From an uncultured Anaeroplasmataceae bacterium (GTDB lineage: Bacteria; Bacillota_I; Bacilli_A; Acholeplasmatales; Anaeroplasmataceae): a stretch of DNA of 64,000 nt. Where the stretch lies: positions 62,001-126,000 of the forward strand of contig CANRFF010000005.1 in assembly GCA_947629825.1 (NCBI GenBank), in the 5' to 3' direction. The notes under the pieces are model-generated. The model saw only the letters and a list, made by a program, of their open reading frames with translations, was not told where the DNA came from and did no database searches. The translations under genes and the position numbers were made by a program. Positions 1-64,000 of this stretch are shown here, in pieces (positions within the stretch are counted from its first letter, which is position 1; every line of letters starts with the position of its first letter).

Positions 1-455
1 TCCTGCAGTAAAAGCAAAGCTCTTGCTTCATTGGTGGTATCGTTTGGCACAATAATTCTGTCGTTTTTCGCAATCGCACTCAAAGAGTCTTTTTGACCCT
101 TATAAATCGCAAACGGCTCATAGTGAACGGCACCGACACTGACCAAATGAGTATGATTCTTTTCGTTGAAATCATTGAGATAAGTGATGTGCTGAAAATA
201 ATTCGCATCCAGTTCGCCGTTATCTACCGATTTATTCGGAATGATATAATCATCGAACACTTTGATATCCAAATCGAATCCCTTGTCTTTCAAAAGATCT
301 TTGGCCTTTTCCAGAATCTCCGCATGGGGACTGGCCGAGGCGCCGACCGTAATTTTCTTGACATCTTCAGCGAGGGGTTTCCATTCTTTTTTACAAGCAG
401 TCAGAGAAAACGTCCCCACCAAAGCCAAAACTGCCGTTAAAATCCATTTTTTCAT
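1..455 (-). CDS. metQ: MetQ methionine-binding lipoprotein (3' end outside window)
   Basis: Substrate-binding lipoprotein of the MetNIQ D/L-methionine ABC importer. It is anchored outside the membrane and delivers methionine to MetI. Reading the minus strand from ATG at 455 gives a signal peptide starting MKKWILTAVLALVG and ending in the lipobox LTAC (Cys20), then an NlpA-family domain with ITVGASASPHAEIL and the stretch NGELDANYFQHITYL. About 151 residues are present of a usual 260-280; the rest lies beyond the left edge. GGAGAG at 462-467 is the ribosome binding site. It follows metI by 13 bp and is last in the metN-metI-metQ operon, so it should be controlled by the T-box upstream of metN. 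Seen: lipobox and NlpA-like sequence. Known: family role. Substrate methionine is supported by the operon and the T-box. Confidence 0.93.
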   Translation of the reverse strand, partial: MKKWILTAVLALVGTFSLTACKKEWKPLAEDVKKITVGASASPHAEILEKAKDLLKDKGFDLDIKVFDDYIIPNKSVDNGELDANYFQHITYLNDFNEKNHTHLVSVGAVHYEPFAIYKGQKDSLSAIAKNDRIIVPNDTTNEARALLLLQ

Positions 456-468
456 TTTTTTCTCTCCT

Positions 469-1134
469 TTAATTTGTTTTTCTGTGATCCCAATGTTTGG
501 CCAGTCGCATTCCCACTTCTTGAAACAACTGAACCAAAAGAACCAGTAATATGATACTGTAAAGCATGATATCACTTTCGTAGCGGTAATATCCGTAATT
601 GATCGCAATCGCTCCCAATCCGGAACCTCCGATAAATCCGGCCATGGCGGAATATCCCAAAATCGTTGTGATACTGATTGCCACGCCTACCAATAAAGAA
701 GGTCTGGCTTCCGGAAGCAATACTTTGAATACGACTTTCCACTTCGATGTGCCCATCGCCAACGCCGCTTCGATGACGCCTTCGTCTACTTCTTTCAGCG
801 ACGATTCGATCATTCTTGCGACAAAAGGAATCGCCGCAATGACCAATGGGACAATCGTCGCATAAGTGCCGATCCCCGTTCCGACAATCCATCTGGTAAA
901 TGGTAACACCAAAACCAATAGAATCAAAAACGGAATGGACCGGAAAATGTTGACAACAACGCCCAAAACCATATTCAAGATCCGATTCGGCCAAATTCCT
1001 TTGGAATCGGTAATCGTCAACAAGACGCCGAGCGGAATTCCGAAAAGATAGGCGAAAAAGGTAGACAGTACCGTCATATAGAGGGTTTGAAGGGTGGCCT
1101 CTGCCAATAATTTAACTATTTGTGAAGTGTCCAT
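469..1134 (-). CDS. metI: MetI methionine ABC transporter permease
   Basis: Inner-membrane permease of the methionine importer, 221 aa, the usual length. Five hydrophobic segments are visible. The EAA-type loop that docks on the ATPase is at EAALAMGTSKWKVVFKVLLP, about residues 125-145. The N-terminus MDTSQIVKLLAEATLQTLYM matches the family start. Its start lies inside the 3' end of metN (23-bp overlap), so translation is probably coupled. It is followed by metQ. Nothing looks broken. Substrate specificity is inferred from the MetQ partner and the Met T-box. Confidence 0.95.
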   Translation of the reverse strand: MDTSQIVKLLAEATLQTLYMTVLSTFFAYLFGIPLGVLLTITDSKGIWPNRILNMVLGVVVNIFRSIPFLILLVLVLPFTRWIVGTGIGTYATIVPLVIAAIPFVARMIESSLKEVDEGVIEAALAMGTSKWKVVFKVLLPEARPSLLVGVAISITTILGYSAMAGFIGGSGLGAIAINYGYYRYESDIMLYSIILLVLLVQLFQEVGMRLAKHWDHRKTN

Positions 1135-2128
1135 AATGTTCCTCCTGATATAGAATACGGCTGGAATTCAAATAGTTTTTGACTTTCGCAATCGTGTTTT
1201 CCTCTTCCGGCAACTGTAAAATCATTTCCCCATACATTTTATCGTCGACCACCCGAATGCTTGCCTGCAAGATATTGATCATTGCTTTGGTCTTCAAAAT
1301 CATTTCGGCAATGAGCGGTTCTAACGCCGTTCCGTCGAAAATCAATCTCAGACAGGTTTCTCCCATCGGCGTTTCCTTGAGGTCGATTTGCGGAAAAATC
1401 AGACTTTTCGCAATATCGGTGGAAGGACGGACAAAAATTTCTTTCACCGGCCCTTCTTCTTGGATTTTCCCATGGTCGATGATGGCCACCCGATTGCAGA
1501 TCGCTTCGATGACCCGCATTTCATGAGTAATGATCACAATGGTGATTCCGAATTGTTCGTTGATCTGTTTCAACAACTCCAGAATGGAATTGGTGGTCGT
1601 CGGATCCAGCGCACTGGTCGCCTCATCACAAAGTAAAACGCTTGGGCGATTCGCAATGGCACGGGCAATGGCTACCCGTTGTTTCTGTCCTCCGGATAGC
1701 TGTTGGGGATACGCTTGAAGTTTATCTTCCAAACCGACGAGTTTCAAAAGATCTTTGGCCGTCTGAACGGCTTGTTCTTTGGGAACTTTGGCCAATTCCA
1801 ACGGATACAAAACATTTTTCAAGACCGTCCGTTGTTCCAGAAGGTGAAATCCTTGGAAGATCATTCCGATTTTCATTCTCATTTTCCGAAGACTTTTCCC
1901 GTTCAATTCGGATAAATCCTGCCCTTCGAAATACACTTTCCCAGACGTCGGTTTTTCCAAAAAATTCATACAGCGGATCAATGTTGATTTTCCGGCACCG
2001 GAAAGACCGATAATTCCGTAAATGTCTTTTTTTTGAATCGAAAGATCGATTTCATCAAGTGCCACCACGGTTTCCTTTTTCAAATGAAATTCTTTATGCA
2101 ATTGTTCGATACGTATGATTTCTTCCAT
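1112..2128 (-). CDS. metN: MetN methionine ABC transporter ATPase
   Basis: ATP-binding subunit of the MetNIQ importer, 338 aa. Walker A GLSGAGKST is at residues 41-49, the ABC signature LSGGQKQR near 143 and Walker B LLCDEATSALDP shortly after. A C-terminal NIL/ACT-like domain (about 260-338) in this family binds methionine and inhibits transport when methionine is plentiful. The ATG at 2128 is chosen because AGGAGG sits at 2132-2138; the longer frame to 2161 would run into the terminator hairpin. First gene of metN-metI-metQ, behind a T-box, so expression should rise when uncharged tRNA-Met accumulates. Confidence 0.96.
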   Translation of the reverse strand: MEEIIRIEQLHKEFHLKKETVVALDEIDLSIQKKDIYGIIGLSGAGKSTLIRCMNFLEKPTSGKVYFEGQDLSELNGKSLRKMRMKIGMIFQGFHLLEQRTVLKNVLYPLELAKVPKEQAVQTAKDLLKLVGLEDKLQAYPQQLSGGQKQRVAIARAIANRPSVLLCDEATSALDPTTTNSILELLKQINEQFGITIVIITHEMRVIEAICNRVAIIDHGKIQEEGPVKEIFVRPSTDIAKSLIFPQIDLKETPMGETCLRLIFDGTALEPLIAEMILKTKAMINILQASIRVVDDKMYGEMILQLPEEENTIAKVKNYLNSSRILYQEEHYGHFTNS

Positions 2129-2138
2129 AAAACCTCCT

Positions 2139-2407
2139 AAAAAAAAGTCCTTAAGCATCAAAGCCTAAGGACGAAAAATCGTGGTACCACCTTATTTCGC
2201 AAATACCTCACGATATCTGCCTCATCAAGTACAAACATACTCTATCTCTGTAACGGGAGAACCCGAAACACCCTAACGATTGCTCGAATGTTCAACTCCA
2301 AGACCATCTTCTGCCATTTTCCGATGATTCTCTTTCACCCGATGAGAACTCTCTTTCCATTTTCGAATGGCATACTCTTCTTTTCGTCGTTTTTTATTTC
2401 TTAAATT
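2139..2407 (-). promoter_or_regulatory. T-box riboswitch leader, probably methionine-specific
   Basis: About 265 nt of leader RNA precede metN. The conserved T-box AAGGTGGTACCACG is at 2180-2193. It is followed by a terminator hairpin with arms CGTCCTTAGGC and GCTTAAGGAC (2147-2173) and a U tract. In stem I the arms GCCATT and AATGGC close the upper helix, and the loop 3' strand reads GAAG-AUG-G, placing an AUG (Met) specifier at 2305-2307. The UGGU of the T-box would pair with an ACCA acceptor end, as expected for tRNA-Met. Uncharged tRNA binding would favour the antiterminator and transcription into metNIQ. The specifier comes from manual folding, so it is less certain than the T-box itself. 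Confidence 0.92.
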
Positions 2408-2413
2408 ATACAC

Positions 2414-2441
2414 ATTATAACATAAAATATGTTTTTGTCAA
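2414..2441 (-). promoter_or_regulatory. Sigma-A promoter of the metNIQ T-box operon
   Basis: TTGACA (2436-2441) and TATAAT (2414-2419), both perfect, separated by 16 bp. Transcription would start near 2407, immediately before T-box stem I. Confidence 0.85.
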
Positions 2442-2455
2442 TCAATTTTTGAATT

Positions 2456-2881
2456 TTACGCTTCATAGGCATCCAAAATTTTTTTGGCCACTTCTTTGAC
2501 GGTAAAATCTTCTGCCAGATTTCCCGTATTCATTTGGAACGTACCGCCCCATTCGAATCCGTCTTTGTACTTCGGACAAAGATGGAAATGCAAATGGCCT
2601 AAAGTATCGCCGTAAGCACCATAATTGATCCGATCGGGATGAAATGCTTTTTGAATGGCTTTGGCTACGTCGGAAACATCTTTCATAAAGGCATTTCTTT
2701 CCTCATCGGACAAATCCTGAATTTCCGCAACATGGTCTTTTTTGTATGCGACGACCATTCTTCCCGGATGAGTCTGGTCTTTGAACACAATCACTTCCGA
2801 AGTTTCGGTTTCAAAAGCCAGAAATCCGAATTTGGCAAGCGGTTCCCCATAATTACAGTACGGACATCCTTCTTTTTTCAT
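2456..2881 (-). CDS. HIT-family nucleotide hydrolase/transferase
   Basis: Histidine-triad protein of 141 aa. It carries the diagnostic HIT motif HLHFHLCP near the C-terminus, preceded by YGDTLG, and an N-terminal C-P-Y-C pair that may bind zinc. HIT proteins hydrolyse or transfer nucleotide phosphates such as AMP-lysine or dinucleoside polyphosphates; the substrate here is unknown. Two adjacent ATGs (2884 and 2881) follow GGAGG at 2888-2892; the second has better spacing. The long in-frame extension upstream overlaps the 3' end of lepA and is not protein-like. It lies 14 bp after lepA and probably shares its transcript. The metN promoter lies between its stop and the T-box. Confidence 0.9.
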   Translation of the reverse strand: MKKEGCPYCNYGEPLAKFGFLAFETETSEVIVFKDQTHPGRMVVAYKKDHVAEIQDLSDEERNAFMKDVSDVAKAIQKAFHPDRINYGAYGDTLGHLHFHLCPKYKDGFEWGGTFQMNTGNLAEDFTVKEVAKKILDAYEA

Positions 2882-2895
2882 CATTTCCCTCCTTT

Positions 2896-4719
2896 CTAAT
2901 CTTCTGTCGATAAAATCGCCAAGAAAGCTTCTTGCGGAACTTCTACGTTTCCGATTGCTTTCATTTTCTTCTTTCCTTCTTTTTGTTTTTCCAATAATTT
3001 TTTCTTTCGGGAGACATCGCCTCCGTAACATTTTGCGAGAACATCTTTCCGAAGAGCCTTGATATCGCTTCGGGCAATGACTTTATGATTGACGACCGCC
3101 TGAACCGGTATTTCGAATAATTGGCGGGGAATCAAATCCTTGAGCTTTTCCACAATCACTTTTCCCCGTTCGTAAGCGAAATCCTTATGGACAATCGAAG
3201 AAAGCGCATCTACGACTTCCCCGTTTAACATAATATCCATTTTGACTAATTTCGAAGGTTGATAATTCCCGATTTCATAATCGAATGAGGCATATCCTTT
3301 GGTAGAACTTTTCAGTTTGTCGAAAAAGTCGAAAACAATTTCCAAAAGAGGCATCTGATAATGCAAAACGACCCGGGTTTGTTCGATATAATTCATATCA
3401 ATGAAAATTCCTCTTTTCTTCTGGCATAATTCCATCACGGCACCCACATAGTCCGTAGGAGCCATAATGGTGGAACGCACAAAAGGCTCTTCGATTCTTT
3501 CGATTTCCTGAAGATTCGGTAATGCACAGGGGTTATCAATGATTTCCATCGTCCGATCGGTTTTGTAGACATGATAGGAAACCGATGGTGCCGTCGCAAT
3601 CAATTCGATGCCGAATTCCCGAGCGATTCTTTCTTTGATGATATCCATATGCAGAAGTCCCAAAAATCCGGTTCTGAAGCCAAATCCCAGCGCTTGAGAC
3701 GTTTCCGGTTCGAAGATGAGGGAGGCATCGGAAAGTTTTAATTTATCCAGTGCATCTTTCAAATCCTGATACTGTTTCGAATCAATCGGATAAAGTCCGC
3801 AAAAGACCATCGGATTCAACTTCCGATATCCTTCCAAAGGCAACTGGGCCGGTTGATTTTTCAAGGTAATTGTGTCGCCGACATGAACCGTTTGAATGTC
3901 TTTGATCGATGCGGTAATATAACCGACATCTCCGGCCATCAGATAGTCTCTTTGACTTTCTTTCGGTGTCCGAACCCCCAATTCGACCACTTGGTATTCG
4001 GCGCCGGTAGACATAAAGCGAATGACATCGTTTTTTCGGATGATTCCTTCTTTGACGCAAACTAAAATGACCACGCCCCGATAAGAATCAAACGCACTGT
4101 CGAAAATGAGCGCTCGCACCGGTGCTTCGATATCTCCCGTCGGTGCGGGAATATCCGAAACCACTTGTTCCAAAATGTCTTGGACGCCCTGACCGGTTTT
4201 TGCCGAGGCCAGAACCGCTTCAAAGGCGGGGATACCGATGACATCTTCGATTTCTTTTTTGGTTTTTTCCGGATCGGCGGACGGAAGGTCGATTTTATTG
4301 ATTAAAGGTAAAATTTCCAGATGATTGTCCAAAGCCAGATACACATTGGCAAGCGTTTGTGCTTCGACTCCCTGTGTGGCATCGACGACCAGAATCGCTC
4401 CTTCGCAAGCGGCTAAACTACGGGAAACCTCATAGGTAAAATCCACATGACCCGGAGTATCGATTAAATGAAATTCATATTCCAAGCCGTTTTTGGCGGT
4501 ATAAATCAAACTGACGGCATTCAATTTGATCGTAATGCCCCGTTCCCGTTCCAAGTCCATCGAATCCAACATCTGATCCTGCATAAGACGCAAGTCCACG
4601 GATTTGCAGATTTCCAAAATCCGATCGGCAAGAGTGGATTTTCCATGGTCAATATGAGCGATGATACAAAAATTGCGGATTCTTTTCTGACGTTGTTTCA
4701 TCGTAGCGATATCATCCAT
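2896..4719 (-). CDS. lepA: Elongation factor 4 (LepA), ribosome GTPase
   Basis: Translational GTPase that rebinds ribosomes and influences initiation and back-translocation. The 607 aa match the family length. G1 AHIDHGKST lies near residue 22, DTPGHVDF is G3 and NKIDLP is G4. The C-terminal domain peculiar to LepA includes [16 protein letters not shown]. The ATG at 4719 is preferred because AGGTG at 4726-4730 is spaced 6 nt; the in-frame GTG at 4728 is part of that ribosome binding site. It has its own promoter just upstream, downstream of the RNase P RNA terminator. The HIT gene follows closely. Confidence 0.97.
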
Positions 4720-4743
4720 ATACTTCACCTGCCTGATGGTTCT

Positions 4744-4772
4744 ATTCTAGCAAAAAACCCCTTTTTTTTCAA
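4744..4772 (-). promoter_or_regulatory. Promoter of lepA
   Basis: TTGAAA (4767-4772), 17-bp spacer, TAGAAT (4744-4749). The spacer is an unusual A-tract, GGGG, T-tract block, closely matched in the thyA promoter. Confidence 0.7.
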
Positions 4773-4778
4773 GAGAAT

Positions 4779-4804
4779 AAAAAAAGGAGAATTCGCATTC
4801 TCCT
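4779..4804 (-). terminator. Rho-independent terminator of the RNase P RNA gene
   Basis: Arms GGAGAAT and ATTCTCC around a GCGA tetraloop, followed by TTTTTTT on the minus strand. Confidence 0.88.
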
Positions 4805-4805
4805 T

Positions 4806-5147
4806 CGGCAGTCTGTAAGCCACGTTCTGTACCTCAAAGGCGGTAACTATTTATCTGCAGAATTTCTGCCTCGAAAAAACTTCGTTTCGCTTTTTCAAGT
4901 GCCCCTACCATAAATTTGGGTTGCTGACTTGTGGGGTTTACCTCGTTTCATTTTTACGTTTCCGTAAAACTCGTTTCTGTGGCACGTTATAAAATACACC
5001 ATATTCGTAAGAAATTAGGTTTCTTTTGCCGTCATTTTCATGCCTTAGTTTATTGATTCACTAAGCACAAACACTACAATCATCACAGATTGTGTCAGCG
5101 TGGACTTTCCTAACCCTCTTTTCGAGAGCTCAGTTACCCGACTGCCA
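4806..5147 (-). ncRNA. rnpB: RNase P RNA
   Basis: Catalytic RNA of RNase P, which matures tRNA 5' ends. The minus strand carries the conserved 5' core AGGAAAGTCCACGCT (about 5097-5111) and the conserved 3' core ACAGAACGTGGCTTACAGAC (about 4811-4830). The terminal P1 helix is visible as GGCAGTC (5140-5146) pairing with GACTGCC (4807-4813). The length, about 340 nt, is typical, and a promoter and terminator flank it. The Bacillota B-type architecture is assumed from lineage, not folded in full. The ends are estimated from the P1 pairing to within a few bases. Confidence 0.95.
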
Positions 5148-5152
5148 TTCAA

Positions 5153-5180
5153 ATTATATCATTTTTCGGTTGAAAATCAA
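5153..5180 (-). promoter_or_regulatory. Promoter of rnpB
   Basis: TTGATT (5175-5180), 16-bp spacer and TATAAT (5153-5158), only a few bases before the RNA 5' end. The -35 overlaps the stop region of pnp. Confidence 0.8.
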
Positions 5181-7342
5181 GCCACAGGGCTTTTTTCGTT
5201 TCTTTTTTGCGCATCTTTCAACGCATCTTTGCGGGACAAATCAATTTGTCCTTTTTCGTTGACTCCGATGCACTTAACGATAATCTCATCATTCAAAGAT
5301 ACGACATCTTCCGGTTTTTCCACCCGTTCCAAAGCCAATTTGGAAATATGGCAAAGTCCTTCGGCTCCCGGCCACAATTCCACAAAAATACCGTATTTTT
5401 CGATTCTCGTCACCCGGCCGGTATAAACTTTTCCGACCTCGGCTTCCCGAACGGAATCCAAAATGTACTGCAGACATTTTTTGGCCGTTTCCATATTGGA
5501 ATGCATCACAAATACCCGTCCGTCCTGTTCCAAATCGATCTTGACATTGTCAAACTTCTCGATGGTCGCATTGATAATCTTTCCGCCGGCTCCGATGACA
5601 TCTTTGATTTTATCCGGATTGATTTTGGCCGTAACGACTTTCGGTGCATATTCGGAAAGATTCGGCCGAACTTCCGCAATCGTGGTGGCCATATGATCCA
5701 ATATTTCCATTCTTCCTTTTTTCGCCTGAGCCAGAGCTTCTTTTAAAATCTGATAAGTAATTCCCCGGATTTTGATATCCATCTGCAAAGCGGTAATTCC
5801 TTCTCTTGTTCCGGCGACTTTGAAATCCATGTCTCCCAAGTGGTCTTCCAACCCCTGAATATCCGTCAGAATCGTATAATCATCGCCATAAGTGATGAGT
5901 CCCATCGCAATTCCCGCAACCGGTGCCTTGATCGGTACGCCCGCAGCCATTAACGCAAGTGTTCCGGAACAGATGGTTGCCTGTGAGGAAGAACCGTTGG
6001 ATTCCAAAATTTCCGATACGACACGAATGGTATAAGGGAATTCCTCTTCGGACGGAATGACATACGACAAGGCTCTTTCTCCCAGTGCCCCATGTCCGAT
6101 TTCCCGACGTCCCGGAGCGCCGTATCTTCCGGTTTCCCCGACCGAAAATGCCGGGAAGTTGTAATGAAGCATAAATCTTTTATTCGGCTCTTCGGTCAAC
6201 CCGTCGATAATCTGACTGTCAATCAAAGACCCCAACGTTACCGTTCCCAAACTTTGTGTCTGACCTCTGGTAAACAGTGCGGAACCGTGAACTCTCGGAA
6301 GAACATCCACCCGACTCGAAAGCGGACGGATTTCATCGACTTTTCGTCCGTCCGGACGAATTTTATCCACCGAAATCAAACGACGGACTTCCGTGTGCAA
6401 AATATCATCCAGCGTATATTGTACGTGTTTCAGATAAAGTTGTTTTTGTTCGGTATCGATCACTTTGATACCTTCGATTTCTTTGATGAATACTTTTTCA
6501 TCGAAGTGCTTCAACGTTTCTTCATTGATACTGTCAATCGCTTCATAACGTTTTAGTTTGTCTTCGATGCGGATGGCTTGAATCAAGCGCTTTTCCGCAT
6601 AATCCCGAACCTCTTGAGCAATATTTTCATCGACTTTGAACAGTTCGACCTCCACTTTTTCTTTTCCGCATTCTGCGATAATTTGTTGCTGGAAGTCGCA
6701 TAATTTCTGAATTTCCGCATGGCCGAACTTCAATGCTTCCCACATATCTTCTTCGCTTGCGAAACGAGCACCGGCCTCCACCATATTGATGGCTTCATGG
6801 GTTCCCGCAACCGTCAGATTGATATCGGTTTGTTCCATTTCCTCCGCCGTCGGATTGATTTTGAATTCGCCGTTGATTCTTCCGACCACCACTCCGGCAA
6901 TCGGTCCTTCAAACGGAATATCCGAAATGGACAGCGCAATCGAAGATCCCAACATCGCAGCCATGGCTGTCGTACAATCCGGATCACTTGAAAGAACCGT
7001 ATTGATCACTTGAACTTCATTTCTGAATCCTTCGGCAAACAACGGTCGAATCGGACGGTCAATCAACCGAGAAACCAAAGTTTCATGTTCCGTCGGGCGC
7101 CCCTCCCGTCTTAAAAATCCTCCCGGAATTTTTCCGGCAGCGTATAGTTTTTCTTGGTAAATTACCATTAAAGGGAAGAAATCTGCGGTAGATGCTTCAT
7201 GATTCGAACAAACTGCTGATAATACCGTACTTCCTCCGTAAGTCACAAGACAAGCACCATTGGCCTGTTTTGCCACTTCGCCGATTTCGATAACCAGTGG
7301 ACGTCCCGCCCAACTGTACTCGAAGCGTTTTACTTCACTCAT
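5177..7342 (-). CDS. pnp: Polyribonucleotide nucleotidyltransferase (PNPase)
   Basis: Phosphorolytic 3'-5' exoribonuclease of mRNA turnover, cytoplasmic trimer, 721 aa as usual. Two RNase PH-like halves are joined by a helical linker: the first includes [13 protein letters not shown], the second [23 protein letters not shown] domain with [16 protein letters not shown] lies at about 555-615 and an S1 domain with [17 protein letters not shown] near 640. AAGGAG sits 7 nt before the ATG. In many Bacillota pnp directly follows rpsO; here two unrelated hydrolase genes intervene, and pnp has its own promoter. Confidence 0.98.
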
Positions 7343-7390
7343 TCTTTTTCTCCTTAATTATTTTCTCTTCTTTTTTCATATAACATTTTT

Positions 7391-7399
7391 ATTATACCA
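7391..7399 (-). promoter_or_regulatory. Extended -10 promoter of pnp
   Basis: TGG directly before TATAAT (7391-7396), an extended -10 element; no strong -35 is present. The leader to the pnp start is about 42 nt. Confidence 0.65.
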
Positions 7400-7433
7400 C
7401 AATTTGTACCGATTTTAAATAAAATATTTCATG

Positions 7434-7467
7434 AAAACAAAAAGACCCGTCATTTTTCCGGGTCCAA
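7434..7467 (-). terminator. Terminator after the DUF2974-type hydrolase gene
   Basis: Minus-strand arms GACCCG and CGGGTC around an AT-rich loop, followed by TTTTTG. It overlaps the stop codon and separates the hydrolase pair from pnp. Confidence 0.8.
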
Positions 7468-8529
7468 AGCGCCGAAAGATGCTTTAATATAGTATTTTAA
7501 AAGTTTCATCGAAAGTTTGAAAAATTGTTTTTTCTGTTGAAACGGCAAATTGAGATAAGAGAAAATATAACTTTTGATTGTTTTGAAAGTATTTTTTTTG
7601 AACTGATTCAGATTGGTAATATTCGCTCTTTGAAAGACATCTTCCAGATAATAAACCAACTCTTCTTTTTCTTCATAAGATAGGGCCATTAACCACTGAT
7701 AAATCGAACGACTCAAAATTTTGGAAAGATGCGAGATATGGTCTACATAAACAAAATTTTCGTTTTCAATCTGCCATAAATAAAGATCATGCTGAAAAAT
7801 TCCCATAAATTTGCTTTTGATGATTTTGAACTGATCCACATGGTTCAACAACAAACCGACGATATCGTCTTCCGGAACGAATTTGTGATGTTTGCTGGCA
7901 ATATTGGAAAAAGATGATGTTTCCAACACGTTCGAGTTAAAGCCGGGTCCGTCGAAATTATAGATGGCCCGAAGCAGTTCCTGACGGGCTTCGCTTAAGT
8001 GAATGCCCACGAATAAAGCGACATTTCCGCCTTTGGAATGACCGCATAGAGTGTAGGTTCCCGGATATTCGAGAATGATTCTTTCGGTATATTTCAATCC
8101 GATTTGGTGGGAGGGAATGGTTTCTTCAATTCCCAATTTCAAATCTTCTTTCCAGCCCGAAATTGCCAAATCGGTTCCGCGAAAGACGATGATATAGTGA
8201 TTTTTCAACCGATACGTTATCGAACAATATTGAACATCATCCGTCAGTACGGCTTCGACTTCTCCCATCTGTAAATCGGCAAACCTCATACTTTCGCAAA
8301 CCGCTTGAAACAGACGCTTGTTTCTTTTCGGACTTAAAGTATCCGTACTGATTTCTTCTAAGTGTTCTTTCGCCGGGGAAAGAAAGTGGAATCCTTTGCG
8401 AAAAATTTCGATTTTTTCGAAATTGAGATAACTCAGTTGGGTAAGTGCCAGATAGTCGGCGGGATTGAGTGGCGAATCGGTAAAAGAAATATCCTTGTGA
8501 GAATCGAGATAAGAAAAAATATCACCCAT
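7450..8529 (-). CDS. DUF2974 (Mbeg1-like) alpha/beta hydrolase
   Basis: Predicted serine hydrolase of 359 aa. The nucleophile elbow is CGHSKGGN with Ser165. YIIVFRGTD at 112-120 is the usual oxyanion strand, PEDDIVG (about 219-225) offers the acid and FQHDLY (about 245) the likely histidine. The N-terminus (IFSYLDSHKDISFTDSPLN) matches the DUF2974 family opening, so the start at 8529 is sound. No signal peptide is seen. The start overlaps the stop of the patatin gene by 8 bp, so translation is probably coupled and both may act on lipids. The substrate is unknown; lipase activity is inference from the fold. Confidence 0.85.
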   Translation of the reverse strand: MGDIFSYLDSHKDISFTDSPLNPADYLALTQLSYLNFEKIEIFRKGFHFLSPAKEHLEEISTDTLSPKRNKRLFQAVCESMRFADLQMGEVEAVLTDDVQYCSITYRLKNHYIIVFRGTDLAISGWKEDLKLGIEETIPSHQIGLKYTERIILEYPGTYTLCGHSKGGNVALFVGIHLSEARQELLRAIYNFDGPGFNSNVLETSSFSNIASKHHKFVPEDDIVGLLLNHVDQFKIIKSKFMGIFQHDLYLWQIENENFVYVDHISHLSKILSRSIYQWLMALSYEEKEELVYYLEDVFQRANITNLNQFKKNTFKTIKSYIFSYLNLPFQQKKQFFKLSMKLLKYYIKASFGALDPEK

Positions 8530-9436
8530 TTTCTTTCCTCCTTTTTTTGTCTTTAATCAAGGGTTTAATGGCTTTTTTACTGCGAAAGAGTTGGGAAAAT
8601 CCGTTCAATGTGGTAATGACCCGATCAATCGTTCCGTCTTTCATCCGTTCTTGGAATTCTTCCTCGTAGAGTTCATTGACGGAGGTGCGGATTCCTTCCA
8701 AATTCCCATATCCGTGTTCGAAAATCTTTCGGCAGATCCGAATTCCGTATTCGTATCCTCCCTCTAACATTTTATTCAAAACGGAGGTATTGAAGTTAAA
8801 ACTGGATTTTCGTAAATTATTTCCCAAAGACGCATCCAGATCCAAAACGATGGTATCGGAATTTTTCCGCCAACTGTCTTTTAAAATATATTTCGAATCG
8901 AAATGAATACATAAAATGAGGTCGAGCGAATGTTTTTCCATCAGCGGATAAATCGGCATATTGTCAAAAGCCCCGCCGTCGATGGTCAGACAACACTTGT
9001 AAAATTTCGGCCAGCCCGTAATGAAAGGAAAACCCATGGAGGCACAGGAAAACTTTCTCCAGTTTTTATGATATTTTCCTTCCAAAAGATAATATCTTCC
9101 CACCAACCAAAACGGCAGATAGGTCATCGTCGCATAGAAAGGAATCTTCAGTTCATCTTCCGGTTGGATCAAAGAATACATGGTTTTTTTGATAAAACCA
9201 TGAAAATAACAGGCTTTGATCACCTGAAAAATATTATTGAAATCCGATGTTTTCCAAATTTGTTCGACTTCTTCCATTTTGTCGGCACAAAGTCCGTAGG
9301 CATTCAAAATCCCGATCGACGATGCGGAAACGATCTCAATGTCTTCCTTTGGAATATATTCTAAAAAAGCTTTTAAAAACCCAAATTGGAAAGCACCCTT
9401 CGCAAGTCCTCCTCCAAGTGTGATACCGATTTTCAT
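8522..9436 (-). CDS. Patatin-like phospholipase
   Basis: Patatin-family acyl hydrolase of 304 aa. The oxyanion loop GGGLAKGAF is at residues 8-16. The nucleophile elbow is A-S-S-I-G at 38-42 with Ser40; the first Gly of GxSxG is Ala here, a variation seen in some patatins. The catalytic Asp lies in TIDGGAFDNMPIYP. No signal peptide or membrane anchor is visible. GAGGTAG precedes the ATG. First gene of a two-gene unit with the DUF2974 hydrolase. Likely role: membrane or storage lipid hydrolysis (inference). Confidence 0.9.
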   Translation of the reverse strand: MKIGITLGGGLAKGAFQFGFLKAFLEYIPKEDIEIVSASSIGILNAYGLCADKMEEVEQIWKTSDFNNIFQVIKACYFHGFIKKTMYSLIQPEDELKIPFYATMTYLPFWLVGRYYLLEGKYHKNWRKFSCASMGFPFITGWPKFYKCCLTIDGGAFDNMPIYPLMEKHSLDLILCIHFDSKYILKDSWRKNSDTIVLDLDASLGNNLRKSSFNFNTSVLNKMLEGGYEYGIRICRKIFEHGYGNLEGIRTSVNELYEEEFQERMKDGTIDRVITTLNGFSQLFRSKKAIKPLIKDKKRRKENG

Positions 9437-9466
9437 TTTCTACCTCATTTATTCTTTTATAAAAAG

Positions 9467-9493
9467 ATTATACCACTCGACTTTTTTTGTCAA
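9467..9493 (-). promoter_or_regulatory. Promoter of the patatin-hydrolase pair
   Basis: TTGACA (9488-9493) and TATAAT (9467-9472) with a short 15-bp spacer, offset by an extended TGG before the -10. Confidence 0.7.
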
Positions 9494-9508
9494 CTTTTTC
9501 ATAGAAAA

Positions 9509-9538
9509 AAGTAAAAAAATAAGGGAGAGACTCCCTTA
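9509..9538 (-). terminator. Terminator of rpsO
   Basis: Minus-strand hairpin AAGGGAG-TCT-CTCCCTT followed by a U tract, starting at the rpsO stop codon. Together with the promoter at 9467-9493 it separates rpsO from the downstream hydrolases. Confidence 0.88.
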
Positions 9539-9802
9539 TCTACGCAAACCGAGTTTTGCGATCAGCGCTTCATATGCCTTTAAGTCGGTCTTTTTCAGAT
9601 AATTCAATAAAGATCTTCTTTGACCGATTTTACACATCAAGCCGCGTTTGGAATGATAATCGTGAATATGCTTTTCGAAATGAACGTTCAAATGATTGAT
9701 TTCTTCTGTCAGAATCGCAATCTGAACGGCTGCCGAACCGGTATCCTTTTCGTTTTTCCCGAAAGTTTTCACGATTTCCTGTTTCTTTTCTTTGGTTAAC
9801 AT
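9536..9802 (-). CDS. rpsO: Ribosomal protein uS15
   Basis: 30S subunit protein S15, 88 aa, the standard size, which binds the 16S central domain. Conserved features include the N-terminal MLTKEKKQEIV, TGSAAVQIAILTEEINHL, the HDYHSKRGL segment and a C-terminus ending KLGLRR. The ATG at 9802 has GGAGG at 9808-9812; four extra in-frame codons upstream overlap that site and are excluded. Monocistronic, with its own promoter and terminator. Confidence 0.98.
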   Translation of the reverse strand: MLTKEKKQEIVKTFGKNEKDTGSAAVQIAILTEEINHLNVHFEKHIHDYHSKRGLMCKIGQRRSLLNYLKKTDLKAYEALIAKLGLRR

Positions 9803-9880
9803 GATATCCTCCATCTTTTTAAAATTAGCGTATTTCCCAGTAAAAGAACTAGAGGGATTCTACTTACAGAGAAAACGTCC
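9803..9880 (-). promoter_or_regulatory. rpsO 5' leader, possible S15 autoregulatory RNA
   Basis: A leader of about 78 nt contains a foldable element: arms GTA..TCCC and GGGAAATAC with an inner CTAGT-TCTTTT-ACTGG hairpin. S15 represses its own mRNA in several bacteria by binding such leaders. The fold was found by eye and not compared with known classes. Confidence 0.35.
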
Positions 9881-9886
9881 TTAATC

Positions 9887-9914
9887 ATTATACCATAAAT
9901 TTCCAAGAAGACAA
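9887..9914 (-). promoter_or_regulatory. Promoter of rpsO
   Basis: TTGTCT (9909-9914), 16-bp spacer ending TGG, TATAAT (9887-9892). Confidence 0.75.
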
Positions 9915-9936
9915 CAGAATTTTTACAAGAAAAACA

Positions 9937-10848
9937 TTATTTCGTAAAATTGAGGTCTTTGGAAAGTTCATAACAGGTAATCCGGTCTTTTTTCAATTGT
10001 TCGATCAATGCTTCCTTGGATGGAAACTGACACTCCGGCCGAATCTTTTCGTGGAAAAAGACTTCGATGGTCTGGCCGTAAATATCTTCGTCCAAACCGA
10101 AAATATAGACTTCCAATCGCCGTTTTTCCGTATAATTGAACGTCGGATTATTTCCGATGTTGCACATTCCGTGGTGGATGACATGATCCAACGCCACACT
10201 GACAAAATAGACGCCGTTTGCCGGTAAAAAATATCGGGTGTAGTCGATATTGGCCGTCGGAAACCCCAGCAAACGTCCCTGCTGGGAACCGTAAATGATT
10301 TTTCCCCGAATGGAAAACAATCTTCCGAGCATTCGGGCAGTCTGTTTCATTTCCCCGATCGACAACAGTTCACGGATGTAGGTGGACGAAACTCTCACAT
10401 CTTCCAAAACGAATTTTTTAACTTCGTAAAATTCGAAATGCTTCGAAAGATCCGCAATCGTTCCCTCGGCTTTTCTTCCGAAAGTGAAGTCATAACCGCA
10501 GACGCAGGATTGAATATTCATAAACTGAATGGCTTCGATAAATTCTTCTTTGCTTTTTTTGGCAACCTCGTCGTTGAAATCGACAATGATGCAATAGTCG
10601 ATTCCCATCCGGGATAGGATATCGAGTTTATGTTCCAAAGGAGTAATCAAAGGATAATTGGGGATTTTTTTAAGAAAGACGGACGGATGGGGATAAAAAG
10701 TCAAAACCGCAGACTTCAGTCCATGACGCTTGCATTCTTCAATCAGTTTCTGATGCCCCAAATGGACACCGTCAAAATTACCGATGGCCGCACAAACGGG
10801 CTCCGGCAACCGATCAAATTGCCAATCTTTCACATAAATGGTCTTCAT
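9937..10848 (-). CDS. ribF: Bifunctional riboflavin kinase / FAD synthetase
   Basis: Converts riboflavin to FMN and FMN to FAD. 303 aa. The N-terminal nucleotidyltransferase domain has IGNFDGVHLGHQKLI (about 22-36) and VSSTYIRELL. The C-terminal flavokinase domain has GRLLGFPTANIDY and a segment FSIRGKIIYGSQQGR. AAGGAAG lies before the ATG. It follows truB by one base, a common Bacillota pairing (truB-ribF). Confidence 0.97.
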   Translation of the reverse strand: MKTIYVKDWQFDRLPEPVCAAIGNFDGVHLGHQKLIEECKRHGLKSAVLTFYPHPSVFLKKIPNYPLITPLEHKLDILSRMGIDYCIIVDFNDEVAKKSKEEFIEAIQFMNIQSCVCGYDFTFGRKAEGTIADLSKHFEFYEVKKFVLEDVRVSSTYIRELLSIGEMKQTARMLGRLFSIRGKIIYGSQQGRLLGFPTANIDYTRYFLPANGVYFVSVALDHVIHHGMCNIGNNPTFNYTEKRRLEVYIFGLDEDIYGQTIEVFFHEKIRPECQFPSKEALIEQLKKDRITCYELSKDLNFTK

Positions 10849-10849
10849 A

Positions 10850-11719
10850 TTATTGTCTTCCTTTCCAAATTAAAATCGGATGGTAAACATGAAACGATTT
10901 CACACCGTATAAAGCTATTATATCATTTTTATGACGGACATAAAAGGGTTGATCCGTTTCAATTTGTCTTTCGTCTAAGTAAATTCCGTTTTCAACCAAA
11001 CGAGCCATATCGTCGTTGACATCGACCATCTCCAAAGTCGGAAACACCTGAAAAACGCTTTTGATTGAACTTGTTTGAACCTTTTTTAAAGAAATTGCTT
11101 CCTCCACACAAAAAGAATCGCTTTTCGTTCTTCTCAACGTTTTCATAATCGCACTGCCACCCAACCGGATTCCGAGATCTCTTGCAAAACTGCGGACATA
11201 AAATCCTTTGGAAACGGAAAGTCTCAAATCGACTTCCAAATGTCCTTTTTCGTTTTTGCGAAAGTCGATCAGCTGAAGATCGTAAATCCGGATCGGACGG
11301 GATTTGCGTTCGACTTCCTGATTTTTTCGTGCATAGTCATATAGTTTTTTTCCGTTGATTTTGATCGCGGAATACATCGGCGGAAGTTGTTCTTTTTGTT
11401 GTTTTAATTCCGCCAAAGCCCGTAACAGTTCTTCTTGGGTAAAAGAACAACCGCCCACTTCTTCTACGCTTCCGTAGATATCTAAAGTATCGCTTCGATA
11501 ATCGAACAAGATGGTGGTTTCGTATTCTTTTTGATTTTGATTCAATAAAGGCAAAAGTTTGGTAGCTCCGTCGCAAGCGACAACCAAAAGTCCGGTGGTA
11601 TTCGGATCCAACGTGCCGCTATGACCGCATTTTTTCAGATGAAGTTTCTTTTTCAAGATCGTCAGAACGTCTTGAGAAGTATATCCTGCCGGTTTGTCGA
11701 TCAATAGAAATCCGTCCAT
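10850..11719 (-). CDS. truB: tRNA pseudouridine-55 synthase
   Basis: Makes pseudouridine 55 in the tRNA T-arm. 289 aa. MDGFLLIDKPAGYTSQDV starts the fold; the catalytic Asp is in GHSGTLDPNTTGLL (about 33-46). KGFYVRSFARDLG is the conserved later motif and a small C-terminal extension follows. AAGGAG precedes the ATG. It shares a transcript with ribF and has an extended -10 promoter upstream. Confidence 0.97.
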   Translation of the reverse strand: MDGFLLIDKPAGYTSQDVLTILKKKLHLKKCGHSGTLDPNTTGLLVVACDGATKLLPLLNQNQKEYETTILFDYRSDTLDIYGSVEEVGGCSFTQEELLRALAELKQQKEQLPPMYSAIKINGKKLYDYARKNQEVERKSRPIRIYDLQLIDFRKNEKGHLEVDLRLSVSKGFYVRSFARDLGIRLGGSAIMKTLRRTKSDSFCVEEAISLKKVQTSSIKSVFQVFPTLEMVDVNDDMARLVENGIYLDERQIETDQPFYVRHKNDIIALYGVKSFHVYHPILIWKGRQ

Positions 11720-11757
11720 ATTCTTCTCCTTTCGAAAACAAAATAGTTTATAAAAAC

Positions 11758-11766
11758 ATTATATCA
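11758..11766 (-). promoter_or_regulatory. Extended -10 promoter upstream of truB-ribF
   Basis: TGA-TATAAT on the minus strand (TATAAT at 11758-11763). No clear -35. Confidence 0.5.
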
Positions 11767-11798
11767 AGTTTTTTAAAACATAAAAATAATATATAAAA

Positions 11799-12443
11799 TT
11801 ATGATAACTCGTTTTTTAAAACAGATTGACTTTGAAATGTTTCTTTGCGAGTCAGAACCACAAGCAATTCCCCTTTTTGAAAAATAACTTGTCCTTCTTC
11901 TTTGACAAAGCGATTGGATACCGCAATATCATCCGTTTCCGAAAGAAAATAATCCCGAAGCGGATAATAAAATCCTTTTAAAGTCAAAAAAGAAACGTTT
12001 TTTATAGCGAAGAAAGAAACATATTCGTAATCTTCTTTTTTCAGATGAAAAGAGGAGGAGCGAATCATAATTTTCGAATTGTCATCGATGAGGATAATCC
12101 GCGGATCTTTTCGCATCAGTTTTAAAATCGCAAACAGATGTTCGATTCTTTGTCCCTGAATTCCGCCTAAAATGGTGATCTTGTCCATGTTTCGGCAATA
12201 GGCTAAGGCAGCTTCGGTATCGGTTACGTCTTTTTCCGGTTTTAAACGGATACAGGGAACCGTCTTTTCCAGTATTTCGTAATGTTTTTCGGAAACCGAA
12301 TCGAAATCTCCGATCGCCAGATTCAAAGAAATTCCGTTTTGATAAGAAAGCCAAGCCCCCTCATCTACTCCGATGACGTATTGATTCTGAAAAGAATAGT
12401 TTTTTAAATTGACATTTTTTCCGATAATGAGGGTGGCTTCCAT
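11799..12443 (-). CDS. thiN: Thiamine pyrophosphokinase
   Basis: Transfers pyrophosphate from ATP to thiamine to make the cofactor ThDP. 214 aa, the family length. Motifs: VIGVDEGAWLSYQNG, NLAIGDFDSVSE (metal-binding Asp pair), KDVTDTEAALAYC and ITILGGIQGQRIEH. AAGGAGTG sits before the ATG. It starts 4 bp after the thioredoxin-like gene and appears co-transcribed with it and mutS2. Confidence 0.95.
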   Translation of the reverse strand: MEATLIIGKNVNLKNYSFQNQYVIGVDEGAWLSYQNGISLNLAIGDFDSVSEKHYEILEKTVPCIRLKPEKDVTDTEAALAYCRNMDKITILGGIQGQRIEHLFAILKLMRKDPRIILIDDNSKIMIRSSSFHLKKEDYEYVSFFAIKNVSFLTLKGFYYPLRDYFLSETDDIAVSNRFVKEEGQVIFQKGELLVVLTRKETFQSQSVLKNELS

Positions 12444-12447
12444 TTTT

Positions 12448-12744
12448 TCACTCCTTTACGAGATGATTGACCCATTTTTGCAGGGAAAACAAATCGACGT
12501 TTCCCATCATTTTTTCTTTGACGGTTCCCGACTCCACATAGACATAGGAGGGAATCCGTGTAATTTGCCATTCCGCTTTCAATTGCGGGAATTTCGTCGT
12601 ATTGACACGGTAGATATTCAGCGACGGATGTTCTTTGCTGATGCGTTCGATCCGTTCTTTGATCAGATTGCATTTGCTGGACCATCCGGCATAAAGATAA
12701 TAAAGTCCGTTTGGCAGAGAAGCTCCGCCATATTCATATATCAA
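12448..12744 (-). CDS. Thioredoxin-like protein with a single active-site cysteine
   Basis: Small cytoplasmic protein of 98 aa with a thioredoxin fold: the strand GLYYLYAGW is followed by the active-site position W21-S-S-K-C25, a helix, the IYRVNTTKFP strand and the cis-proline segment RIPSYVYVESG. The first cysteine of the canonical WCGPC is Ser22, so ordinary dithiol chemistry is lost; only Cys25 remains. The start is TTG at 12744, supported by GGAAGG six bases upstream; no in-frame ATG gives the full fold. It lies between mutS2 and thiN. Function is unknown; a monothiol, binding or regulatory role is possible. Confidence 0.78.
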   Translation of the reverse strand: MIYEYGGASLPNGLYYLYAGWSSKCNLIKERIERISKEHPSLNIYRVNTTKFPQLKAEWQITRIPSYVYVESGTVKEKMMGNVDLFSLQKWVNHLVKE

Positions 12745-12756
12745 AAAAATCCTTCC

Positions 12757-15072
12757 CTATTTCAATGTTACGACGGTAACTCCATTCAAGCCTTCTCCTT
12801 CTTGCCCGTAACGGTATTCTTTCGCATACGGACAGTCTTTCAGATACGTCCAAACCGCTTTCCGAACGGCGCCGGTACCGAACCCGTGAATGATTGTCAC
12901 TTGTCCCAAGTTTCCCAAAACGGCTCGATCCAGATATTGATCCAACAAATCCTTTACTTCTTCGGCCCGCTTTCCCCGTAAATCCAAAGAGGCACTCACA
13001 TGGGAAGTTTGCAGATATCCGGACATCCGTAATTTCTTTTCCGGGACTTCTTTCGGCCGAACGGCTTTTTCCAAATTCTCGATGGGAAAACTCATGGTAT
13101 ACTGTCCCATTTGAACTTCAAAAAGATTTTTCTTGATTTTCAGAATCGTCCCGTACTGCTCGAAATTTTTGATATATACATAGTCCCCAACCTTGAAATC
13201 TTCCGCAAAAAGCGATTTTTGCTCTTCGACATTCAAGCTTCGGATATCGTGTTTTACTTGAGCGATTTCATGTTCTTTATAATCTTGATTGGCAAAGGAA
13301 ATCACCCGGTTCAACAGCTCTTCGGCTTCTTTTTTCTTCTCGTCGATCAATGCTTTTGCCTCAAATCTTGCTTTTTCCATCATTTGATTTGCTTGCTTTG
13401 CAAGTTGATTTTTCTGCAACCGGACGTCTTGAAGTAGTTCCTCGTACATTGTTATTTTATGCGTCAGATCCTCTTCTTTCTCATGAATTTTATTCATTTC
13501 TTCTTCCAGATTTCCAAGAAGTTTTCCGGAATCGTTTTTTTGATCTTCCAAATATTTTCGGCTCTCTTCGATGATTTCATCCGGAATTCCCAGACGAAGA
13601 GCGATCTCCAAAGCATTGGATTTTCCGGGAATGCCCATCAAAAGACGATACGTCGGTTGAAGAGTGTTGCTGTCGAATTCCACCGATGCATTCTGAATGT
13701 CGGCTTCCCGATACGCATAAGTTTTCAATTCGCTGTAATGGGTGGTAACGATCGTTTTCGCACCATGATTTTTCAAATAACCGATCATCGCAATGGCCAA
13801 AGAACTTCCCTCTTTGGGATCCGTACCGCTTCCGAGTTCATCCAAAAGAACCAGACTTTCCTCATCGGCGGTTTCCAAAATATGTTTCATTTTGGTTAAA
13901 TGAGCAGAAAACGTCGACAAAGACTGTTCAATCGACTGTTCGTCGTCGATATCGGAAAGAATATGCCGGAAATAACTGATTTTCGAAGATTCCCGTACCG
14001 GAATCATCATTCCGGAAAGTCCCATCAGATGAAGCAATCCAATGGTTTTCAAGACGACGGTTTTTCCGCCGGTATTCGGACCGGTAATGATCATCGTAGT
14101 ATGTTCGGATAAGCTGACATCAATCGGGACAACGATTTTCGAATCAATCAGCGGATGTCTGGCTCTTTTCAAGACAAACGTATGATCTTGAGTGATTTTC
14201 GAAAACGTATAATTTCTTTCTTTTCCCATTTGTGCTTTGGCAAAAATAACATCCAAATCGGAAAGCATTTCCAGATTTTGCAATAGACCGTCCGCTTCGC
14301 TTTCGACCATTAAAGAAAGATTTTTCAATATTTTTCGGATTTCCGCTTCTTCTTCCTGTCGCTCGTTTTCCATTTGATTGGCCATTTCCAAAGTGCTTTC
14401 CGGTTCGATATAACAAGTCGATTGCGATGAAGAAATATCATGAATCATTCCTTTGAAACTGTTTTTGTACTCCATTTTGACCGGCAAACACATCCGATTG
14501 TCTCTTAACACAATCAAAGGTTCCGTAAGCATCGAAGATTTGCTGATCAGAAGTTCGTTTAATTTGGAACGCAGACGATTTTCCAAAAGCCTTAGATTTT
14601 TCCGAATCGCAAACAATTCTCTTGAGGCCGTATCCGAAATGGTTTTGTCTTCTTTGACGCACAGTAAAATGTTTTCTTTCAGCATCGGAAACGAAGCGAT
14701 TTTTTCGAAAAAAGCGGATAATTTCGCCGTGGAAATTTTCAATTCCGAAATCCTTTTGAAATATTCTATGGTCGAAGCGCTGCAGGAAATCAACCCGACG
14801 ACGTCCAAAAGTTCGTCGATTGCCAGAACCGATCCGATGCCGGCTTTCAGAAGAATATTTCTCACATCTTGAAGTTGGGAAAACGAAAGGGCTTCATATC
14901 TTAACAGACATTCGAGTGCTTCTTCGGTCTGGGCTTGTAAAAGACAAGCCTGTTCATAACTTACAGCCGGAACCAGCTGTCCGATTTTTCTTTTGGCATC
15001 GAAAGTTTTCGCATAAGAAGAAAGTTCTTTCAAGACTTTTTCAAACTCTAAAGTTTCGAGATCATCTTTCAT
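12757..15072 (-). CDS. mutS2: MutS2 / RqcU ATPase with Smr domain
   Basis: 771-aa member of the MutS2 family. It lacks the mismatch-recognition domains and acts on collided ribosomes or recombination intermediates. Order: core and clamp helices (1-310), ATPase with Walker A GPNTGGKTVVLKTIGLLHL (about 330), Walker B LVLLDELGSGTDP (about 403-415), a long coiled coil (510-620), a KOW-like region, and a C-terminal Smr domain with LDLRGKRAEEV and IIHGFGTGAVRKAV. GGAGG precedes the ATG at 15072. It directly follows a small membrane protein gene. Confidence 0.96.
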   Translation of the reverse strand: MKDDLETLEFEKVLKELSSYAKTFDAKRKIGQLVPAVSYEQACLLQAQTEEALECLLRYEALSFSQLQDVRNILLKAGIGSVLAIDELLDVVGLISCSASTIEYFKRISELKISTAKLSAFFEKIASFPMLKENILLCVKEDKTISDTASRELFAIRKNLRLLENRLRSKLNELLISKSSMLTEPLIVLRDNRMCLPVKMEYKNSFKGMIHDISSSQSTCYIEPESTLEMANQMENERQEEEAEIRKILKNLSLMVESEADGLLQNLEMLSDLDVIFAKAQMGKERNYTFSKITQDHTFVLKRARHPLIDSKIVVPIDVSLSEHTTMIITGPNTGGKTVVLKTIGLLHLMGLSGMMIPVRESSKISYFRHILSDIDDEQSIEQSLSTFSAHLTKMKHILETADEESLVLLDELGSGTDPKEGSSLAIAMIGYLKNHGAKTIVTTHYSELKTYAYREADIQNASVEFDSNTLQPTYRLLMGIPGKSNALEIALRLGIPDEIIEESRKYLEDQKNDSGKLLGNLEEEMNKIHEKEEDLTHKITMYEELLQDVRLQKNQLAKQANQMMEKARFEAKALIDEKKKEAEELLNRVISFANQDYKEHEIAQVKHDIRSLNVEEQKSLFAEDFKVGDYVYIKNFEQYGTILKIKKNLFEVQMGQYTMSFPIENLEKAVRPKEVPEKKLRMSGYLQTSHVSASLDLRGKRAEEVKDLLDQYLDRAVLGNLGQVTIIHGFGTGAVRKAVWTYLKDCPYAKEYRYGQEGEGLNGVTVVTLK

Positions 15073-15073
15073 T

Positions 15074-15610
15074 TCAAACCTCCAGAATCGAAGGATTTTC
15101 GACCAAAGTCAAATAATTGATGACTTGAGCTCCATAAACATCCGTTTCCGGATAAATAAAGACCATTTCACATTCATTGATCACTTTTAAAAGCGCCCGG
15201 GCTCCCGGATAGATGATGAACAATTTGTGTTCTTTTTTCTCCGAGTGGTGCCGAAAAGACATTTTCATCAGATTTTCCACTCCATCGATGAAATGCATCG
15301 TTTCATTGAACCCCCGCTCTCTCAGTTGCCATTTAACCGCATTGTTGACACACAATTCCTTATTTCCGACATTTAAAATGACTTTAATATAGTAAATACT
15401 CGTACTACTTTCAAAGTAAAAGTCATACATCGGTGTTTTGACCGCAGACAACTGATATTCCGTTACGTTTTTTTCTTTGCAGGCTTGTTCAAACAAAGCG
15501 ATAATATTTTTCTTTCGCAGGAAAGATTTGTATTTTTTGATTCCGATCAAAACGGTCGTTCCCAAGATTAAGACAATGACCGCGATCAACAAATAAATTT
15601 CCAAGCGCAT
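15074..15610 (-). CDS. Membrane-anchored protein of unknown function
   Basis: 178 aa. One N-terminal transmembrane helix (about residues 5-25, IYLLIAVIVLILGTTVLIGI) is followed by a basic stretch and a cytoplasmic domain of about 150 residues containing YYIKVILNVGNKELCVNNAV and EHKLFIIYPGARALLKVI. No recognised family motif. The alpha/beta pattern and the spaced Lys/Arg might suit a nuclease-like or binding fold, but this is speculation. AGGTGA before the ATG; it ends 1 bp before mutS2, so it is probably translated with it. Confidence 0.75.
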   Translation of the reverse strand: MRLEIYLLIAVIVLILGTTVLIGIKKYKSFLRKKNIIALFEQACKEKNVTEYQLSAVKTPMYDFYFESSTSIYYIKVILNVGNKELCVNNAVKWQLRERGFNETMHFIDGVENLMKMSFRHHSEKKEHKLFIIYPGARALLKVINECEMVFIYPETDVYGAQVINYLTLVENPSILEV

Positions 15611-15618
15611 ATTTTCAC

Positions 15619-16413
15619 CTACCCTTGATAGTCATGTACACCACGATTGATGATTTCCTGAACCATTGTTCCGATTTCATTGGTATTCATGGAAGAATAC
15701 GTCTCTTTGGAAATCGGCTGATGAAAAATGATTTTGATTTTAATTTTTTTAAAATGCTTTCTTCCTTTGATTTTCGAACTTCCGATGATGGTTGCCGGTA
15801 GTAACAAAGCGTCCGTTTTCGTAATCAGTTTATACGCTCCGGCCCTCAAGTCCACCATTTCTTCCGTTTCCCGACTTTTGATTCCGCCTTCCGGGAAAAT
15901 AATCATCGATAGGCCGCTACGAATCGATTTAATGGCCAAAACAATGGATTTTGCCGCTTCCCGATCATTGTCCCGATCCAAAGAAATGGCTCCGAAAGCC
16001 TTTTGGCATTGTTTGATGACCGGAAGAGAAAAAAGACTCTTCTTTCCGATCGCCGAACAGATCCGATGAAGTCCGTAATAAAGCGCCACCGGATCGATAT
16101 CCGATTTATGATTGGCATAACAAACAAACGCATCGTTCGGAACGTTTTCTTTGCCGATATATTCGATTTTCAGTCGCAAAATCCATAAAATCAGTCCGGT
16201 AACCTGATGCAGTAAATGATGTCTGAATTTTCCTTTGGGATCGGTATGCATAAAATAAAAAAAACAAACGGCAATTCCCAAAAGAACCGTTAAAATTCCG
16301 AGAACAAACGAACAGGGAACCCATAAAAAATAAAACCATAACGATAAATTCGTAAAATAGAATGCGACCGCATACCCGGCGCTAGTCAGTAGGATCAATA
16401 ATAAAATAATCAT
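15619..16413 (-). CDS. plsC: 1-acyl-sn-glycerol-3-phosphate acyltransferase
   Basis: Adds the second acyl chain in phosphatidic acid synthesis at the membrane. 264 aa. Two N-terminal hydrophobic helices (1-50) are followed by the catalytic HX4D motif NHKSDID (about 97-103), the acyl-acceptor loop GAISLDRDN and FPEGG (EGTR-like site, about 174-178). The later LPATIIGSSKI segment is also typical. Its ATG overlaps the dfrA stop by 4 bp. A second, more divergent acyltransferase is at 43438-44223 and the first-step enzyme plsY at 51008. Confidence 0.92.
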   Translation of the reverse strand: MIILLLILLTSAGYAVAFYFTNLSLWFYFLWVPCSFVLGILTVLLGIAVCFFYFMHTDPKGKFRHHLLHQVTGLILWILRLKIEYIGKENVPNDAFVCYANHKSDIDPVALYYGLHRICSAIGKKSLFSLPVIKQCQKAFGAISLDRDNDREAAKSIVLAIKSIRSGLSMIIFPEGGIKSRETEEMVDLRAGAYKLITKTDALLLPATIIGSSKIKGRKHFKKIKIKIIFHQPISKETYSSMNTNEIGTMVQEIINRGVHDYQG

Positions 16414-16889
16414 CTTTTTTTCCTTTCATAGCAAGTATAATACACTTGTTTGGTACGGTTGGACCAAATGAGGTCGTAATCATTCAAAGAAAAGGACGGA
16501 AAATAAGTATCCCCTTCATAACTTCCCTGAATATATGAAATATACAATCGATCGGCATAAGGTAACGAAAGCGCATAAATTTCTCTTCCTCCGACCACCC
16601 AAAGCGAATCTTTCGGATTCCAATTCTTTAAAAAAGACTCCGCATCTGCCACCACCACGGCATCTTCCAATGAAATCGGTCGGTAAGAAGCCACGTAAAC
16701 CCTGCCGTAAGGAAGCGGTCGAACTCCGTAAGCTTTCTTTAATGAAAAGTATGTGTTTTCTCCCATAAACACCGTCTGTTTTTCCGTTCGATTTTTATAG
16801 TACAACAAATCTTCTTTGATTTTCCAAGGAATTTGATTGTCTTTTCCGATGACTCCGTTATCGCTCATTGCCCAAATTAAAGAAATCAT
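16410..16889 (-). CDS. dfrA: Dihydrofolate reductase
   Basis: Reduces dihydrofolate to tetrahydrofolate with NADPH. 159 aa. Motifs: ISLIWAMSDNGVIGKDNQIPW (start of the fold), the Asp-equivalent in WKIKEDLLYYK, VFMGENTYFSL, and LWVVGGREIYALSLPYAD. It overlaps the thyA stop by one base (TAATG), forming the standard thyA-dfrA pair that recycles folate. No resistance-type change is obvious. Confidence 0.96.
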   Translation of the reverse strand: MISLIWAMSDNGVIGKDNQIPWKIKEDLLYYKNRTEKQTVFMGENTYFSLKKAYGVRPLPYGRVYVASYRPISLEDAVVVADAESFLKNWNPKDSLWVVGGREIYALSLPYADRLYISYIQGSYEGDTYFPSFSLNDYDLIWSNRTKQVYYTCYERKKR

Positions 16890-17755
16890 TACACCGCCAC
16901 CTTCCCTTTGATTGCCTTATAAGGATGATAATTTTCCAGTTCGAAATCTTCGTATTTGAAATCGAAAATCGAAGTGACATCCGGATTGATTTTCATCCGC
17001 GGAAGTTCTTTCGGCGTCCGACTCAGTTGCAGGCGGATTTGATCGAGGTGATTCAAATAGATATGAGCATCTCCGAGCGTATGGATAAAATTTCCGGGTT
17101 TCAAATGGCAAACCTGGGCAATCATCATCGTCAAAAGAGCATAACTTGCGATATTGAAAGGAACGCCCAAAAAGACATCGGCGCTTCTTTGATACAATTG
17201 ACAGGACAAAACTCCGTCATTGACATAAAATTGCATCAGTGTATGACAAGGAGGAAGCAACATATCTTGTATTTCTTTGGGATTCCATGCGGAAATGATC
17301 AGTCTTCTGCTGTGGGGATTGGTTTGAATCTGTTCGATCAGTTGTTTTAATTGATCCACTCCGTTGAAATTTCGCCACTGTTTTCCGTAAATGGCTCCGC
17401 AATCTCCCCATTTTTTCGCAAATTCGGCATCTTCTTTGATTTTTTGCGCAAACTCTTCGATGGTTTCCTGTTTGTAATCTTCGGATTTTCGATATTCGGC
17501 AAAAGGCCAATCATTCCAGATTTTCACATCGTGATCCACCAAGAATTTGATATTGGTATCTCCGCTGATAAACCACAACAATTCATAAATAATGCTTTTC
17601 AAATGGACTTTTTTGGTCGTCAGAAGCGGAAAGCCTTCCTGTAAATCAAAACGCATTTGGTAGCCGAAATAAGAAATCGTCCCTGTGCCAGTACGATCCT
17701 CTTTTTTCTTGCCTTTTTCAAGAATCGTTTGACATAATTGCAAATATTGTCTCAT
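16889..17755 (-). CDS. thyA: Thymidylate synthase
   Basis: Makes dTMP from dUMP using methylene-tetrahydrofolate. 288 aa. The dUMP phosphate-binding Arg is in [12 protein letters not shown], the catalytic Cys in [13 protein letters not shown], and [20 protein letters not shown] is the highly conserved substrate-binding segment. AGGTG at 17762-17766 is six bases before the ATG at 17755; the upstream in-frame GTG is part of that ribosome binding site. First gene of thyA-dfrA-plsC, with its own promoter. Confidence 0.97.
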
Positions 17756-17773
17756 ATTCTTCACCTATTTACC

Positions 17774-17802
17774 ATTATATCGAAAACCCCTTTTTTTTTC
17801 AA
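17774..17802 (-). promoter_or_regulatory. Promoter of thyA-dfrA
   Basis: TTGAAA (17797-17802), 17-bp spacer and TATAAT (17774-17779). The spacer A-tract, GGGG, T-tract resembles the lepA promoter. Confidence 0.82.
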
Positions 17803-17823
17803 TAAACCTTTGATTCTTCGATA

Positions 17824-17851
17824 AAAAAAAGTTCACAAGAATGAACTTTTT
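17824..17851 (-). terminator. Terminator of the yqeG-yqeH-yqeK-rsfS operon
   Basis: Arms AAAGTTCA and TGAACTTT with a short loop and a following U tract on the minus strand, just upstream of the thyA promoter. Confidence 0.85.
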
Positions 17852-17910
17852 GTTTAAATGGTTCCGAATTTGCCAAAAATTACGGAAATTTCCGATGAAA
17901 TATTGAAATA

Positions 17911-18237
17911 TCAAAGCGAAATCGTTTCGCACGGAAGATCCATATAGATGTTTTCCAAAGCGAAGTGAGCCCGTTCTTCTTTCGTAAACACCGAAACAAC
18001 AATGTCATTACAGTCCAAAATGATCCAGGAAGAACCGACCCCTTCGACACTCCGAAGAGAAATTTTGTTTTGACTTTGTGCTTCTTTGAAATACGAAACC
18101 ACTGCCGATGCTTGTCTTTGAGAAGAAACGCTCGATAGAATCATTTCGTCGTAAAAAGGGGAAAATCCTCTCATATTATATATAATGACATCTTCTGCCT
18201 TGATTTTTTTCAATATTTCAAGAATTTCTTCTTTCAT
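17911..18237 (-). CDS. rsfS: Ribosomal silencing factor RsfS
   Basis: Binds ribosomal protein uL14 and blocks subunit joining when nutrients run low. 108 aa, the usual size. The family signature DVIIYNMRGFSPFYDEM, then SSVSSQRQASAVVSYF and VEGVGSSWIILDCNDIVV, is clear. GGAGGAAG precedes the ATG. Its start overlaps the yqeK stop by 4 bp. Last gene of the yqe cluster. Confidence 0.95.
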   Translation of the reverse strand: MKEEILEILKKIKAEDVIIYNMRGFSPFYDEMILSSVSSQRQASAVVSYFKEAQSQNKISLRSVEGVGSSWIILDCNDIVVSVFTKEERAHFALENIYMDLPCETISL

Positions 18238-18812
18238 TGTTCTTCCTCCTTATTTCGATAATATTCCAAAACCGCATACTGTAAGGGGTGCGGTATTAAA
18301 TGTTTCTTCTCCAAAAATTCAATGGTAAATAAAGTCGAACGATAAATCGCCTGATATAATTTTCCTTCCAACAATATTTTCCGACATTCGATACAGGAAG
18401 GGTACGTTCTTCCTTCTTCCGTATAATCGGCAATCAGAATAATTTCTTCCAATTTCGACATCTGCAAGCGACCGAACACATGATTGCGGATGGCCTGATA
18501 GATATCTTCGTCATGTCCGATCATCTCCAGATAGGCTTCCGCTGAGGCATACGAATGAAGCAATACCGGAAATTTCCGACATTCTTCCGCATCCGCAGGA
18601 TCAATTAAGCGCATCAATTCTTCTTCCGGTTCATATTTGTAATAGTCGTGCATCAAAGCCGCAATTTGTGCTTTCACAGGATCCACATGATATTTTCCGG
18701 CCAAATAAAGTGCCATCTTTTCCACCCCGAGAATATGGGTAAACCGATCCAGATGACCGTTTTTTTCATATTTATCTTGTACTCTTTTTCGAATTTGATC
18801 CAATGATTGCAT
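18234..18812 (-). CDS. yqeK: YqeK-type HD phosphohydrolase (Ap4A hydrolase)
   Basis: HD-domain hydrolase of 192 aa. YqeK enzymes split diadenosine tetraphosphate into two ADP. The metal-binding HD sits in IAALMHDYYKYEPEEEL, with H26 in FTHILGVEKMA, HSYASAEAYLEM and RNHVFGR supplying the other ligands. In many Bacillota yqeK follows nadD; here it overlaps yqeH by 41 bp and nadD is absent. The ribosome binding site (GGAGG) is about 13 bases from the ATG, rather far. Confidence 0.92.
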   Translation of the reverse strand: MQSLDQIRKRVQDKYEKNGHLDRFTHILGVEKMALYLAGKYHVDPVKAQIAALMHDYYKYEPEEELMRLIDPADAEECRKFPVLLHSYASAEAYLEMIGHDEDIYQAIRNHVFGRLQMSKLEEIILIADYTEEGRTYPSCIECRKILLEGKLYQAIYRSTLFTIEFLEKKHLIPHPLQYAVLEYYRNKEEEQ

Positions 18813-19884
18813 CGGTGATGTATACCTCCATATCAGACAGTTTGGTCAAAGTGATCTTGCAATCGGTATGAAACAGGATAAAGCCCACTCCCGAAAGCCA
18901 AAGCATTTTCTTCTTCGGAATCGAAAGTTCTTTGGTATCATAAGAAAGGTTTGACACCTCTTCTTTTATCGGCGGAATGAGTAAACTTCCGAGATGTTTT
19001 TGAAAAAACGCTTCTTTTCTTTCCGTCGGACAGCGATGTAAAACCACTTGCATTGAAACGTAGGCGGTCAAATAAATCTTTTCCTGTCCTTCTAAGGACA
19101 AACAGGCCAGTCCGCCGATAAAAATCGTTTGTCCCGAAATCAATTGATAGGTGACGGGTTTCAATTCTTTTTTCGGCTGTAACCATGCATACGATTTCGG
19201 TAAAAGTTCATTGAGACGATCTTCCTTGGCAATATATCCGGGCGTATCAATCAAAAAGCTGTTGTCTTCATAAAACGGGATCTGAATTTCTTTGAGGGTA
19301 GTTCCGGGGATTGCGGAGGTGGCAAGCGGTGTATCCACCGTGAGCCGACATCTTCTTAAAATCGCATTGATCAGCGACGATTTTCCGACATTGGCACATC
19401 CCATAAAGACGACACTTCTGTTGTTTCTGGCCGCATCGATGATATTTAAAAGCGGATCGATTTCGTCTCCTTTGGTGGCGGAAACCAATCCGATTGCCAA
19501 AGGATTCAAAGAAACTTTTTTACATTGTTCGAAAATCCATTCGACAACCCTTTCTTTTTGCGTACTTTTCGGAAGCAAATCGAATTTATTGGCGACGACA
19601 ATCACATCTTTGTCTTTTAATTTTTCAATCATATTCGGATGAAAAGTCGATTTGAAAGAAAAAACATCCATAATGAACACAATCAAAACTTTTCGTTTCA
19701 AAACCGAATCGATGACCTTTTCATAGTCTTCTTTCGTAGCGACGATTTTCGGTAATTCGTTGTAGTGAATCATCCGGAAACATCTTTGGCAATAAAGTTG
19801 GTCCGCAAGGGGAGCATATCCTTCCTTTTTTGGATCCGTCGTCTGAATGATTGCTCCGCAACCTTTACATTTCCGTTCGATCAT
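18772..19884 (-). CDS. yqeH: YqeH circularly permuted GTPase (30S assembly)
   Basis: GTPase needed for 30S subunit maturation, 370 aa. An N-terminal zinc finger (C-x2-C ... C-x2-C: KCKGCG and YCQRCF) leads into a permuted G domain: NKFDLLPK (G4) comes before GCANVGKSSLINA (G1) and DTPGY (G3). The C-terminal domain is typical. The ATG at 19884 has GGAGGG spaced 6 nt; the upstream ATG at 19899 overlaps that site. Its start lies inside the yqeG 3' end. Confidence 0.95.
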   Translation of the reverse strand: MIERKCKGCGAIIQTTDPKKEGYAPLADQLYCQRCFRMIHYNELPKIVATKEDYEKVIDSVLKRKVLIVFIMDVFSFKSTFHPNMIEKLKDKDVIVVANKFDLLPKSTQKERVVEWIFEQCKKVSLNPLAIGLVSATKGDEIDPLLNIIDAARNNRSVVFMGCANVGKSSLINAILRRCRLTVDTPLATSAIPGTTLKEIQIPFYEDNSFLIDTPGYIAKEDRLNELLPKSYAWLQPKKELKPVTYQLISGQTIFIGGLACLSLEGQEKIYLTAYVSMQVVLHRCPTERKEAFFQKHLGSLLIPPIKEEVSNLSYDTKELSIPKKKMLWLSGVGFILFHTDCKITLTKLSDMEVYITDAIIGSNSKKSTR

Positions 19885-20434
19885 GAGGTCCCTCCGCATA
19901 TTCTTTCAATCTTTCTTCATACAATTTCGGATATTTTTTGCGGATTTTTTTGAGAAAATGCATTTCCAATTTCCGATTCATCCGAGTCGTCCATACTTCC
20001 GTTTTCGAATCGATAGCCTGAATCAGAAAAACTTTGAGATTCATCCGTTTGGCCGCAAAAACATCGGTCATCAGTTGATCTCCCAAGACGAGAATCTCTT
20101 CTTTCGAAACTTTGAAAGAAGCCGATTTTATGGCCTTTTTCAAGCCGAATTTAAGTGGCTTTTTCGCAAATTTGACAAAAGGAATATCCAATAACTTCGC
20201 AAAATGTTCGACTCTTTTTTTTCTGGAATTGGAAACCAAAATGATCTCGAACCCCATCTGAATGAGCTGATTTTTCCAACGGAACAATTCTTCGGTCGGC
20301 TCGGTTTTTCGGTAAGAAATCAAAGTATTATCCAAATCTGTAAGAATAAGTCGAATCTGATGGTCATATAGTGTAGTATATGGAATTTCTTCGATGGAAT
20401 GGTAGTAAGCATCCGGAATCAGTTTTGATATCAT
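19865..20434 (-). CDS. yqeG: YqeG HAD-family phosphatase
   Basis: HAD IIIA phosphatase of 189 aa. The catalytic motif is LILTDLDNTLISY (about 25-37), motif II is IILVSNSRKKRV and motif III includes KPLKFGLKKA and LVLGDQLMTDVFAAKRM. The cellular substrate is not settled in the family. GAGGT is 8 bases before the ATG at 20434. First gene of yqeG-yqeH-yqeK-rsfS, divergent from sigK. Confidence 0.92.
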   Translation of the reverse strand: MISKLIPDAYYHSIEEIPYTTLYDHQIRLILTDLDNTLISYRKTEPTEELFRWKNQLIQMGFEIILVSNSRKKRVEHFAKLLDIPFVKFAKKPLKFGLKKAIKSASFKVSKEEILVLGDQLMTDVFAAKRMNLKVFLIQAIDSKTEVWTTRMNRKLEMHFLKKIRKKYPKLYEERLKEYAEGPHDRTEM

Positions 20435-20452
20435 AAAGTGTACCTCATAAAT

Positions 20453-20481
20453 ATTATATCTTATTTCCATATGGTTTTAAA
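20453..20481 (-). promoter_or_regulatory. Probable promoter of the yqeG operon
   Basis: TATAAT (20453-20458) with a weak TTTAAA -35 (20476-20481) at 17 bp. It overlaps the leader of the divergent sigK gene. Confidence 0.5.
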
Positions 20482-20498
20482 TAAAGGAGTTTTAAAAA

Positions 20499-21158
20499 GT
20501 GATATTTTTCTTCTTACCGCTTTTCGGGGCCATCAAAAGCGAATCGTACCCAAGAAAATTGACAGATGAGGAGGAAAGATTATACTTAGAACGGTTGGCG
20601 AAATACAAAGACCCGGAAGCAAGAAATAAGTTGATCGAGCATAATTTGCGTTTGGTTGCGCATATCGCAAAAAAATACGAAAATACCGGCGAAGACAAAG
20701 ACGATATTCTGTCGATCGGAATTATCGGTTTGATGAAAGCGGTCGATTCCTATCAAATTACGGCCAACAATAAACTGGCCACTTATGCCGCAAGATGTAT
20801 CGAAAATGAAATTTTAATGACCCTGAGAGCCAATAAAAACAAAAGAAATCTGATTTATCTTCAATCTCCGATTACCCAGGATAAAGACGGCAACGAAGTC
20901 GAACTTTTGGATCTTTTGGAAGATCGGAACATTGATATTTTCAAATCTTATCAAGAAAAAGTCATGAAAGAAAATTTAAAAGAAGCGTTGAAAAGTTTAA
21001 ACAGCCGGGAATACGAAATTATTTCACGACGATACGGAATCAACCGGAAAGCCCAAACACAAAAAGAAATTTCAAACGATCTCAATATTTCCAGAAGTTA
21101 TGTTTCCCGCATTGAAAAAAGGGCTCTTTTAAAACTTTATTTCTTGTTGAAAGATTAA
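20499..21158 (+). CDS. sigK: Sporulation sigma factor SigK (sigma-K type)
   Basis: RNA polymerase sigma factor of the sigma-70 sporulation group, 219 aa. The region-2 stretch IEHNLRLVAHIAKKYENTGE followed by DDILSIGIIGLMKAVDSY, then KLATYAARCIENEILM, is the sigma-K/E signature; LNISRSYVSRIEKRAL is the region 4 helix-turn-helix. In sporulation sigma-K drives late mother-cell genes. A short hydrophobic leader (MIFFFLPLFGAIKSESY) precedes the core and resembles a pro-sequence for membrane-linked processing. GTG start at 20499 with AAGGAG 9 bases upstream. Not interrupted by a skin-type element. Sigma-E could not be excluded, but the fit is closer to sigma-K. Confidence 0.9.
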   Translation: MIFFFLPLFGAIKSESYPRKLTDEEERLYLERLAKYKDPEARNKLIEHNLRLVAHIAKKYENTGEDKDDILSIGIIGLMKAVDSYQITANNKLATYAARCIENEILMTLRANKNKRNLIYLQSPITQDKDGNEVELLDLLEDRNIDIFKSYQEKVMKENLKEALKSLNSREYEIISRRYGINRKAQTQKEISNDLNISRSYVSRIEKRALLKLYFLLKD

Positions 21159-21159
21159 A

Positions 21160-21187
21160 CGAAAAGGACACTAAACGTGCCCTTTTA
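21160..21187. terminator. Bidirectional terminator between sigK and greA
   Basis: Arms AAAAGGACAC and GTGCCCTTTT with a TAAAC loop and one mismatch. A/T tracts on both sides allow it to serve both convergent genes. Confidence 0.8.
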
Positions 21188-21634
21188 CTTTAAGTCAAGC
21201 AATTCCACTTCGATTTCTTTTCCGTTTTCCGTAGAAACATGGAAACGATCTCCGACCTTTTTCCCGGCAATCGCTTTCCCGAGCGGTGAATCGGTTGAAA
21301 TTTTTCCGGCAAACGGATCCGCTTCAATCGTCCCGACAATTTGGAAAGTGACGACTTTGTTCAGTTGAACGTAACGAATCGTTACCGTACTGACATTCAT
21401 AATGGATGCATGTTTTAAAATATTTTCGATTTCCAGAATCCGTGCTTCGATATTGGCCTGTTGTTCCCGAGCGGAAGAATAATCCGCATTTTCCGACAAG
21501 TCTCCTTGTTCCCGGGCTTCTTTGATGGCTTCCCGGATTTGCACACGATCCACGGTTTTTAATTTTTCCAGTTCATCTCGTAAGGCTTTTTCTCCATGTT
21601 GAGATAATTCAAATACTTCTTCTTTTGGATTCAT
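21185..21634 (-). CDS. greA: Transcription elongation factor GreA
   Basis: Stimulates cleavage of backtracked RNA by RNA polymerase. 149 aa. The N-terminal coiled coil carries the tip acidic motif EAREQGDLSENADYSSA with the catalytic Asp/Glu, and the C-terminal domain contains DSPLGKAIAGKKVGD. GGAGGG precedes the ATG. Convergent with sigK; has its own strong promoter. Confidence 0.97.
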   Translation of the reverse strand: MNPKEEVFELSQHGEKALRDELEKLKTVDRVQIREAIKEAREQGDLSENADYSSAREQQANIEARILEIENILKHASIMNVSTVTIRYVQLNKVVTFQIVGTIEADPFAGKISTDSPLGKAIAGKKVGDRFHVSTENGKEIEVELLDLK

Positions 21635-21664
21635 TGTTTTCCCTCCATTTTAAAAGCAACTTTC

Positions 21665-21693
21665 ATTATACCTAAATTCCTGTAAAAAATCAA
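21665..21693 (-). promoter_or_regulatory. Promoter of greA
   Basis: TTGATT (21688-21693), 17-bp spacer and TATAAT (21665-21670), in the short gap after the metalloprotease gene. Confidence 0.8.
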
Positions 21694-21700
21694 TTCTTTT

Positions 21701-22372
21701 TTAATATTTTTCATTGTAGCGGATTTTTTTGAACGTCCGATCAATTTGTCGATAATTCGGAAAAACACGTTCCAGACAGTCGTAGAATTCTTTTTGGTGG
21801 TTCTGGTAGAGAAAATGAGCAAATTCATGATATAAAACCGATAAAATATAAATTTTTTCATATTTCGCAAGCCGAGTCGTCAGGATAATTTTCTTTTTTT
21901 TGAAAAAGCATTCTCCGAAGTAACTTTTCGCATCTTTGAACTGAAAAATCACCCCTTCTACCGAAAACATTTTTTCCAAAGAATCTTGATAAGAACTGAC
22001 AATTTTTTTCAAAGTTTCGGTATAAAATGAATTGATGATGATACGAATATGGTCTTCCGAAAGGTCTTTGGAACAAACTTTCAGACAGTTTTCTTCCAGA
22101 TGAACCTCTTCGACGGGAGACTCTTGAATCAGCAAATCATATTTTTTCCCCAAAAAATGAATTTCATCTTCTATTGTTTGTTTATCTTGCATAAGTTTAA
22201 CAATAGAGTTGAAATGTTTTTCCAGAAGTTCTTTGATCATCCGATCGGAAAACTTCCGGTAAGTGATGAACTGCACCCAACCGTCTTTCGCACGGAAATA
22301 ACAGCGTTTGTTTCGCCGTTTATAAATCATTTCAACCGGGATTTCTTTCCCATAAACAACAAATGTTTTCAT
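21701..22372 (-). CDS. YgjP/SprT-like zinc metalloprotease (DUF45)
   Basis: 223-aa predicted metallopeptidase. The zinc site is YHEFAHFLYQNHQKEFYDCL: HEFAH (HExxH) with the third ligand His in QNHQKEF, the arrangement of DUF45/WLM proteins. The N-terminal half (RRNKRCYFRAKDGWVQF) is the usual DUF45 beta region. Substrate unknown in the family. GAGGTGAT precedes the ATG. Its start is only 31 bp from the divergent start of the small gene at 22404, so the promoter of at least one must lie inside the other. Confidence 0.85.
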   Translation of the reverse strand: MKTFVVYGKEIPVEMIYKRRNKRCYFRAKDGWVQFITYRKFSDRMIKELLEKHFNSIVKLMQDKQTIEDEIHFLGKKYDLLIQESPVEEVHLEENCLKVCSKDLSEDHIRIIINSFYTETLKKIVSSYQDSLEKMFSVEGVIFQFKDAKSYFGECFFKKKKIILTTRLAKYEKIYILSVLYHEFAHFLYQNHQKEFYDCLERVFPNYRQIDRTFKKIRYNEKY

Positions 22373-22403
22373 ATTTTATCATCACCTCGAAAGGACGGAT
22401 ATT

Positions 22404-22721
22404 ATGACACAAACCAATACGACAATTTCGGAAATTTTCATTGAATCATTGAAAAACGCCTACGGATCCAAACGAAATTTCGAACGGGAGCTTCTCTATA
22501 AAGCCTATCAGTACGGAAATAAAGGACGGATGTATTTCGGTCTGACCCACTTTCTGAATTTCATCGTCTACCCTTCATCGTTAAAAGATCAATTCAGCGG
22601 TTGTTATCCTCTTCTGGAATTGAATCTGGATTCAGAAGATCTTTCCCGGACGATTGCGGGAATTGACTACGACAAACTTTCCTATGCGTATCTAAAAATT
22701 CGCAGAATCATCGAGTCTTAA
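22404..22721 (+). CDS. Small hypothetical protein
   Basis: 105 aa, no family recognised. The sequence has normal amino acid composition and a helical look with many aromatic residues (ELLYKAYQYGNKGRMYFGLT, YDKLSYAYLKIRRI). AAAGGA lies 8 bases upstream of the ATG. It is encoded opposite the surrounding genes, overlaps the 3' end of the U32 gene at 22692 by 30 bp, and diverges from the metalloprotease gene. If real it fills the 320-bp gap between those two genes. No signal peptide or membrane span. Confidence 0.55.
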   Translation: MTQTNTTISEIFIESLKNAYGSKRNFERELLYKAYQYGNKGRMYFGLTHFLNFIVYPSSLKDQFSGCYPLLELNLDSEDLSRTIAGIDYDKLSYAYLKIRRIIES

Positions 22722-23888
22722 AATATCATAGGCACAAAGCGGAATTTCGGAATCAAAATAAAGTTTTTGTTGGGCATGTCTGGCTTCTTTGACTTCGTTT
22801 CCCTCTTCATCGAAAAGAGCGGTGATTTTGATCGGAAAAATTCCTCTCGGAGAAAAAATTTCCAATTTTTGCCCAAGCGAAAAATAGTTTCTTTGTTCGA
22901 GAGTCACCCGCTGGGTTGCGGTATCGTAATCCAAAATGATGCCGACAAAATTTTTTAAAGGAGTCTGTTCGTCCAGATTGGTCAACTGCTCCGATAAAGT
23001 AACGCCTTCTTTTAAAAATCCCGTAGACGTTTCCCGATTTTCCGCTTTCGCAAGCATTTTTTCGTAAACGGAAAAGTCTTCGATTTTCTTTGTCCGTACG
23101 TATTCGTCGATCATTTTCCGATACGCGAAAACAACGCAGGCAATGTAATGCAAACTCTTCATACGACCCTCGATTTTAAACGAGGCGATCTTCAGTTTCA
23201 ACAACTGCGGTAAAACAGACATTACCGAAAGATCTTTGGAACTCATGGATAAATACGTTGATCCGAGCGGATGTTTTTCTTCGTCAAAAAGAAAATATTT
23301 CCACCTGCAACTATGGGCACATCCACCGCGGTTGGCATCCCGATAAGTCATATAGTTGGACATCATGCACCTTCCGCTATAGGAAGTACACATTCCGCCG
23401 TGAATAAAAACTTCCAGATCCAAAGAAGTTTTGGAAGAAATCATGCGAAGTTCTTCTAACGAAACTTCTCTTCCCAAAACCACCCGATCGATATGAAAAC
23501 TTTCGAAAAACTCCATCGCACCGGAATTCAAAACGGATAATTGTGTGGAAGCATGAGCTTCCATTTTCGTTTTTTCTTTGACCAATTTCAAAATCGCCAA
23601 AGACGAAGCGATAATCGCATCGACCCCTGCCCGTTCCAACGCTTTCAAATAATCTTCAATGCCTTCGATATCCACCTCGTGCATAACGATATTGCAAGTC
23701 ACATGAACTTTGGCATGATGCCGGTGGGCAAAAAGACAACCTTCTTCGATATCTTTCAGGGTAAAATTCGACGCCCGGGAACGAAGAGAAAAACGCTCTC
23801 CGCCGATAAATACGGCATCGGCTCCATATAACACGGCAACTTTCAGTTTTTCGAGATCTCCTGCCGGAGCCAATAACTCAAATTTCAT
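22692..23888 (-). CDS. trhP2: U32-family tRNA hydroxylation protein TrhP2 (YrrO-like)
   Basis: 398-aa peptidase-U32-family protein. Homologues (B. subtilis YrrO/TrhP2, E. coli TrhP) help install 5-hydroxyuridine at tRNA position 34 using prephenate. Features: FELLAPAGDLEKLKVAVLYG at the start, GADAVFIGGERFSLR, HASTQLSVLNSGAMEFF, and the cysteine-bearing HGGMCTSYSGRCMMSNYMT plus GGCAHSCRWKY, which in this family bind an iron-sulfur cluster. The ATG at 23888 is chosen because the family begins there; the longer frame crosses the upstream gene. GGAGG is about 11 bases away. It overlaps trhP1 by 11 bp. Confidence 0.88.
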   Translation of the reverse strand: MKFELLAPAGDLEKLKVAVLYGADAVFIGGERFSLRSRASNFTLKDIEEGCLFAHRHHAKVHVTCNIVMHEVDIEGIEDYLKALERAGVDAIIASSLAILKLVKEKTKMEAHASTQLSVLNSGAMEFFESFHIDRVVLGREVSLEELRMISSKTSLDLEVFIHGGMCTSYSGRCMMSNYMTYRDANRGGCAHSCRWKYFLFDEEKHPLGSTYLSMSSKDLSVMSVLPQLLKLKIASFKIEGRMKSLHYIACVVFAYRKMIDEYVRTKKIEDFSVYEKMLAKAENRETSTGFLKEGVTLSEQLTNLDEQTPLKNFVGIILDYDTATQRVTLEQRNYFSLGQKLEIFSPRGIFPIKITALFDEEGNEVKEARHAQQKLYFDSEIPLCAYDILRLDDSANF

Positions 23889-24714
23889 TTTTTTCAAGCG
23901 CCTCCTTCTGATATACCGTATCTTGTTCGGCAAAAGGATTGGCATACGGATAAGAAACTTCTGTAATCGGTGAGGTTTTGGCCTGTTGAAACAGATGTAA
24001 AACTTCCGAATAAAACTTTCGATCCAACCGATAGCGTTCGATAAAAACATAATCCATCGGCAGTTGATATAATTCTTTGTGAAAAGAAAGCAGATCGGAA
24101 TTATATAGATAGGTTTCTTTTTGTTCTTCCACCGGATAAAAGTTTTTCCTGGTTTCTTCTTGAAGATACCCTTTTTTGGCAAACGAAAGTTGATATTTTT
24201 CTTGATAGAAACTTAACAAAGGACGTTTCGAGACCATCATTTTCCGATAACCGAACACCTGATAAAAACTCTTGCAGGAAAGCGTTTGGGCAATCTTTAC
24301 AGCATCTTTCAAAAGAATTTCATTGGAAATTGAAATTCCGTGAAAACCATACTCTTCATAAGCGACGGCATCCAAAGAATTTGTAATCATGGTCTGGGGA
24401 TCATAAATCGTCCGGTCGATCAGATGATGTTTTTTCAATAGTACCGCAAGCGCCAAATCGGAAATATAATAAAATACATCGAGTTTCAAATAAGGAAGCA
24501 GTTCTTCTTGCATCTGTTGAAGTTCTTTTTCGGTAAATAACCGGTCCATTTTCAAAAAAACTTTTTTCCGATCGGCCAACTTTTGAATTTCTTCCAAAGC
24601 CAAAACCGATTGCGGATTGGCCGTAAAAAACGGAACTTCCACAAGATAGGCTTCGCAATTATCCTGCATCCAAGTACTTTCTTCGATATGATAAATACAA
24701 CCGATCAGTTCCAT
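23878..24714 (-). CDS. trhP1: U32-family partner TrhP1 (YrrN-like)
   Basis: 278-aa protein of the YrrN type, the smaller partner of TrhP2 in Bacillota. It has a TIM-barrel-like N-terminus (VEVPFFTANPQSVLALEEI, KKVFLKMDRLFTEKELQQM), YYISDLALAVLLKKHHL and the segment IYDPQTMITNSLDAVAYEE. It lacks the cysteine cluster seen in TrhP2. GGAGGGG is 6-7 bases before the ATG at 24714. The pair is last after ffh, and the two are very likely translated together. Confidence 0.82.
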   Translation of the reverse strand: MELIGCIYHIEESTWMQDNCEAYLVEVPFFTANPQSVLALEEIQKLADRKKVFLKMDRLFTEKELQQMQEELLPYLKLDVFYYISDLALAVLLKKHHLIDRTIYDPQTMITNSLDAVAYEEYGFHGISISNEILLKDAVKIAQTLSCKSFYQVFGYRKMMVSKRPLLSFYQEKYQLSFAKKGYLQEETRKNFYPVEEQKETYLYNSDLLSFHKELYQLPMDYVFIERYRLDRKFYSEVLHLFQQAKTSPITEVSYPYANPFAEQDTVYQKEALEKNEI

Positions 24715-24757
24715 AAGATCCCCTCCTTTCGCAAGAAAATCCATGAATTTCATGGAT

Positions 24758-26173
24758 TTAATAACGGAAATTTCCTTTTCCTTTGCCTTTTCCTTTTTTG
24801 ACTTTTGTCGGAATTCCGCTGTAATTCCCGTTTTTGACCTGATTTTTCAACCGGATCGCATCGGTTTCGGACATCTGATTCATTTGTTTCATGGTTTTTT
24901 TCATTTGCGAAAGCGATTCTCGCAAACGATTTACTTCCTGAATGGACCGACCGGAACCTTTCGCAATTCTTTCCCGCCGTTTGAAATCCCGATCGATCAA
25001 CTCCGGATGTTTCCGTTCTTTTTCCGTCATGGAAAAGATGATACATTCGAGTTTGTTCAACGCATTGTCGTCAATGTTGTTGATGGCTTGTTTCATCTGC
25101 CCCATTCCCGGCAAAAATCCCAAAATTTTGGATAACGAACCCATTCTTTTAATCATTTTAAACTGTTTCAACATATCATTATAGTTGTAGGTATTCGACA
25201 TCATCTTTTCCGCAAGGGATTTCATTTCGTCTTCATCGATATTTTCCGTTACCGTATCGATGAGCGAAAGAACGTCTCCCATACCCAGAATACGATCGGC
25301 CAATCGGTCCGGATAAAAAATTTCCATCGCATCCAGTTTTTCACCCGTCGACATGATTTTGATCGGAATTCCCGTCATTTCTTTGATGGATAAAGCTGCT
25401 CCACCTCGGGTATCGCCGTCCAGTTTGGTCAAAATACAACCGGTAATCGTCAGCTGTTCATGAAACGCCAGCGCCACATTGACGGCATTTTGACCGGACA
25501 TGGCATCGACGGTCAGTAAAACTTCGTTCGGTTGCGCAATCTGTTCGATATTTTTAAGTTCCTGCATCAATTCCTCATTGATTTCCAAACGTCCTGCCGT
25601 ATCGATGAATACCAGATTATATCCTTCTTCTTTGGCCTTTTTCAGACCTTCTTCCACGATTTTTTCGGCTTTGGTTTTCGTCCCCATTTCAAACACCGGC
25701 ACATCGATTTGTTTTCCGATGGTAACCAGTTGTTCCACAGCGGCCGGACGATAAATATCCGCAGCGATCAACATCGGCTTTTTCTTCAGTTTTTTCCGAT
25801 AAAATAAAGCCATTTTTCCAACCGCCGTCGTCTTTCCGGCTCCCTGCAATCCCACCGCCATAACGATGGTCATACCGCTTTGGGCAATATTCAATTCGGC
25901 CGTTTCTTCGCCTAAGGTCTTTTTCAATTCTTCCCGAACGATTTTGACTACCTGCTGTCCGGGATTCAATCCTTTTAAGATTTTTTCTCCCAAAGCCTCT
26001 TCTTTGATGTCAGCCAAGAACTTTTTGACCACTTTGTAATTGACATCCGCCTCCAATAAAGAAAGCCTTACTTCCCGAAGCATTTCGTCGATATCATTTT
26101 CATTCAATTTTCCTTTCCCGGTCAGTCTGCGAAGCCCCATCTGCAGTCGGGAACTCAAATGATCAAAAGCCAT
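24758..26173 (-). CDS. ffh: Signal recognition particle protein Ffh
   Basis: SRP54 GTPase that binds signal sequences and 4.5S/6S RNA and hands ribosomes to FtsY. 471 aa. N domain (1-85), G domain with GLQGAGKTTAVGKMA (about 107-121), DTAGRLEINE and TKLDGDTRGGAAL, then a methionine-rich M domain (310-445) containing GSGRSIQEVNRL. The tail is short, Gly/Lys-rich (KKGKGKGKGNFRY). AAGGAG precedes the ATG. It lies just after ylxM. Confidence 0.97.
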   Translation of the reverse strand: MAFDHLSSRLQMGLRRLTGKGKLNENDIDEMLREVRLSLLEADVNYKVVKKFLADIKEEALGEKILKGLNPGQQVVKIVREELKKTLGEETAELNIAQSGMTIVMAVGLQGAGKTTAVGKMALFYRKKLKKKPMLIAADIYRPAAVEQLVTIGKQIDVPVFEMGTKTKAEKIVEEGLKKAKEEGYNLVFIDTAGRLEINEELMQELKNIEQIAQPNEVLLTVDAMSGQNAVNVALAFHEQLTITGCILTKLDGDTRGGAALSIKEMTGIPIKIMSTGEKLDAMEIFYPDRLADRILGMGDVLSLIDTVTENIDEDEMKSLAEKMMSNTYNYNDMLKQFKMIKRMGSLSKILGFLPGMGQMKQAINNIDDNALNKLECIIFSMTEKERKHPELIDRDFKRRERIAKGSGRSIQEVNRLRESLSQMKKTMKQMNQMSETDAIRLKNQVKNGNYSGIPTKVKKGKGKGKGNFRY

Positions 26174-26176
26174 AAA

Positions 26177-26467
26177 TTACTCCTTCATAATCTTTAAAAT
26201 TTCTTCTTTGGAAAATTTTTCTTCTTCCAAAGTTTCTATTTTTTCCGTTTTCTCCACCAATTTGATTTTGGATTCATACGATAAAAGTAACCGAGTAGTC
26301 CGTTTGATTTGATCGAAAACGGCATTTCTCGAAACCTGATGATTCAAAGCGATTTCCGTAATGGACAAATCGTCAAAGTAATATTCTTCGAAATAACGTC
26401 TCTGTTTTTCGGTTAAAAGAGATTCATATGTATCGTAAATTAAAATGATTCTTTCCCGTTCGTTCAT
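26177..26467 (-). CDS. ylxM: YlxM SRP-associated helix-turn-helix protein
   Basis: 96-aa helix-turn-helix protein of the UPF0122 family, found between ftsY and ffh in Bacillota and shown in some species to modulate SRP. Conserved core: LLTEKQRRYFEEYYFDDLSI then EIALNHQVSRNAVFDQIKRT. The ATG at 26467 follows GAGGAA from the end of ftsY; the longer frame reads through ftsY antiphase and is rejected. One base separates it from the ftsY stop. Confidence 0.92.
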   Translation of the reverse strand: MNERERIILIYDTYESLLTEKQRRYFEEYYFDDLSITEIALNHQVSRNAVFDQIKRTTRLLLSYESKIKLVEKTEKIETLEEEKFSKEEILKIMKE

Positions 26468-26468
26468 A

Positions 26469-27437
26469 TTATTCCTCGAAAAAATCCGCAAAAAGTCCGT
26501 ATAAATACTGTTCAATATCGAAAACTTCCAGATCTTCCATCTGTTCTCCCAAACCGATATATTTGATCGGAATTCCCAGTTCGTGCCGAATCGCAAGAAC
26601 GATTCCTCCTTTGGACGTTCCGTCCAATTTTGTCAGGATGATTCCCGTCACATCGGTGGTTTCTTTGAAAGCTTTGGCCTGCGACATCCCGTTTTGACCG
26701 GTGGTGGCGTCGATGACCAAAAGCGTTTCTTCGGGACTTCCCGGACAGGCATTTTCGATGACCCGGCGCATTTTAGCCAATTCATTCATTAGATTGACCT
26801 TGTTTTGCAGGCGTCCGGCCGTATCGCAAAGCAGTAAATCGTAGTGTTCTTCTTTCGCTTTTTTACAAGCATCGAAAATCACGCTTGACGGATCTGCACC
26901 CGCCTCCTTTTTCACAATATCCACACCGACTCTTCCTGCCCATAAAGACAACTGTTCGATGGCTCCGGCCCGAAACGTATCCCCGGCGGCAAGTAACACT
27001 TTTTTCCCGAGTTTTTTATAGGCAGCGGCAATTTTGGCAATCGATGTCGTTTTTCCCACTCCGTTCACACCGACAAACAAAATCACGGAAAGCCCTTCTT
27101 TTTTCAAATTCAGATTGGCATTCACAACTTCCCCTTGCAGATAAACTTCGAACATCTTGTCGATAATCATTTCCTGAAGCAAAACGGGATCGGTGTTTTT
27201 TTTGTGAGCCACTTCTTCTTTCAATTCGTCGATAAAATCCACGACCGTATCCACGCCGATATCGGCCATAATAAAAATTTCTTCCAACCGATCGAACAAT
27301 TCGTCATCGATTTTCGGATTGTTTTCCAAAAGAGTTTTTAAAGTCGACAAAGCACCTTCTCTGGTCTTGTGAAGACCCATTTTGTATTTTTTGTTCTTTT
27401 GTTTGTCTTTCTTTTTGAATAAACTGAAAAAACCCAT
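26469..27437 (-). CDS. ftsY: SRP receptor FtsY
   Basis: Membrane-associated GTPase receptor for the signal recognition particle. 322 aa, with a short N-terminal A domain (MGFFSLFKKKDKQKNKKY basic start). G1 is GVNGVGKTTSIAKIA, G3 DTAGRLQNK, G4 TKLDGTSKGGI. The C-terminal GEQMEDLEVFDIEQYLYGLF is typical. GAGGGAT precedes the ATG. First gene of ftsY-ylxM-ffh, with a strong promoter. Confidence 0.97.
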   Translation of the reverse strand: MGFFSLFKKKDKQKNKKYKMGLHKTREGALSTLKTLLENNPKIDDELFDRLEEIFIMADIGVDTVVDFIDELKEEVAHKKNTDPVLLQEMIIDKMFEVYLQGEVVNANLNLKKEGLSVILFVGVNGVGKTTSIAKIAAAYKKLGKKVLLAAGDTFRAGAIEQLSLWAGRVGVDIVKKEAGADPSSVIFDACKKAKEEHYDLLLCDTAGRLQNKVNLMNELAKMRRVIENACPGSPEETLLVIDATTGQNGMSQAKAFKETTDVTGIILTKLDGTSKGGIVLAIRHELGIPIKYIGLGEQMEDLEVFDIEQYLYGLFADFFEE

Positions 27438-27461
27438 TCCGATCCCTCACAATCGCTTGTG

Positions 27462-27490
27462 ATTATAACATAATTTTCCGCTTCTTTCAA
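27462..27490 (-). promoter_or_regulatory. Promoter of ftsY-ylxM-ffh
   Basis: TTGAAA (27485-27490), 17-bp spacer ending TGT, TATAAT (27462-27467); also extended -10. Confidence 0.85.
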
Positions 27491-27499
27491 GGATTTGCG

Positions 27500-27532
27500 C
27501 CGAAAAGAAAAGGAAGGAAAACTCCTTCCCAT
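27500..27532 (-). terminator. Terminator of topA
   Basis: Minus-strand arms GGAAGGA and TCCTTCC with a GTT(T) loop, then TTTTCTTTTC. It precedes the ftsY promoter. Confidence 0.82.
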
Positions 27533-27538
27533 GAAATC

Positions 27539-29758
27539 TTATTTTTGCCGGCAAAGTTGTTCATATTCTTCGGCCGTAAGAATTTTTTTGCATTTCGGAT
27601 AATTCGAACAACCGTAAAACAGATGCCCTTTGTTTTTCCCGCGGGTGGCCGTCCGTTTGACCAGATAACCCTTTTGGCATTCCGGACAAAGAATTTTCAA
27701 ATCGGGTTCTTTCTGACAGAAATTCGAACAATAAAGCGTCCCGTCTTCTTTTTCCAACATCATCGAATGACAATTCGGACAAAGATGTTCGGTCGGCCGG
27801 TCGTTGAATACCGTCTTGCAGGCAGGAAAATTCTTGCAGGCATAAAATATCTGCCCTTTGTTTTTTCCTTTTTTGGCCACTCGCCGAACCAAAGTGTTTT
27901 TCTGACAAACCGGACAAAGAATATGGGTATCTGCCGATTCTTCTTCTTCTTCAATGGTCTCTTTTTTGATGTATTTGCACTGCGGATAATTGCTGCAGGC
28001 GACAAACTCTCCGTATTTTCCTTTGCGGATCACCAGTGGATTTCCGCACTGAGGACAGATTTCTTTGGTAACGATCGGATAAATCGATTCCATTTGTTCA
28101 CTCGCCTGTTGAAATAACGGTTGAAACGTATCATAAAAATCGGTCAATTCCTCGATTTTGTCTTTGCTTCCGGAAGCAATCTCATCCAAACTTTTTTCCA
28201 TTTGTGCCGTATAAGAGATATTGATCAACGAAGAAAAATGATTTTCCAGCTGTTCGGTCGTCAGAATTCCTTGATTGGTCGGAATCAAAAGACGTTTTTC
28301 GAGAGTCACGTATTTCCGTTCTTTGAGTGTCTGAATAATTTGCGCATACGTCGACGGCCGACCGATTCCCTTGTCTTCCAAGTCTTTGATCAAAGAAGCT
28401 TCGCTATACCGGGATTTCGGTTGGGTTTCCTTATCTAAAATTTCAATGTCGTTGGTATGAAACGATTCTCCCAAATGAAATGTCTGAAGGAACTGCTGGG
28501 CTTCCGTTTTTTCTTTTTTATAGATTTTCAGATATCCGTCGAACAAAAGTTCTTGTCCCGATACATACCACTTCGAATTGGTATTTTGAAACGTTACCCG
28601 GGTCGTATGGTACGAAGAAGGAGCCATCAGGGAAGCCAAAGCTCTTTGATAAATCAACTGATAGAGGCGATATTCGTCTTTCGTCAGATATTTTTCGAGC
28701 TGTTCCGGAGTTCTTCCCAATGACGTCGGTCGGATGGCCTCGTGAGCATCCTGCATATTTTTACTGGTTTGAATTTTGACATTTCCCAAGTATTTTTCCC
28801 CGTAATGATGAACAATATACTGATTGGCTTCTTTGACGAAACTTTCGGCCAAGCGGGTGGAATCGGTACGCATATAGGTAATCAACCCGACGGTTTCCGT
28901 GCCGATATTTTTTCCTTCGTACAGACTTTGAGCCACTCTCATCGTCTGAGAAGGACTCATTCCCAGTTTCAAAGATGCCTCTTGCTGCAGTGTAGAGGTG
29001 GTAAAAGCGGCCGCACTGGCCTTTTTTGTCAATTTGGTCGCAATATCTTCTACCGAAAACGTCAATAGCGTCGGTTTGAGATTTTCCAAAACAATACGAT
29101 CGGTAATCCGGTTTTTCTCGTCGATTTTTTTGCCGTTGAGTTCAAATAATTTCAACTGAAAGGTGTTGAAATTCGCTTGAATTTCATAATAAGGAGTCGC
29201 TACGAACGATTGAATTTCCTTTTCCAAATCGACAATCATCTTGAGCGCCACACTTTGAACTCTTCCGGCACTTTTCGAACCGATTTTTTTCTGTAACAGT
29301 TTCGATAACTTGAATCCCAAGATCCGATCGATCATTCTCCGGCATTCCTGGGAATCTACCATTTTCAAATCGATGGGATGCGGTTCTTCCAAGGCTTTAC
29401 AAACGGCCGACTTGGTAATTTCATGGAATTCGATCCGGTTGTTTTCCGTCAAATCCAGATCCAGAACCTGAGCCAGATGATAAGCAATCGCTTCCCCTTC
29501 TCTATCGGGGTCGGTTGCCAGAAAAACCCGTTTGCCTTTACAGGAATGTTTTAAGGATTGAACCAATGCTTCTTTCTCTTTTAAAATCTGATAATTCGGA
29601 AGAAATCCATGATCAATATCGATACCCAAACCATCTTTACCCGTGGTCGCAAGATCGCGAATATGTCCTTTGGAAGAAAGAACGGTGTAGCCGTTTCCCA
29701 CATAGGAACCGATGGTTTTGGATTTACTCGGTGATTCTACAATAATGATATTTTCCAT
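27539..29758 (-). CDS. topA: DNA topoisomerase I
   Basis: Type IA topoisomerase relaxing negative supercoils. 739 aa. TOPRIM domain at the start (IIIVESPSKSKTIGSYVG; DPDREGEAIAYH), active-site Tyr in VGLITYMRTDS (about residue 295), then four C-terminal zinc ribbons with CPQC, CPVC, CPNC and CPEC starts. ATG at 29758 has AGGAG at 9 bases; an in-frame ATG three codons upstream abuts the ribosome binding site. Monocistronic with promoter and terminator. Confidence 0.97.
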   Translation of the reverse strand: MENIIIVESPSKSKTIGSYVGNGYTVLSSKGHIRDLATTGKDGLGIDIDHGFLPNYQILKEKEALVQSLKHSCKGKRVFLATDPDREGEAIAYHLAQVLDLDLTENNRIEFHEITKSAVCKALEEPHPIDLKMVDSQECRRMIDRILGFKLSKLLQKKIGSKSAGRVQSVALKMIVDLEKEIQSFVATPYYEIQANFNTFQLKLFELNGKKIDEKNRITDRIVLENLKPTLLTFSVEDIATKLTKKASAAAFTTSTLQQEASLKLGMSPSQTMRVAQSLYEGKNIGTETVGLITYMRTDSTRLAESFVKEANQYIVHHYGEKYLGNVKIQTSKNMQDAHEAIRPTSLGRTPEQLEKYLTKDEYRLYQLIYQRALASLMAPSSYHTTRVTFQNTNSKWYVSGQELLFDGYLKIYKKEKTEAQQFLQTFHLGESFHTNDIEILDKETQPKSRYSEASLIKDLEDKGIGRPSTYAQIIQTLKERKYVTLEKRLLIPTNQGILTTEQLENHFSSLINISYTAQMEKSLDEIASGSKDKIEELTDFYDTFQPLFQQASEQMESIYPIVTKEICPQCGNPLVIRKGKYGEFVACSNYPQCKYIKKETIEEEEESADTHILCPVCQKNTLVRRVAKKGKNKGQIFYACKNFPACKTVFNDRPTEHLCPNCHSMMLEKEDGTLYCSNFCQKEPDLKILCPECQKGYLVKRTATRGKNKGHLFYGCSNYPKCKKILTAEEYEQLCRQK

Positions 29759-29783
29759 GCATCGCATCTCCTTACATTTTTAG

Positions 29784-29812
29784 AGTTTATTCCAAAAAAA
29801 TCAAAATGTCAA
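29784..29812 (-). promoter_or_regulatory. Promoter of topA
   Basis: TTGACA (29807-29812), 17-bp spacer and TAAACT (29784-29789). Confidence 0.78.
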
Positions 29813-29855
29813 TTCTTATTTTTGAAGGCTTTCTCCTAAAATATAATATATTTTA

Positions 29856-29896
29856 AAAAATAAAAAAAATACTATCTTGCGCAAAATAGTATTTTC
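29856..29896 (-). terminator. Terminator of the ftsK-lepB-rbgA-rnhB operon
   Basis: Arms AAATACTAT and ATAGTATTT around a self-complementary TTTGCGCAAG loop, followed by a long U tract. It begins at the rnhB stop. Confidence 0.87.
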
Positions 29897-30545
29897 ATTG
29901 TTCTTCCAGTTCAAACGAGATTTGTTTACTGTAATATTTCGAAACGGGAAAGTAAGTTTTCCGATGAATCGGGCAAGGCCCGTATTTTTCCAACGCCTCC
30001 ATATGCATTTTGGTGCCGTATCCTTTGTGTCTTTTAAATCCGTAATTGGGATATTTGACATCCATTTTTTCCATATAATGATCCCGGGTCACTTTCGCAA
30101 GAATCGACGCTGCGGCAACACTGGCGCAACGGGCGTCTCCGCCGATGATCGAAGTATGGGAAATCTTTAATTCGGAAAGCGGCATCGCATCAATCAAAAT
30201 ATGATCCGGTTGTTGATTCAATCCGGCGATTGCCTTCAACATTCCTTTTTTGGTAGCCTGATAAATATTGAGAGTATCGATTTCTTTTTCCGAAATAAAA
30301 ACAATCTTGTAATCCACCGCTTCTTTGATGATGATCTTATATAATTCTTCTCTTTTTTTTGCGGAAAGTTTCTTGGAATCGTTGATTCCTTCGATTCTTA
30401 AAAAAGGAGGCAATATGCAAGCCGCCACCACGAGCGGACCGGCCAAAGGACCCCGCCCGGCTTCATCGACCCCACAGATATATTGCAGACCGGAATCATA
30501 CAGTTCCTCTTCATATTCATATAAATCAATCTTTTGGTCTTTCAA
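29895..30545 (-). CDS. rnhB: Ribonuclease HII
   Basis: Removes ribonucleotides from DNA and RNA-DNA hybrids. 216 aa. Catalytic motifs: ICGVDEAGRGPLAGPLV (DEAG), the DSKKLSAKKRE segment, the LIDAMPL Asp and the VAAASILAKVTRDHYM Asp. The start is TTG at 30545 with a GGGGG ribosome binding site about 9 bases upstream; it overlaps the rbgA 3' end by 20 bp. Last gene of its operon. Confidence 0.95.
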   Translation of the reverse strand: MKDQKIDLYEYEEELYDSGLQYICGVDEAGRGPLAGPLVVAACILPPFLRIEGINDSKKLSAKKREELYKIIIKEAVDYKIVFISEKEIDTLNIYQATKKGMLKAIAGLNQQPDHILIDAMPLSELKISHTSIIGGDARCASVAAASILAKVTRDHYMEKMDVKYPNYGFKRHKGYGTKMHMEALEKYGPCPIHRKTYFPVSKYYSKQISFELEEQ

Positions 30546-31392
30546 AACTCATCGCCCCCAATTTTCCCGTTCTCAGTTCATTTAAAAGCATCGTTTCCGT
30601 CTTTTCGATATCGACAATACCGCCTTTGAAAAGAAAACCTCTTTTTCGGCCGATATTTTCCAATAAGGTTTCTTCTTCCTGCGGAATGTCTACGTGATAT
30701 CGCTCAAAAAGCGTATTCGGATAAAATTCTTTCAAAAATTTCAACAGATAGGTTACAAGAAAATGTCTGTCAATCAGATCTTCTTTGATACTGTTCGATA
30801 GCGCCAAATGGATTCCCATGGTCGCATCTTCGAATTTCGGCCATAAAACGCCGGGAGTATCCAGTAAGAACGTATCTTCATCCACTTTAATCCATGTTTG
30901 TTTTTTCGTCACACCCGGTCGGTCTTGTACCTGCGTTGCCTTTCTTCGGGCAAGAAAATTGATGAATGTCGATTTTCCGACATTCGGAATTCCGACAACC
31001 ATCGCCTTGATTTGATGGGAAGTGATCTTTTTTTCTTCTCTTTTCGCAAAGACGTCCATCAAAGCCAAATGACAATATTTCAATATATAAGAAGTATGAT
31101 ATCCGCTCAACAAATCGATATCCAACGCCAAAATCCGTTTCTTCTGATAATAAGAAATCCACCGAGAAGTCACTTGCGGATCGGCCATGGAACTTTTATT
31201 CAACAAAATCAATCGCGGTTTTTGAGAAATCACTTCTTCCAACATCGGATTTGCGCTCGAATACGGAATCCTTGCGTCTCTCAGTTCGATGACCAAATCC
31301 ACCAACTTCATTTTTTCCGTCATTTCTCTTTTGGCTTTCGCCATATGTCCCGGAAACCAATTGAAATTTTTCGAAGTTTCAAACTCTTCCAT
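30526..31392 (-). CDS. rbgA: Ribosome biogenesis GTPase RbgA (YlqF)
   Basis: Circularly permuted GTPase for late 50S assembly. 288 aa. Starts with NFNWFPGHMAKAKREMTEKM; LLNKSSMAD is G4 before G1 GIPNVGKSTFINFLA and DTPGVLWPKF (G3). C-terminal ANTAR-like helical domain follows. GAGGAAG is about 9 bases before the ATG. Placed between lepB and rnhB, as in many Bacillota (ylqF-rnhB). Confidence 0.96.
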   Translation of the reverse strand: MEEFETSKNFNWFPGHMAKAKREMTEKMKLVDLVIELRDARIPYSSANPMLEEVISQKPRLILLNKSSMADPQVTSRWISYYQKKRILALDIDLLSGYHTSYILKYCHLALMDVFAKREEKKITSHQIKAMVVGIPNVGKSTFINFLARRKATQVQDRPGVTKKQTWIKVDEDTFLLDTPGVLWPKFEDATMGIHLALSNSIKEDLIDRHFLVTYLLKFLKEFYPNTLFERYHVDIPQEEETLLENIGRKRGFLFKGGIVDIEKTETMLLNELRTGKLGAMSFERPKD

Positions 31393-31404
31393 ATCGTCAC
31401 TTCC

Positions 31405-32265
31405 TCACTTGATCACAGGGGCGGGATTTCCGATTTTATTGAACGGAAAAAAGCGAAACAGTACTTTTCCCACCACATCTTTTTCATCGACCAATCCGAA
31501 TCTTCTCGAATCGTATGAAACATCCCGATTGTCTCCCAAAACCAAAATCTTTCCTTTTGGAATCGTATAAGAATCCAACGGATCCGCCCCACCGGTCAGT
31601 ATCTTATATTCCGCCGTGTCGATATCTGCCGTATTTACTCCGTTAATCAAAAGATTTCCCGACTGATAAGAAAGTTGATCTTTTTCTTTGGCCACCACTC
31701 TTTTGATAAAGAATTGGTCATTGCCGTAAACAGAATTGCTGGCATCAAAGACTACGACGTCATTGACCACCGGAGAATAGCCGATATTCCATATAAAGAC
31801 CCGATCTCCGTCTTGATAAGTATCGTTCATCGAATCTCCGGAAATATTACAAGGCGTAATCAAAATCATTACGATGAAAAAAAGACAAACGAACGTGGAC
31901 ATCACAAACACCACCATATCATAAATCGTATAAAAGGTGTAGGTTTTCCGCAATAAATTTATCGTTGCTTTTCCTTCGTCCGGTTTGACGCAGATCGCCC
32001 CGAAAGACACTACGGCACAAAGTAAAATCGTCGCTCCGAGAATCGTATAATAAGTCACCGGTCCCAAAATGATTTCGTTGGAAAAAATCGCATTGGACGT
32101 AATTCTTGTCAACCGGACAATCCGATCGTTGAAAATAATGGAAAACACCAAAAGAACGGCAAGTCCGCCAATGCGTAAAAGCGGATTGAAAATGAGTCTG
32201 TTGAAGAGTACATCACTATTTTCATCGATATAACTTTGTTCATTGAACTCTTGTGGTTTTTCCAT
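31405..32265 (-). CDS. lepB: Signal peptidase I with three membrane spans
   Basis: Cleaves signal peptides from exported proteins. 286 aa. The catalytic Ser145 is in SGDSMNDTYQDGDRVF and Lys189 in FFIKRVVAKEKDQL; GDNRDVSYDSRRFG is the conserved box E. Three hydrophobic spans precede the active site (about 29-46, 70-92, 114-137), more than the single anchor of Bacillus SipS. ATG at 32265 with GAGGAA 7-8 bases upstream; the longer frame overlaps ftsK. Next to rbgA, as usual. Confidence 0.92.
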   Translation of the reverse strand: MEKPQEFNEQSYIDENSDVLFNRLIFNPLLRIGGLAVLLVFSIIFNDRIVRLTRITSNAIFSNEIILGPVTYYTILGATILLCAVVSFGAICVKPDEGKATINLLRKTYTFYTIYDMVVFVMSTFVCLFFIVMILITPCNISGDSMNDTYQDGDRVFIWNIGYSPVVNDVVVFDASNSVYGNDQFFIKRVVAKEKDQLSYQSGNLLINGVNTADIDTAEYKILTGGADPLDSYTIPKGKILVLGDNRDVSYDSRRFGLVDEKDVVGKVLFRFFPFNKIGNPAPVIK

Positions 32266-32281
32266 TCGGATTCCTCGCTTT

Positions 32282-34459
32282 CTATAATTTATCTTCAAAC
32301 ATCTGTTTCAATTGATAAGTATCTACCAATAATTCCCTGCTCTTGCCGCCGTTTCTCGGACCGACAATATTTCTTTCTTCCAAAATAGATACGATTCTGG
32401 ACGCCCGATTGAATCCGAGCGCAAAGTTATTCTGAATCGAATTGATGGAACAAGTTCCGGATTCGATACAAAACATCGCCACCTGATACAAAAGTTCTTC
32501 CGGTTCCTGAAAAACTTCTTTGTTTCCCATAACTCCGCCTGCATTTTTGTTTGCTTTCTTCTTCAAATCTTCGTGAGTAAACAGAAAATCCGGTTCATAT
32601 TGACTGCAGATGTATTCGCAAATCGAAACAATTTCATCATCGGAAATATAGGCTCCCTGAACCCGCTCCGGAAGACCATTGTTTTTAATGAGCATATCTC
32701 CACGTCCCAAAAGACTTTCGGCACCTTGTTCATCTAAAATGATTCGGCTATCCGCATCCGATGCCACCTTAAACGCAATCCGGCAGGTAATATTGGATTT
32801 GATGGTTCCGTTGACGACATTGACCGTCGGTCGCTGAGTTGCCAGAATCAAATGAATTCCGGCGGCCCGGGCTTTTTGAGCCAAACGGATAATCGCATCG
32901 TTGGCTTCCTGACCGCACTGCATTACCAGATCATTGAACTCATCTACGACAATGACGATAAACGGCAGATTTTCCATTTCCGGTCTCATCGCTCTGCGGC
33001 GGTTGTAATCCTCGATATTTCGGACATAACTTTCCGCCAAAAGCTGATATCTCCGTTCCATTTCTTCGACTGCCCATTTCAACGCTTCCGTCGCAATCAA
33101 CGGATCATCGATGACAGGGGTCGCCAAATGCGGAAGATTGTTGTAAAAGGACAGTTCCACTTTTTTCGGGTCTACCAAAATCAATTTGAGTTGTTCCGGA
33201 GAATTCTTAATCAACAAAGAAACCAAAATGGTATTGATCGATACGGATTTCCCGGATTTGGTCGCACCCGCAATCAACGCATGCGGCATATCCACAATGG
33301 TTTGGAAAAAAGGAGTACCGTCAATCATTTTTCCCATGGCCAAAACCAAGTTTTTCTTGCTGCGGATAAAATCATCCGTTAAAATATCGCCGAATTTAAC
33401 GACATCGGCCTTATCGTTCGGCACTTCGATCCCCACGGTATTCTTTCCGGGAATCGGCGCCTGGATCCGAATGGAAATGGCTTGCAAGCGCATTTGAAGC
33501 GTATCGTAAATGGAATTGACTTTTTTGACATTGACGTTTTCCGCCAACATAATTTCATATCGGGTAAAGGCCGGACCTTTGGTATAAGTGATTACTTCTC
33601 CGTCGATACCGAATGCTTTCAAAGCCTGATTGATCACTTCTTTCTTTTCTTCTAACCAAGCAGGCAATTCTTCTTCCGCTTCACTGCTTTTTTCAAATAA
33701 GCGCTCATACGGAATGGAATAGTTTTCATATTTTTTGGAAACCGGTTTTTCCGAAGAAACAGTTTCCGCCGGATGTTCGACGGGACGTTCTTCTTGAGAA
33801 TAGACGATTTCCTCTTTCAGTTGAGGCTCTTCTTCCGGAGCCGGTTCGGCAGAAATCGGATCGAACGAATCGGTTCTTTCGGGAAAATCCGGATGATAAT
33901 AAGAGGAAACGGTTTGTTGTTCGGGTTTCGGAAACTTATCGGAAAAAGTATTGTATTCATACGTATCTTCGTCTTCCAAAGACAAATGAATTTTGAATTC
34001 TTTGTTTTCTTCCGACACTTCTTCTTTTTGCGGAAGGGCCGGTTCGACGGACATTTCCTGTGGCGTTTCGAAAAAACTATTGAGAGTATCGGTTTGTTCT
34101 TCAACGGCAACGGCTTCTTCTTTCTGCTTTTTGGAATAATCCGATCCCTTTTTCTCTTCTTCCGTCAACTGATCGTTCAAAAAGGTAAATTCATAATATT
34201 TGGTACCATGTCTTCGAATCATTTCTTCATCGGAGATATGTTTCTGGTCACGAATGTAGTCATACCCGTAGTCGATATTGACTTTTCCGCTGTTATCCAC
34301 ATAATGCATTTTATCCAAAACATTCGATCCATGAACCGGAGAGACAATTTCGCTTTTTTGAAATTTGCTCTTTTTTCTTAATATTTGGTCCATATTGAAA
34401 CTGATTTGGGGAATGACGAAAACTTCTTCTTCCTCGATAATGATTTTATGCTTTTTCAT
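32282..34459 (-). CDS. FtsK/SpoIIIE-type DNA translocase lacking a membrane domain
   Basis: Hexameric DNA pump of chromosome segregation. 725 aa. Residues 1-80 are basic and structured, 80-260 a long acidic Glu/Pro linker, then the alpha domain (FTRYEIMLAENVNVKKV), the RecA-like motor with Walker A AGATKSGKS (398-405) and Walker B FIVIVVDEFNDL, and a C-terminal gamma winged helix (NFALGFNRASRIVSILEE) that reads KOPS/SRS. The four N-terminal membrane spans of ordinary FtsK/SpoIIIE are absent. GGAGG before the ATG at 34459. The preceding gene encodes a membrane protein and overlaps by 14 bp. Confidence 0.9.
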   Translation of the reverse strand: MKKHKIIIEEEEVFVIPQISFNMDQILRKKSKFQKSEIVSPVHGSNVLDKMHYVDNSGKVNIDYGYDYIRDQKHISDEEMIRRHGTKYYEFTFLNDQLTEEEKKGSDYSKKQKEEAVAVEEQTDTLNSFFETPQEMSVEPALPQKEEVSEENKEFKIHLSLEDEDTYEYNTFSDKFPKPEQQTVSSYYHPDFPERTDSFDPISAEPAPEEEPQLKEEIVYSQEERPVEHPAETVSSEKPVSKKYENYSIPYERLFEKSSEAEEELPAWLEEKKEVINQALKAFGIDGEVITYTKGPAFTRYEIMLAENVNVKKVNSIYDTLQMRLQAISIRIQAPIPGKNTVGIEVPNDKADVVKFGDILTDDFIRSKKNLVLAMGKMIDGTPFFQTIVDMPHALIAGATKSGKSVSINTILVSLLIKNSPEQLKLILVDPKKVELSFYNNLPHLATPVIDDPLIATEALKWAVEEMERRYQLLAESYVRNIEDYNRRRAMRPEMENLPFIVIVVDEFNDLVMQCGQEANDAIIRLAQKARAAGIHLILATQRPTVNVVNGTIKSNITCRIAFKVASDADSRIILDEQGAESLLGRGDMLIKNNGLPERVQGAYISDDEIVSICEYICSQYEPDFLFTHEDLKKKANKNAGGVMGNKEVFQEPEELLYQVAMFCIESGTCSINSIQNNFALGFNRASRIVSILEERNIVGPRNGGKSRELLVDTYQLKQMFEDKL

Positions 34460-35375
34460 AAATTTCCTCCTGCTTTTTTTTGAGCGATATCTTTTCGGAA
34501 ACACTGTTTAAAGAACTTTCTTTTAAATCGGACGGCTGAATCATCTTTCCTTTCAGACGAACCGAAACTTCTTTCGGCGCCACTTCTTCGGAAGTCTCCA
34601 TTTCCTGAGCGGCCGTCTTGATTCCTTCGGCCATCTCTTCGATAAACTCTTCGCTTCCGGTATCGATTTCCACTTCTTTATGGAAAACCTTTTTGGAATA
34701 GATTTTATAGGTTTCTTCTCCGACAATGGAAATGACAACCAGACAAATTTGGTTGATAACCAGATTCATTACCCGATCGACAATCAATTTTCTTCCCCAG
34801 TTGAGTGGGTTGATGAAATTCAATACATATTTGACTTTGGAAATTTTACTGCCGACGGCAACCGTTGCCTGAAAAGCTTTGGAATTTTCCACTTGCTTTT
34901 TCTTATTGGATAGGTCGACCATCGTGGAAATTTTCATTTTTCGTAAAATCCGGATTCCCCGGTGATCCAGAAGTTCATTGACTCTTTGCGAAACATATTG
35001 CGTCAACTGTGTAATTTCATTGACGGAAAGTTCCAATAGCGGATGTTTGCTTGCGGGATAGTAGCGAACCGCAATGGCATAGGCAAGATCTTTGCACAAC
35101 TGCTGACAGTGAGCCACTCTTCCCAAATCGGCACGCAACGTTTTGTCTTTGAAAGACTTCTGAGTATCCAAAACCATCTGTTTGACTTCTTCGGTCGTCA
35201 AATCGTCGGCTTGCGTCTTTACCCAAAAATCTTTGGTCTTCAGACTGCATACGACCACTAAGGCGTAGATCAATAATAACAAGATCATTCCCATCAACAA
35301 TCCGATCAAAAAACTGAATACGGTGGAAAAATCAATATTAAAAATCCAGATTTTATATAAAAAAGAATTATTCAA
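34446..35375 (-). CDS. Membrane protein of unknown function, possible FtsK anchor
   Basis: 309 aa. One strong membrane helix (about residues 16-42, FSFLIGLLMGMILLLLIYAL) precedes a long cytoplasmic region, followed by a second hydrophobic stretch (RVMNLVINQICLVVISIVG, about 215-233) and a charged tail (EVEIDTGSEEFIEEMAEG). No family recognised. The start is TTG at 35375: AAGGCGGTGA, one mismatch from a perfect ribosome binding site, lies 5 bases upstream and a promoter sits just before it. The longer open frame upstream crosses that promoter. Overlap with the translocase suggests coupled translation and a joint role. Confidence 0.75.
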   Translation of the reverse strand: MNNSFLYKIWIFNIDFSTVFSFLIGLLMGMILLLLIYALVVVCSLKTKDFWVKTQADDLTTEEVKQMVLDTQKSFKDKTLRADLGRVAHCQQLCKDLAYAIAVRYYPASKHPLLELSVNEITQLTQYVSQRVNELLDHRGIRILRKMKISTMVDLSNKKKQVENSKAFQATVAVGSKISKVKYVLNFINPLNWGRKLIVDRVMNLVINQICLVVISIVGEETYKIYSKKVFHKEVEIDTGSEEFIEEMAEGIKTAAQEMETSEEVAPKEVSVRLKGKMIQPSDLKESSLNSVSEKISLKKKQEEIYEKA

Positions 35376-35397
35376 TAAAATCACCGCCTTATTTTCT

Positions 35398-35403
35398 ATT
35401 ATA
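35398..35403 (-). promoter_or_regulatory. -10 element for the membrane protein-ftsK operon
   Basis: TATAAT on the minus strand, about 8 bases before the strong ribosome binding site. The -35 is unclear, so the leader would be very short. Confidence 0.45.
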
Positions 35404-35490
35404 ATATAATAGAAAGAAAAATGAAAGTTTTTACTGAATTTATTTGCAAAAGTTTCTTCTCTGTGAGATAATTTTTTCAGGTGAATGAAT

Positions 35491-36258
35491 ATGAACATTG
35501 TCATCGATGTCGAAAAAACACTTTGGAATGACCAAAGAAAGCTTTCCTTTGAATCCGAAAAAATCTTAAAAGACCTTTCGCAACAACATTCCGTTACCCT
35601 GATGTCGATGGAAAGCATTTCCGGTTTGCAAAAGTCGTTTGGGACACTGAATGTGGACTGGATTTCCACTTTGGAAAATGCCTACTTCCATCAGGGAAAA
35701 CTTCAGACGTTTCCTTTGGATTCTTCTTCCGTCGAAACGATTTTGAATACTTTTGAACCGCAGATTTATACGGCATATACCATTTGGGAAGAACAAACCG
35801 TCATCTATCATTATAAAGAACGGTTAAAGACGTTTTATCCGACGAAGCGGTTGAAAGTTGTCGATTCGTTTGCGGAACCGATTTTGTTTTTAATCGTCGT
35901 ATTGTCCAATTCGGTCGTCGACCGGTGGATGAAAACATGTCCTTTTGCCGTGAAAATTCTGGCGGCCGACCAAAAGAGAACACTACTTCATATCACCAAA
36001 AAATCCTCTACGAAAGAGGATTGGTTTTTACGATTGAATTTCCAGAATCAAACCACCTTGGGAATTGCCGATGCCTATAGTGATAAAGATTTTTTAAAAC
36101 ATTGTACTTATCCGGTAGCGATGAGCAATGGCGATGCGAAATTGAAAGAACTCTGCCATTTTGTTACCGAAGATGACAATAACCACAGCGGAGCGATGCG
36201 GTTTATTTCGAAGTTTCTATCACACCGGCCATCTGAAGAAGATACATCGCATTGCTAG
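35491..36258 (+). CDS. Degenerate Cof-type HAD protein
   Basis: 255 aa resembling Cof-like sugar-phosphate HAD phosphatases. Motif I is IVIDVEKTLW where the usual DxDGT is DVEKT: the nucleophile Asp6 stays, but the second Asp is Glu and Gly is Lys. The C-terminal motif resembles Cof (ADAYSDKDFL, YPVAMSNGDAKLKELC, HFVTEDDNNHSG) but the GDGxND acid pair is altered. It may be inactive or have changed chemistry. ATG at 35491 has AGGTG at 7 bases; the ATG at 35485 is too close. Its 3' end overlaps the opposite gene by 56 bp. Confidence 0.72.
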   Translation: MNIVIDVEKTLWNDQRKLSFESEKILKDLSQQHSVTLMSMESISGLQKSFGTLNVDWISTLENAYFHQGKLQTFPLDSSSVETILNTFEPQIYTAYTIWEEQTVIYHYKERLKTFYPTKRLKVVDSFAEPILFLIVVLSNSVVDRWMKTCPFAVKILAADQKRTLLHITKKSSTKEDWFLRLNFQNQTTLGIADAYSDKDFLKHCTYPVAMSNGDAKLKELCHFVTEDDNNHSGAMRFISKFLSHRPSEEDTSHC

Positions 36259-37924
36259 AGGTGGACCGACCTTTTTTCAAAACATAATCAAATAAGATTT
36301 TACCATCCTGATAAAATTCATCGAAATGGTAATTCGAAATTCCCGGAATTTCACAAAGCTCGAAATCATGAGTCGTGATAATAAAGGGAATTTTTTCTTG
36401 GCAAAATCTCATAATGATCTCTTTGGACGCCATAATGCGATCTTTGGTATTGGTTCCTTTTAAGATTTCATCAATCAGAATCAAAACATTTTTCTTTTTA
36501 CTGGCTTCCATCATCCGTTTCAGACATTCGATTTCCGCATAGAATGTGGAGATTCCTTCCTGAAGCCGATCATGGACTCTCAGGGAAGTCAGAACTTCCG
36601 CTTTCGGAGCACTCCACGACGAAGCACAAACGATACTTCCGGCATTGAACAGGATCTGATTGATTCCGATCATTCTTTCAAAAGTCGTTTTTCCGGACAT
36701 ATTGCTTCCCGTTAAAATCACTCCCCGTTCCAACGTAAAGGAATTGGGAACACAGGAAGAAACGAGCGGATGATATCCGTTTTTAAAAGAAAGAACATCG
36801 GAGAAATTCCCTTTTGTATAAACTTCCTGATCCAGTCCGATATTCGCAAAAGAAATCATCACTTCAATCCAAGATAAATCGTCGATGACTTTTTGAATCT
36901 TTTGCAATTCTTCTTCCGTCAGATTCATTTTCCGTAAAATCCATACGTCCATAAAAAATGCGTTTCCGATGATCTGCAACAGCACATTTTTCCGGTATGA
37001 AAGAATATCCAAAAGTCGTTTGGCTTTGGAAAAAATTTTTTCGTTTTGAAAAATTCGCTTCCGGATTTGACAAAGATACGGATCCTCCGTCTGAAAAGCA
37101 AAAACCGATTCTTTGAACTCTTTGTAAGAATCCATCACTTTCTGATATTTGCCGGCAAAAGTGGAAAAAAGCGGATTTTGAGTAAAAATTTTGGTAACGA
37201 TCCAATTGAAAACCAAAAGAAGGAAAGCATAATAAAAAGGATAATGATAAAAAAACGATAAGATCAAAATCAGGAAAAAGGCCGAAAAAGAAACAAACAT
37301 CCACACCCAAATCCAACGGGAAACGCTTCTTTTTTCGGAAAAGATCCGAAGCCACTGCTCCACGTCGGTATCGGAACATTCCGCATCCATTTGACTGAGA
37401 GCGGCTTCCAGTTCGATCGTCTGTTCTTCCCGAGAAAGAAAAACAATCGTATCGGTAAATTCGGGCGACTGCTCTTGCGGATGTGTTAGTTGTCGAGCCA
37501 GAAATTTTCTTCCTTGGAAACTTTTCGCCGATGAAAGATACTGATAAAGAGATTTTGCCCCCAACAGATCCAAATCGGAGATGGTTTGATCCGCAGGGTC
37601 CATCCATTTTCTTCCGTCGTCGGTGAATCGATCATAATGTCCTTCTCTTCGGGTATGATGTTTCAGATAAATCATATGAATGTTTTTGATTCTTTGAAAT
37701 TGTCGATAACTCGGATTGGTACATCCGATCAAAACGATCAGTAACACAAGTGAAACTACCGTCAGACTGCCGAATAAAATCCACAAATCCGTACTGAACA
37801 GACAAATCAGAAAAAGAATCGTCAAAAGAGCAAGTCCCAATCTCAGTTTGGAAAACCATTTCGTCTTCTTTTCCAAAGTTCGACACTTCTCTTGGTAAAA
37901 TTGTTCTTGTTTGAATTCCAACAT
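36203..37924 (-). CDS. Membrane-bound MutS-family ATPase
   Basis: 573 aa with a MutS ABC-type ATPase at the C-terminus: Walker A TGSNMSGKTTF (about 406-415), VLILIDEILKGTNTKDR (Walker B and D loop), and the switch His in FIITTHDFELCEI. Unlike MutS or MutS2 it has two pairs of transmembrane helices (about 25-70 and 215-265) and no mismatch-recognition or Smr domain. Function unknown; membrane-linked MutS-like ATPases occur in several gut Bacillota. GGGAGG before the ATG at 37924. Follows the glgP terminator. Confidence 0.8.
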   Translation of the reverse strand: MLEFKQEQFYQEKCRTLEKKTKWFSKLRLGLALLTILFLICLFSTDLWILFGSLTVVSLVLLIVLIGCTNPSYRQFQRIKNIHMIYLKHHTRREGHYDRFTDDGRKWMDPADQTISDLDLLGAKSLYQYLSSAKSFQGRKFLARQLTHPQEQSPEFTDTIVFLSREEQTIELEAALSQMDAECSDTDVEQWLRIFSEKRSVSRWIWVWMFVSFSAFFLILILSFFYHYPFYYAFLLLVFNWIVTKIFTQNPLFSTFAGKYQKVMDSYKEFKESVFAFQTEDPYLCQIRKRIFQNEKIFSKAKRLLDILSYRKNVLLQIIGNAFFMDVWILRKMNLTEEELQKIQKVIDDLSWIEVMISFANIGLDQEVYTKGNFSDVLSFKNGYHPLVSSCVPNSFTLERGVILTGSNMSGKTTFERMIGINQILFNAGSIVCASSWSAPKAEVLTSLRVHDRLQEGISTFYAEIECLKRMMEASKKKNVLILIDEILKGTNTKDRIMASKEIIMRFCQEKIPFIITTHDFELCEIPGISNYHFDEFYQDGKILFDYVLKKGRSTSSNAMYLLQMAGVIETSK

Positions 37925-37933
37925 TTCGTCCTC

Positions 37934-37962
37934 CCAAAAAAGAAAGGGGAGTTCTCCCCTTT
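37934..37962 (-). terminator. Terminator of glgB-glgP
   Basis: Arms AAAGGGGAG/CTCCCCTTT with a short AA loop then TTTTTT on the minus strand, beginning at the glgP stop. It lies only a few bases before the ribosome binding site of the MutS-like gene. Confidence 0.83.
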
Positions 37963-40373
37963 TATTCAATCGGTTTCAAATGCCAAATGTCTTTATTGTA
38001 CTGTCTCATCGTCCGATCTGTCGTAAAGAATCCCGACTTGGCGACATTGACAATAGACATATGCAACCATTTTTGTTGATCTTTGTAAAGTTCATTGATC
38101 TTTTCCTGTGCTTTGGCATAGGCTTTGAAATCTTTCAGTACAAAGTAGTTATCCGTGTAAAGAAGATTGTCGTGAATCATCATGAACTCATCCGGTGCGA
38201 CTTTGTCGAAAAAGCCGTTGACCAATTGGTCGATGACCAAATGAATATCCGGATCCTGTTCGTAAATTTCCATTGGGCGATAAGAATTTTTTCGATATAA
38301 TTCGGTAACTTCCTCGGCATTCATACCGAAAATCACAATATTATCGTCTCCGACGAAATCTTTGATTTCCACATTGGCTCCATCCAGGGTTCCGCACGTA
38401 ATCGCTCCGTTCATCATAAATTTCATATTGCTTGTACCGGAGGCTTCTTTGGAAGCGGTGGAAATCTGTTCGGAAACATTGGCTGCCGGAATGATGGTCT
38501 CCGCATACGTCACATTATAATTGACGACGAAAACCACTTTCAATAACGAATTGGTTTCCGTATCGTTATTGACTTTATCCGCAATGGTATTGATCAGTTT
38601 GATGATTTTTTTCGCAAACACATATCCGGGAGCCGCTTTTGCTCCGAAAATGAAAGAATGCGGATGATAATTTTTCTTAAATATCGGATCGGATTTCAAA
38701 CGGTTGTATACATACATAACATGCAATGCATTCATCAATTGACGTTTATATTCATGCAGACGTTTCACCTGAATATCGAAAATGGAATTGGTATCCAAAG
38801 AAACACCCTGACTCCGATAAATGATTTTCGCCAAGGCTTCTTTTCTTGCCCGTTTCATATTGGCAAACTTTCTTTGAACTTTTTCATCGTCCGCATAAGG
38901 CAATAACTTTTCGAAAAGATTCGGATTTTTAACCCATTCTTTTCCGCAGTATTCATCCAAAATCTCCACCAATTCCGGATTGATATGCAAACACCACCGC
39001 CGATGAGTAATCCCATTGGTCTTGTTGTTGAACTTGCCGGGATAGTAGTCGTTGAATACTTTCATTTCGATATTTTTCAGAATTTCCGTATGAAGCGCTG
39101 CCACTCCGTTGACGCTGAAAGAGCCGGCAATCGCAATGTTGGCCATATGAATGGTATTATCTTTGATAATGGCCATCTCGTAGGCTTCTTTGGAATTTTC
39201 ACCGTATTTTTGAGCGATTTCAATCAACAACCGTCGATTGATTTCTTCCGTAATCGTATAAATTCTCGGCAATAATTTCTTGAAAATATGAACCGGCCAT
39301 TTTTCCAGTGCTTCCGACAAAATGGTATGGTTGGTGTAAGCACAACAATTTTTGGTGATTTCCCATGCTTTATCCCATTCGATCTGTTCTTCGTCGACCA
39401 AAATTCTCATCAATTCCGGAACAACCAAAGCCGGATGGGTATCATTGATGTGGAAACAAACTTTTTTATCCAGAGTCAAACAACTCTTATAGTTGGATTT
39501 AAACCGGCGAATAATGGAATTTACACCGGCGGAAACAAAGAAATACTGTTGTTTCAAACGCAGAATTCTTCCTTCTTCCGTTTGGTCGTTCGGATATAAC
39601 ATCGACGAAATTTCTCTCAAATTCCGGTGATATTCAAAAGCGTTATCCGGATACACCGAAGCCGGTTCCGCACTCCACAGCCGAAGATTGTTGACAATAT
39701 GATTGTGATCCCCGATGATCGGAACATCATAAGGAACGGCCTTGACATATTCCGCATTCTGATGTTTGACGATCAGTTTGCCGTTTTCACTCGACATTTC
39801 GATGTATCCGTAAAACGGAATTTCCACCGATTCGGCATCGTTTCGGATTTCCCATACATTCACATCTTTTAACCAACGATCCGGATGTTCCACCTGATAA
39901 CCGTTGCGGATTCCCTGTTCGAAAAAGCCGTAGCGATAGCGGATACAGTTTCCGTAAACCGGAAGTCCCAAAGAAGTTGCGGAGTCCATAAAACAAGCCG
40001 CCAATCGCCCCAGTCCTCCGTTCCCGAGTCCGGCATCGGTTTCCTGATGTTCTACTTCGTTCAAATCCAGCCCCAACTCCTGAAACGCCTGTTTGACAAC
40101 CGGATAAACTCCCGCATTCATCAAATTGTTGGTAATCATCCGCCCCATCAGAAATTCCATGGAAAAATAATATACCATTCTCAATTTTCCGGTGCGGATT
40201 TTCTCTTTCGTGTCATGCCAGTCTTTTGCGATATTCATCCGAAGCATTTCTCCCAAAACGACATATTGTTGATACGGAGTGGAATCTTCGAAATTCACCG
40301 CATATTTATTTTCTACATTTTGAATAAAAGACGTTTTGAATGTCTCGACATCTTTAAAATTCGGATAATACAT
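37962..40373 (-). CDS. glgP: Glycogen phosphorylase
   Basis: PLP enzyme releasing glucose-1-phosphate from glycogen. 803 aa. GT35 motifs: GLGNGGLGRLAACFMDSATS near 120, KRLHEYKRQLMNALHVMY, and the PLP lysine in EASGTSNMKFMMNGA (about residue 650), followed by GTLDGANVEIKD. It follows glgB by 45 bp with a possible internal promoter. Together they make and degrade branched glycogen, although glgA and glgC are not in the window. Confidence 0.97.
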   Translation of the reverse strand: MYYPNFKDVETFKTSFIQNVENKYAVNFEDSTPYQQYVVLGEMLRMNIAKDWHDTKEKIRTGKLRMVYYFSMEFLMGRMITNNLMNAGVYPVVKQAFQELGLDLNEVEHQETDAGLGNGGLGRLAACFMDSATSLGLPVYGNCIRYRYGFFEQGIRNGYQVEHPDRWLKDVNVWEIRNDAESVEIPFYGYIEMSSENGKLIVKHQNAEYVKAVPYDVPIIGDHNHIVNNLRLWSAEPASVYPDNAFEYHRNLREISSMLYPNDQTEEGRILRLKQQYFFVSAGVNSIIRRFKSNYKSCLTLDKKVCFHINDTHPALVVPELMRILVDEEQIEWDKAWEITKNCCAYTNHTILSEALEKWPVHIFKKLLPRIYTITEEINRRLLIEIAQKYGENSKEAYEMAIIKDNTIHMANIAIAGSFSVNGVAALHTEILKNIEMKVFNDYYPGKFNNKTNGITHRRWCLHINPELVEILDEYCGKEWVKNPNLFEKLLPYADDEKVQRKFANMKRARKEALAKIIYRSQGVSLDTNSIFDIQVKRLHEYKRQLMNALHVMYVYNRLKSDPIFKKNYHPHSFIFGAKAAPGYVFAKKIIKLINTIADKVNNDTETNSLLKVVFVVNYNVTYAETIIPAANVSEQISTASKEASGTSNMKFMMNGAITCGTLDGANVEIKDFVGDDNIVIFGMNAEEVTELYRKNSYRPMEIYEQDPDIHLVIDQLVNGFFDKVAPDEFMMIHDNLLYTDNYFVLKDFKAYAKAQEKINELYKDQQKWLHMSIVNVAKSGFFTTDRTMRQYNKDIWHLKPIE

Positions 40374-40412
40374 AAATTCGGTTTTCCCCCTTTAAAATCA
40401 AAAGCCTTTTTC

Positions 40413-40421
40413 ATTATATCA
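40413..40421 (-). promoter_or_regulatory. Possible extended -10 promoter upstream of glgP
   Basis: TGA-TATAAT on the minus strand (TATAAT 40413-40418), overlapping the glgB stop. No good -35. Confidence 0.4.
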
Positions 40422-42338
40422 CAAAATCTCGGAAGTTACACTACTTTTTTTTCTTTTTTCCTTGGGTTTCGGTACGGCTTTCAAAATGGTAATTCCCAAA
40501 GGCGGAACTGTCAATTCAATCGCATTTTCCTGATTTTGCCAGTGGTCTTTAAAACTGATCCGTTTTTCCGGATTGATTTGATTGGAACCGCCGTAGATAT
40601 CTTTATCGCTGTTGATCACTTCTTCATAGTCCATTTCCATCGGCACACCGATCCGGTACTGATGATACGTATTCGGCGTACAATTCATCACAATTACCAT
40701 ATGATCCTGCCGGTTTTTGGCAAATCTGGCATAAACAAACAGGGATTGGTCGGCATTATTGGCTTCGATGAACTGAAATCCGCTTGGATCGTAATCCAGT
40801 TCATAAAGCGGTTTGGACTGTTGATATAACTTCGTGATTTCCTTGACAAAACGATGAGCGGAATCATGACTCGGGTAACGTAAAATATCCCAGTCGAGTT
40901 CTCTTGCATAACCCCATTCGCTGTATGGAGCCAGTTCATTTCCCATGAACAACAACTTTTTCCCGGGATGAGTCATCATATAGCCGATCAAACAACGGAA
41001 ATTCGCAAATTGTTGCCAGTAATCGCCCGGCATTTTGTTCAATAAAGATCCTTTCATATGAACCACTTCGTCATGAGAAAACGGTAAAACAAATTGTTCA
41101 TTGTAAAAATACATCATACTGAACGTCAGTTGATTATGATGATATTTCCGATAAATCGGATCCAACTTAAAGTATTTTAAAGTATCGTTCATCCAGCCCA
41201 TATCCCATTTATAATTGAAGCCGATTCCACCGATATTGCTCGGCTTGGTCACTCCGGGATAACTCGAAGAATCTTCCGCCATCAGTAAAACCCGATCGTC
41301 TTTTCCGAAGAGTACCGTCGAAAGATTTCGTAAAAATTCGCAGGCTCCCTGATTTTCTCCCCGTTCGGGATTTCCCATATAGTAAAGGAGATTGCTGACG
41401 GCATCCACCCGAAAACCGTCAATATGGAAATAATTCATATAAAAGAGAACATTCGAGTACAGAAACGAACGAGTCGTTCCTTTCCCCAAGTCCAAATTGG
41501 CCGTTCCCCATTCGACATTTTCACGAATCGCCGGATCCGCATAGTCATAAAGCGGAGTTCCGTCAAATAAATATAATCCCTGAGCGTCCTTGCAGATATG
41601 TCCCGGTACCCAGTCCATAATCACGCCGATTCCGTTTTGATGAAGTTGATCGACAAACCACATGAAATCCTTCGGAACACCATGACGGGCAGTAACGGAA
41701 TAATACGACGTTCCCTGATATCCCCAAGAGGCATCCAGCGGATGTTCATATACCGGCATCACCTCGACATGAGTATATCCGAAATTTTTCAGATAATCGA
41801 TCAGCATCGGTGCAATTTCATTGAACATAAAGAAATCATTTTCTCCCAGTCCTTTTCTTCTCCAGGATCCCAAATGCATTTCGTAAATCAAAACCGGTTG
41901 ATCATAAGTCTTCGGATGGGTATACATCCAATCCTGATCGTGCCACTCATATCCATCGATATCATAGACTTTGGAATCGGTGCTTGGCCGTAACTGCGAA
42001 TAAAAAGCATACGGATCGGCTTTGTATTTGATTTCTCCCTGTTTGGTTTTCATATAGTATTTGTATCGTTGCCATTCAAAGTTTCCCTCCAGATACAAAT
42101 ACCAGATTCCTTTCGCATCGATACACTCCATCGGATTGGCATTCGGATCGAATCCGTTCCATTCGCCGACAACCGAAACACTTTCGGCATTGGGAGCGTA
42201 CAGACAAAATTCACATCCGCAAAGCGCCCCATCTTCCGTTTTCGTCAAATGGGCTCCGAAAACCTGATAGGATGCGTAACTTTTTCCCTGATCGTAAAAA
42301 TACAAAAAATTAGAATCCACCAAATTTCTTATTTTCAA
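40419..42338 (-). CDS. glgB: Glycogen branching enzyme
   Basis: GH13 enzyme forming alpha-1,6 branches. 639 aa, a form with one CBM48 N-terminal module (FCLYAPNAESVSVVGEWNGF). Catalytic nucleophile Asp in DGFRVDAVSNLLYY, acid Glu in VLLMAEDSSSYPG, and FSHDEVVHMKGSLLNKMPGD late. The start is TTG at 42338: AGAGG lies 8 bases upstream, and the in-frame GTG three codons earlier is part of that ribosome binding site. First gene of glgB-glgP. Confidence 0.96.
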   Translation of the reverse strand: MKIRNLVDSNFLYFYDQGKSYASYQVFGAHLTKTEDGALCGCEFCLYAPNAESVSVVGEWNGFDPNANPMECIDAKGIWYLYLEGNFEWQRYKYYMKTKQGEIKYKADPYAFYSQLRPSTDSKVYDIDGYEWHDQDWMYTHPKTYDQPVLIYEMHLGSWRRKGLGENDFFMFNEIAPMLIDYLKNFGYTHVEVMPVYEHPLDASWGYQGTSYYSVTARHGVPKDFMWFVDQLHQNGIGVIMDWVPGHICKDAQGLYLFDGTPLYDYADPAIRENVEWGTANLDLGKGTTRSFLYSNVLFYMNYFHIDGFRVDAVSNLLYYMGNPERGENQGACEFLRNLSTVLFGKDDRVLLMAEDSSSYPGVTKPSNIGGIGFNYKWDMGWMNDTLKYFKLDPIYRKYHHNQLTFSMMYFYNEQFVLPFSHDEVVHMKGSLLNKMPGDYWQQFANFRCLIGYMMTHPGKKLLFMGNELAPYSEWGYARELDWDILRYPSHDSAHRFVKEITKLYQQSKPLYELDYDPSGFQFIEANNADQSLFVYARFAKNRQDHMVIVMNCTPNTYHQYRIGVPMEMDYEEVINSDKDIYGGSNQINPEKRISFKDHWQNQENAIELTVPPLGITILKAVPKPKEKRKKSSVTSEIL

Positions 42339-42367
42339 AGTAACCACCTCTTATCCATTATACTTTC

Positions 42368-42396
42368 ATTATATCCAAGAAAGCGTTTTATTTCAA
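42368..42396 (-). promoter_or_regulatory. Promoter of glgB-glgP
   Basis: TTGAAA (42391-42396), 17-bp spacer, TATAAT (42368-42373). The spacer contains a partial cre-like sequence (AGAAAGCGTTTTAT on the plus strand). Confidence 0.85.
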
Positions 42397-42401
42397 GTAA
42401 A

Positions 42402-42433
42402 ATCAAGAAAAGAGGTTGCATGACAACCTCTTA
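42402..42433 (-). terminator. Terminator at the end of the parE-parC-...-bsh operon
   Basis: Arms AAGAGGTTG and CAACCTCTT around TCATG, followed by TTTTCTTG on the minus strand, starting at the bile salt hydrolase stop. Confidence 0.85.
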
Positions 42434-43402
42434 ATTCTCATGATAAATATTTTGTTCGTTCCGTAAAGGAAAAACGACAAGTTCTTCCGAATCCAAAGGA
42501 CAATGATGCAGATGAACCGCAACGATTTGCGATTGATCATACGTCCTGTAATAATAGATTCCTTGTGTGGTGTTGCAACAGGAAGAATAAATCGTATATT
42601 CATACTTCCCGTGGAATTGGCAACAACCTTTGACTTGTTCCACGGAAGACAACATATGAAAAAATTGCCCGACCCGACTGTTTTCGTTATCTTCACACTC
42701 CGAATTCCACTTTGTAAAAGCCGCTCTTACAAATCTTGAAGAACTCGAAAGATCCCCCGGAAGTCCGATCGTTCCCATTCCCCGACTGAACGGTTGTAAA
42801 GAAAATCGTTCGGAAAAACGACTTTCGACTTCTTCTCGGGTAACATTCAAAAATTCGGACAGATGCAAAAGATGATATTCCAAAGGCGGATTATTCGTCA
42901 GCACGCCCAAAGGATGATTCATCAGGTGCAAACCATCTTTCAAAGGCTCTACGACAAGAGACCTTTCGGCATCGGAAATCATCCAGTGCAACGGCGAAGA
43001 TTTCAACGTTTTTGAAAAATCCATCTGACAGATTTGCATACCTTTCAAAAGCCGTTCGGCATCGTCACAAGTTTCGCACTGCGAAAGCACCCAAGGAATC
43101 AATTCAAACGGCGCAACGCTTTTTTTGAGATCTTCTACTTCTGGATAATAAGCGTTTCCGACAAAATGTAATCCGGCCATACTGAGTCCTTTTTCATTGG
43201 TTGCTTCATAAAACAACGGATATTGATTTTGAACATAAGCCATTCCGATCATCGCATAATTTTGTTTGCGAACGGTTCCGTTTCGGAAGCGAAAGACAAA
43301 ATTTCTCGGGCAAACCGTAACGGTTTCATGATAAGAATACTCCAAATCCAAATTTCTTCCGAAATAATGATCTGTTTTTTTCCAAGATATTGCGGTACAC
43401 AT
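42431..43402 (-). CDS. bsh: Bile salt hydrolase (choloylglycine hydrolase family)
   Basis: Ntn hydrolase that removes glycine or taurine from conjugated bile salts; the close relative is penicillin V acylase. 323 aa. Cys2 becomes the catalytic N-terminal nucleophile (MCTAISW). GRNLDLEYSYHETV matches the BSH start, TLKSSPLHWMISDAERSLVV and LTNNPPLEYHL supply the conserved Asn, and SSSRFVRAAF the Arg. The C-terminal YSSCCNTTQGIYYYRTYDQ aligns better with clostridial BSH than with PVA. No signal peptide: cytoplasmic. AAGGAG before the ATG. Last in the parE operon, 35 bp after the acyltransferase, with a terminator. Confidence 0.86.
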   Translation of the reverse strand: MCTAISWKKTDHYFGRNLDLEYSYHETVTVCPRNFVFRFRNGTVRKQNYAMIGMAYVQNQYPLFYEATNEKGLSMAGLHFVGNAYYPEVEDLKKSVAPFELIPWVLSQCETCDDAERLLKGMQICQMDFSKTLKSSPLHWMISDAERSLVVEPLKDGLHLMNHPLGVLTNNPPLEYHLLHLSEFLNVTREEVESRFSERFSLQPFSRGMGTIGLPGDLSSSSRFVRAAFTKWNSECEDNENSRVGQFFHMLSSVEQVKGCCQFHGKYEYTIYSSCCNTTQGIYYYRTYDQSQIVAVHLHHCPLDSEELVVFPLRNEQNIYHEN

Positions 43403-43437
43403 AAAAATCTCCTTTCTTTATTAGGATACACCGAATT

Positions 43438-44223
43438 TTAATTTGTAGTCGTATTCTGTGCTTTTTTAACATATCGGATATATTCGTAAGTCGATTCTTC
43501 CGAAGAACGTTTTTTCATGGTTTCATAAGCCAAATTCCGCAGTTCCCAAGCAGCCGCTTCTTTGGAAAGATCGGGATTCGGATAAAACGGACCGTCGATA
43601 TAAACCACATTTTTCGGACGTTTGGAAAATTTTCTTTTTTTGAAACAAGTCGTCAAAACATACATCGGAACATCAAAATGAATCGGATATTTGAAACTTG
43701 TCTCGATAAACGGACGGATGTCCGTATAATACGGCCAAATATGCGCTTCCGGAAAAATCGTAATCGTATGTCCTTTTTTTAAACGATTTTCCATATAATG
43801 CATCATATCTTTGGTCTGATGAAGCCCACTGGCAAGCGGAATGGCTCCGAGGCATCGCACCAGCCAACGAATTCCTTTGATGGAAAAAGTTTCTTTTGCG
43901 GCCAAAATATAATTTCTTTTATACATAAATAAAATATTCGGCATCATCGCATCACCGACCACATGAACATGGTTGGCATACATAATGGCTCCTTTTTTTG
44001 TACGGGCTTTCAGTTTTTTTCTTCCGACCACTTTCTGATGCCAACCGATTTTCATAAACAGAAATAAAATCGGTCGGGCAAAAAGATGATACAGAAAAAA
44101 AGAAAGACAGTACCAAAAAGGATTTTTGATATGGTATTTGTAATCATTTAATTCCAAAGGCGTAATGTGAGTCCCGGAAAAATCATCCGTCAACTCATTT
44201 TCATAATAACGTATCTCTTTCAT
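43438..44223 (-). CDS. Divergent PlsC-type acyltransferase
   Basis: 261 aa. One or two hydrophobic segments (about 40-65, WYCLSFFLYHLFARPILFLF) and the acyltransferase block ANHVHVVGDAMMPN, where the usual HX4D spacing is changed (five residues between the first His and Asp), then LGAIPLASG and IFPEAHIWPYY in place of FPEGTRS. Such proteins group with phospholipid acyltransferases but the exact acceptor is unclear. GGAGGAA is upstream of the ATG at 44223. Situated between the small Cys protein and bsh. Confidence 0.75.
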   Translation of the reverse strand: MKEIRYYENELTDDFSGTHITPLELNDYKYHIKNPFWYCLSFFLYHLFARPILFLFMKIGWHQKVVGRKKLKARTKKGAIMYANHVHVVGDAMMPNILFMYKRNYILAAKETFSIKGIRWLVRCLGAIPLASGLHQTKDMMHYMENRLKKGHTITIFPEAHIWPYYTDIRPFIETSFKYPIHFDVPMYVLTTCFKKRKFSKRPKNVVYIDGPFYPNPDLSKEAAAWELRNLAYETMKKRSSEESTYEYIRYVKKAQNTTTN

Positions 44224-44254
44224 CGGATTCCTCCTTTTGTTTGATTCTGTCACT

Positions 44255-44614
44255 TCAAAAATTCTTTACTAGGTAAGCCACCGTTTCATCCATTGTCCAA
44301 CTCTTTTGGTGTTCTTTGAAAAAATAGAACAATTCGATCAGTTCTTCTCTTTTTTTCTCATCCGTAACGGCATTGATATCGACATCCGTCGTTTTTCCGC
44401 AAGGAAAAGCACAGCCCGAACAAGAAAACAAATACTTTTCTTTCAATGACTGAATTTCGTCAATGGATGCATCCAAAGGCTGTTTTTCACAAAGCGCCGT
44501 CAAGGCATTTTTCAATGGCATTTCCACTTCTAACAGTTCCGGATTTCCATCAAGACCTTTGACCAAGGAAACGATTTTTCCGAATAATACATTTTCTTTT
44601 TCTTCTAAAAACAT
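44255..44614 (-). CDS. Small cysteine-motif protein of unknown function
   Basis: 119 aa, soluble, mostly helical. The most distinctive feature is FSCSGCAFPCGKTTDVDI at about 63-80, with Cys65, Cys68 and Cys72 (C-x2-C-x3-C), which could bind a metal or iron-sulfur cluster. No recognised family. GAGGTAG is close before the ATG. It follows the GH28 gene by 2 bp and precedes the acyltransferase by about 31 bp, so it should be co-expressed with them. Confidence 0.68.
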   Translation of the reverse strand: MFLEEKENVLFGKIVSLVKGLDGNPELLEVEMPLKNALTALCEKQPLDASIDEIQSLKEKYLFSCSGCAFPCGKTTDVDINAVTDEKKREELIELFYFFKEHQKSWTMDETVAYLVKNF

Positions 44615-44616
44615 CT

Positions 44617-45924
44617 CTACCTCACATCATATTCATCATATTCCGGCTGTCTTTTTCCTTCAATGGACATTTGTACCCGATCCATCAAAATATCATCGAC
44701 ATATCGAACGATTCCGTATTCCAAACAACGAACATCCAGATTTTCGAAATAAAGTTGTTTCATCGGCAAATCTTCATATCCGACCAAATGAAACAAGCGA
44801 CTGACTTTGGTAACGGACGGGTCGAAGAAAGCAGAAACCTCCTTGATCCAAATCTGACTGACTTTGGTCTTTTCCCCGTCGGAAGCCGAAAGAAGTTTTT
44901 CCCAATGTTTCGGAATCGGCCCCCGATAATCCGGCGGTAAAAGACACTTCGAATAATTCGGATTCCAGTTCAGATAAAAATGAAACAAATAACGAACGTT
45001 TTCCATTTTCAAACGTTGGATATGCACTTTTCGGATAAAACCTCCCCGTTCTTGAGAAGATTTGATCCGGATTCCGCAATCCGTTCCGTGAAAATCGATA
45101 TCGGAAATCCATACATCTTCAATTCCGCCGGAAACTTCGCTTCCGATTGTCAGACCGAATCCTTGATAGAGATGACAATCTTCGATCCGGATTTTTTTTG
45201 ATGCCAATCCCACTCTTTTCCCATCGGCATCTCTTCCGGATTTGATACAGATACTGTCGTCGTTGGTTTGAATGGTACAATTACGAATACAGATATTTTG
45301 ACAGGAGTCAATATCGATTCCATCGGTACTGGGACTGTTGGGATGATAGGAATCCACTTGGATTTCGTCGACGGTAATTTCTTGGCTGTACAACAGATGA
45401 ACATTCCAAAAACCCGCATTGGCGGAAGTAATTCCCTGTATCTGAATTCGCTTCGACCGCATTACCAAGAGATTTCTCAGTCTCATACAGTCATAATCGC
45501 AGGCCCACCGCAATCCTTTGGAATCGTAAGATTGTCGCATTCCTCCATGACCGTCTGTTCCCCAGTACTTTTCCCACCAGTACGGACCATTGCCGTCAAT
45601 GACGCCACGACCGGTAATCTGCACATCTTCCGCATCAATCAAGTTCAACAGTGCCGGATACCAATCCATTTCGATGCCCGCCACCCGATTGAAAAGAAGC
45701 GGATATGTACTTTCGTCGGTTGTCGCAAGCAATACCGCTCCTTCGGACAGTTCAAACTGCATATGACTTTTCAAAAACAAAGACGACGTCAGATAGATTC
45801 CGGGATCAACAATCAATTTCGCACGTTTTTGAGAAGCAAGGTCAATCAATTCCTGTAATTTTCGAGTTACCGGTTGCCTGCCGTCAAGGTCAGACAGATA
45901 ATCCGATGTAGAAATGGTTATCAT
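44617..45924 (-). CDS. GH28 polygalacturonase-like glycosidase
   Basis: 435 aa parallel beta-helix of glycoside hydrolase family 28 (pectin backbone or rhamnogalacturonan). Catalytic regions: SPSTDGIDIDSC (STD at 199-201 instead of NTD), TNDDSICIKSG (DD 222-223) and GIRIKSS (RIK 286-288). The segment that normally reads HG before the GSE motif is YQGFGLTIGSEVSGG (253-267), with no His. No signal peptide, so it would act on imported oligosaccharides. ATG at 45924 with GGGG about 10 bases before; 14 bp after parC. Exact substrate unknown. Confidence 0.85.
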   Translation of the reverse strand: MITISTSDYLSDLDGRQPVTRKLQELIDLASQKRAKLIVDPGIYLTSSLFLKSHMQFELSEGAVLLATTDESTYPLLFNRVAGIEMDWYPALLNLIDAEDVQITGRGVIDGNGPYWWEKYWGTDGHGGMRQSYDSKGLRWACDYDCMRLRNLLVMRSKRIQIQGITSANAGFWNVHLLYSQEITVDEIQVDSYHPNSPSTDGIDIDSCQNICIRNCTIQTNDDSICIKSGRDADGKRVGLASKKIRIEDCHLYQGFGLTIGSEVSGGIEDVWISDIDFHGTDCGIRIKSSQERGGFIRKVHIQRLKMENVRYLFHFYLNWNPNYSKCLLPPDYRGPIPKHWEKLLSASDGEKTKVSQIWIKEVSAFFDPSVTKVSRLFHLVGYEDLPMKQLYFENLDVRCLEYGIVRYVDDILMDRVQMSIEGKRQPEYDEYDVR

Positions 45925-45938
45925 AATTTTTTCCCCAA

Positions 45939-48932
45939 TCAATCGTCTTCAAACAAAGAGAATTTCTTATATTGAATCTCTTTTTGTTCCTCTTCTTCGG
46001 AAGAATCCACCTTTAACTTTTTCGGCTCTTCTTCTTTTTCCCGAATGAACAAAGAAGATTTGGTCTCTTTGACGATAAACCGGTCTCCTTCCGTAATTTT
46101 GATTTCTTCTTCCCGTTTCGTTTCAGGTGTTTTCGGTTCTTTTGGCAAAGTATCTTCATCGTGAAGCCAATCCAGATCTTTCAAATCATCTTTTGCAAAC
46201 CTTTCTTTAGGAGTACTTTCGATAGGCTCTTTCAAATCGTCTTCTACGACACTTTCTTCTTGAGAATTTTCGATAGGCTCTTTCGGTTCTTCTTCCGGCA
46301 AATTGAATAAATTATTTTCTTGAAGACGTCCTTCCTTGACTAAAATCCGATCCAATTCATCGACAATATCCGTCTCTTTTTTCGTTGTTTTCGAAATCAA
46401 AGGAATTTCATTTACTCCGTCATCATAATTGAAAATCGTATCCCGGACTTCAATCAGATAATCTCCGGAAACCATTTTGTCTTTTTCTTTCGACGGCGGT
46501 ACATACAAATCTTCGGCAATCCGATATGCCTCCGTCTGAATGCTTCTTCCGATATCCGAAACATTGTATTTCAGTGATTTGGCCTCGATTCCGTCGGTTC
46601 CGTTTTGATACCGGACCTCAATCGTAACATTTTCTTTCAGTTGATTGCAAGAGAGCGTTCTTGCGGCAAGAAGATACGTAGGATTGCTCTTGACCGGCTT
46701 GATGACATAGGACCCGGAACGAGAACGTTTGGTCAATACCACTTCCGACACCCGCATCCGTTTCAAAGTCAATTTGGATGTAAGCAACAAGAAATCCTGT
46801 TCTTTATTCGTATATAGTACCGAAACCACTTCATCTTTCGGTTTCAAATTGATTCCCCGCACGCCACCGGAATTGGTTCCGTACAAAGAAACATCGCTTG
46901 CCCGGAAACGCAAAGCCTCGCACCTCTTGGTAAAAATCATGATTTCGAGCGGATTTTCACACCGGTCGGCACTGACCAAACGATCATTTTCCGAAAGTCT
47001 CATCGCCCGAATCGGCTTGCTGTAACGATTGACATTAAATTCCGAAAGCAATGTTTGTTTGATCGTTCCCAAAGCCGTGATCAAGACGATGGAGTCTCCG
47101 CAATTAAAATCGGATACCGCAAATGCCTGAATCAATTTTTCATTCGGCTGAATGGCGACGATACTATTGATATAGGTTCCCACTTCTTTGAATTTACATT
47201 CCTGAATTTTATGTACCGGCAAATAAATGAAGTTTCCCAAAGTCGTAAAAATCAACAATGTATCCAGAGTGGATACTTCTTGGCAAAATAAAACCGAATC
47301 GTTTTCTTTTAACCCGTTCTGTTTCGAACTGTTGTAACTTTTCAAAGAAGTCCGTTTCATATAGCCGTCTTTGGAAAGACTGACCATCACTTGTTCTTTG
47401 GAAATCAAATCCGTTTCATCGAATTTGATGTTGGCACTGGCTTCGGCATCGATTTGCGTTTTTCTTCCGACCACCAATGTTTTGTTCATTTCCGTCAACT
47501 CCTGAATCAACAGGCGAATCAATTCTTTTTCCGAAGTCAGAATCTTTTCATACCGGACGATATCGGAAGAAAGTTCCTGATCTTCTTCTTTCAATAAAGT
47601 AATGTCCTGAGTCGACAAACGATATAACTGCATCATGACAATGGCTTCGGCCTGTTCGTCGGTAAAACCATAGGCATTCATAATATTTTGTTTGGAATCC
47701 GCTTTGTTTTTACTGGAGCGAATGGTTTGAATGACCTCATCGACAATGGAAACCATTTTCACCAAACCTTCGACGATATGCAACCGTTTTTTCGCTTTCT
47801 GCATCTCATAATTCGTCCGATTGGTCAAAACTTCTTTCTGATGAGAAATATAAGCATCCAGAATCGGTAAAACACCCAACCTCATCGGTCGGCGATTGCA
47901 AATGGAAACCATATTGTAATTGACCGTAACCTGTAAATCCGTGTTTTTAAACAGATAAGCCATAATCGCATCGACATTGGCATCTTTTTTCAAATCCAAC
48001 GCAATCCGAAGCCCTTCTCTTCCGGATTCGTCCCGAACTTCGGCCAAATCGGGAATTTTCCCGTCTAAACGCAACTGTTCGATTTTTTCCACGGTTTTCG
48101 CCTTGATCGTATCGTAAGGAACTTCGGTAACCACAACTCTTTTGTTTCCTCCGGACATCTCTTCAAGATGATATTTCGACCGGACGATGACCGCTCCGGC
48201 ACCGGTCAAAAAAGCCTCTCGGATTCCGTCGGTACCAATGACAATTCCTCCCGTCGGAAAATCCGGTCCCGGCATGATCGCAAGCAATTCATCCAGCGTC
48301 AGATCGGGATTTTTCAAGCGGGCAATCGTCGCTTCGATCACTTCGTTGAAATTATGTGTGGGAATATAGGTCGCATAACCCGAAGAAATTCCCATCGCTC
48401 CATTGACCAAAAGATTGGGAAAACGAGCCGGAAGGACCGTCGGTTCTTGTTCTTCCTCATCGAAATTCGGAATAAACGGCACCGTATTTTTATCGATATC
48501 TTTCAAAAGATATTCGGCGTTTTTGCTCATACGGGCTTCCGTATAACGCATAGCGGCCGGACCATCTCCATCCATACTTCCGTTATTTCCGTGCATATCA
48601 ATTAAAGTAACGCCCATTTTCCAATTTTGGCTCATCCGAACCAAAGCCTCGTAAATCGACGAATCGCCGTGAGGGTGATATTTTCCCATAACTTCTCCGG
48701 TAATCCGGGCCGATTTTTTATAGGGAGCATTGGCGGTGATCTTCAATTCATTCATCGCATATAAAATTCTTCTTTGAACCGGTTTCAACCCATCCCGGAT
48801 ATCCGGAATCGCCCGTTCCTGAATAATGTATTTGGAGTATCTTCCGAACCGATCCCCAACCACTTCTTCCAAACGGCTGACCTGGAAGGTTTCATCCATG
48901 AATATATCGAGTTTTTTCTTGATATTTGCCAT
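45939..48932 (-). CDS. parC: Topoisomerase IV subunit A with a long charged tail
   Basis: Cleaves and rejoins DNA during decatenation with ParE. 997 aa, longer than the usual 800-850. Active-site Tyr130 in AAMRYTEARMS; the quinolone-determining region HPHGDSSIYEAL is wild-type-like (Ser91/92, Glu95). C-terminal beta-pinwheel strands run to about residue 830. Beyond that are about 165 residues of Glu/Lys/Asp/Pro-rich tail that include a tandem 17-residue repeat. GGAGGG before the ATG. 13 bp after parE. ParC rather than GyrA is inferred from the pairing and order parE-parC. Confidence 0.95.
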   Translation of the reverse strand: MANIKKKLDIFMDETFQVSRLEEVVGDRFGRYSKYIIQERAIPDIRDGLKPVQRRILYAMNELKITANAPYKKSARITGEVMGKYHPHGDSSIYEALVRMSQNWKMGVTLIDMHGNNGSMDGDGPAAMRYTEARMSKNAEYLLKDIDKNTVPFIPNFDEEEQEPTVLPARFPNLLVNGAMGISSGYATYIPTHNFNEVIEATIARLKNPDLTLDELLAIMPGPDFPTGGIVIGTDGIREAFLTGAGAVIVRSKYHLEEMSGGNKRVVVTEVPYDTIKAKTVEKIEQLRLDGKIPDLAEVRDESGREGLRIALDLKKDANVDAIMAYLFKNTDLQVTVNYNMVSICNRRPMRLGVLPILDAYISHQKEVLTNRTNYEMQKAKKRLHIVEGLVKMVSIVDEVIQTIRSSKNKADSKQNIMNAYGFTDEQAEAIVMMQLYRLSTQDITLLKEEDQELSSDIVRYEKILTSEKELIRLLIQELTEMNKTLVVGRKTQIDAEASANIKFDETDLISKEQVMVSLSKDGYMKRTSLKSYNSSKQNGLKENDSVLFCQEVSTLDTLLIFTTLGNFIYLPVHKIQECKFKEVGTYINSIVAIQPNEKLIQAFAVSDFNCGDSIVLITALGTIKQTLLSEFNVNRYSKPIRAMRLSENDRLVSADRCENPLEIMIFTKRCEALRFRASDVSLYGTNSGGVRGINLKPKDEVVSVLYTNKEQDFLLLTSKLTLKRMRVSEVVLTKRSRSGSYVIKPVKSNPTYLLAARTLSCNQLKENVTIEVRYQNGTDGIEAKSLKYNVSDIGRSIQTEAYRIAEDLYVPPSKEKDKMVSGDYLIEVRDTIFNYDDGVNEIPLISKTTKKETDIVDELDRILVKEGRLQENNLFNLPEEEPKEPIENSQEESVVEDDLKEPIESTPKERFAKDDLKDLDWLHDEDTLPKEPKTPETKREEEIKITEGDRFIVKETKSSLFIREKEEEPKKLKVDSSEEEEQKEIQYKKFSLFEDD
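46182..46283 (-). repeat. Tandem 51-bp repeat in the parC tail
   Basis: Residues 884-900 and 901-917 of ParC are two copies of one 17-residue unit, each starting KEPIE and ending DDL. The DNA halves share the block TTCGATAGGCTCTTTC on the plus strand. Confidence 0.75.
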
Positions 48933-48945
48933 TTGCCGAACCCTC

Positions 48946-50850
48946 CTACTCTTCTTCTAAGGTAAAGGAAACATGATTTTCCAGCCAATCTCTTCTGCGC
49001 ATCGCATCGTTTCCCATTAAAATATCGATTTCCGATTCGGCATCCGCAATATCTTCCAAACGGACCTGAATCAAACTTCTCGTTTCCGGATTCATCGTCG
49101 TGTCCCACAGTTGTTCCGCATTCATTTCACCGAGTCCTTTGTAGCGCTGGACGATCGTCTGGCTATTGCATTTGCTTAAAATCTCTTCTTTTTCCTCATT
49201 GGTCCAAGCGTAAACAATTTCTTCTTTTTTCCCGCGTTTCGTGATTTTAAAAAGCGGAGGTAGGGCAATATAAACACGACCATCTTCAATCAAAGGTCTC
49301 ATATAGCGGAAGAAAAAGGTCAGCAATAAAACTTGAATATGGGCACCGTCATCATCCGCATCGGTCATAATGATAATTTTTTTGTAATTGCATTTTTTGA
49401 TATCGAAATCATCCCCGTAATCCGCACCGATCGTATAAATCATCGTGGCGATTTCTTCGTTTTTCAGTACGGCATCCGCCGTCGCCCGTTCGGTATTCAA
49501 CACTTTTCCCCGAAGCGGTAAAATGGCTTGATAACGCCGGTCTCTTCCCTGTTTTGCGGAACCGCCGGCAGAATCTCCTTCGACCAGATACAATTCATTG
49601 ATTTCTTTGTTTTTTTCGCTGGTCGGAGAAAGCTTTCCGGAAAGATTCAACTCTTTTTTGTCTTTTTTATCCAATCGGGCCTGCGCTCTTGCCTTCCGGG
49701 CGGCTTCTCTGGATTCCGCTTCCTTGATCGCTTTATGGACAATCTCTTCCGAAAGTTGCTTGTTTTCTATCAAATAATACGATAGCTTGTCATATAAAAC
49801 ATTATCCACTGCGATTTTCGCAAGCGGAGTTCCCAATTTTCCCTTGGTTTGTCCTTCGAATTCCAACAAATTCTCGGTAATTCTTACTGAAACTACGGCC
49901 GTCATTCCCGCCCGGATATCCGTTCCTTCCAAAGCGATATCTTTTTTCAGCAGATTGAATTTTTTGGCATAATCGTTAAATGCCCGGGTCAGTGCGGATT
50001 TGAATCCCGTTTCATGCGTACCGCCGTCGACGGTACGGACATTGTTGACAAAAGATACGATGGTTTCACTGTAATTGTCAATAAACTGCATCGCAACCTC
50101 GACTTCAATTCCTTCGTAACTGCCCTCAAAATAGGCAACCGGATGAAGAGGCCGTTTGGAAGCGTCCATAAAAGTCACATATTCGGAAATTCCGTTTTCG
50201 TATAAAAATGTTTCACTTTTGTTGGAGCGCTTGTCATTTAAAATCATTTTCAAATTCTTTATCAGAAAAGCACTTTCCCGAACTCTTGTCTTGATGGTTT
50301 CGTAATTGTATAAAGTCGTACTGAAAATCGAAGGATCCGGTTTGAAGGTCACAATTGTCCCCGTTTTTTTGGTATCTCCCAAAATTTCCAATTTTCCGAC
50401 TTTGGAACCGCCGTTTTCAAACCTCATTCGATGAATTTTTCCTTCTCTCATCGAAGTAACTTCCATATAAGTGGACAGGGCGTTGACGACCGAACCGCCG
50501 ACACCATGCAACCCACCGGACGTTTTATAACCGTTCCCGCCGAATTTCCCACCGGCATTCAATTTGGTATAAATGACTTCCATCGTATTTTTCCCCGTCT
50601 GATGCATTCCGCAGGGAACCCCACGTCCTTCATCGGAAACCGTAATAGAGTTGTCATGGTTGATCGTAACGATGATTTCCCGTCCGAATCCGGACAATGC
50701 TTCATCAATCGCATTATCGACAATTTCCCAAACCAAATGATGAAGTCCCCGTTCATCCGTCGAACCGATATACATTCCGGGACGTTTCCGGACATGTTCC
50801 AGTCCCTCCAGAACGGTTATCGAGTCATCGTTATACACATTATTAGCCAT
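48946..50850 (-). CDS. parE: Topoisomerase IV subunit B
   Basis: ATPase subunit of topoisomerase IV. 634 aa. GHKL ATPase: HHLVWEIVDNAIDEALSGFG, GRGVPCGMHQTGKN, TSGGLHGVGGSVVNAL. TOPRIM domain: LYLVEGDSAGGSAKQGRDRR and DADDDGAHIQVLLLTFFFR. Short C-terminal QRYKGLGEMNAEQLWDTTM. GGGTGAT before the ATG. First gene of parE-parC-GH28-small Cys protein-acyltransferase-bsh, divergent from plsY. Confidence 0.97.
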   Translation of the reverse strand: MANNVYNDDSITVLEGLEHVRKRPGMYIGSTDERGLHHLVWEIVDNAIDEALSGFGREIIVTINHDNSITVSDEGRGVPCGMHQTGKNTMEVIYTKLNAGGKFGGNGYKTSGGLHGVGGSVVNALSTYMEVTSMREGKIHRMRFENGGSKVGKLEILGDTKKTGTIVTFKPDPSIFSTTLYNYETIKTRVRESAFLIKNLKMILNDKRSNKSETFLYENGISEYVTFMDASKRPLHPVAYFEGSYEGIEVEVAMQFIDNYSETIVSFVNNVRTVDGGTHETGFKSALTRAFNDYAKKFNLLKKDIALEGTDIRAGMTAVVSVRITENLLEFEGQTKGKLGTPLAKIAVDNVLYDKLSYYLIENKQLSEEIVHKAIKEAESREAARKARAQARLDKKDKKELNLSGKLSPTSEKNKEINELYLVEGDSAGGSAKQGRDRRYQAILPLRGKVLNTERATADAVLKNEEIATMIYTIGADYGDDFDIKKCNYKKIIIMTDADDDGAHIQVLLLTFFFRYMRPLIEDGRVYIALPPLFKITKRGKKEEIVYAWTNEEKEEILSKCNSQTIVQRYKGLGEMNAEQLWDTTMNPETRSLIQVRLEDIADAESEIDILMGNDAMRRRDWLENHVSFTLEEE

Positions 50851-50881
50851 ACCATCACCCTATTTTTTCAAAATCATATTT

Positions 50882-50910
50882 AGTTTACCATAAAGTCAAG
50901 GAATTCTCAA
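50882..50910 (-). promoter_or_regulatory. Promoter of the parE operon
   Basis: TTGAGA (50905-50910), 17-bp spacer ending TGG, TAAACT (50882-50887). Confidence 0.68.
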
Positions 50911-50940
50911 GAATTCGACTTCTTTTTTTCGGAAATTCCT

Positions 50941-50969
50941 TTGACTTATCTTCCATAAAATTATATAAT
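50941..50969 (+). promoter_or_regulatory. Promoter of plsY
   Basis: TTGACT (50941-50946), 17-bp spacer and TATAAT (50964-50969). Confidence 0.85.
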
Positions 50970-50983
50970 GATTAAAAAGTATC

Positions 50984-51010
50984 AAAGGAGGAAAACTACC
51001 TTCGTAGTTG
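50984..51010 (+). promoter_or_regulatory. plsY ribosome binding site with intervening hairpin
   Basis: AAAGGAGG (50984-50991) is followed by a perfect 6-bp hairpin AACTAC-CTTC-GTAGTT (50994-51009). The first in-frame start, TTG, is at 51008-51010, 16 bases from the GGAGG; the codon before it is a stop. The hairpin would shorten the effective distance or hide the start. Confidence 0.6.
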
Positions 51011-51727
51011 ATCGATACCATGTTTCATACGGCTCTTTCGGCACTGGATATTTCCATTGTCATCTTTTTTATCATTCTTTCCTATATTTTGGGTTCTATT
51101 CCTTTTGGATTGGTCATCGGGAAATGTTTTTGTCATAAAGATATTCGTGAATTCGGAAGTAAAAACATCGGTTCTACCAATGCGATTCGGGTTTTGGGAA
51201 AAAAAGTCGGATTTTTCGTCTTTTTCATGGATGTTTTTAAAGGAATGGCCGTCATTCTTCTTTTAAAACTTCTCGATGCGACGCACGTTTGGCACAATCC
51301 GATCGATCCGTTTTTTTACGGAGCCGTTGCGATTCTGGGACACTGTTTTTCCATTTTTTTGAATTTCAAAGGAGGAAAGGCCGTTGCGACCTCTTTAGGT
51401 GTGGTTCTGGTATTGACGCCGATTCCCGCTTTTTCCTGTTTGATCGTCTTTTTGATTGTTTTGTATACGACGGGCTATGTCAGCCTTTCTTCCACCGGAG
51501 CCACGGTTACCGTGATCGTAACCACTTGGATTTTATATGCTTTCGGAGTTGAAAACGCATCGGATTTCGGCACGTATTTTATTGCCAAACCGACGTTGCT
51601 TTTATGTATCTTGTATTCCGTTTTGGCATGGCTCATCATCATCAAACATTTTAAAAATTACAAACGTCTGATTCAGGGTACCGAAAACAATTTCAAAAAG
51701 AAAAAAAGAAATTCCCAAGAAAATTAA
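51008..51727 (+). CDS. plsY: Glycerol-3-phosphate acyltransferase PlsY
   Basis: Integral membrane enzyme transferring acyl from acyl-phosphate to glycerol-3-phosphate, the first step of phospholipid synthesis. 239 aa. Motifs: SYILGSIPFGLVIGK (motif 1), FGSKNIGSTNAIRVLGKK (motif 2, phosphate binding), ILGHCFSIFLNFKGGKAVAT (motif 3). About six membrane helices. The start is unusual: TTG at 51008 or ATG at 51020, both far from the ribosome binding site because of a hairpin. The stop shares bases with the terminator palindrome where the insertion sequence lies. Confidence 0.94.
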   Translation: MIDTMFHTALSALDISIVIFFIILSYILGSIPFGLVIGKCFCHKDIREFGSKNIGSTNAIRVLGKKVGFFVFFMDVFKGMAVILLLKLLDATHVWHNPIDPFFYGAVAILGHCFSIFLNFKGGKAVATSLGVVLVLTPIPAFSCLIVFLIVLYTTGYVSLSSTGATVTVIVTTWILYAFGVENASDFGTYFIAKPTLLLCILYSVLAWLIIIKHFKNYKRLIQGTENNFKKKKRNSQEN

Positions 51728-51747
51728 AGTTCTCTTTCGAGAACTTT
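51726..51747 (+). repeat. Left 22-bp terminator palindrome (target duplication of the IS)
   Basis: AAAGTTCTC-TTTC-GAGAACTTT, identical to 53523-53544 on the other side of the IS. It abuts the left inverted repeat exactly. It is the stem-loop of the plsY terminator. Confidence 0.92.
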
Positions 51748-51749
51748 CA

Positions 51750-51790
51750 GACTGTTGACAAACTAAAAATGTTAACAGTCTTTTCTTTTT
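51750..51790 (+). terminator. Left-end internal terminator of the IS
   Basis: GACTGTTGAC pairs with GTTAACAGTC over 10 bp (one G-T), then TTTTCTTTTT. The 5' arm lies in the inverted repeat itself. It would stop read-through from plsY into the transposase. Confidence 0.72.
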
Positions 51791-51849
51791 ACCTAGAGTT
51801 ATACAGTGGATAAATATTTCTGGCTTATAAGTGTCAAAAATGGTATAAT

Positions 51850-51858
51850 ATAGATAGG
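51850..51858 (+). promoter_or_regulatory. -10 region of the transposase promoter
   Basis: Extended -10: TGG followed by TATAAT about 25 bp before the transposase start. No clear -35 was found. Confidence 0.45.
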
Positions 51859-51875
51859 AAAAGAGTGATGAATTT

Positions 51876-53405
51876 ATGCTGACTAAACACGATAATATAG
51901 GTAATTTTAATATGATATTTTCTACTTTAGAGGAGTTGGTTCCACAAAACCATTCTGTTAGATTATATGATAATGCGATAGATTGGAAATTCATCTATCC
52001 GTTAGTTGAACACCTATATTCATCTGTTGGTAAACCATCAATAGATCCAATAATTTTATTTAAGATGATATTCTTAAATTATATCGATGGAATTCATAGT
52101 TTAAGAAAGACAGCTGAAAGATGTAAAACAGATGCTGCATATAGATGGTTTTTAAGAATTAATTTTGACCAAAAGGTTCCTGATCACTCAACTATTTCTC
52201 AAAACTTAAGAAGAAAATTTTTAGAAACGAATTTATTTAAAGAAATATTATTGAAAATAGTTAAAGAGGCTTATATTTGTGGATTTATAGATAATGAAAA
52301 TGTATTTGGTGATTCTACTCACGTAAAAGCTTGTGCTAACAAAAAGAAACATCAAGATCAAATTGTAAAAGCTACTGAAAACTTATACTATGAGGATTTA
52401 AAAAAAGATATTAATAGTGATAGAGAAGCTCATGGTAAAAAACCAATAAAATTTGATGATGAAGATAATGATACACCAAACTCATCAAATACTGGTGGTT
52501 GTGATGATAAGTTAATAAAAGCTGATGATGAAGATGTATTAGTTGATAACGTTGAAGATGAGAACGGAAATGTAGAAAAAACTATTACTTATGATCAAGA
52601 AACTGGTGAAGTTATTGAAAACAATGCTAATATCAAATTTAAACATATTAAACGAAGTACTATAGATCCAGATGCTGGGTTTTATCATAAGGGTGAACAT
52701 GAAAAACAATTTGCTTATTCAGCTAGTGCTTTATGTGATAAAAATGGTTTTATTTTAGATGCTTATATTACTAGTGGAAATATTCATGATTCTATTTCAT
52801 TTAAAGGCTTATTCGATAATTATAAGAATCACTTTTTATATGAAAGCACGGATTTATTTTGTTTTGATTCTGGTTATAATTCACCTAGTGTTATAAAAAC
52901 AATATTAGATGAAGATAAAGATATTTTAGTTCCATATTCTAGGCCTAAAACTAAAGATGGATTCTTTAAAAAATATGAGTATGTATATGATGAGCTAAAT
53001 GATGCCTATATATGTCCAAATAATGAATTCTTGCATTATTCAACAACTAATAAAAAAGGATACAGAGAATATAAGTCTAATCCAGAAAAATGTAAGAGTT
53101 GTCGATTTTTAAAACAATGTACTGAAAGTAAAAATCATGTTAAGCTTGTTACTCAACATGTATGGAATGAATATATTGAAAAAGCTACAGATATTAGATA
53201 TCGTATCGGTAATGACAAGATATATAAAAAAAGAAAAGAAACAATCGAAAAATGCTTTGCTGATGGTAAAGAAAATTTCGGTTTAAGATTTACACGATAT
53301 AAAGGTCTCAAGCGAGTTGCGTCCAGCATCTTGCTCCTTTTCTCTTGTATGAATTTTAAAAAGTTAGCCTTATGGAAAGCTAAGGCTCAAACTAGTATGG
53401 CATAG
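51876..53405 (+). CDS. IS1182-family transposase
   Basis: 509-aa DDE transposase catalysing cut or copy of the element. N-terminal DUF772-type domain: KMIFLNYIDGIHSLRKTAER and FDQKVPDHSTISQNLRRKF. Catalytic acids are recognisable in VFGDSTHVKACANKK (first Asp), LFCFDSGYNSP (second Asp) and KRKETIEKCFADGKENFGLR (Glu). A four-Cys region (CPNNEF ... KCKSCRFLKQC) sits between. No frameshift or stop: it looks functional. Codons are strongly A/T-ending and use AGA for Arg, unlike neighbours. The ribosome binding site is weak. Confidence 0.95.
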   Translation: MLTKHDNIGNFNMIFSTLEELVPQNHSVRLYDNAIDWKFIYPLVEHLYSSVGKPSIDPIILFKMIFLNYIDGIHSLRKTAERCKTDAAYRWFLRINFDQKVPDHSTISQNLRRKFLETNLFKEILLKIVKEAYICGFIDNENVFGDSTHVKACANKKKHQDQIVKATENLYYEDLKKDINSDREAHGKKPIKFDDEDNDTPNSSNTGGCDDKLIKADDEDVLVDNVEDENGNVEKTITYDQETGEVIENNANIKFKHIKRSTIDPDAGFYHKGEHEKQFAYSASALCDKNGFILDAYITSGNIHDSISFKGLFDNYKNHFLYESTDLFCFDSGYNSPSVIKTILDEDKDILVPYSRPKTKDGFFKKYEYVYDELNDAYICPNNEFLHYSTTNKKGYREYKSNPEKCKSCRFLKQCTESKNHVKLVTQHVWNEYIEKATDIRYRIGNDKIYKKRKETIEKCFADGKENFGLRFTRYKGLKRVASSILLLFSCMNFKKLALWKAKAQTSMA

Positions 53406-53430
53406 TATATGCTTTATACTAGTTTTTTTT
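53391..53430 (+). terminator. Terminator of the transposase gene
   Basis: ACTAGTAT (53391-53398) pairs with ATACTAGT (53416-53423), followed by a T8 run. The stop codon lies in the loop. Confidence 0.8.
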
Positions 53431-53477
53431 CTTTACTTTTGACTTTTTAATTGAATTATCCACATAAAAAAGACAAA

Positions 53478-53509
53478 CCCTTAGTTTCATTTCAAAAAAA
53501 CTAAGGATT
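53478..53509 (-). terminator. Right-end stem-loop of the IS, minus-strand terminator
   Basis: CCTTAGTTT and AAACTAAGG arms; on the minus strand a T-rich stretch (GTTTGTCTTTTTT) follows. It would stop transcription entering from the cotJ side. Confidence 0.55.
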
Positions 53510-53522
53510 TGTCAACAATCTG

Positions 53523-53544
53523 AAAGTTCTCTTTCGAGAACTTT
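53523..53544 (+). repeat. Right 22-bp terminator palindrome
   Basis: Same sequence as 51726-51747; on the plus strand it keeps the original T6 tract (TTTTTTCTTT) that made it the plsY terminator. Confidence 0.92.
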
Positions 53545-53557
53545 TTTCTTTGCCGGA

Positions 53558-53590
53558 AAATAAAAAAATATATCAAATCATTGATATACC
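53558..53590 (-). terminator. Terminator of cotJC
   Basis: TATATCAA-TGAT-TTGATATA (53569-53588) then TTTTTTT on the minus strand, overlapping the cotJC stop. Confidence 0.82.
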
Positions 53591-54144
53591 TTAAACATTT
53601 CCTGATAGTGTTTTAACGCCTCAGCAAAACGTTGATAGTGAACGATTTCTCTTTGTCGTAAGAAAGAAAGCGGACCTAATATTTCCGGATCGTCCGTCAA
53701 ATCCATCAAATGTTCATAGGAAGCTCTCGCTTTGGATTCGGCTGCCATATTTTCATTCAAATCGGTAATCGGATCTCCCGTAGAAGCAATGTATGCGGCA
53801 GTAAACGGATTTCCAAACGAATCCGACGGATAAATTCCCAATCCGTGTTCCACATAATTACATTCAAATCCGGCCTCTTTGATTTCTTCTTTGGTCGCAC
53901 CTTCGGTCAATCCTTTGATCAATGCCATTAAAATTTCGACGTGAGCCAACTCTTCCGTTGCGATTTCAACCAGTAAATTCTGGCCCACTTTATCCGGCAT
54001 TGTCGGCGCTTGCATCAGATATCGCACACCGCTGGCCAGTTCCCCGGCAGGTCCTCCGATGGCCGTAATCACTTCTTTGGCAAAGCCTAGATTCTTTTTA
54101 CTGACGGAAACCGGAAATTCCAGATGTTTTTTGTATTCCCACAT
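53578..54144 (-). CDS. cotJC: Spore coat protein CotJC (manganese catalase family)
   Basis: Spore coat-associated ferritin-like di-manganese protein. 188 aa. Opening MWEYKKHLEFPVSVSKK, then GGPAGELASGVRYLMQAPTM, EIATEELAHVEILMALI (metal-binding Glu/His) and LRQREIVHYQRFAEAL are the CotJC signature. The ATG at 54144 overlaps the preceding stop by one base (TAATG); the longer frame begins with TTG inside the partner gene. Its presence with sigK supports a sporulation-capable lineage. Catalase activity is a family inference. Confidence 0.94.
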   Translation of the reverse strand: MWEYKKHLEFPVSVSKKNLGFAKEVITAIGGPAGELASGVRYLMQAPTMPDKVGQNLLVEIATEELAHVEILMALIKGLTEGATKEEIKEAGFECNYVEHGLGIYPSDSFGNPFTAAYIASTGDPITDLNENMAAESKARASYEHLMDLTDDPEILGPLSFLRQREIVHYQRFAEALKHYQEMFKVYQ

Positions 54145-54530
54145 TACGAACGAACCTCCCAAGTCATTTTTCTTTCCGAAAAACCATCCAAAACCGGAGA
54201 ACCGCTACAAAGGGCTCCATGTTTCATTTCGATGAAATCTTTCAGTTTTTCTTTTTCCGTATTGACTTTTTTCAGAGTTTCTCTGGCTTCCTGATCTTCC
54301 GGATGCGTATCGCAGAAAAGCGATACATCCACATGGATGAAACAGTAAACCTGAAGCATATAAAGCAGTTGTTCTTCTTCCGTCAGATTGGAAATTTTTT
54401 CTACGACAAATTTATAAGGAGAAAAGAGATTTTCCCAAGCGGAACCTCTCAAGAATCCCTCTTCGATATCACTTTTCAACTGAAATGGCTGAGAGTTGAT
54501 TTCCAATGTTTTTATATTTATCACTCCCAT
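54144..54530 (-). CDS. Fused CotJA-CotJB spore coat protein
   Basis: 128 aa. The N-terminal third (DIEEGFLRGSAWENLFSPYK) matches the end of CotJA (pattern EAL-xG-x-W-x-L-x-PY). It passes without a break into a CotJB-like helical domain (LTEEEQLLYMLQVYCFIHVD, LFCDTHPEDQEA, KLKDFIEMKHGAL) ending in KMTWEVRS. Normally cotJA, cotJB and cotJC are three genes. Start uncertain: the ATG at 54530 has no clear ribosome binding site, and a GGGAGTGAT lies immediately after it that would suit a non-ATG start some 13 bases further on. Operon with cotJC. Confidence 0.75.
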   Translation of the reverse strand: MGVINIKTLEINSQPFQLKSDIEEGFLRGSAWENLFSPYKFVVEKISNLTEEEQLLYMLQVYCFIHVDVSLFCDTHPEDQEARETLKKVNTEKEKLKDFIEMKHGALCSGSPVLDGFSERKMTWEVRS

Positions 54531-54533
54531 ATT

Positions 54534-54563
54534 ACTATATGCGGGATTGCGGTATGCATATAG
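54534..54563 (-). promoter_or_regulatory. Possible sigma-E-type promoter of the cotJ operon
   Basis: CATATAGT (54534-54541) resembles the sigma-E -10 CATACAnT; CTATATG (54557-54563) resembles its -35, with 15 bp between. The transcription start would fall at about the annotated ATG. Confidence 0.4.
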
Positions 54564-54565
54564 GC

Positions 54566-54600
54566 AAAAGAAAAGCCGACAAAACGTCGGCTGTTTCTTT
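54566..54600 (-). terminator. Terminator of the ferredoxin gene
   Basis: AGCCGAC-GTTTT-GTCGGCT followed by TTTCTTTT on the minus strand, between ferredoxin and cotJ. Confidence 0.88.
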
Positions 54601-54603
54601 TGC

Positions 54604-54771
54604 TTATTGAGCGATAATCGCACTTACTGGGCAAACCGATTCGCAAGCGCCGCAATCAATACATGTATCCGGGTCAACATGTGCAGCTTCTTCTACAACG
54701 ATTGCCGAAACCGGGCATTGATCCGCACAAGTACCGCATGCAATACAAGTATCGGTAACAAATCTAGGCAT
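54604..54771 (-). CDS. 2[4Fe-4S] ferredoxin
   Basis: Clostridial-type electron carrier of 55 aa. Starts MPRFVTDTCIACGTC. Two C-x2-C-x2-C-x3-C-P clusters, CIACGTCADQCP and CIDCGACESVCP, each bind a cubane. GGAGG at 54780-54784, 8 bases before the ATG. Monocistronic with promoter and terminator. A common low-potential donor in anaerobes, so it suggests fermentative, anaerobic metabolism. Confidence 0.96.
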   Translation of the reverse strand: MPRFVTDTCIACGTCADQCPVSAIVVEEAAHVDPDTCIDCGACESVCPVSAIIAQ

Positions 54772-54801
54772 TTGATTTTCCTCCTTAAACTTGATAATCC
54801 T

Positions 54802-54830
54802 ATTTTAACACTTTTTTCAGAACTTGTCTA
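54802..54830 (-). promoter_or_regulatory. Promoter of the ferredoxin gene
   Basis: TAGACA (54825-54830), 17-bp spacer and TAAAAT (54802-54807). Confidence 0.65.
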
Positions 54831-54837
54831 TATTCAG

Positions 54838-54866
54838 TTGAAATTTGAAAATAAAAAGTGTACAAT
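54838..54866 (+). promoter_or_regulatory. Promoter of yneF
   Basis: TTGAAA (54838-54843), 17-bp spacer and TACAAT (54861-54866). Back-to-back with the ferredoxin promoter. Confidence 0.75.
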
Positions 54867-54889
54867 AACATTGTTTAAGGAGTGAAATT

Positions 54890-55111
54890 ATGACGATTGA
54901 AGTATGGCTTTTTGTATTGATTCTCGTATTGGAATTGATCGGAGTTGCGATTGTGACATTTATCATCACAAGAAAATTGTTCGCAAGACAATTGAAGAAA
55001 AATCCGCCGATCAATGAAAAAATGATTCGGGCCATGATGACCCAAATGGGACGGACTCCTTCGGAAAAACAGGTACGTGCCGTAATGAAATCCATGGAAG
55101 ATGCAAAATAA
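54890..55111 (+). CDS. yneF: YneF-family small membrane protein (UPF0154)
   Basis: 73 aa. One membrane helix (about residues 5-27) then the conserved basic cytoplasmic tail: ARQLKKNPPINEKMIRAMM, TQMGRTPSEKQVRAVMKSM. The UPF0154 family is widespread in Bacillota and Mollicutes, with unknown function. AAGGAG before the ATG; monocistronic with a terminator. Confidence 0.93.
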   Translation: MTIEVWLFVLILVLELIGVAIVTFIITRKLFARQLKKNPPINEKMIRAMMTQMGRTPSEKQVRAVMKSMEDAK

Positions 55112-55138
55112 AAGACTCTGACGAGTCTTTTTATTTTT
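55110..55138. terminator. Terminator between yneF and the toroid-like gene
   Basis: AAAGACTC-TGAC-GAGTCTTT followed by TTATTTTT on the plus strand. It may also act on the convergent gene. Confidence 0.85.
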
Positions 55139-56045
55139 CCAGTTTATCGTATTTTTTCAAAAGATACAAATTCTGAACCGTGATTGCTCCCAACCATTTC
55201 AATTTGGCGCTTTCTTCTTCCGGATAGGAAGTCTGCCAGGAAGTTTCTTTTTCCCATAGTGCGTGAGCAGGAAGCGAATAAATCATTTCCGTGAAATATT
55301 CTTCGATTTTTTGTTTTAAAACAGGAGAAATGTCCAACTCGAGACAACATCTCGGATAATTGATGTTTTCGTTTTTCTTTGCTTTGTTTTCCAAGACAGA
55401 TCGCAACTTTTCTTCCACCGGTTCACTTTCTGGGAAATGATGTACTTTCAGTCCCCGATAAAAGACGTTCAAAGAAATCAGTTCTTCTTCCGTAAAATCC
55501 TCTTTTGCCAAAATTTCTTCCGTCATCGACGGAATCATTTTCTTTCCTTTTCTGAAAAATACCGCATCTTGCGGAACCAAAAGGAACAAATAGCCCAAAA
55601 TCGCCGCCGTCGGATGAATTCCGAACCGATCGAAGACATCTGCGGTGTAACTGTATTTTGCACTGTGGGCATGGTCATTATTCGACAAAACCACCGGGTT
55701 CCACTTTCCGTCAATCAAAGGGTTACGATTGAATAAGTAATTGAATGTCTTATGCAGTAATGCCGACAACATTTCGGAAGAATCTTTACTGTCAAACGAA
55801 GCATCCGATAACATCCGCAAAGCTTCATACGTCTGATAGACGGACGAATCGGGATTATAGTTGTCGATTTCCAATCCATGACCGAATCCTCCGTCTTTGT
55901 TTTGATACATATAAAGACAATCGATTACGAAATTTTTTTCTTCCGGATATAAAATCGCATTCCAAAGTGCCACATCGATATCCCGGGCTTTCAGATACAT
56001 TTGTCTGGAAATACTTTCCAACTGTTCTTTTGTCAGAATACTCAT
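55131..56045 (-). CDS. Uncharacterised protein with terpenoid-cyclase-like toroid motif
   Basis: 304 aa, soluble, helix-rich. The segment YQNKDGGFGHGLEIDNYNPD contains a QxxxGGFG motif of the prenyltransferase/squalene-cyclase alpha-toroid superfamily, followed by SSVYQTYEALRML. The catalytic DxDD of cyclases is not visible and the rest is not clearly repetitive. A lone alpha-toroid scaffold is the best guess; function is unknown. GAGGT before the ATG. Convergent with yneF and divergent from the gene at 56156. Confidence 0.65.
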   Translation of the reverse strand: MSILTKEQLESISRQMYLKARDIDVALWNAILYPEEKNFVIDCLYMYQNKDGGFGHGLEIDNYNPDSSVYQTYEALRMLSDASFDSKDSSEMLSALLHKTFNYLFNRNPLIDGKWNPVVLSNNDHAHSAKYSYTADVFDRFGIHPTAAILGYLFLLVPQDAVFFRKGKKMIPSMTEEILAKEDFTEEELISLNVFYRGLKVHHFPESEPVEEKLRSVLENKAKKNENINYPRCCLELDISPVLKQKIEEYFTEMIYSLPAHALWEKETSWQTSYPEEESAKLKWLGAITVQNLYLLKKYDKLEK

Positions 56046-56155
56046 AAATTTACCTCACATTTCTTTTATTTTAACCGAAAATCGAAAAAAATGAAAGATA
56101 ATTCTATCATTTCCTGCCGGTTTGACTTATAATTAAAAGAAGAAAGGAGTTTCAT

Positions 56156-57043
56156 ATGGCAAATCCGTTTTCGAATTATTATTTTTTAAAAGATCTTCTT
56201 TCTCAAATTCCGGAAGAGAATCTTCCCAAACAACCGGATAACCATCTTTTGTTCAAGTATGCGCTGTTTCCCACGGTAGGAGAGTTCTATGCTTTGCTTC
56301 ACCCGTTGAAAAAGGATCATTTTTCTTTACACGAACAACTTCTTGCTTACCGAACTCCCATTTTCATTTACGAATGTCTGGAACAAAGCGCCGAAAAAGA
56401 TTCCCCGGAACAAAGATTTTTTGCTTATACCATCGCTTTATCTCACTTTTTTTATACCAAACTGGATGAATATCTGAACTGTTTTTCTTACAAAAAGAAA
56501 AAAAGAATCGACGTTGAAAAAAATATCGATGCGTACTTTTTTATGAAAAACGAAAAAATGCCGATTACCCAAGTCAATCTCGGAGACTATTTTTTCGATT
56601 CCTTTGTCATGACGGATGAGGAAATGGAACTGATTCATCTGCCGATGATCAAAGCCTATGGATTTTTCTGTTCCGACAGTTATTTCAACCATGCTTATCT
56701 TCAGGCACATCGGTATTATTCTTCTTACGTCCGTTCGAAAAGCGGAATCAAGAGAATTCCTTATTTTTTCTACGATCTCCTTTTGAATCACCGCAAGGGC
56801 AAAAGAAAGGCCTCCACTTTTTTATATTCCAGAAAAATCGATACGACGGTTTTGAATCTCCAAAAGAAAACGTATTCGAATCAGAATGCATCCACCAAAG
56901 ACACATTGGACGAATTCTACGATAAGACCTTAAAAGCAGCCAAAAAACTCATTTCTCTATTGAATAAGTATTTCTCAACGGGAAATTCCCAACCCATCGT
57001 AAAATATTATCATATCGATTTTGTCAAAGAAAACAACGAATAA
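56156..57043 (+). CDS. Hypothetical protein, possibly phospholipase C-like
   Basis: 295 aa. Rich in aromatic residues and His: FFAYTIALSHFFYTKLDEYL and SDSYFNHAYLQAHRYYSSYV have helical H-rich blocks as in zinc-dependent phospholipase C-like proteins, but the metal ligands are not secure. A basic C-terminal half (LLNHRKGKRKASTF). No signal peptide. AAGGAG 6 bases before the ATG. Own terminator after it. Confidence 0.6.
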   Translation: MANPFSNYYFLKDLLSQIPEENLPKQPDNHLLFKYALFPTVGEFYALLHPLKKDHFSLHEQLLAYRTPIFIYECLEQSAEKDSPEQRFFAYTIALSHFFYTKLDEYLNCFSYKKKKRIDVEKNIDAYFFMKNEKMPITQVNLGDYFFDSFVMTDEEMELIHLPMIKAYGFFCSDSYFNHAYLQAHRYYSSYVRSKSGIKRIPYFFYDLLLNHRKGKRKASTFLYSRKIDTTVLNLQKKTYSNQNASTKDTLDEFYDKTLKAAKKLISLLNKYFSTGNSQPIVKYYHIDFVKENNE

Positions 57044-57073
57044 AAAGCACTTTGCGCAAAGTGCTTTTTATTT
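57044..57073. terminator. Bidirectional terminator
   Basis: AAAAAGCACTTT-GCGC-AAAGTGCTTTTT, a perfect 12-bp stem with A and T tracts, between convergent 56156 gene and ssb. Confidence 0.9.
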
Positions 57074-57088
57074 TTGAAAGAGCGTTGA

Positions 57089-57424
57089 TCATGATTCGTT
57101 TTCATGATAGTTTTCGAAAAACATTACTTTTTCACCGATGAGATTGCAGGAATCGACGTGATAACCATTGGCCAGCTGGTTGGTCACGGATTGAAGTCTT
57201 CCTTTGACGACAACCGCAACTCCCTTTTTCAGATTTTCTTTGACATAGTCTACTAAAAAATCCCAAAAAGTAATGTTGTAAAAATCCGTATCATACGTCC
57301 CGTTGGCATTTTTAAATGAGCGTCGGACCGCCAACCGGAGATGAAGTACCTGATGTTGATCTTTTACTTCTTTGATTTCGGGATCTTTGACCAGTCTTCC
57401 CATCAGCATAAAGTAGTTATACAT
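57089..57424 (-). CDS. ssb: Single-stranded DNA-binding protein (short form)
   Basis: 111-aa OB-fold SSB. YNYFMLMGRLVKDPEI, LHLRLAVRRSFKNANG, DTDFYNITFWDFLVDYVKEN, LKKGVAVVVKGRLQS are the conserved strands. It ends ENYHENES: no Gly-rich linker and no acidic DDIPF tip, so it resembles the short SsbB-type and may not recruit partner proteins as SsbA does. GGAGG lies about 12 bases before the ATG. It follows the M16 pair after a terminator. Confidence 0.88.
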   Translation of the reverse strand: MYNYFMLMGRLVKDPEIKEVKDQHQVLHLRLAVRRSFKNANGTYDTDFYNITFWDFLVDYVKENLKKGVAVVVKGRLQSVTNQLANGYHVDSCNLIGEKVMFFENYHENES

Positions 57425-57581
57425 AAAGATGTGTTTCCTCCTTTCACCGTTGTTATAACAGAAATGAAAAAATTCGGCGAATTTCCGATTGGGAAACAAC
57501 CGGAAGAAAGAGGCGATTTTATCGAAAAAACAAGGGCAAAATGATCCGGTTTCGGTATTTTTCGAAAAGCATTTTTTCCGT

Positions 57582-57608
57582 TGAAAGAAAAAGCCTTCGA
57601 AAAGGCCT
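57582..57608 (-). terminator. Terminator of the M16 peptidase pair
   Basis: GCCTT-TTCG-AAGGC followed by TTTTTCTTTC on the minus strand. The 157 bp between it and the ssb start hold no gene; a weak TGTTATAAC element near 57450 may be the ssb promoter. Confidence 0.75.
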
Positions 57609-58842
57609 ATGATTTCACTTTTTTCGAAGAAGCATAAATCATTTCGCAAGTACGAAAAGCCGGAAGTGCTTTTTCAAAGTCTTCTTCTTTCATTTTCCGG
57701 ATCCGTTCGACATCTTCGAAATAAGAACCGTTTTCGGCAGAAAGGTTCAAAATCTCATCTCCGATTCCCTCGATCGAATCCATATGCACAATTTCCTGTG
57801 CTTTCAACTGCTTGATATATAAATTCAATATTTTAAAATGGAAATCTTTTTTCGATAAGTTTTTCAATTTATGCTCGATTCTTTGGAAAAGTTTTCGACT
57901 CTGATCGGAAATCGCATCGATGGTCGCATAAGCGGTTTCGGAGGTTTGAGTAACGACATAGTCCAGTTCGCCGATCAATAGTTTTTCCTTTCTCAAAGTG
58001 GTTTCAAACGGAGCCAAAACCGAAAACAAACATTCGAAAATTCCAATCACCCAGTGGCAAAACAAACTATCCTGAAATCCTTCCGTAAAACGAATCCCGA
58101 TTTCGACATGTTCTTGGGAAAAACCAAGATTCAGATGAAAAGACGAGGAAGGTTTCAGCGAATAAACCGCCGACGTTTTTTCTGTTGTTTTGGAAGAAAA
58201 CGATAAGGGTTCCAACGCTTCTTCGATCCATTGGAATACTTTTTCTTTTTCTTCATGAGAAACCACCACAATCCTGGAATTTTGCGGAGTATAAAAATAT
58301 TCATAGGCTTCCGAAAGATCTTTTAAAGTAATTCTTTCCACACTTTCTTTACTTCCGGCAATCGAAAACGAAAACGGATCGCCGGGGTAAAGAGCCTCTA
58401 AAAGTTTTTGATGAAATACATTTTCTTTTTTGTCTTCGTACATTTCGATTTCCGAAAAAATGATCTTTTTTTCATGCTCGATTTCTTCTTCGGTAAAGTG
58501 CGGAGTAAAATACATCTGAAGCAATAATTTCAAAGGAGCCTCGATTTTTTCTGTCGTTGAGAAAAAATACAGCGTTTTATCTACGGCAGTATAAGCATTG
58601 ATGTCGACATTCATCTTTGAAAGCATTACAAACGCATCTTTTTGGTCAGGCATCGAGAAAAGTTTATGCTCGATAAAATGAGCCAATCCTGCCGGAAAAC
58701 AGCGATGAAAATCCTTGGTTTTCACATAAGAATCTTTTCCTCCGTAAGCACAGGCAATCCCACAATAACTTTTTTGAAACTGTGGTTGAAAGACATAAGT
58801 CACTTTGATTTTTTGTTTGGTCTGATATTCGAAAAACTTCAT
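57607..58842 (-). CDS. M16 zinc peptidase YmfH-like
   Basis: Insulinase-family peptidase of 411 aa. The inverted zinc motif HFIEH is at LAHFIEHKLFSM (about 50-54), with a downstream Glu in EIEHEKKIIFSEIEMYED completing the site. It pairs with the motif-less subunit encoded just before it (4-bp overlap), as in B. subtilis ymfF-ymfH. GGAGGG before the ATG. These pairs probably form a heterodimeric cytoplasmic peptidase; peptide substrate unknown. Confidence 0.9.
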   Translation of the reverse strand: MKFFEYQTKQKIKVTYVFQPQFQKSYCGIACAYGGKDSYVKTKDFHRCFPAGLAHFIEHKLFSMPDQKDAFVMLSKMNVDINAYTAVDKTLYFFSTTEKIEAPLKLLLQMYFTPHFTEEEIEHEKKIIFSEIEMYEDKKENVFHQKLLEALYPGDPFSFSIAGSKESVERITLKDLSEAYEYFYTPQNSRIVVVSHEEKEKVFQWIEEALEPLSFSSKTTEKTSAVYSLKPSSSFHLNLGFSQEHVEIGIRFTEGFQDSLFCHWVIGIFECLFSVLAPFETTLRKEKLLIGELDYVVTQTSETAYATIDAISDQSRKLFQRIEHKLKNLSKKDFHFKILNLYIKQLKAQEIVHMDSIEGIGDEILNLSAENGSYFEDVERIRKMKEEDFEKALPAFRTCEMIYASSKKVKS

Positions 58843-60029
58843 TTTTTCCCTCCGTAAATCAATGTAAAGGTTCGCTTCATCTGTTCGAACACTTTCCGGA
58901 TTTCTTCTTTCTTCACCGCATTCAAAGCGTCTGTTTCTTGATCGGAAGCGGGAGTATCCAAAAAATAATGATCCGTCAGATAATTGGATATTTGAGTTTC
59001 CTGAAAATCTTCGTTGGCCTGATGAATCGAAAGATAATATCTTTTTACTTCTTCCAGATCATACTCTCCTTTTCCGATCGTTTCTACTGCCTCCTCAATC
59101 CTTGATAAAGCCTTGGGAATCTTTTGTTCATCTAAAATCGCAGAAACAATGATAATTCCGCTCGCTCCCAGATAAATGGAAGAAATCGAATAACAAAGAC
59201 CGTATTTTTCCCTCACAAGCAAAAACAATTTGGAGGAAGCGGAGCCTCCCAAAATATAATTCAAAAAAACGGCGGGGTAGTATAATTCATCGTTTGTGAA
59301 AATATTCAATTCGTAAAACACTTCCAGATAACACTGTTTACAGGAAACTTTGAGATGGACGTCTTTCACATGAGGATTGCGTTCTTTGAAATAATAGTCT
59401 TTTTTGGGAGAAAATGTCAGATTTTTCGGATCAAACAACGACGGAAGCGAAGTACTTCCGATACTTAAAAATTCTTCTTTCAAAACCGTCTGATAGTAGT
59501 TGTATAACTGACGTTCATCGATGGTTTTCAACTCTTTTAAATTCCCATACGGATCGAAATCCCTTGACGTATTTTTGAAATAAATCTGAATCGCTTTTCT
59601 GATCGCTTTGAGTTGATGTTGATCTTCCCGGTACCATAAGTCGCTTTCATAATATTCCACCGCTTTGGCAAATAATTTTTTCTTACAGGAGTGAAGATTC
59701 ACGGCGGGAATCATCGCCTCTTCAAACAGTTGAAAAAGCAGATCCATCCGGTAGTTTTCATCATCAATCCATTTCGGATCGATACAAGAAAGACTGTATT
59801 CGATCACCGAATAAGTACCGTAAGTCAGTAATTGGACTTTGAACTGAGCATGATATGCTTCCGCCAACGCTTCTTCAAAAAGGGCTTCCGTCGGATACTT
59901 TGCGCATGCCAATGATTGATAGTAGGTCAAAAGAGTACGAATGGTCTGTTCTTCTCGAACCATTTTTTTCACACGATACGCTTTCAGTATGACTCTATGA
60001 AATTTTTCCTGATGCAATAAAATATTCAT
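58839..60029 (-). CDS. M16 peptidase partner YmfF-like (no zinc motif)
   Basis: 396 aa, same fold as the neighbour but no HxxEH, so non-catalytic. C-terminal half has AVFLNYILGGSASSKLFLLVREKYGLCYSISS, the substrate-gripping R/Y block of M16 partners. GAGGTG before the ATG. Overlaps the catalytic gene by 4 bp, so they are likely made in equal amounts. Confidence 0.88.
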   Translation of the reverse strand: MNILLHQEKFHRVILKAYRVKKMVREEQTIRTLLTYYQSLACAKYPTEALFEEALAEAYHAQFKVQLLTYGTYSVIEYSLSCIDPKWIDDENYRMDLLFQLFEEAMIPAVNLHSCKKKLFAKAVEYYESDLWYREDQHQLKAIRKAIQIYFKNTSRDFDPYGNLKELKTIDERQLYNYYQTVLKEEFLSIGSTSLPSLFDPKNLTFSPKKDYYFKERNPHVKDVHLKVSCKQCYLEVFYELNIFTNDELYYPAVFLNYILGGSASSKLFLLVREKYGLCYSISSIYLGASGIIIVSAILDEQKIPKALSRIEEAVETIGKGEYDLEEVKRYYLSIHQANEDFQETQISNYLTDHYFLDTPASDQETDALNAVKKEEIRKVFEQMKRTFTLIYGGKK

Positions 60030-60038
60030 TTCGACACC

Positions 60039-60075
60039 TCAAAAAGAAAAGGGGAGCCGTTCTCCCCTTTTTGAT
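60039..60075 (-). terminator. Terminator of deoC-deoD
   Basis: AAAAAGGGGAG-AACGG-CTCCCCTTTT then a T-rich tail on the minus strand, just after the deoD stop. Confidence 0.87.
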
Positions 60076-60077
60076 GA

Positions 60078-60800
60078 TTACTTCTTGGCCAATTCCAACG
60101 CAATCTGAACCATTTGTACAAAATTAGTCTGTCTTTCTTGCGAACTGGTCACTTTATGGTTGATAAACGAGTCCGATATCGTCAAAAGACAAGCTGCCTT
60201 TTTCCCCAATGCCTTTGCATTGGCAAATAAAGCGAAACTCTCCATTTCCACACATTTGCATCCGTATTTTTCCCGAATTTGTTGCCAACGGGTCGGATCG
60301 CTGGAATAAAATACGTCACTGGAATGAATTTTGGCTTCTTTCAATGGAAGATTCAACTTCTCTGCGGCTTTTTGCAACCGATGATTGACCGAAGCACTGG
60401 CCTTCAATGATTTTGAGCGGATCCCAAACGCATTCTTCGCAAAGGTTGATTCCGAATAGGCTTCCGTTACCAGTACCGTATCGTAGACATCCAAAGATGC
60501 GTCATAAGAACCCGCAGAACCGATCCGAATGATACATTCCACTCCGTAAAAAGCAAACAACTCATAAGAATAAATTCCGATGGACGGCATTCCCATCCCA
60601 GAACCCATTACCGTAATCGGTTTATTGTGATATTTTCCGGTAAATCCGAGCATATTGCGAACCGTGTTGAAACAAACCACATCCGTCAAAAAAGTATCCG
60701 CAATGAATTTTGCCCGTAACGGATCTCCGGGCATCAAAACCACTTTGGCAATCAGTTGCGGATCCGTACATTCGATATGAGGGGTCGGTAAATTACTCAT
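60078..60800 (-). CDS. deoD: Purine-nucleoside phosphorylase, DeoD type
   Basis: Splits purine (deoxy)nucleosides to base and (deoxy)ribose-1-phosphate. 240 aa. Motifs: [72 protein letters not shown] and [11 protein letters not shown] at 60800 with GGAGG at 9 bases; the longer frame overlaps deoC. Overlaps deoC by 8 bp. Together they salvage deoxynucleosides to acetaldehyde and glyceraldehyde-3-phosphate (after a phosphopentomutase not seen here). Confidence 0.96.
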
Positions 60801-61446
60801 GTAACAATTCCTCCATAATCTTTGCTCCGCAAGAACAACCGATCCGATCGGCACCCGCTTCGATCATTTTCCGGAACGTCGCCAAATCGCGAATTCCGCC
60901 GGCGGCTTTGACTTTGCAGGCATCTCCCACGGTCTTGCGCATCAAACGGACATCTCCCACCGTCGCCCCCGAAGTTCCGAACCCCGTTGAAGTTTTCACA
61001 AAATCGGCATGGGCTTTGACTGCCATTTTACAAGCCTCGACTTTTTCTTCATCTGTCAAATAACAACATTCGATAATCACTTTGACCAAAACTCCATGAG
61101 CGGCATCGACAACGGCTTTGATATCTTCGTAAACTTCGTCCCAACGATGCGATTTTGCCAAACCGATATTGATGACCATATCGACCTCATCGGCACCGTC
61201 CGCAATCGCTTTGGTCGTTTCAAACGCCTTGACTTCTTTCGGTGTTGCCCCCAGCGGAAAGCCCACCACCGTACAAGTCAACACATCGGTTCCCTGCAAT
61301 AGTTGATGTGCCAAAGCCACATGGGTCGGATTGACGCAAACAGAGGCAAAATGATACTTGTTGGCCTCCGCACATAAGTTTAAAATGTCGTCATACGTTG
61401 CGGTGGCTTTCAAATTCGTATGATCGATATACTTCGATTGTTCCAT
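60793..61446 (-). CDS. deoC: Deoxyribose-phosphate aldolase
   Basis: Cleaves deoxyribose-5-phosphate. 217 aa TIM barrel. Schiff-base Lys in [18 protein letters not shown] and [13 protein letters not shown] supply the other conserved strands, and [12 protein letters not shown] the N-terminus. AAGGAAG is before the ATG at 61446. First gene of deoC-deoD, preceded by a small palindrome that could be an operator. Confidence 0.96.
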
Positions 61447-61472
61447 TTCTCTTCTTCCTTTCTTTTTATTAT

Positions 61473-61485
61473 TTGAAATTTTCAA
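61473..61485 (-). promoter_or_regulatory. Palindrome upstream of deoC, possible operator
   Basis: TTGAAA-T-TTTCAA, a perfect 6-bp inverted repeat in the 53-bp gap before deoC. The promoter elements there are not clear. A DeoR-type regulator site is possible. Confidence 0.35.
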
Positions 61486-61499
61486 TCTTATTATTCCTT

Positions 61500-62354
61500 T
61501 TAAATATCCAAAATTTCTTTCAAAGCGATCTCTTTCAATTCGACCGTCAAAGGAGCGAATCTTGTTTTATAAATCAGTTTTTTCAGTTTTCCGGAAGCTT
61601 TGGTATCAATGACTTTCAATGTACCATAGGCATCAATCGTTTTGAAAAGTTTTTCCGCCTTGGATAACAATTCGCTCATCGCAATATATTTTTTCGTTTT
61701 GGAATCGTCATAATATAAAATGTCGACATTCGGAGGTAGGATAAAAGAACTGTTTCCGTCCCATTTGATACAGATAAAAGCCGTCCGGGATTTGCTGGTT
61801 CTCATAAAAAAATAAGAAGGAATCAGAACTTTTTCTTTATCCAACAAAACTTCCAGTTTCGGTTTGCGCAAAATGAAATTGTAAACACCGGAAAGACTGG
61901 CCGAATCGATTCGACTGTATTTGGCAATTTCGTCTTCGTTTTTGTTTTTGTAGGCATTTTTCCAAATTTCGAATGTTTTCGAAAGCATCGGTTTTCTGAA
62001 AGAAACCACATCTTCGTAGGATTCGTTATAGACGCAAAAATGAAAAATTTTTGCGATTTCTTCGGCAATATCCAGTACCAGTTCCGCATAGTAGGTCGGC
62101 AATAAAATATCGAATTCAAAACGGAAATTCACATCATAATATTTCGGATTCAGACGCTCCAGATGCGGAACGGCCGATTTTCCGGACAAGATGAATTCCG
62201 CTGAAAACTGAAATATCGGATGGCGATAAATATAATGGCGATCCGTTCCTTTTTGTTCCAACGTAATATTGGGGTTCGCTTGAAAAAATGTCAATAAATC
62301 CGTTCGGTCGAAAATTCGATCGCCTTCTTTTAAATAATACACCGTAAATAACAT
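61500..62354 (-). CDS. Uncharacterised conserved-looking protein
   Basis: 284 aa, soluble, no family recognised. Begins [20 protein letters not shown]; the middle has [20 protein letters not shown] and [19 protein letters not shown]; later [20 protein letters not shown] and [16 protein letters not shown]. Mixed alpha/beta, no signal peptide or membrane helix. GGCGGTGAT before the ATG at 62354; the frame continues upstream through the promoter and is rejected. Strong promoter of its own, between ileS and deoC. Confidence 0.72.
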
Positions 62355-62381
62355 TTGATCACCGCCCAATCCATCTTTTTT

Positions 62382-62410
62382 ATTGTACCATTTTTTAAAA
62401 TAAATGTCAA
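62382..62410 (-). promoter_or_regulatory. Promoter of the gene at 61500-62354
   Basis: TTGACA (62405-62410), 17-bp spacer ending TGG, TACAAT (62382-62387). Confidence 0.83.
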
Positions 62411-62413
62411 AGA

Positions 62414-62448
62414 ATGTCAAAAAGGCAAAGGATTTTTCCTTTACCTTT
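62414..62448 (-). terminator. Terminator of ileS
   Basis: AAGGTAAAGGA-AAAA-TCCTTTGCCTT with one mismatch then TTTG on the minus strand, overlapping the ileS stop. Confidence 0.78.
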
Positions 62449-64000
62449 CGTCAGAATGAAAATAATGATGAACGATTTTTTCACATCTCGGACAGATTCC
62501 GTCTTCCGTGACCGTCGGAACCACCATCCAGCATCTGGAACATACCTGTCCTTCCGCTTTCGTTACAGCAACGTCGAATCGATCTCCGTCTTTGAACTCC
62601 ACTTGGGAAACAATCAGAAGTTGAGCGACATTCGACTGGATCTGCGTAAAGATTTTTTTCGCTTCGTCATCCAACGTCAATACCAATTTCGCATGGAAAC
62701 TTTTACCGATGATTTTTTCGTTTCTTGCTTCTTCCAAAGCTTTTAAAACTTTGTCCCGATAACGCATGAACTCATCGAACGTCTCTTCCAACGGATCTTC
62801 TATTTTGAAAGGAGTCGGAATCGAACACAGTTGTACATCTTCTTTTTCCTGAACTTTCAGATGATGATAAGCTTCCGACATCGTATGTGGCAAAATCGGA
62901 GTCAGTAAATAAATCAAAGAAGTCAATATCTCATAAAAAACCGTCTGCGTTGACAACCGAACCGAACTCGTCGGATGTTCGATATATAAAATATCTTTCG
63001 TAAAGTCCAGATAAAATGCCGATAACGTATTCGTAATGTAGGCGTTGATTTTCCGATAAACTTCTCCGAACTCGAAATGTTCATAAGCCTCTTTCACTTC
63101 ATAAATCAGTTTTTGCAGTTTCAAATACATATATTTGTCTACCGGCATCAACTCCCGATAAGAAAGAGCGTGATGAACATCGAAATCGGAAGTATTTGCC
63201 AGTAAAAATCTCAAAGTGTTCCGGATTTTGCGATAAGATTCGGAAACCTGTTTTAAAATTTCTTTGGAAAGCGGCATATCCGCACGATATTCCACCGAAG
63301 CGACCCACAACCTTAAAATATCGGCACCGGATTCGTTGCAGACCTTGATCGGATCGACCGTATTTCCCAAAGATTTACTCATCTTTCGACCTTCTCCGTC
63401 CAAAGTGAATCCGTGAGAAACAATGGTTTTGGCCGGAGCGCATTGGGTAACGGCGACGGCAGTAATCAAAGATGCATTGAACCACCCGCGGTACTGATCG
63501 GATCCCTCCAGATACAAATCGGCCGGATAAGGAAGTCCTCTTCTTTTCAACAACATATAAGACGTTCCGCTATCGAACCACACATCCATGATATCGGTTT
63601 CTTTGCGGAAAATTCCGTGAGGAGACGACGGATGCGTATATCCTTTCGGAAGCAATTCGCTCGCTTCTTTTTCAAACCAGATATCCGAACCATATTTTCC
63701 GAATAACTCGGCGATATGTTTGAAAACTTCCTGATCCAAAATCGCTTCTCCGTCTTCGGCATAAAAAATCGGAATCGGAACTCCCCATGCTCTTTGCCGG
63801 GAAATACACCAGTCATGCCGATCTTTGATCATATTGGAAATTCTCACATCTCCCCATTTCGGATTCCATTCAATCGTTTCAATGGCTTCCAACAATTCCT
63901 TTTTAATCGGATCGATGGAGGCAAACCACTGAGGAGTTGCTCGAAAAATCACCGGTTTTTTCGTCCGCCAATCGTGCGGATAACTATGGACGATACGGAT
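62441..64000 (-). CDS. ileS: Isoleucyl-tRNA synthetase (5' end outside window)
   Basis: Class I synthetase charging tRNA-Ile. About 520 C-terminal residues are present of roughly 900; the N-terminus (HIGH motif, most of the editing domain) lies past the right edge. Visible: FRATPQWFASID, the KMSKS loop GRKMSKSLGNTVDP, YRGWFNASLITAVAVTQ, the anticodon-binding helices and a C-terminal zinc ribbon with CSRCW and CPRCEK. The frame is open to the window edge, so there is no start here. Confidence 0.97.
   Translation of the reverse strand: MRIVHSYPHDWRTKKPVIFRATPQWFASIDPIKKELLEAIETIEWNPKWGDVRISNMIKDRHDWCISRQRAWGVPIPIFYAEDGEAILDQEVFKHIAELFGKYGSDIWFEKEASELLPKGYTHPSSPHGIFRKETDIMDVWFDSGTSYMLLKRRGLPYPADLYLEGSDQYRGWFNASLITAVAVTQCAPAKTIVSHGFTLDGEGRKMSKSLGNTVDPIKVCNESGADILRLWVASVEYRADMPLSKEILKQVSESYRKIRNTLRFLLANTSDFDVHHALSYRELMPVDKYMYLKLQKLIYEVKEAYEHFEFGEVYRKINAYITNTLSAFYLDFTKDILYIEHPTSSVRLSTQTVFYEILTSLIYLLTPILPHTMSEAYHHLKVQEKEDVQLCSIPTPFKIEDPLEETFDEFMRYRDKVLKALEEARNEKIIGKSFHAKLVLTLDDEAKKIFTQIQSNVAQLLIVSQVEFKDGDRFDVAVTKAEGQVCSRCWMVVPTVTEDGICPRCEKIVHHYFHSDER

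Follow-up and report, generated by a model that had tools for sequence, protein, structure and literature searches.

Evidence that a clade of IS1182-family insertion sequences takes hairpins, mostly intrinsic terminators, as targets and duplicates them

IS1182-family elements with the end motif CAGNNTGNNGACAAA form a clade whose members probably use hairpin-forming palindromes, most of which are intrinsic terminators, as insertion sites, with the entire hairpin becoming the target-site duplication. Comparison of copies and empty sites shows a duplication that is palindromic, variable in length and centred on the hairpin axis, the empty sites of four related insertions holding a single hairpin each. 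DDE transposases normally produce target duplications of near-fixed length, since the spacing of their strand-transfer sites on duplex DNA is fixed. The element from which the comparison starts is located in a stretch of 64,000 nucleotides, hereafter called the window, of an uncultured Anaeroplasmataceae bacterium (assembly GCA_947629825.1, contig CANRFF010000005.1, positions 62,001 to 126,000 of the forward strand).

Insertion site and element in the window

The window transposase matches the NCBIfam model of IS1182 transposases (NF033551) with 373.6 bits (cut-off 270), in agreement with the IS1182-type assignment given in the initial annotation. The element features a single long ORF for a transposase of 509 aa between the terminal inverted repeats CAGACTGTTGACAAA and CAGATTGTTGACAAA (Table 1), and is the sole copy found in its genome assembly. 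As initially described, two perfect copies of a 22-bp palindrome, AAAGTTCTCTTTCGAGAACTTT, abut both inverted repeats. The left copy adjoins CAGACTGTTGACAAA and the right copy directly follows TTTGTCAACAATCTG, which sets the bounds of the IS at 51748–53522. These two exact matches are the only ones in the whole window, in which no third copy was found even when three mismatches were allowed (shuffle expectation 0.00).

The palindrome folds into a 9-bp stem with a 4-nt loop. The direct repeat is identical to the target hairpin in 22 of 22 bases, and its ends coincide with the feet of the hairpin. plsY and the cotJC-like gene are convergent on this site, with the left palindrome copy overlapping the plsY stop codon by 2 nt. 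The claim that only the right copy keeps a U tract is correct for the forward strand. It does not hold for the reverse strand, on which AATTTTCTTG comes after the left copy, and this copy scores as terminator-like too. Another palindrome, ACTAGTAT...ATACTAGT, with a run of T behind it, was observed at 53391–53431. Overlapping the 3' end of the transposase gene, it probably serves as the terminator of that gene.

Table 1 Features of the insertion site and the IS1182-family element in the window
Feature	Position	Strand	Basis or remark
plsY, glycerol-3-phosphate acyltransferase	51008..51727	+	ORF, PF02660 match; reads toward insertion
Left 22-bp terminator palindrome copy (target duplication)	51726..51747	.	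Exact match, 9-bp stem, 4-nt loop
IS1182-family insertion sequence, 1,775 bp	51748..53522	+	Bounded by inverted repeats and direct repeats
Left inverted repeat CAGACTGTTGACAAA	51748..51762	+	Sequence
Inward terminator-like hairpin and T tract, left IS end, inverted repeat included	51749..51790	+	
Transposase, 509 aa, DUF772 and DDE domain	51876..53405	+	NF033551; PF13751, PF05598, PF01609
Inward terminator-like hairpin and T tract, right IS end	53466..53513	-	Pairing and fold
Right inverted repeat CAGATTGTTGACAAA	53508..53522	-	Sequence
Right 22-bp palindrome copy, then TTTCTTT	53523..53544	.	Exact match; terminator-like on + strand
cotJC-like Mn-catalase-family gene	53578..54162	-	PF05067 match; reads toward insertion

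Hairpins at the ends of related elements

Related elements were gathered from genomes and plasmids with the window transposase as query, and their ends were placed by the motif CAGNNTGNNGACAAA near the transposase gene, blind to hairpins. Relatives with such ends occur in Bacillota, Fusobacteriota and Pseudomonadota. A stem-loop was located within 2 nt of 107 out of 118 distinct IS ends (zero offset in 83), which are not all independent because the set holds several copies from one genome, G160, so that a formal p-value is not to be taken at face value. The corresponding control values were 5.5% at positions 12–60 nt farther out and 3.5% at random flanking positions. G160 is the clostridial genome that also harbours locus L030; its copies of a related element, intact or decayed, number more than ten, and most of them touch hairpins.

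The duplicated hairpins

Direct repeats of 16–35 bp flank the IS in 24 of 42 complete copies, and all 24 repeats are hairpins. For comparison of the centres, hairpins were called without use of the repeat boundaries. The centre of the repeat was found to be the centre of the hairpin in 20 of the 24 cases and was off by at most 1 nt in three. At L118, another nearby hairpin scored higher, yet the 16-bp repeat of this copy is a palindrome too. Both repeat ends lie no more than 3 nt from the outermost base pair in 16 copies, while potential pairing runs 4–9 nt past the repeat, on at least one side, in seven further ones. The cut is thus placed symmetrically around the hairpin axis, though not in every case at the outermost pair that could form. 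A tight correlation between repeat length and maximal stem length was considered and rejected: r is 0.46 (p = 0.02), a moderate value that reflects the frequent continuation of potential pairing beyond the repeat.

An A- or T-tract was present on at least one side of 23 of the 24 duplicated hairpins, and on both sides in 14, indicating that most of them are intrinsic terminators, often bidirectional. In published data on IS–gene neighbourhoods, IS1182 is over-represented between convergent genes (PMC9208149). Since nearly all targets look like working terminators, the tracts would also fit an alternative in which the transposase or a partner senses transcription at terminators, in the form of a hairpin in the nascent RNA, a paused RNA polymerase or local supercoiling, with the duplication still spanning the hairpin. 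We regard this explanation as improbable. It leaves both the symmetry of the repeats about the hairpin axis and their site-dependent length unaccounted for, and the duplicated hairpin of L092 has neither an A- nor a T-tract, which suggests that a hairpin by itself may suffice as target. In addition, non-terminator inverted repeats are among the targets of IS1272, an example being one in agrC (PMC4923244).

Empty sites and the ancestral state

Empty sites are known for four related insertions in sister plasmids. Three of these are letter-perfect, and each of the four holds one hairpin where the filled site holds two. The Enterococcus faecium plasmid pELF_AA55 is identical to the joined flanks of the pELF_AA94 insertion in 500 of 500 bases and carries one hairpin. 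For the K. oxytoca insertion, the joined flanks are matched by IncC and related plasmids (best match 400 of 400 bases), this query being covered to at least 80% by 1,030 records. Three Providencia/Proteus plasmids are identical to the joined flanks of the Providencia insertion (400/400 bases), and an E. raffinosus plasmid with one hairpin matches at 97.7% across the junction. Together with the matching duplications, the empty sites of these relatives support the initial proposal of an insertion at a terminator with duplication of the whole stem-loop. The one-palindrome empty site that was to be looked for is thus present for related elements.

A literal empty site for the window insertion was not found; relatives in the genus are only ~73–78% identical in the cotJC protein. 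They are too diverged for a base-by-base comparison, so that only the presence of one hairpin is comparable. A single terminator hairpin follows cotJC in each of ten genomes of the same genus, as read by eye from diverged sequences. In another genus of the family (genome G113), two copies of a closely related element have left ends that touch terminator hairpins, and their transposases are 79–80% identical to that of the window over the first 129 residues. The right ends of these two copies were sought and not recovered.

At L050 and L055, plsY and cotJC lie next to each other in convergent orientation, with two terminators between them, one per gene. This arrangement lends some credit to the notion that the IS inserted without duplication between two identical tandem terminators that already existed, which we nevertheless consider very unlikely. 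The terminators at L050 and L055 differ in sequence, and a perfect 22-bp repeat at both IS ends would have to be a coincidence that is needed again in 23 other copies. Besides, each of the four empty sites holds one hairpin. The view that the hairpin is part of the IS and carried at both ends, rather than a duplicated target, is less credible still: hairpins do occur at the ends of nearly all copies and the IS ends of the clade bear hairpins of their own, but near-identical copies have unrelated flanks (L073 and L076; L081 and L082), which assigns the hairpin to the target instead of the IS, and the empty sites already hold the hairpin, which contradicts this view unless they are excision products.

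Copies without matching repeats

The expectation that other copies have matching hairpin duplications was borne out for the 24 copies described above, but not for 18 of the 42, although most of these touch hairpins. In this class, two different hairpins are mostly located at the two ends. Examples with two different hairpins and no direct repeat are L004, L022, L024, L030, L036, L039, L042 and L073.

In G160, the partner of one mismatched hairpin sits at another copy (L107/L088), as expected from inter-copy exchange or chimeric assembly. Inter-copy recombination as sole cause of the mismatched flanks was rejected. It fits G160, but fails for the four genomes of this class with only one assembled copy (L006, L022, L024 and L042), and for L022 in particular, the left hairpin of which occurs a single time in its genome. 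The mismatch pattern would also arise if the two ends attacked two neighbouring hairpins and the intervening DNA was lost; a later adjacent deletion would be a further route. The flanks of L080 and L081 in E. faecium are unmatched as well. For L080, the left flank gave matches to genes of IS256-family transposases, and a plasmid in which the two flanks are joined was not found, which makes a secondary rearrangement likely. Exchange in G160 and rearrangement at L080 and L081 explain the mismatched copies only partly.

Terminator-like hairpins within the element and predicted effect on the host genes

Using one criterion for all ends and letter-shuffled ends as control, an inward terminator-like hairpin was identified among the distinct ends of the clade at 49 of the 54 right and 25 of the 51 left ones, compared to 7 of 1,050 shuffled ends. 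In the window, the hairpin at the left IS end is among those identified (fold −8.1 kcal/mol, z −2.36), and the one at the right end consists of 17 pairs followed by TTTTTT (−12.5 kcal/mol, z −5.90).

Following insertion, each of the convergent genes is predicted to meet first the duplicated stem, now lacking its U tract, and next an intrinsic terminator borne by the IS, an order that makes continued termination of both genes plausible. In the initial annotation, the insertion was regarded as nearly harmless on the grounds that both genes keep a stem-loop. The stem is indeed kept on each side, whereas the U tract facing the host gene is lost, and it may be the IS-borne terminators that account for much of this 'harmlessness'.

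Position within the IS1182 family

In the transposase tree, the 29 elements of the CAGNNTGNNGACAAA end type, including that of the window, form one clade (SH-aLRT 98), apart from IS1272/ISSau3, ISMsp1, ISCfr1 and ISKpn6. The tree results from a quick maximum-likelihood search and contains some long branches. The interrupted copy L016 is on a very long branch, hence its placement is uninformative.

ISEfa7, an IS1182-family element of E. faecium, belongs to the same clade as the window element, although the identity of the transposases is only ~40% and several ISEfa7 copies have rearranged flanks. The pELF_AA94 copy, which is annotated just as 'transposase' but is a close match, duplicates a 25-bp hairpin and has a perfect empty site. 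ISCfr1, ISKpn6 and ISMsp1 share with the window element a transposase annotated as IS1182 family. In contrast to the CAGNNTGNNGACAAA clade, they have different ends, and no hairpin duplication was found in the sampled copies, which were single ones.

IS1272 and TnSha1 resemble the CAGNNTGNNGACAAA clade in their IS1182-family transposase and in their targets, which are described as inverted repeats, often intrinsic terminators, without sequence consensus. IS1272 is reported to remove the target hairpin wholly or partly and to leave no target duplication (PMC5678879, PMC4923244). The CAGNNTGNNGACAAA clade, on another branch of the tree, keeps the hairpin and duplicates it. Two intact hairpin copies are present at the window IS, which sets it apart from stem-loop replacement of the IS1272 type. 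The duplication of palindromes that was initially ascribed to the IS1182 family is therefore to be narrowed: it applies to the CAGNNTGNNGACAAA clade and not to the family as a whole, given IS1272, ISCfr1, ISKpn6 and ISMsp1.

Proposed mechanism

For the CAGNNTGNNGACAAA clade, the data suggest that the transposase recognises the DNA by its fold and not by its sequence. We infer a cruciform and a strand-transfer chemistry as follows. The target hairpin would be extruded as a cruciform, and at the four-way junction the transposase would link the two 3' ends of the IS to the 5' feet of the arms, one end per arm. There, the spacing of the 5' feet would be independent of arm length and the points of attack would be close in space. 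Repair of the gaps would then leave a copy of the arm on either side of the IS, whatever the length of the arm. With attack at both 5' feet of the cruciform, the size of the hairpin would set the length of the duplication.

Such an attack was depicted by Wan et al. (2017) as hypothetical pathway b of their Fig. 13; in the part of the article consulted, it is drawn as a possibility without an example (PMC5678879). According to a paper from 2025, the action of these transposases may or may not entail duplication or deletion of the target, and a DNA structure may be what they recognise (PMC12056078).

That IS1182-family elements target hairpins is already known. No account of whole-hairpin duplication as a rule for a broad clade, backed by empty sites, turned up in the literature searched, to which ISfinder and the reviews by Siguier et al. 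did not belong. Nor did that literature yield a demonstration of an attack of the pathway b type. The Siguier reviews are said to describe palindromic targets in IS1182. Priority for the hairpin-duplication rule is thus uncertain.

Significance

Hairpin-centred duplications of 16–35 bp in one clade point to structure-directed integration. Combined with the reported deletion of hairpins by IS1272, they represent two opposite outcomes in one family and open the cruciform model of Wan et al. to direct tests. For annotators, a simple rule for locating the exact ends of such elements follows. We see about equal reason to accept and to doubt the wider picture, in which a structure-choosing clade of DDE transposases would have its duplication length set by the hairpin, and an IS with inward terminators would reside in terminators as an insulated, near-neutral passenger. 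Structure-directed integration would also account for insertions next to genes that do little damage.
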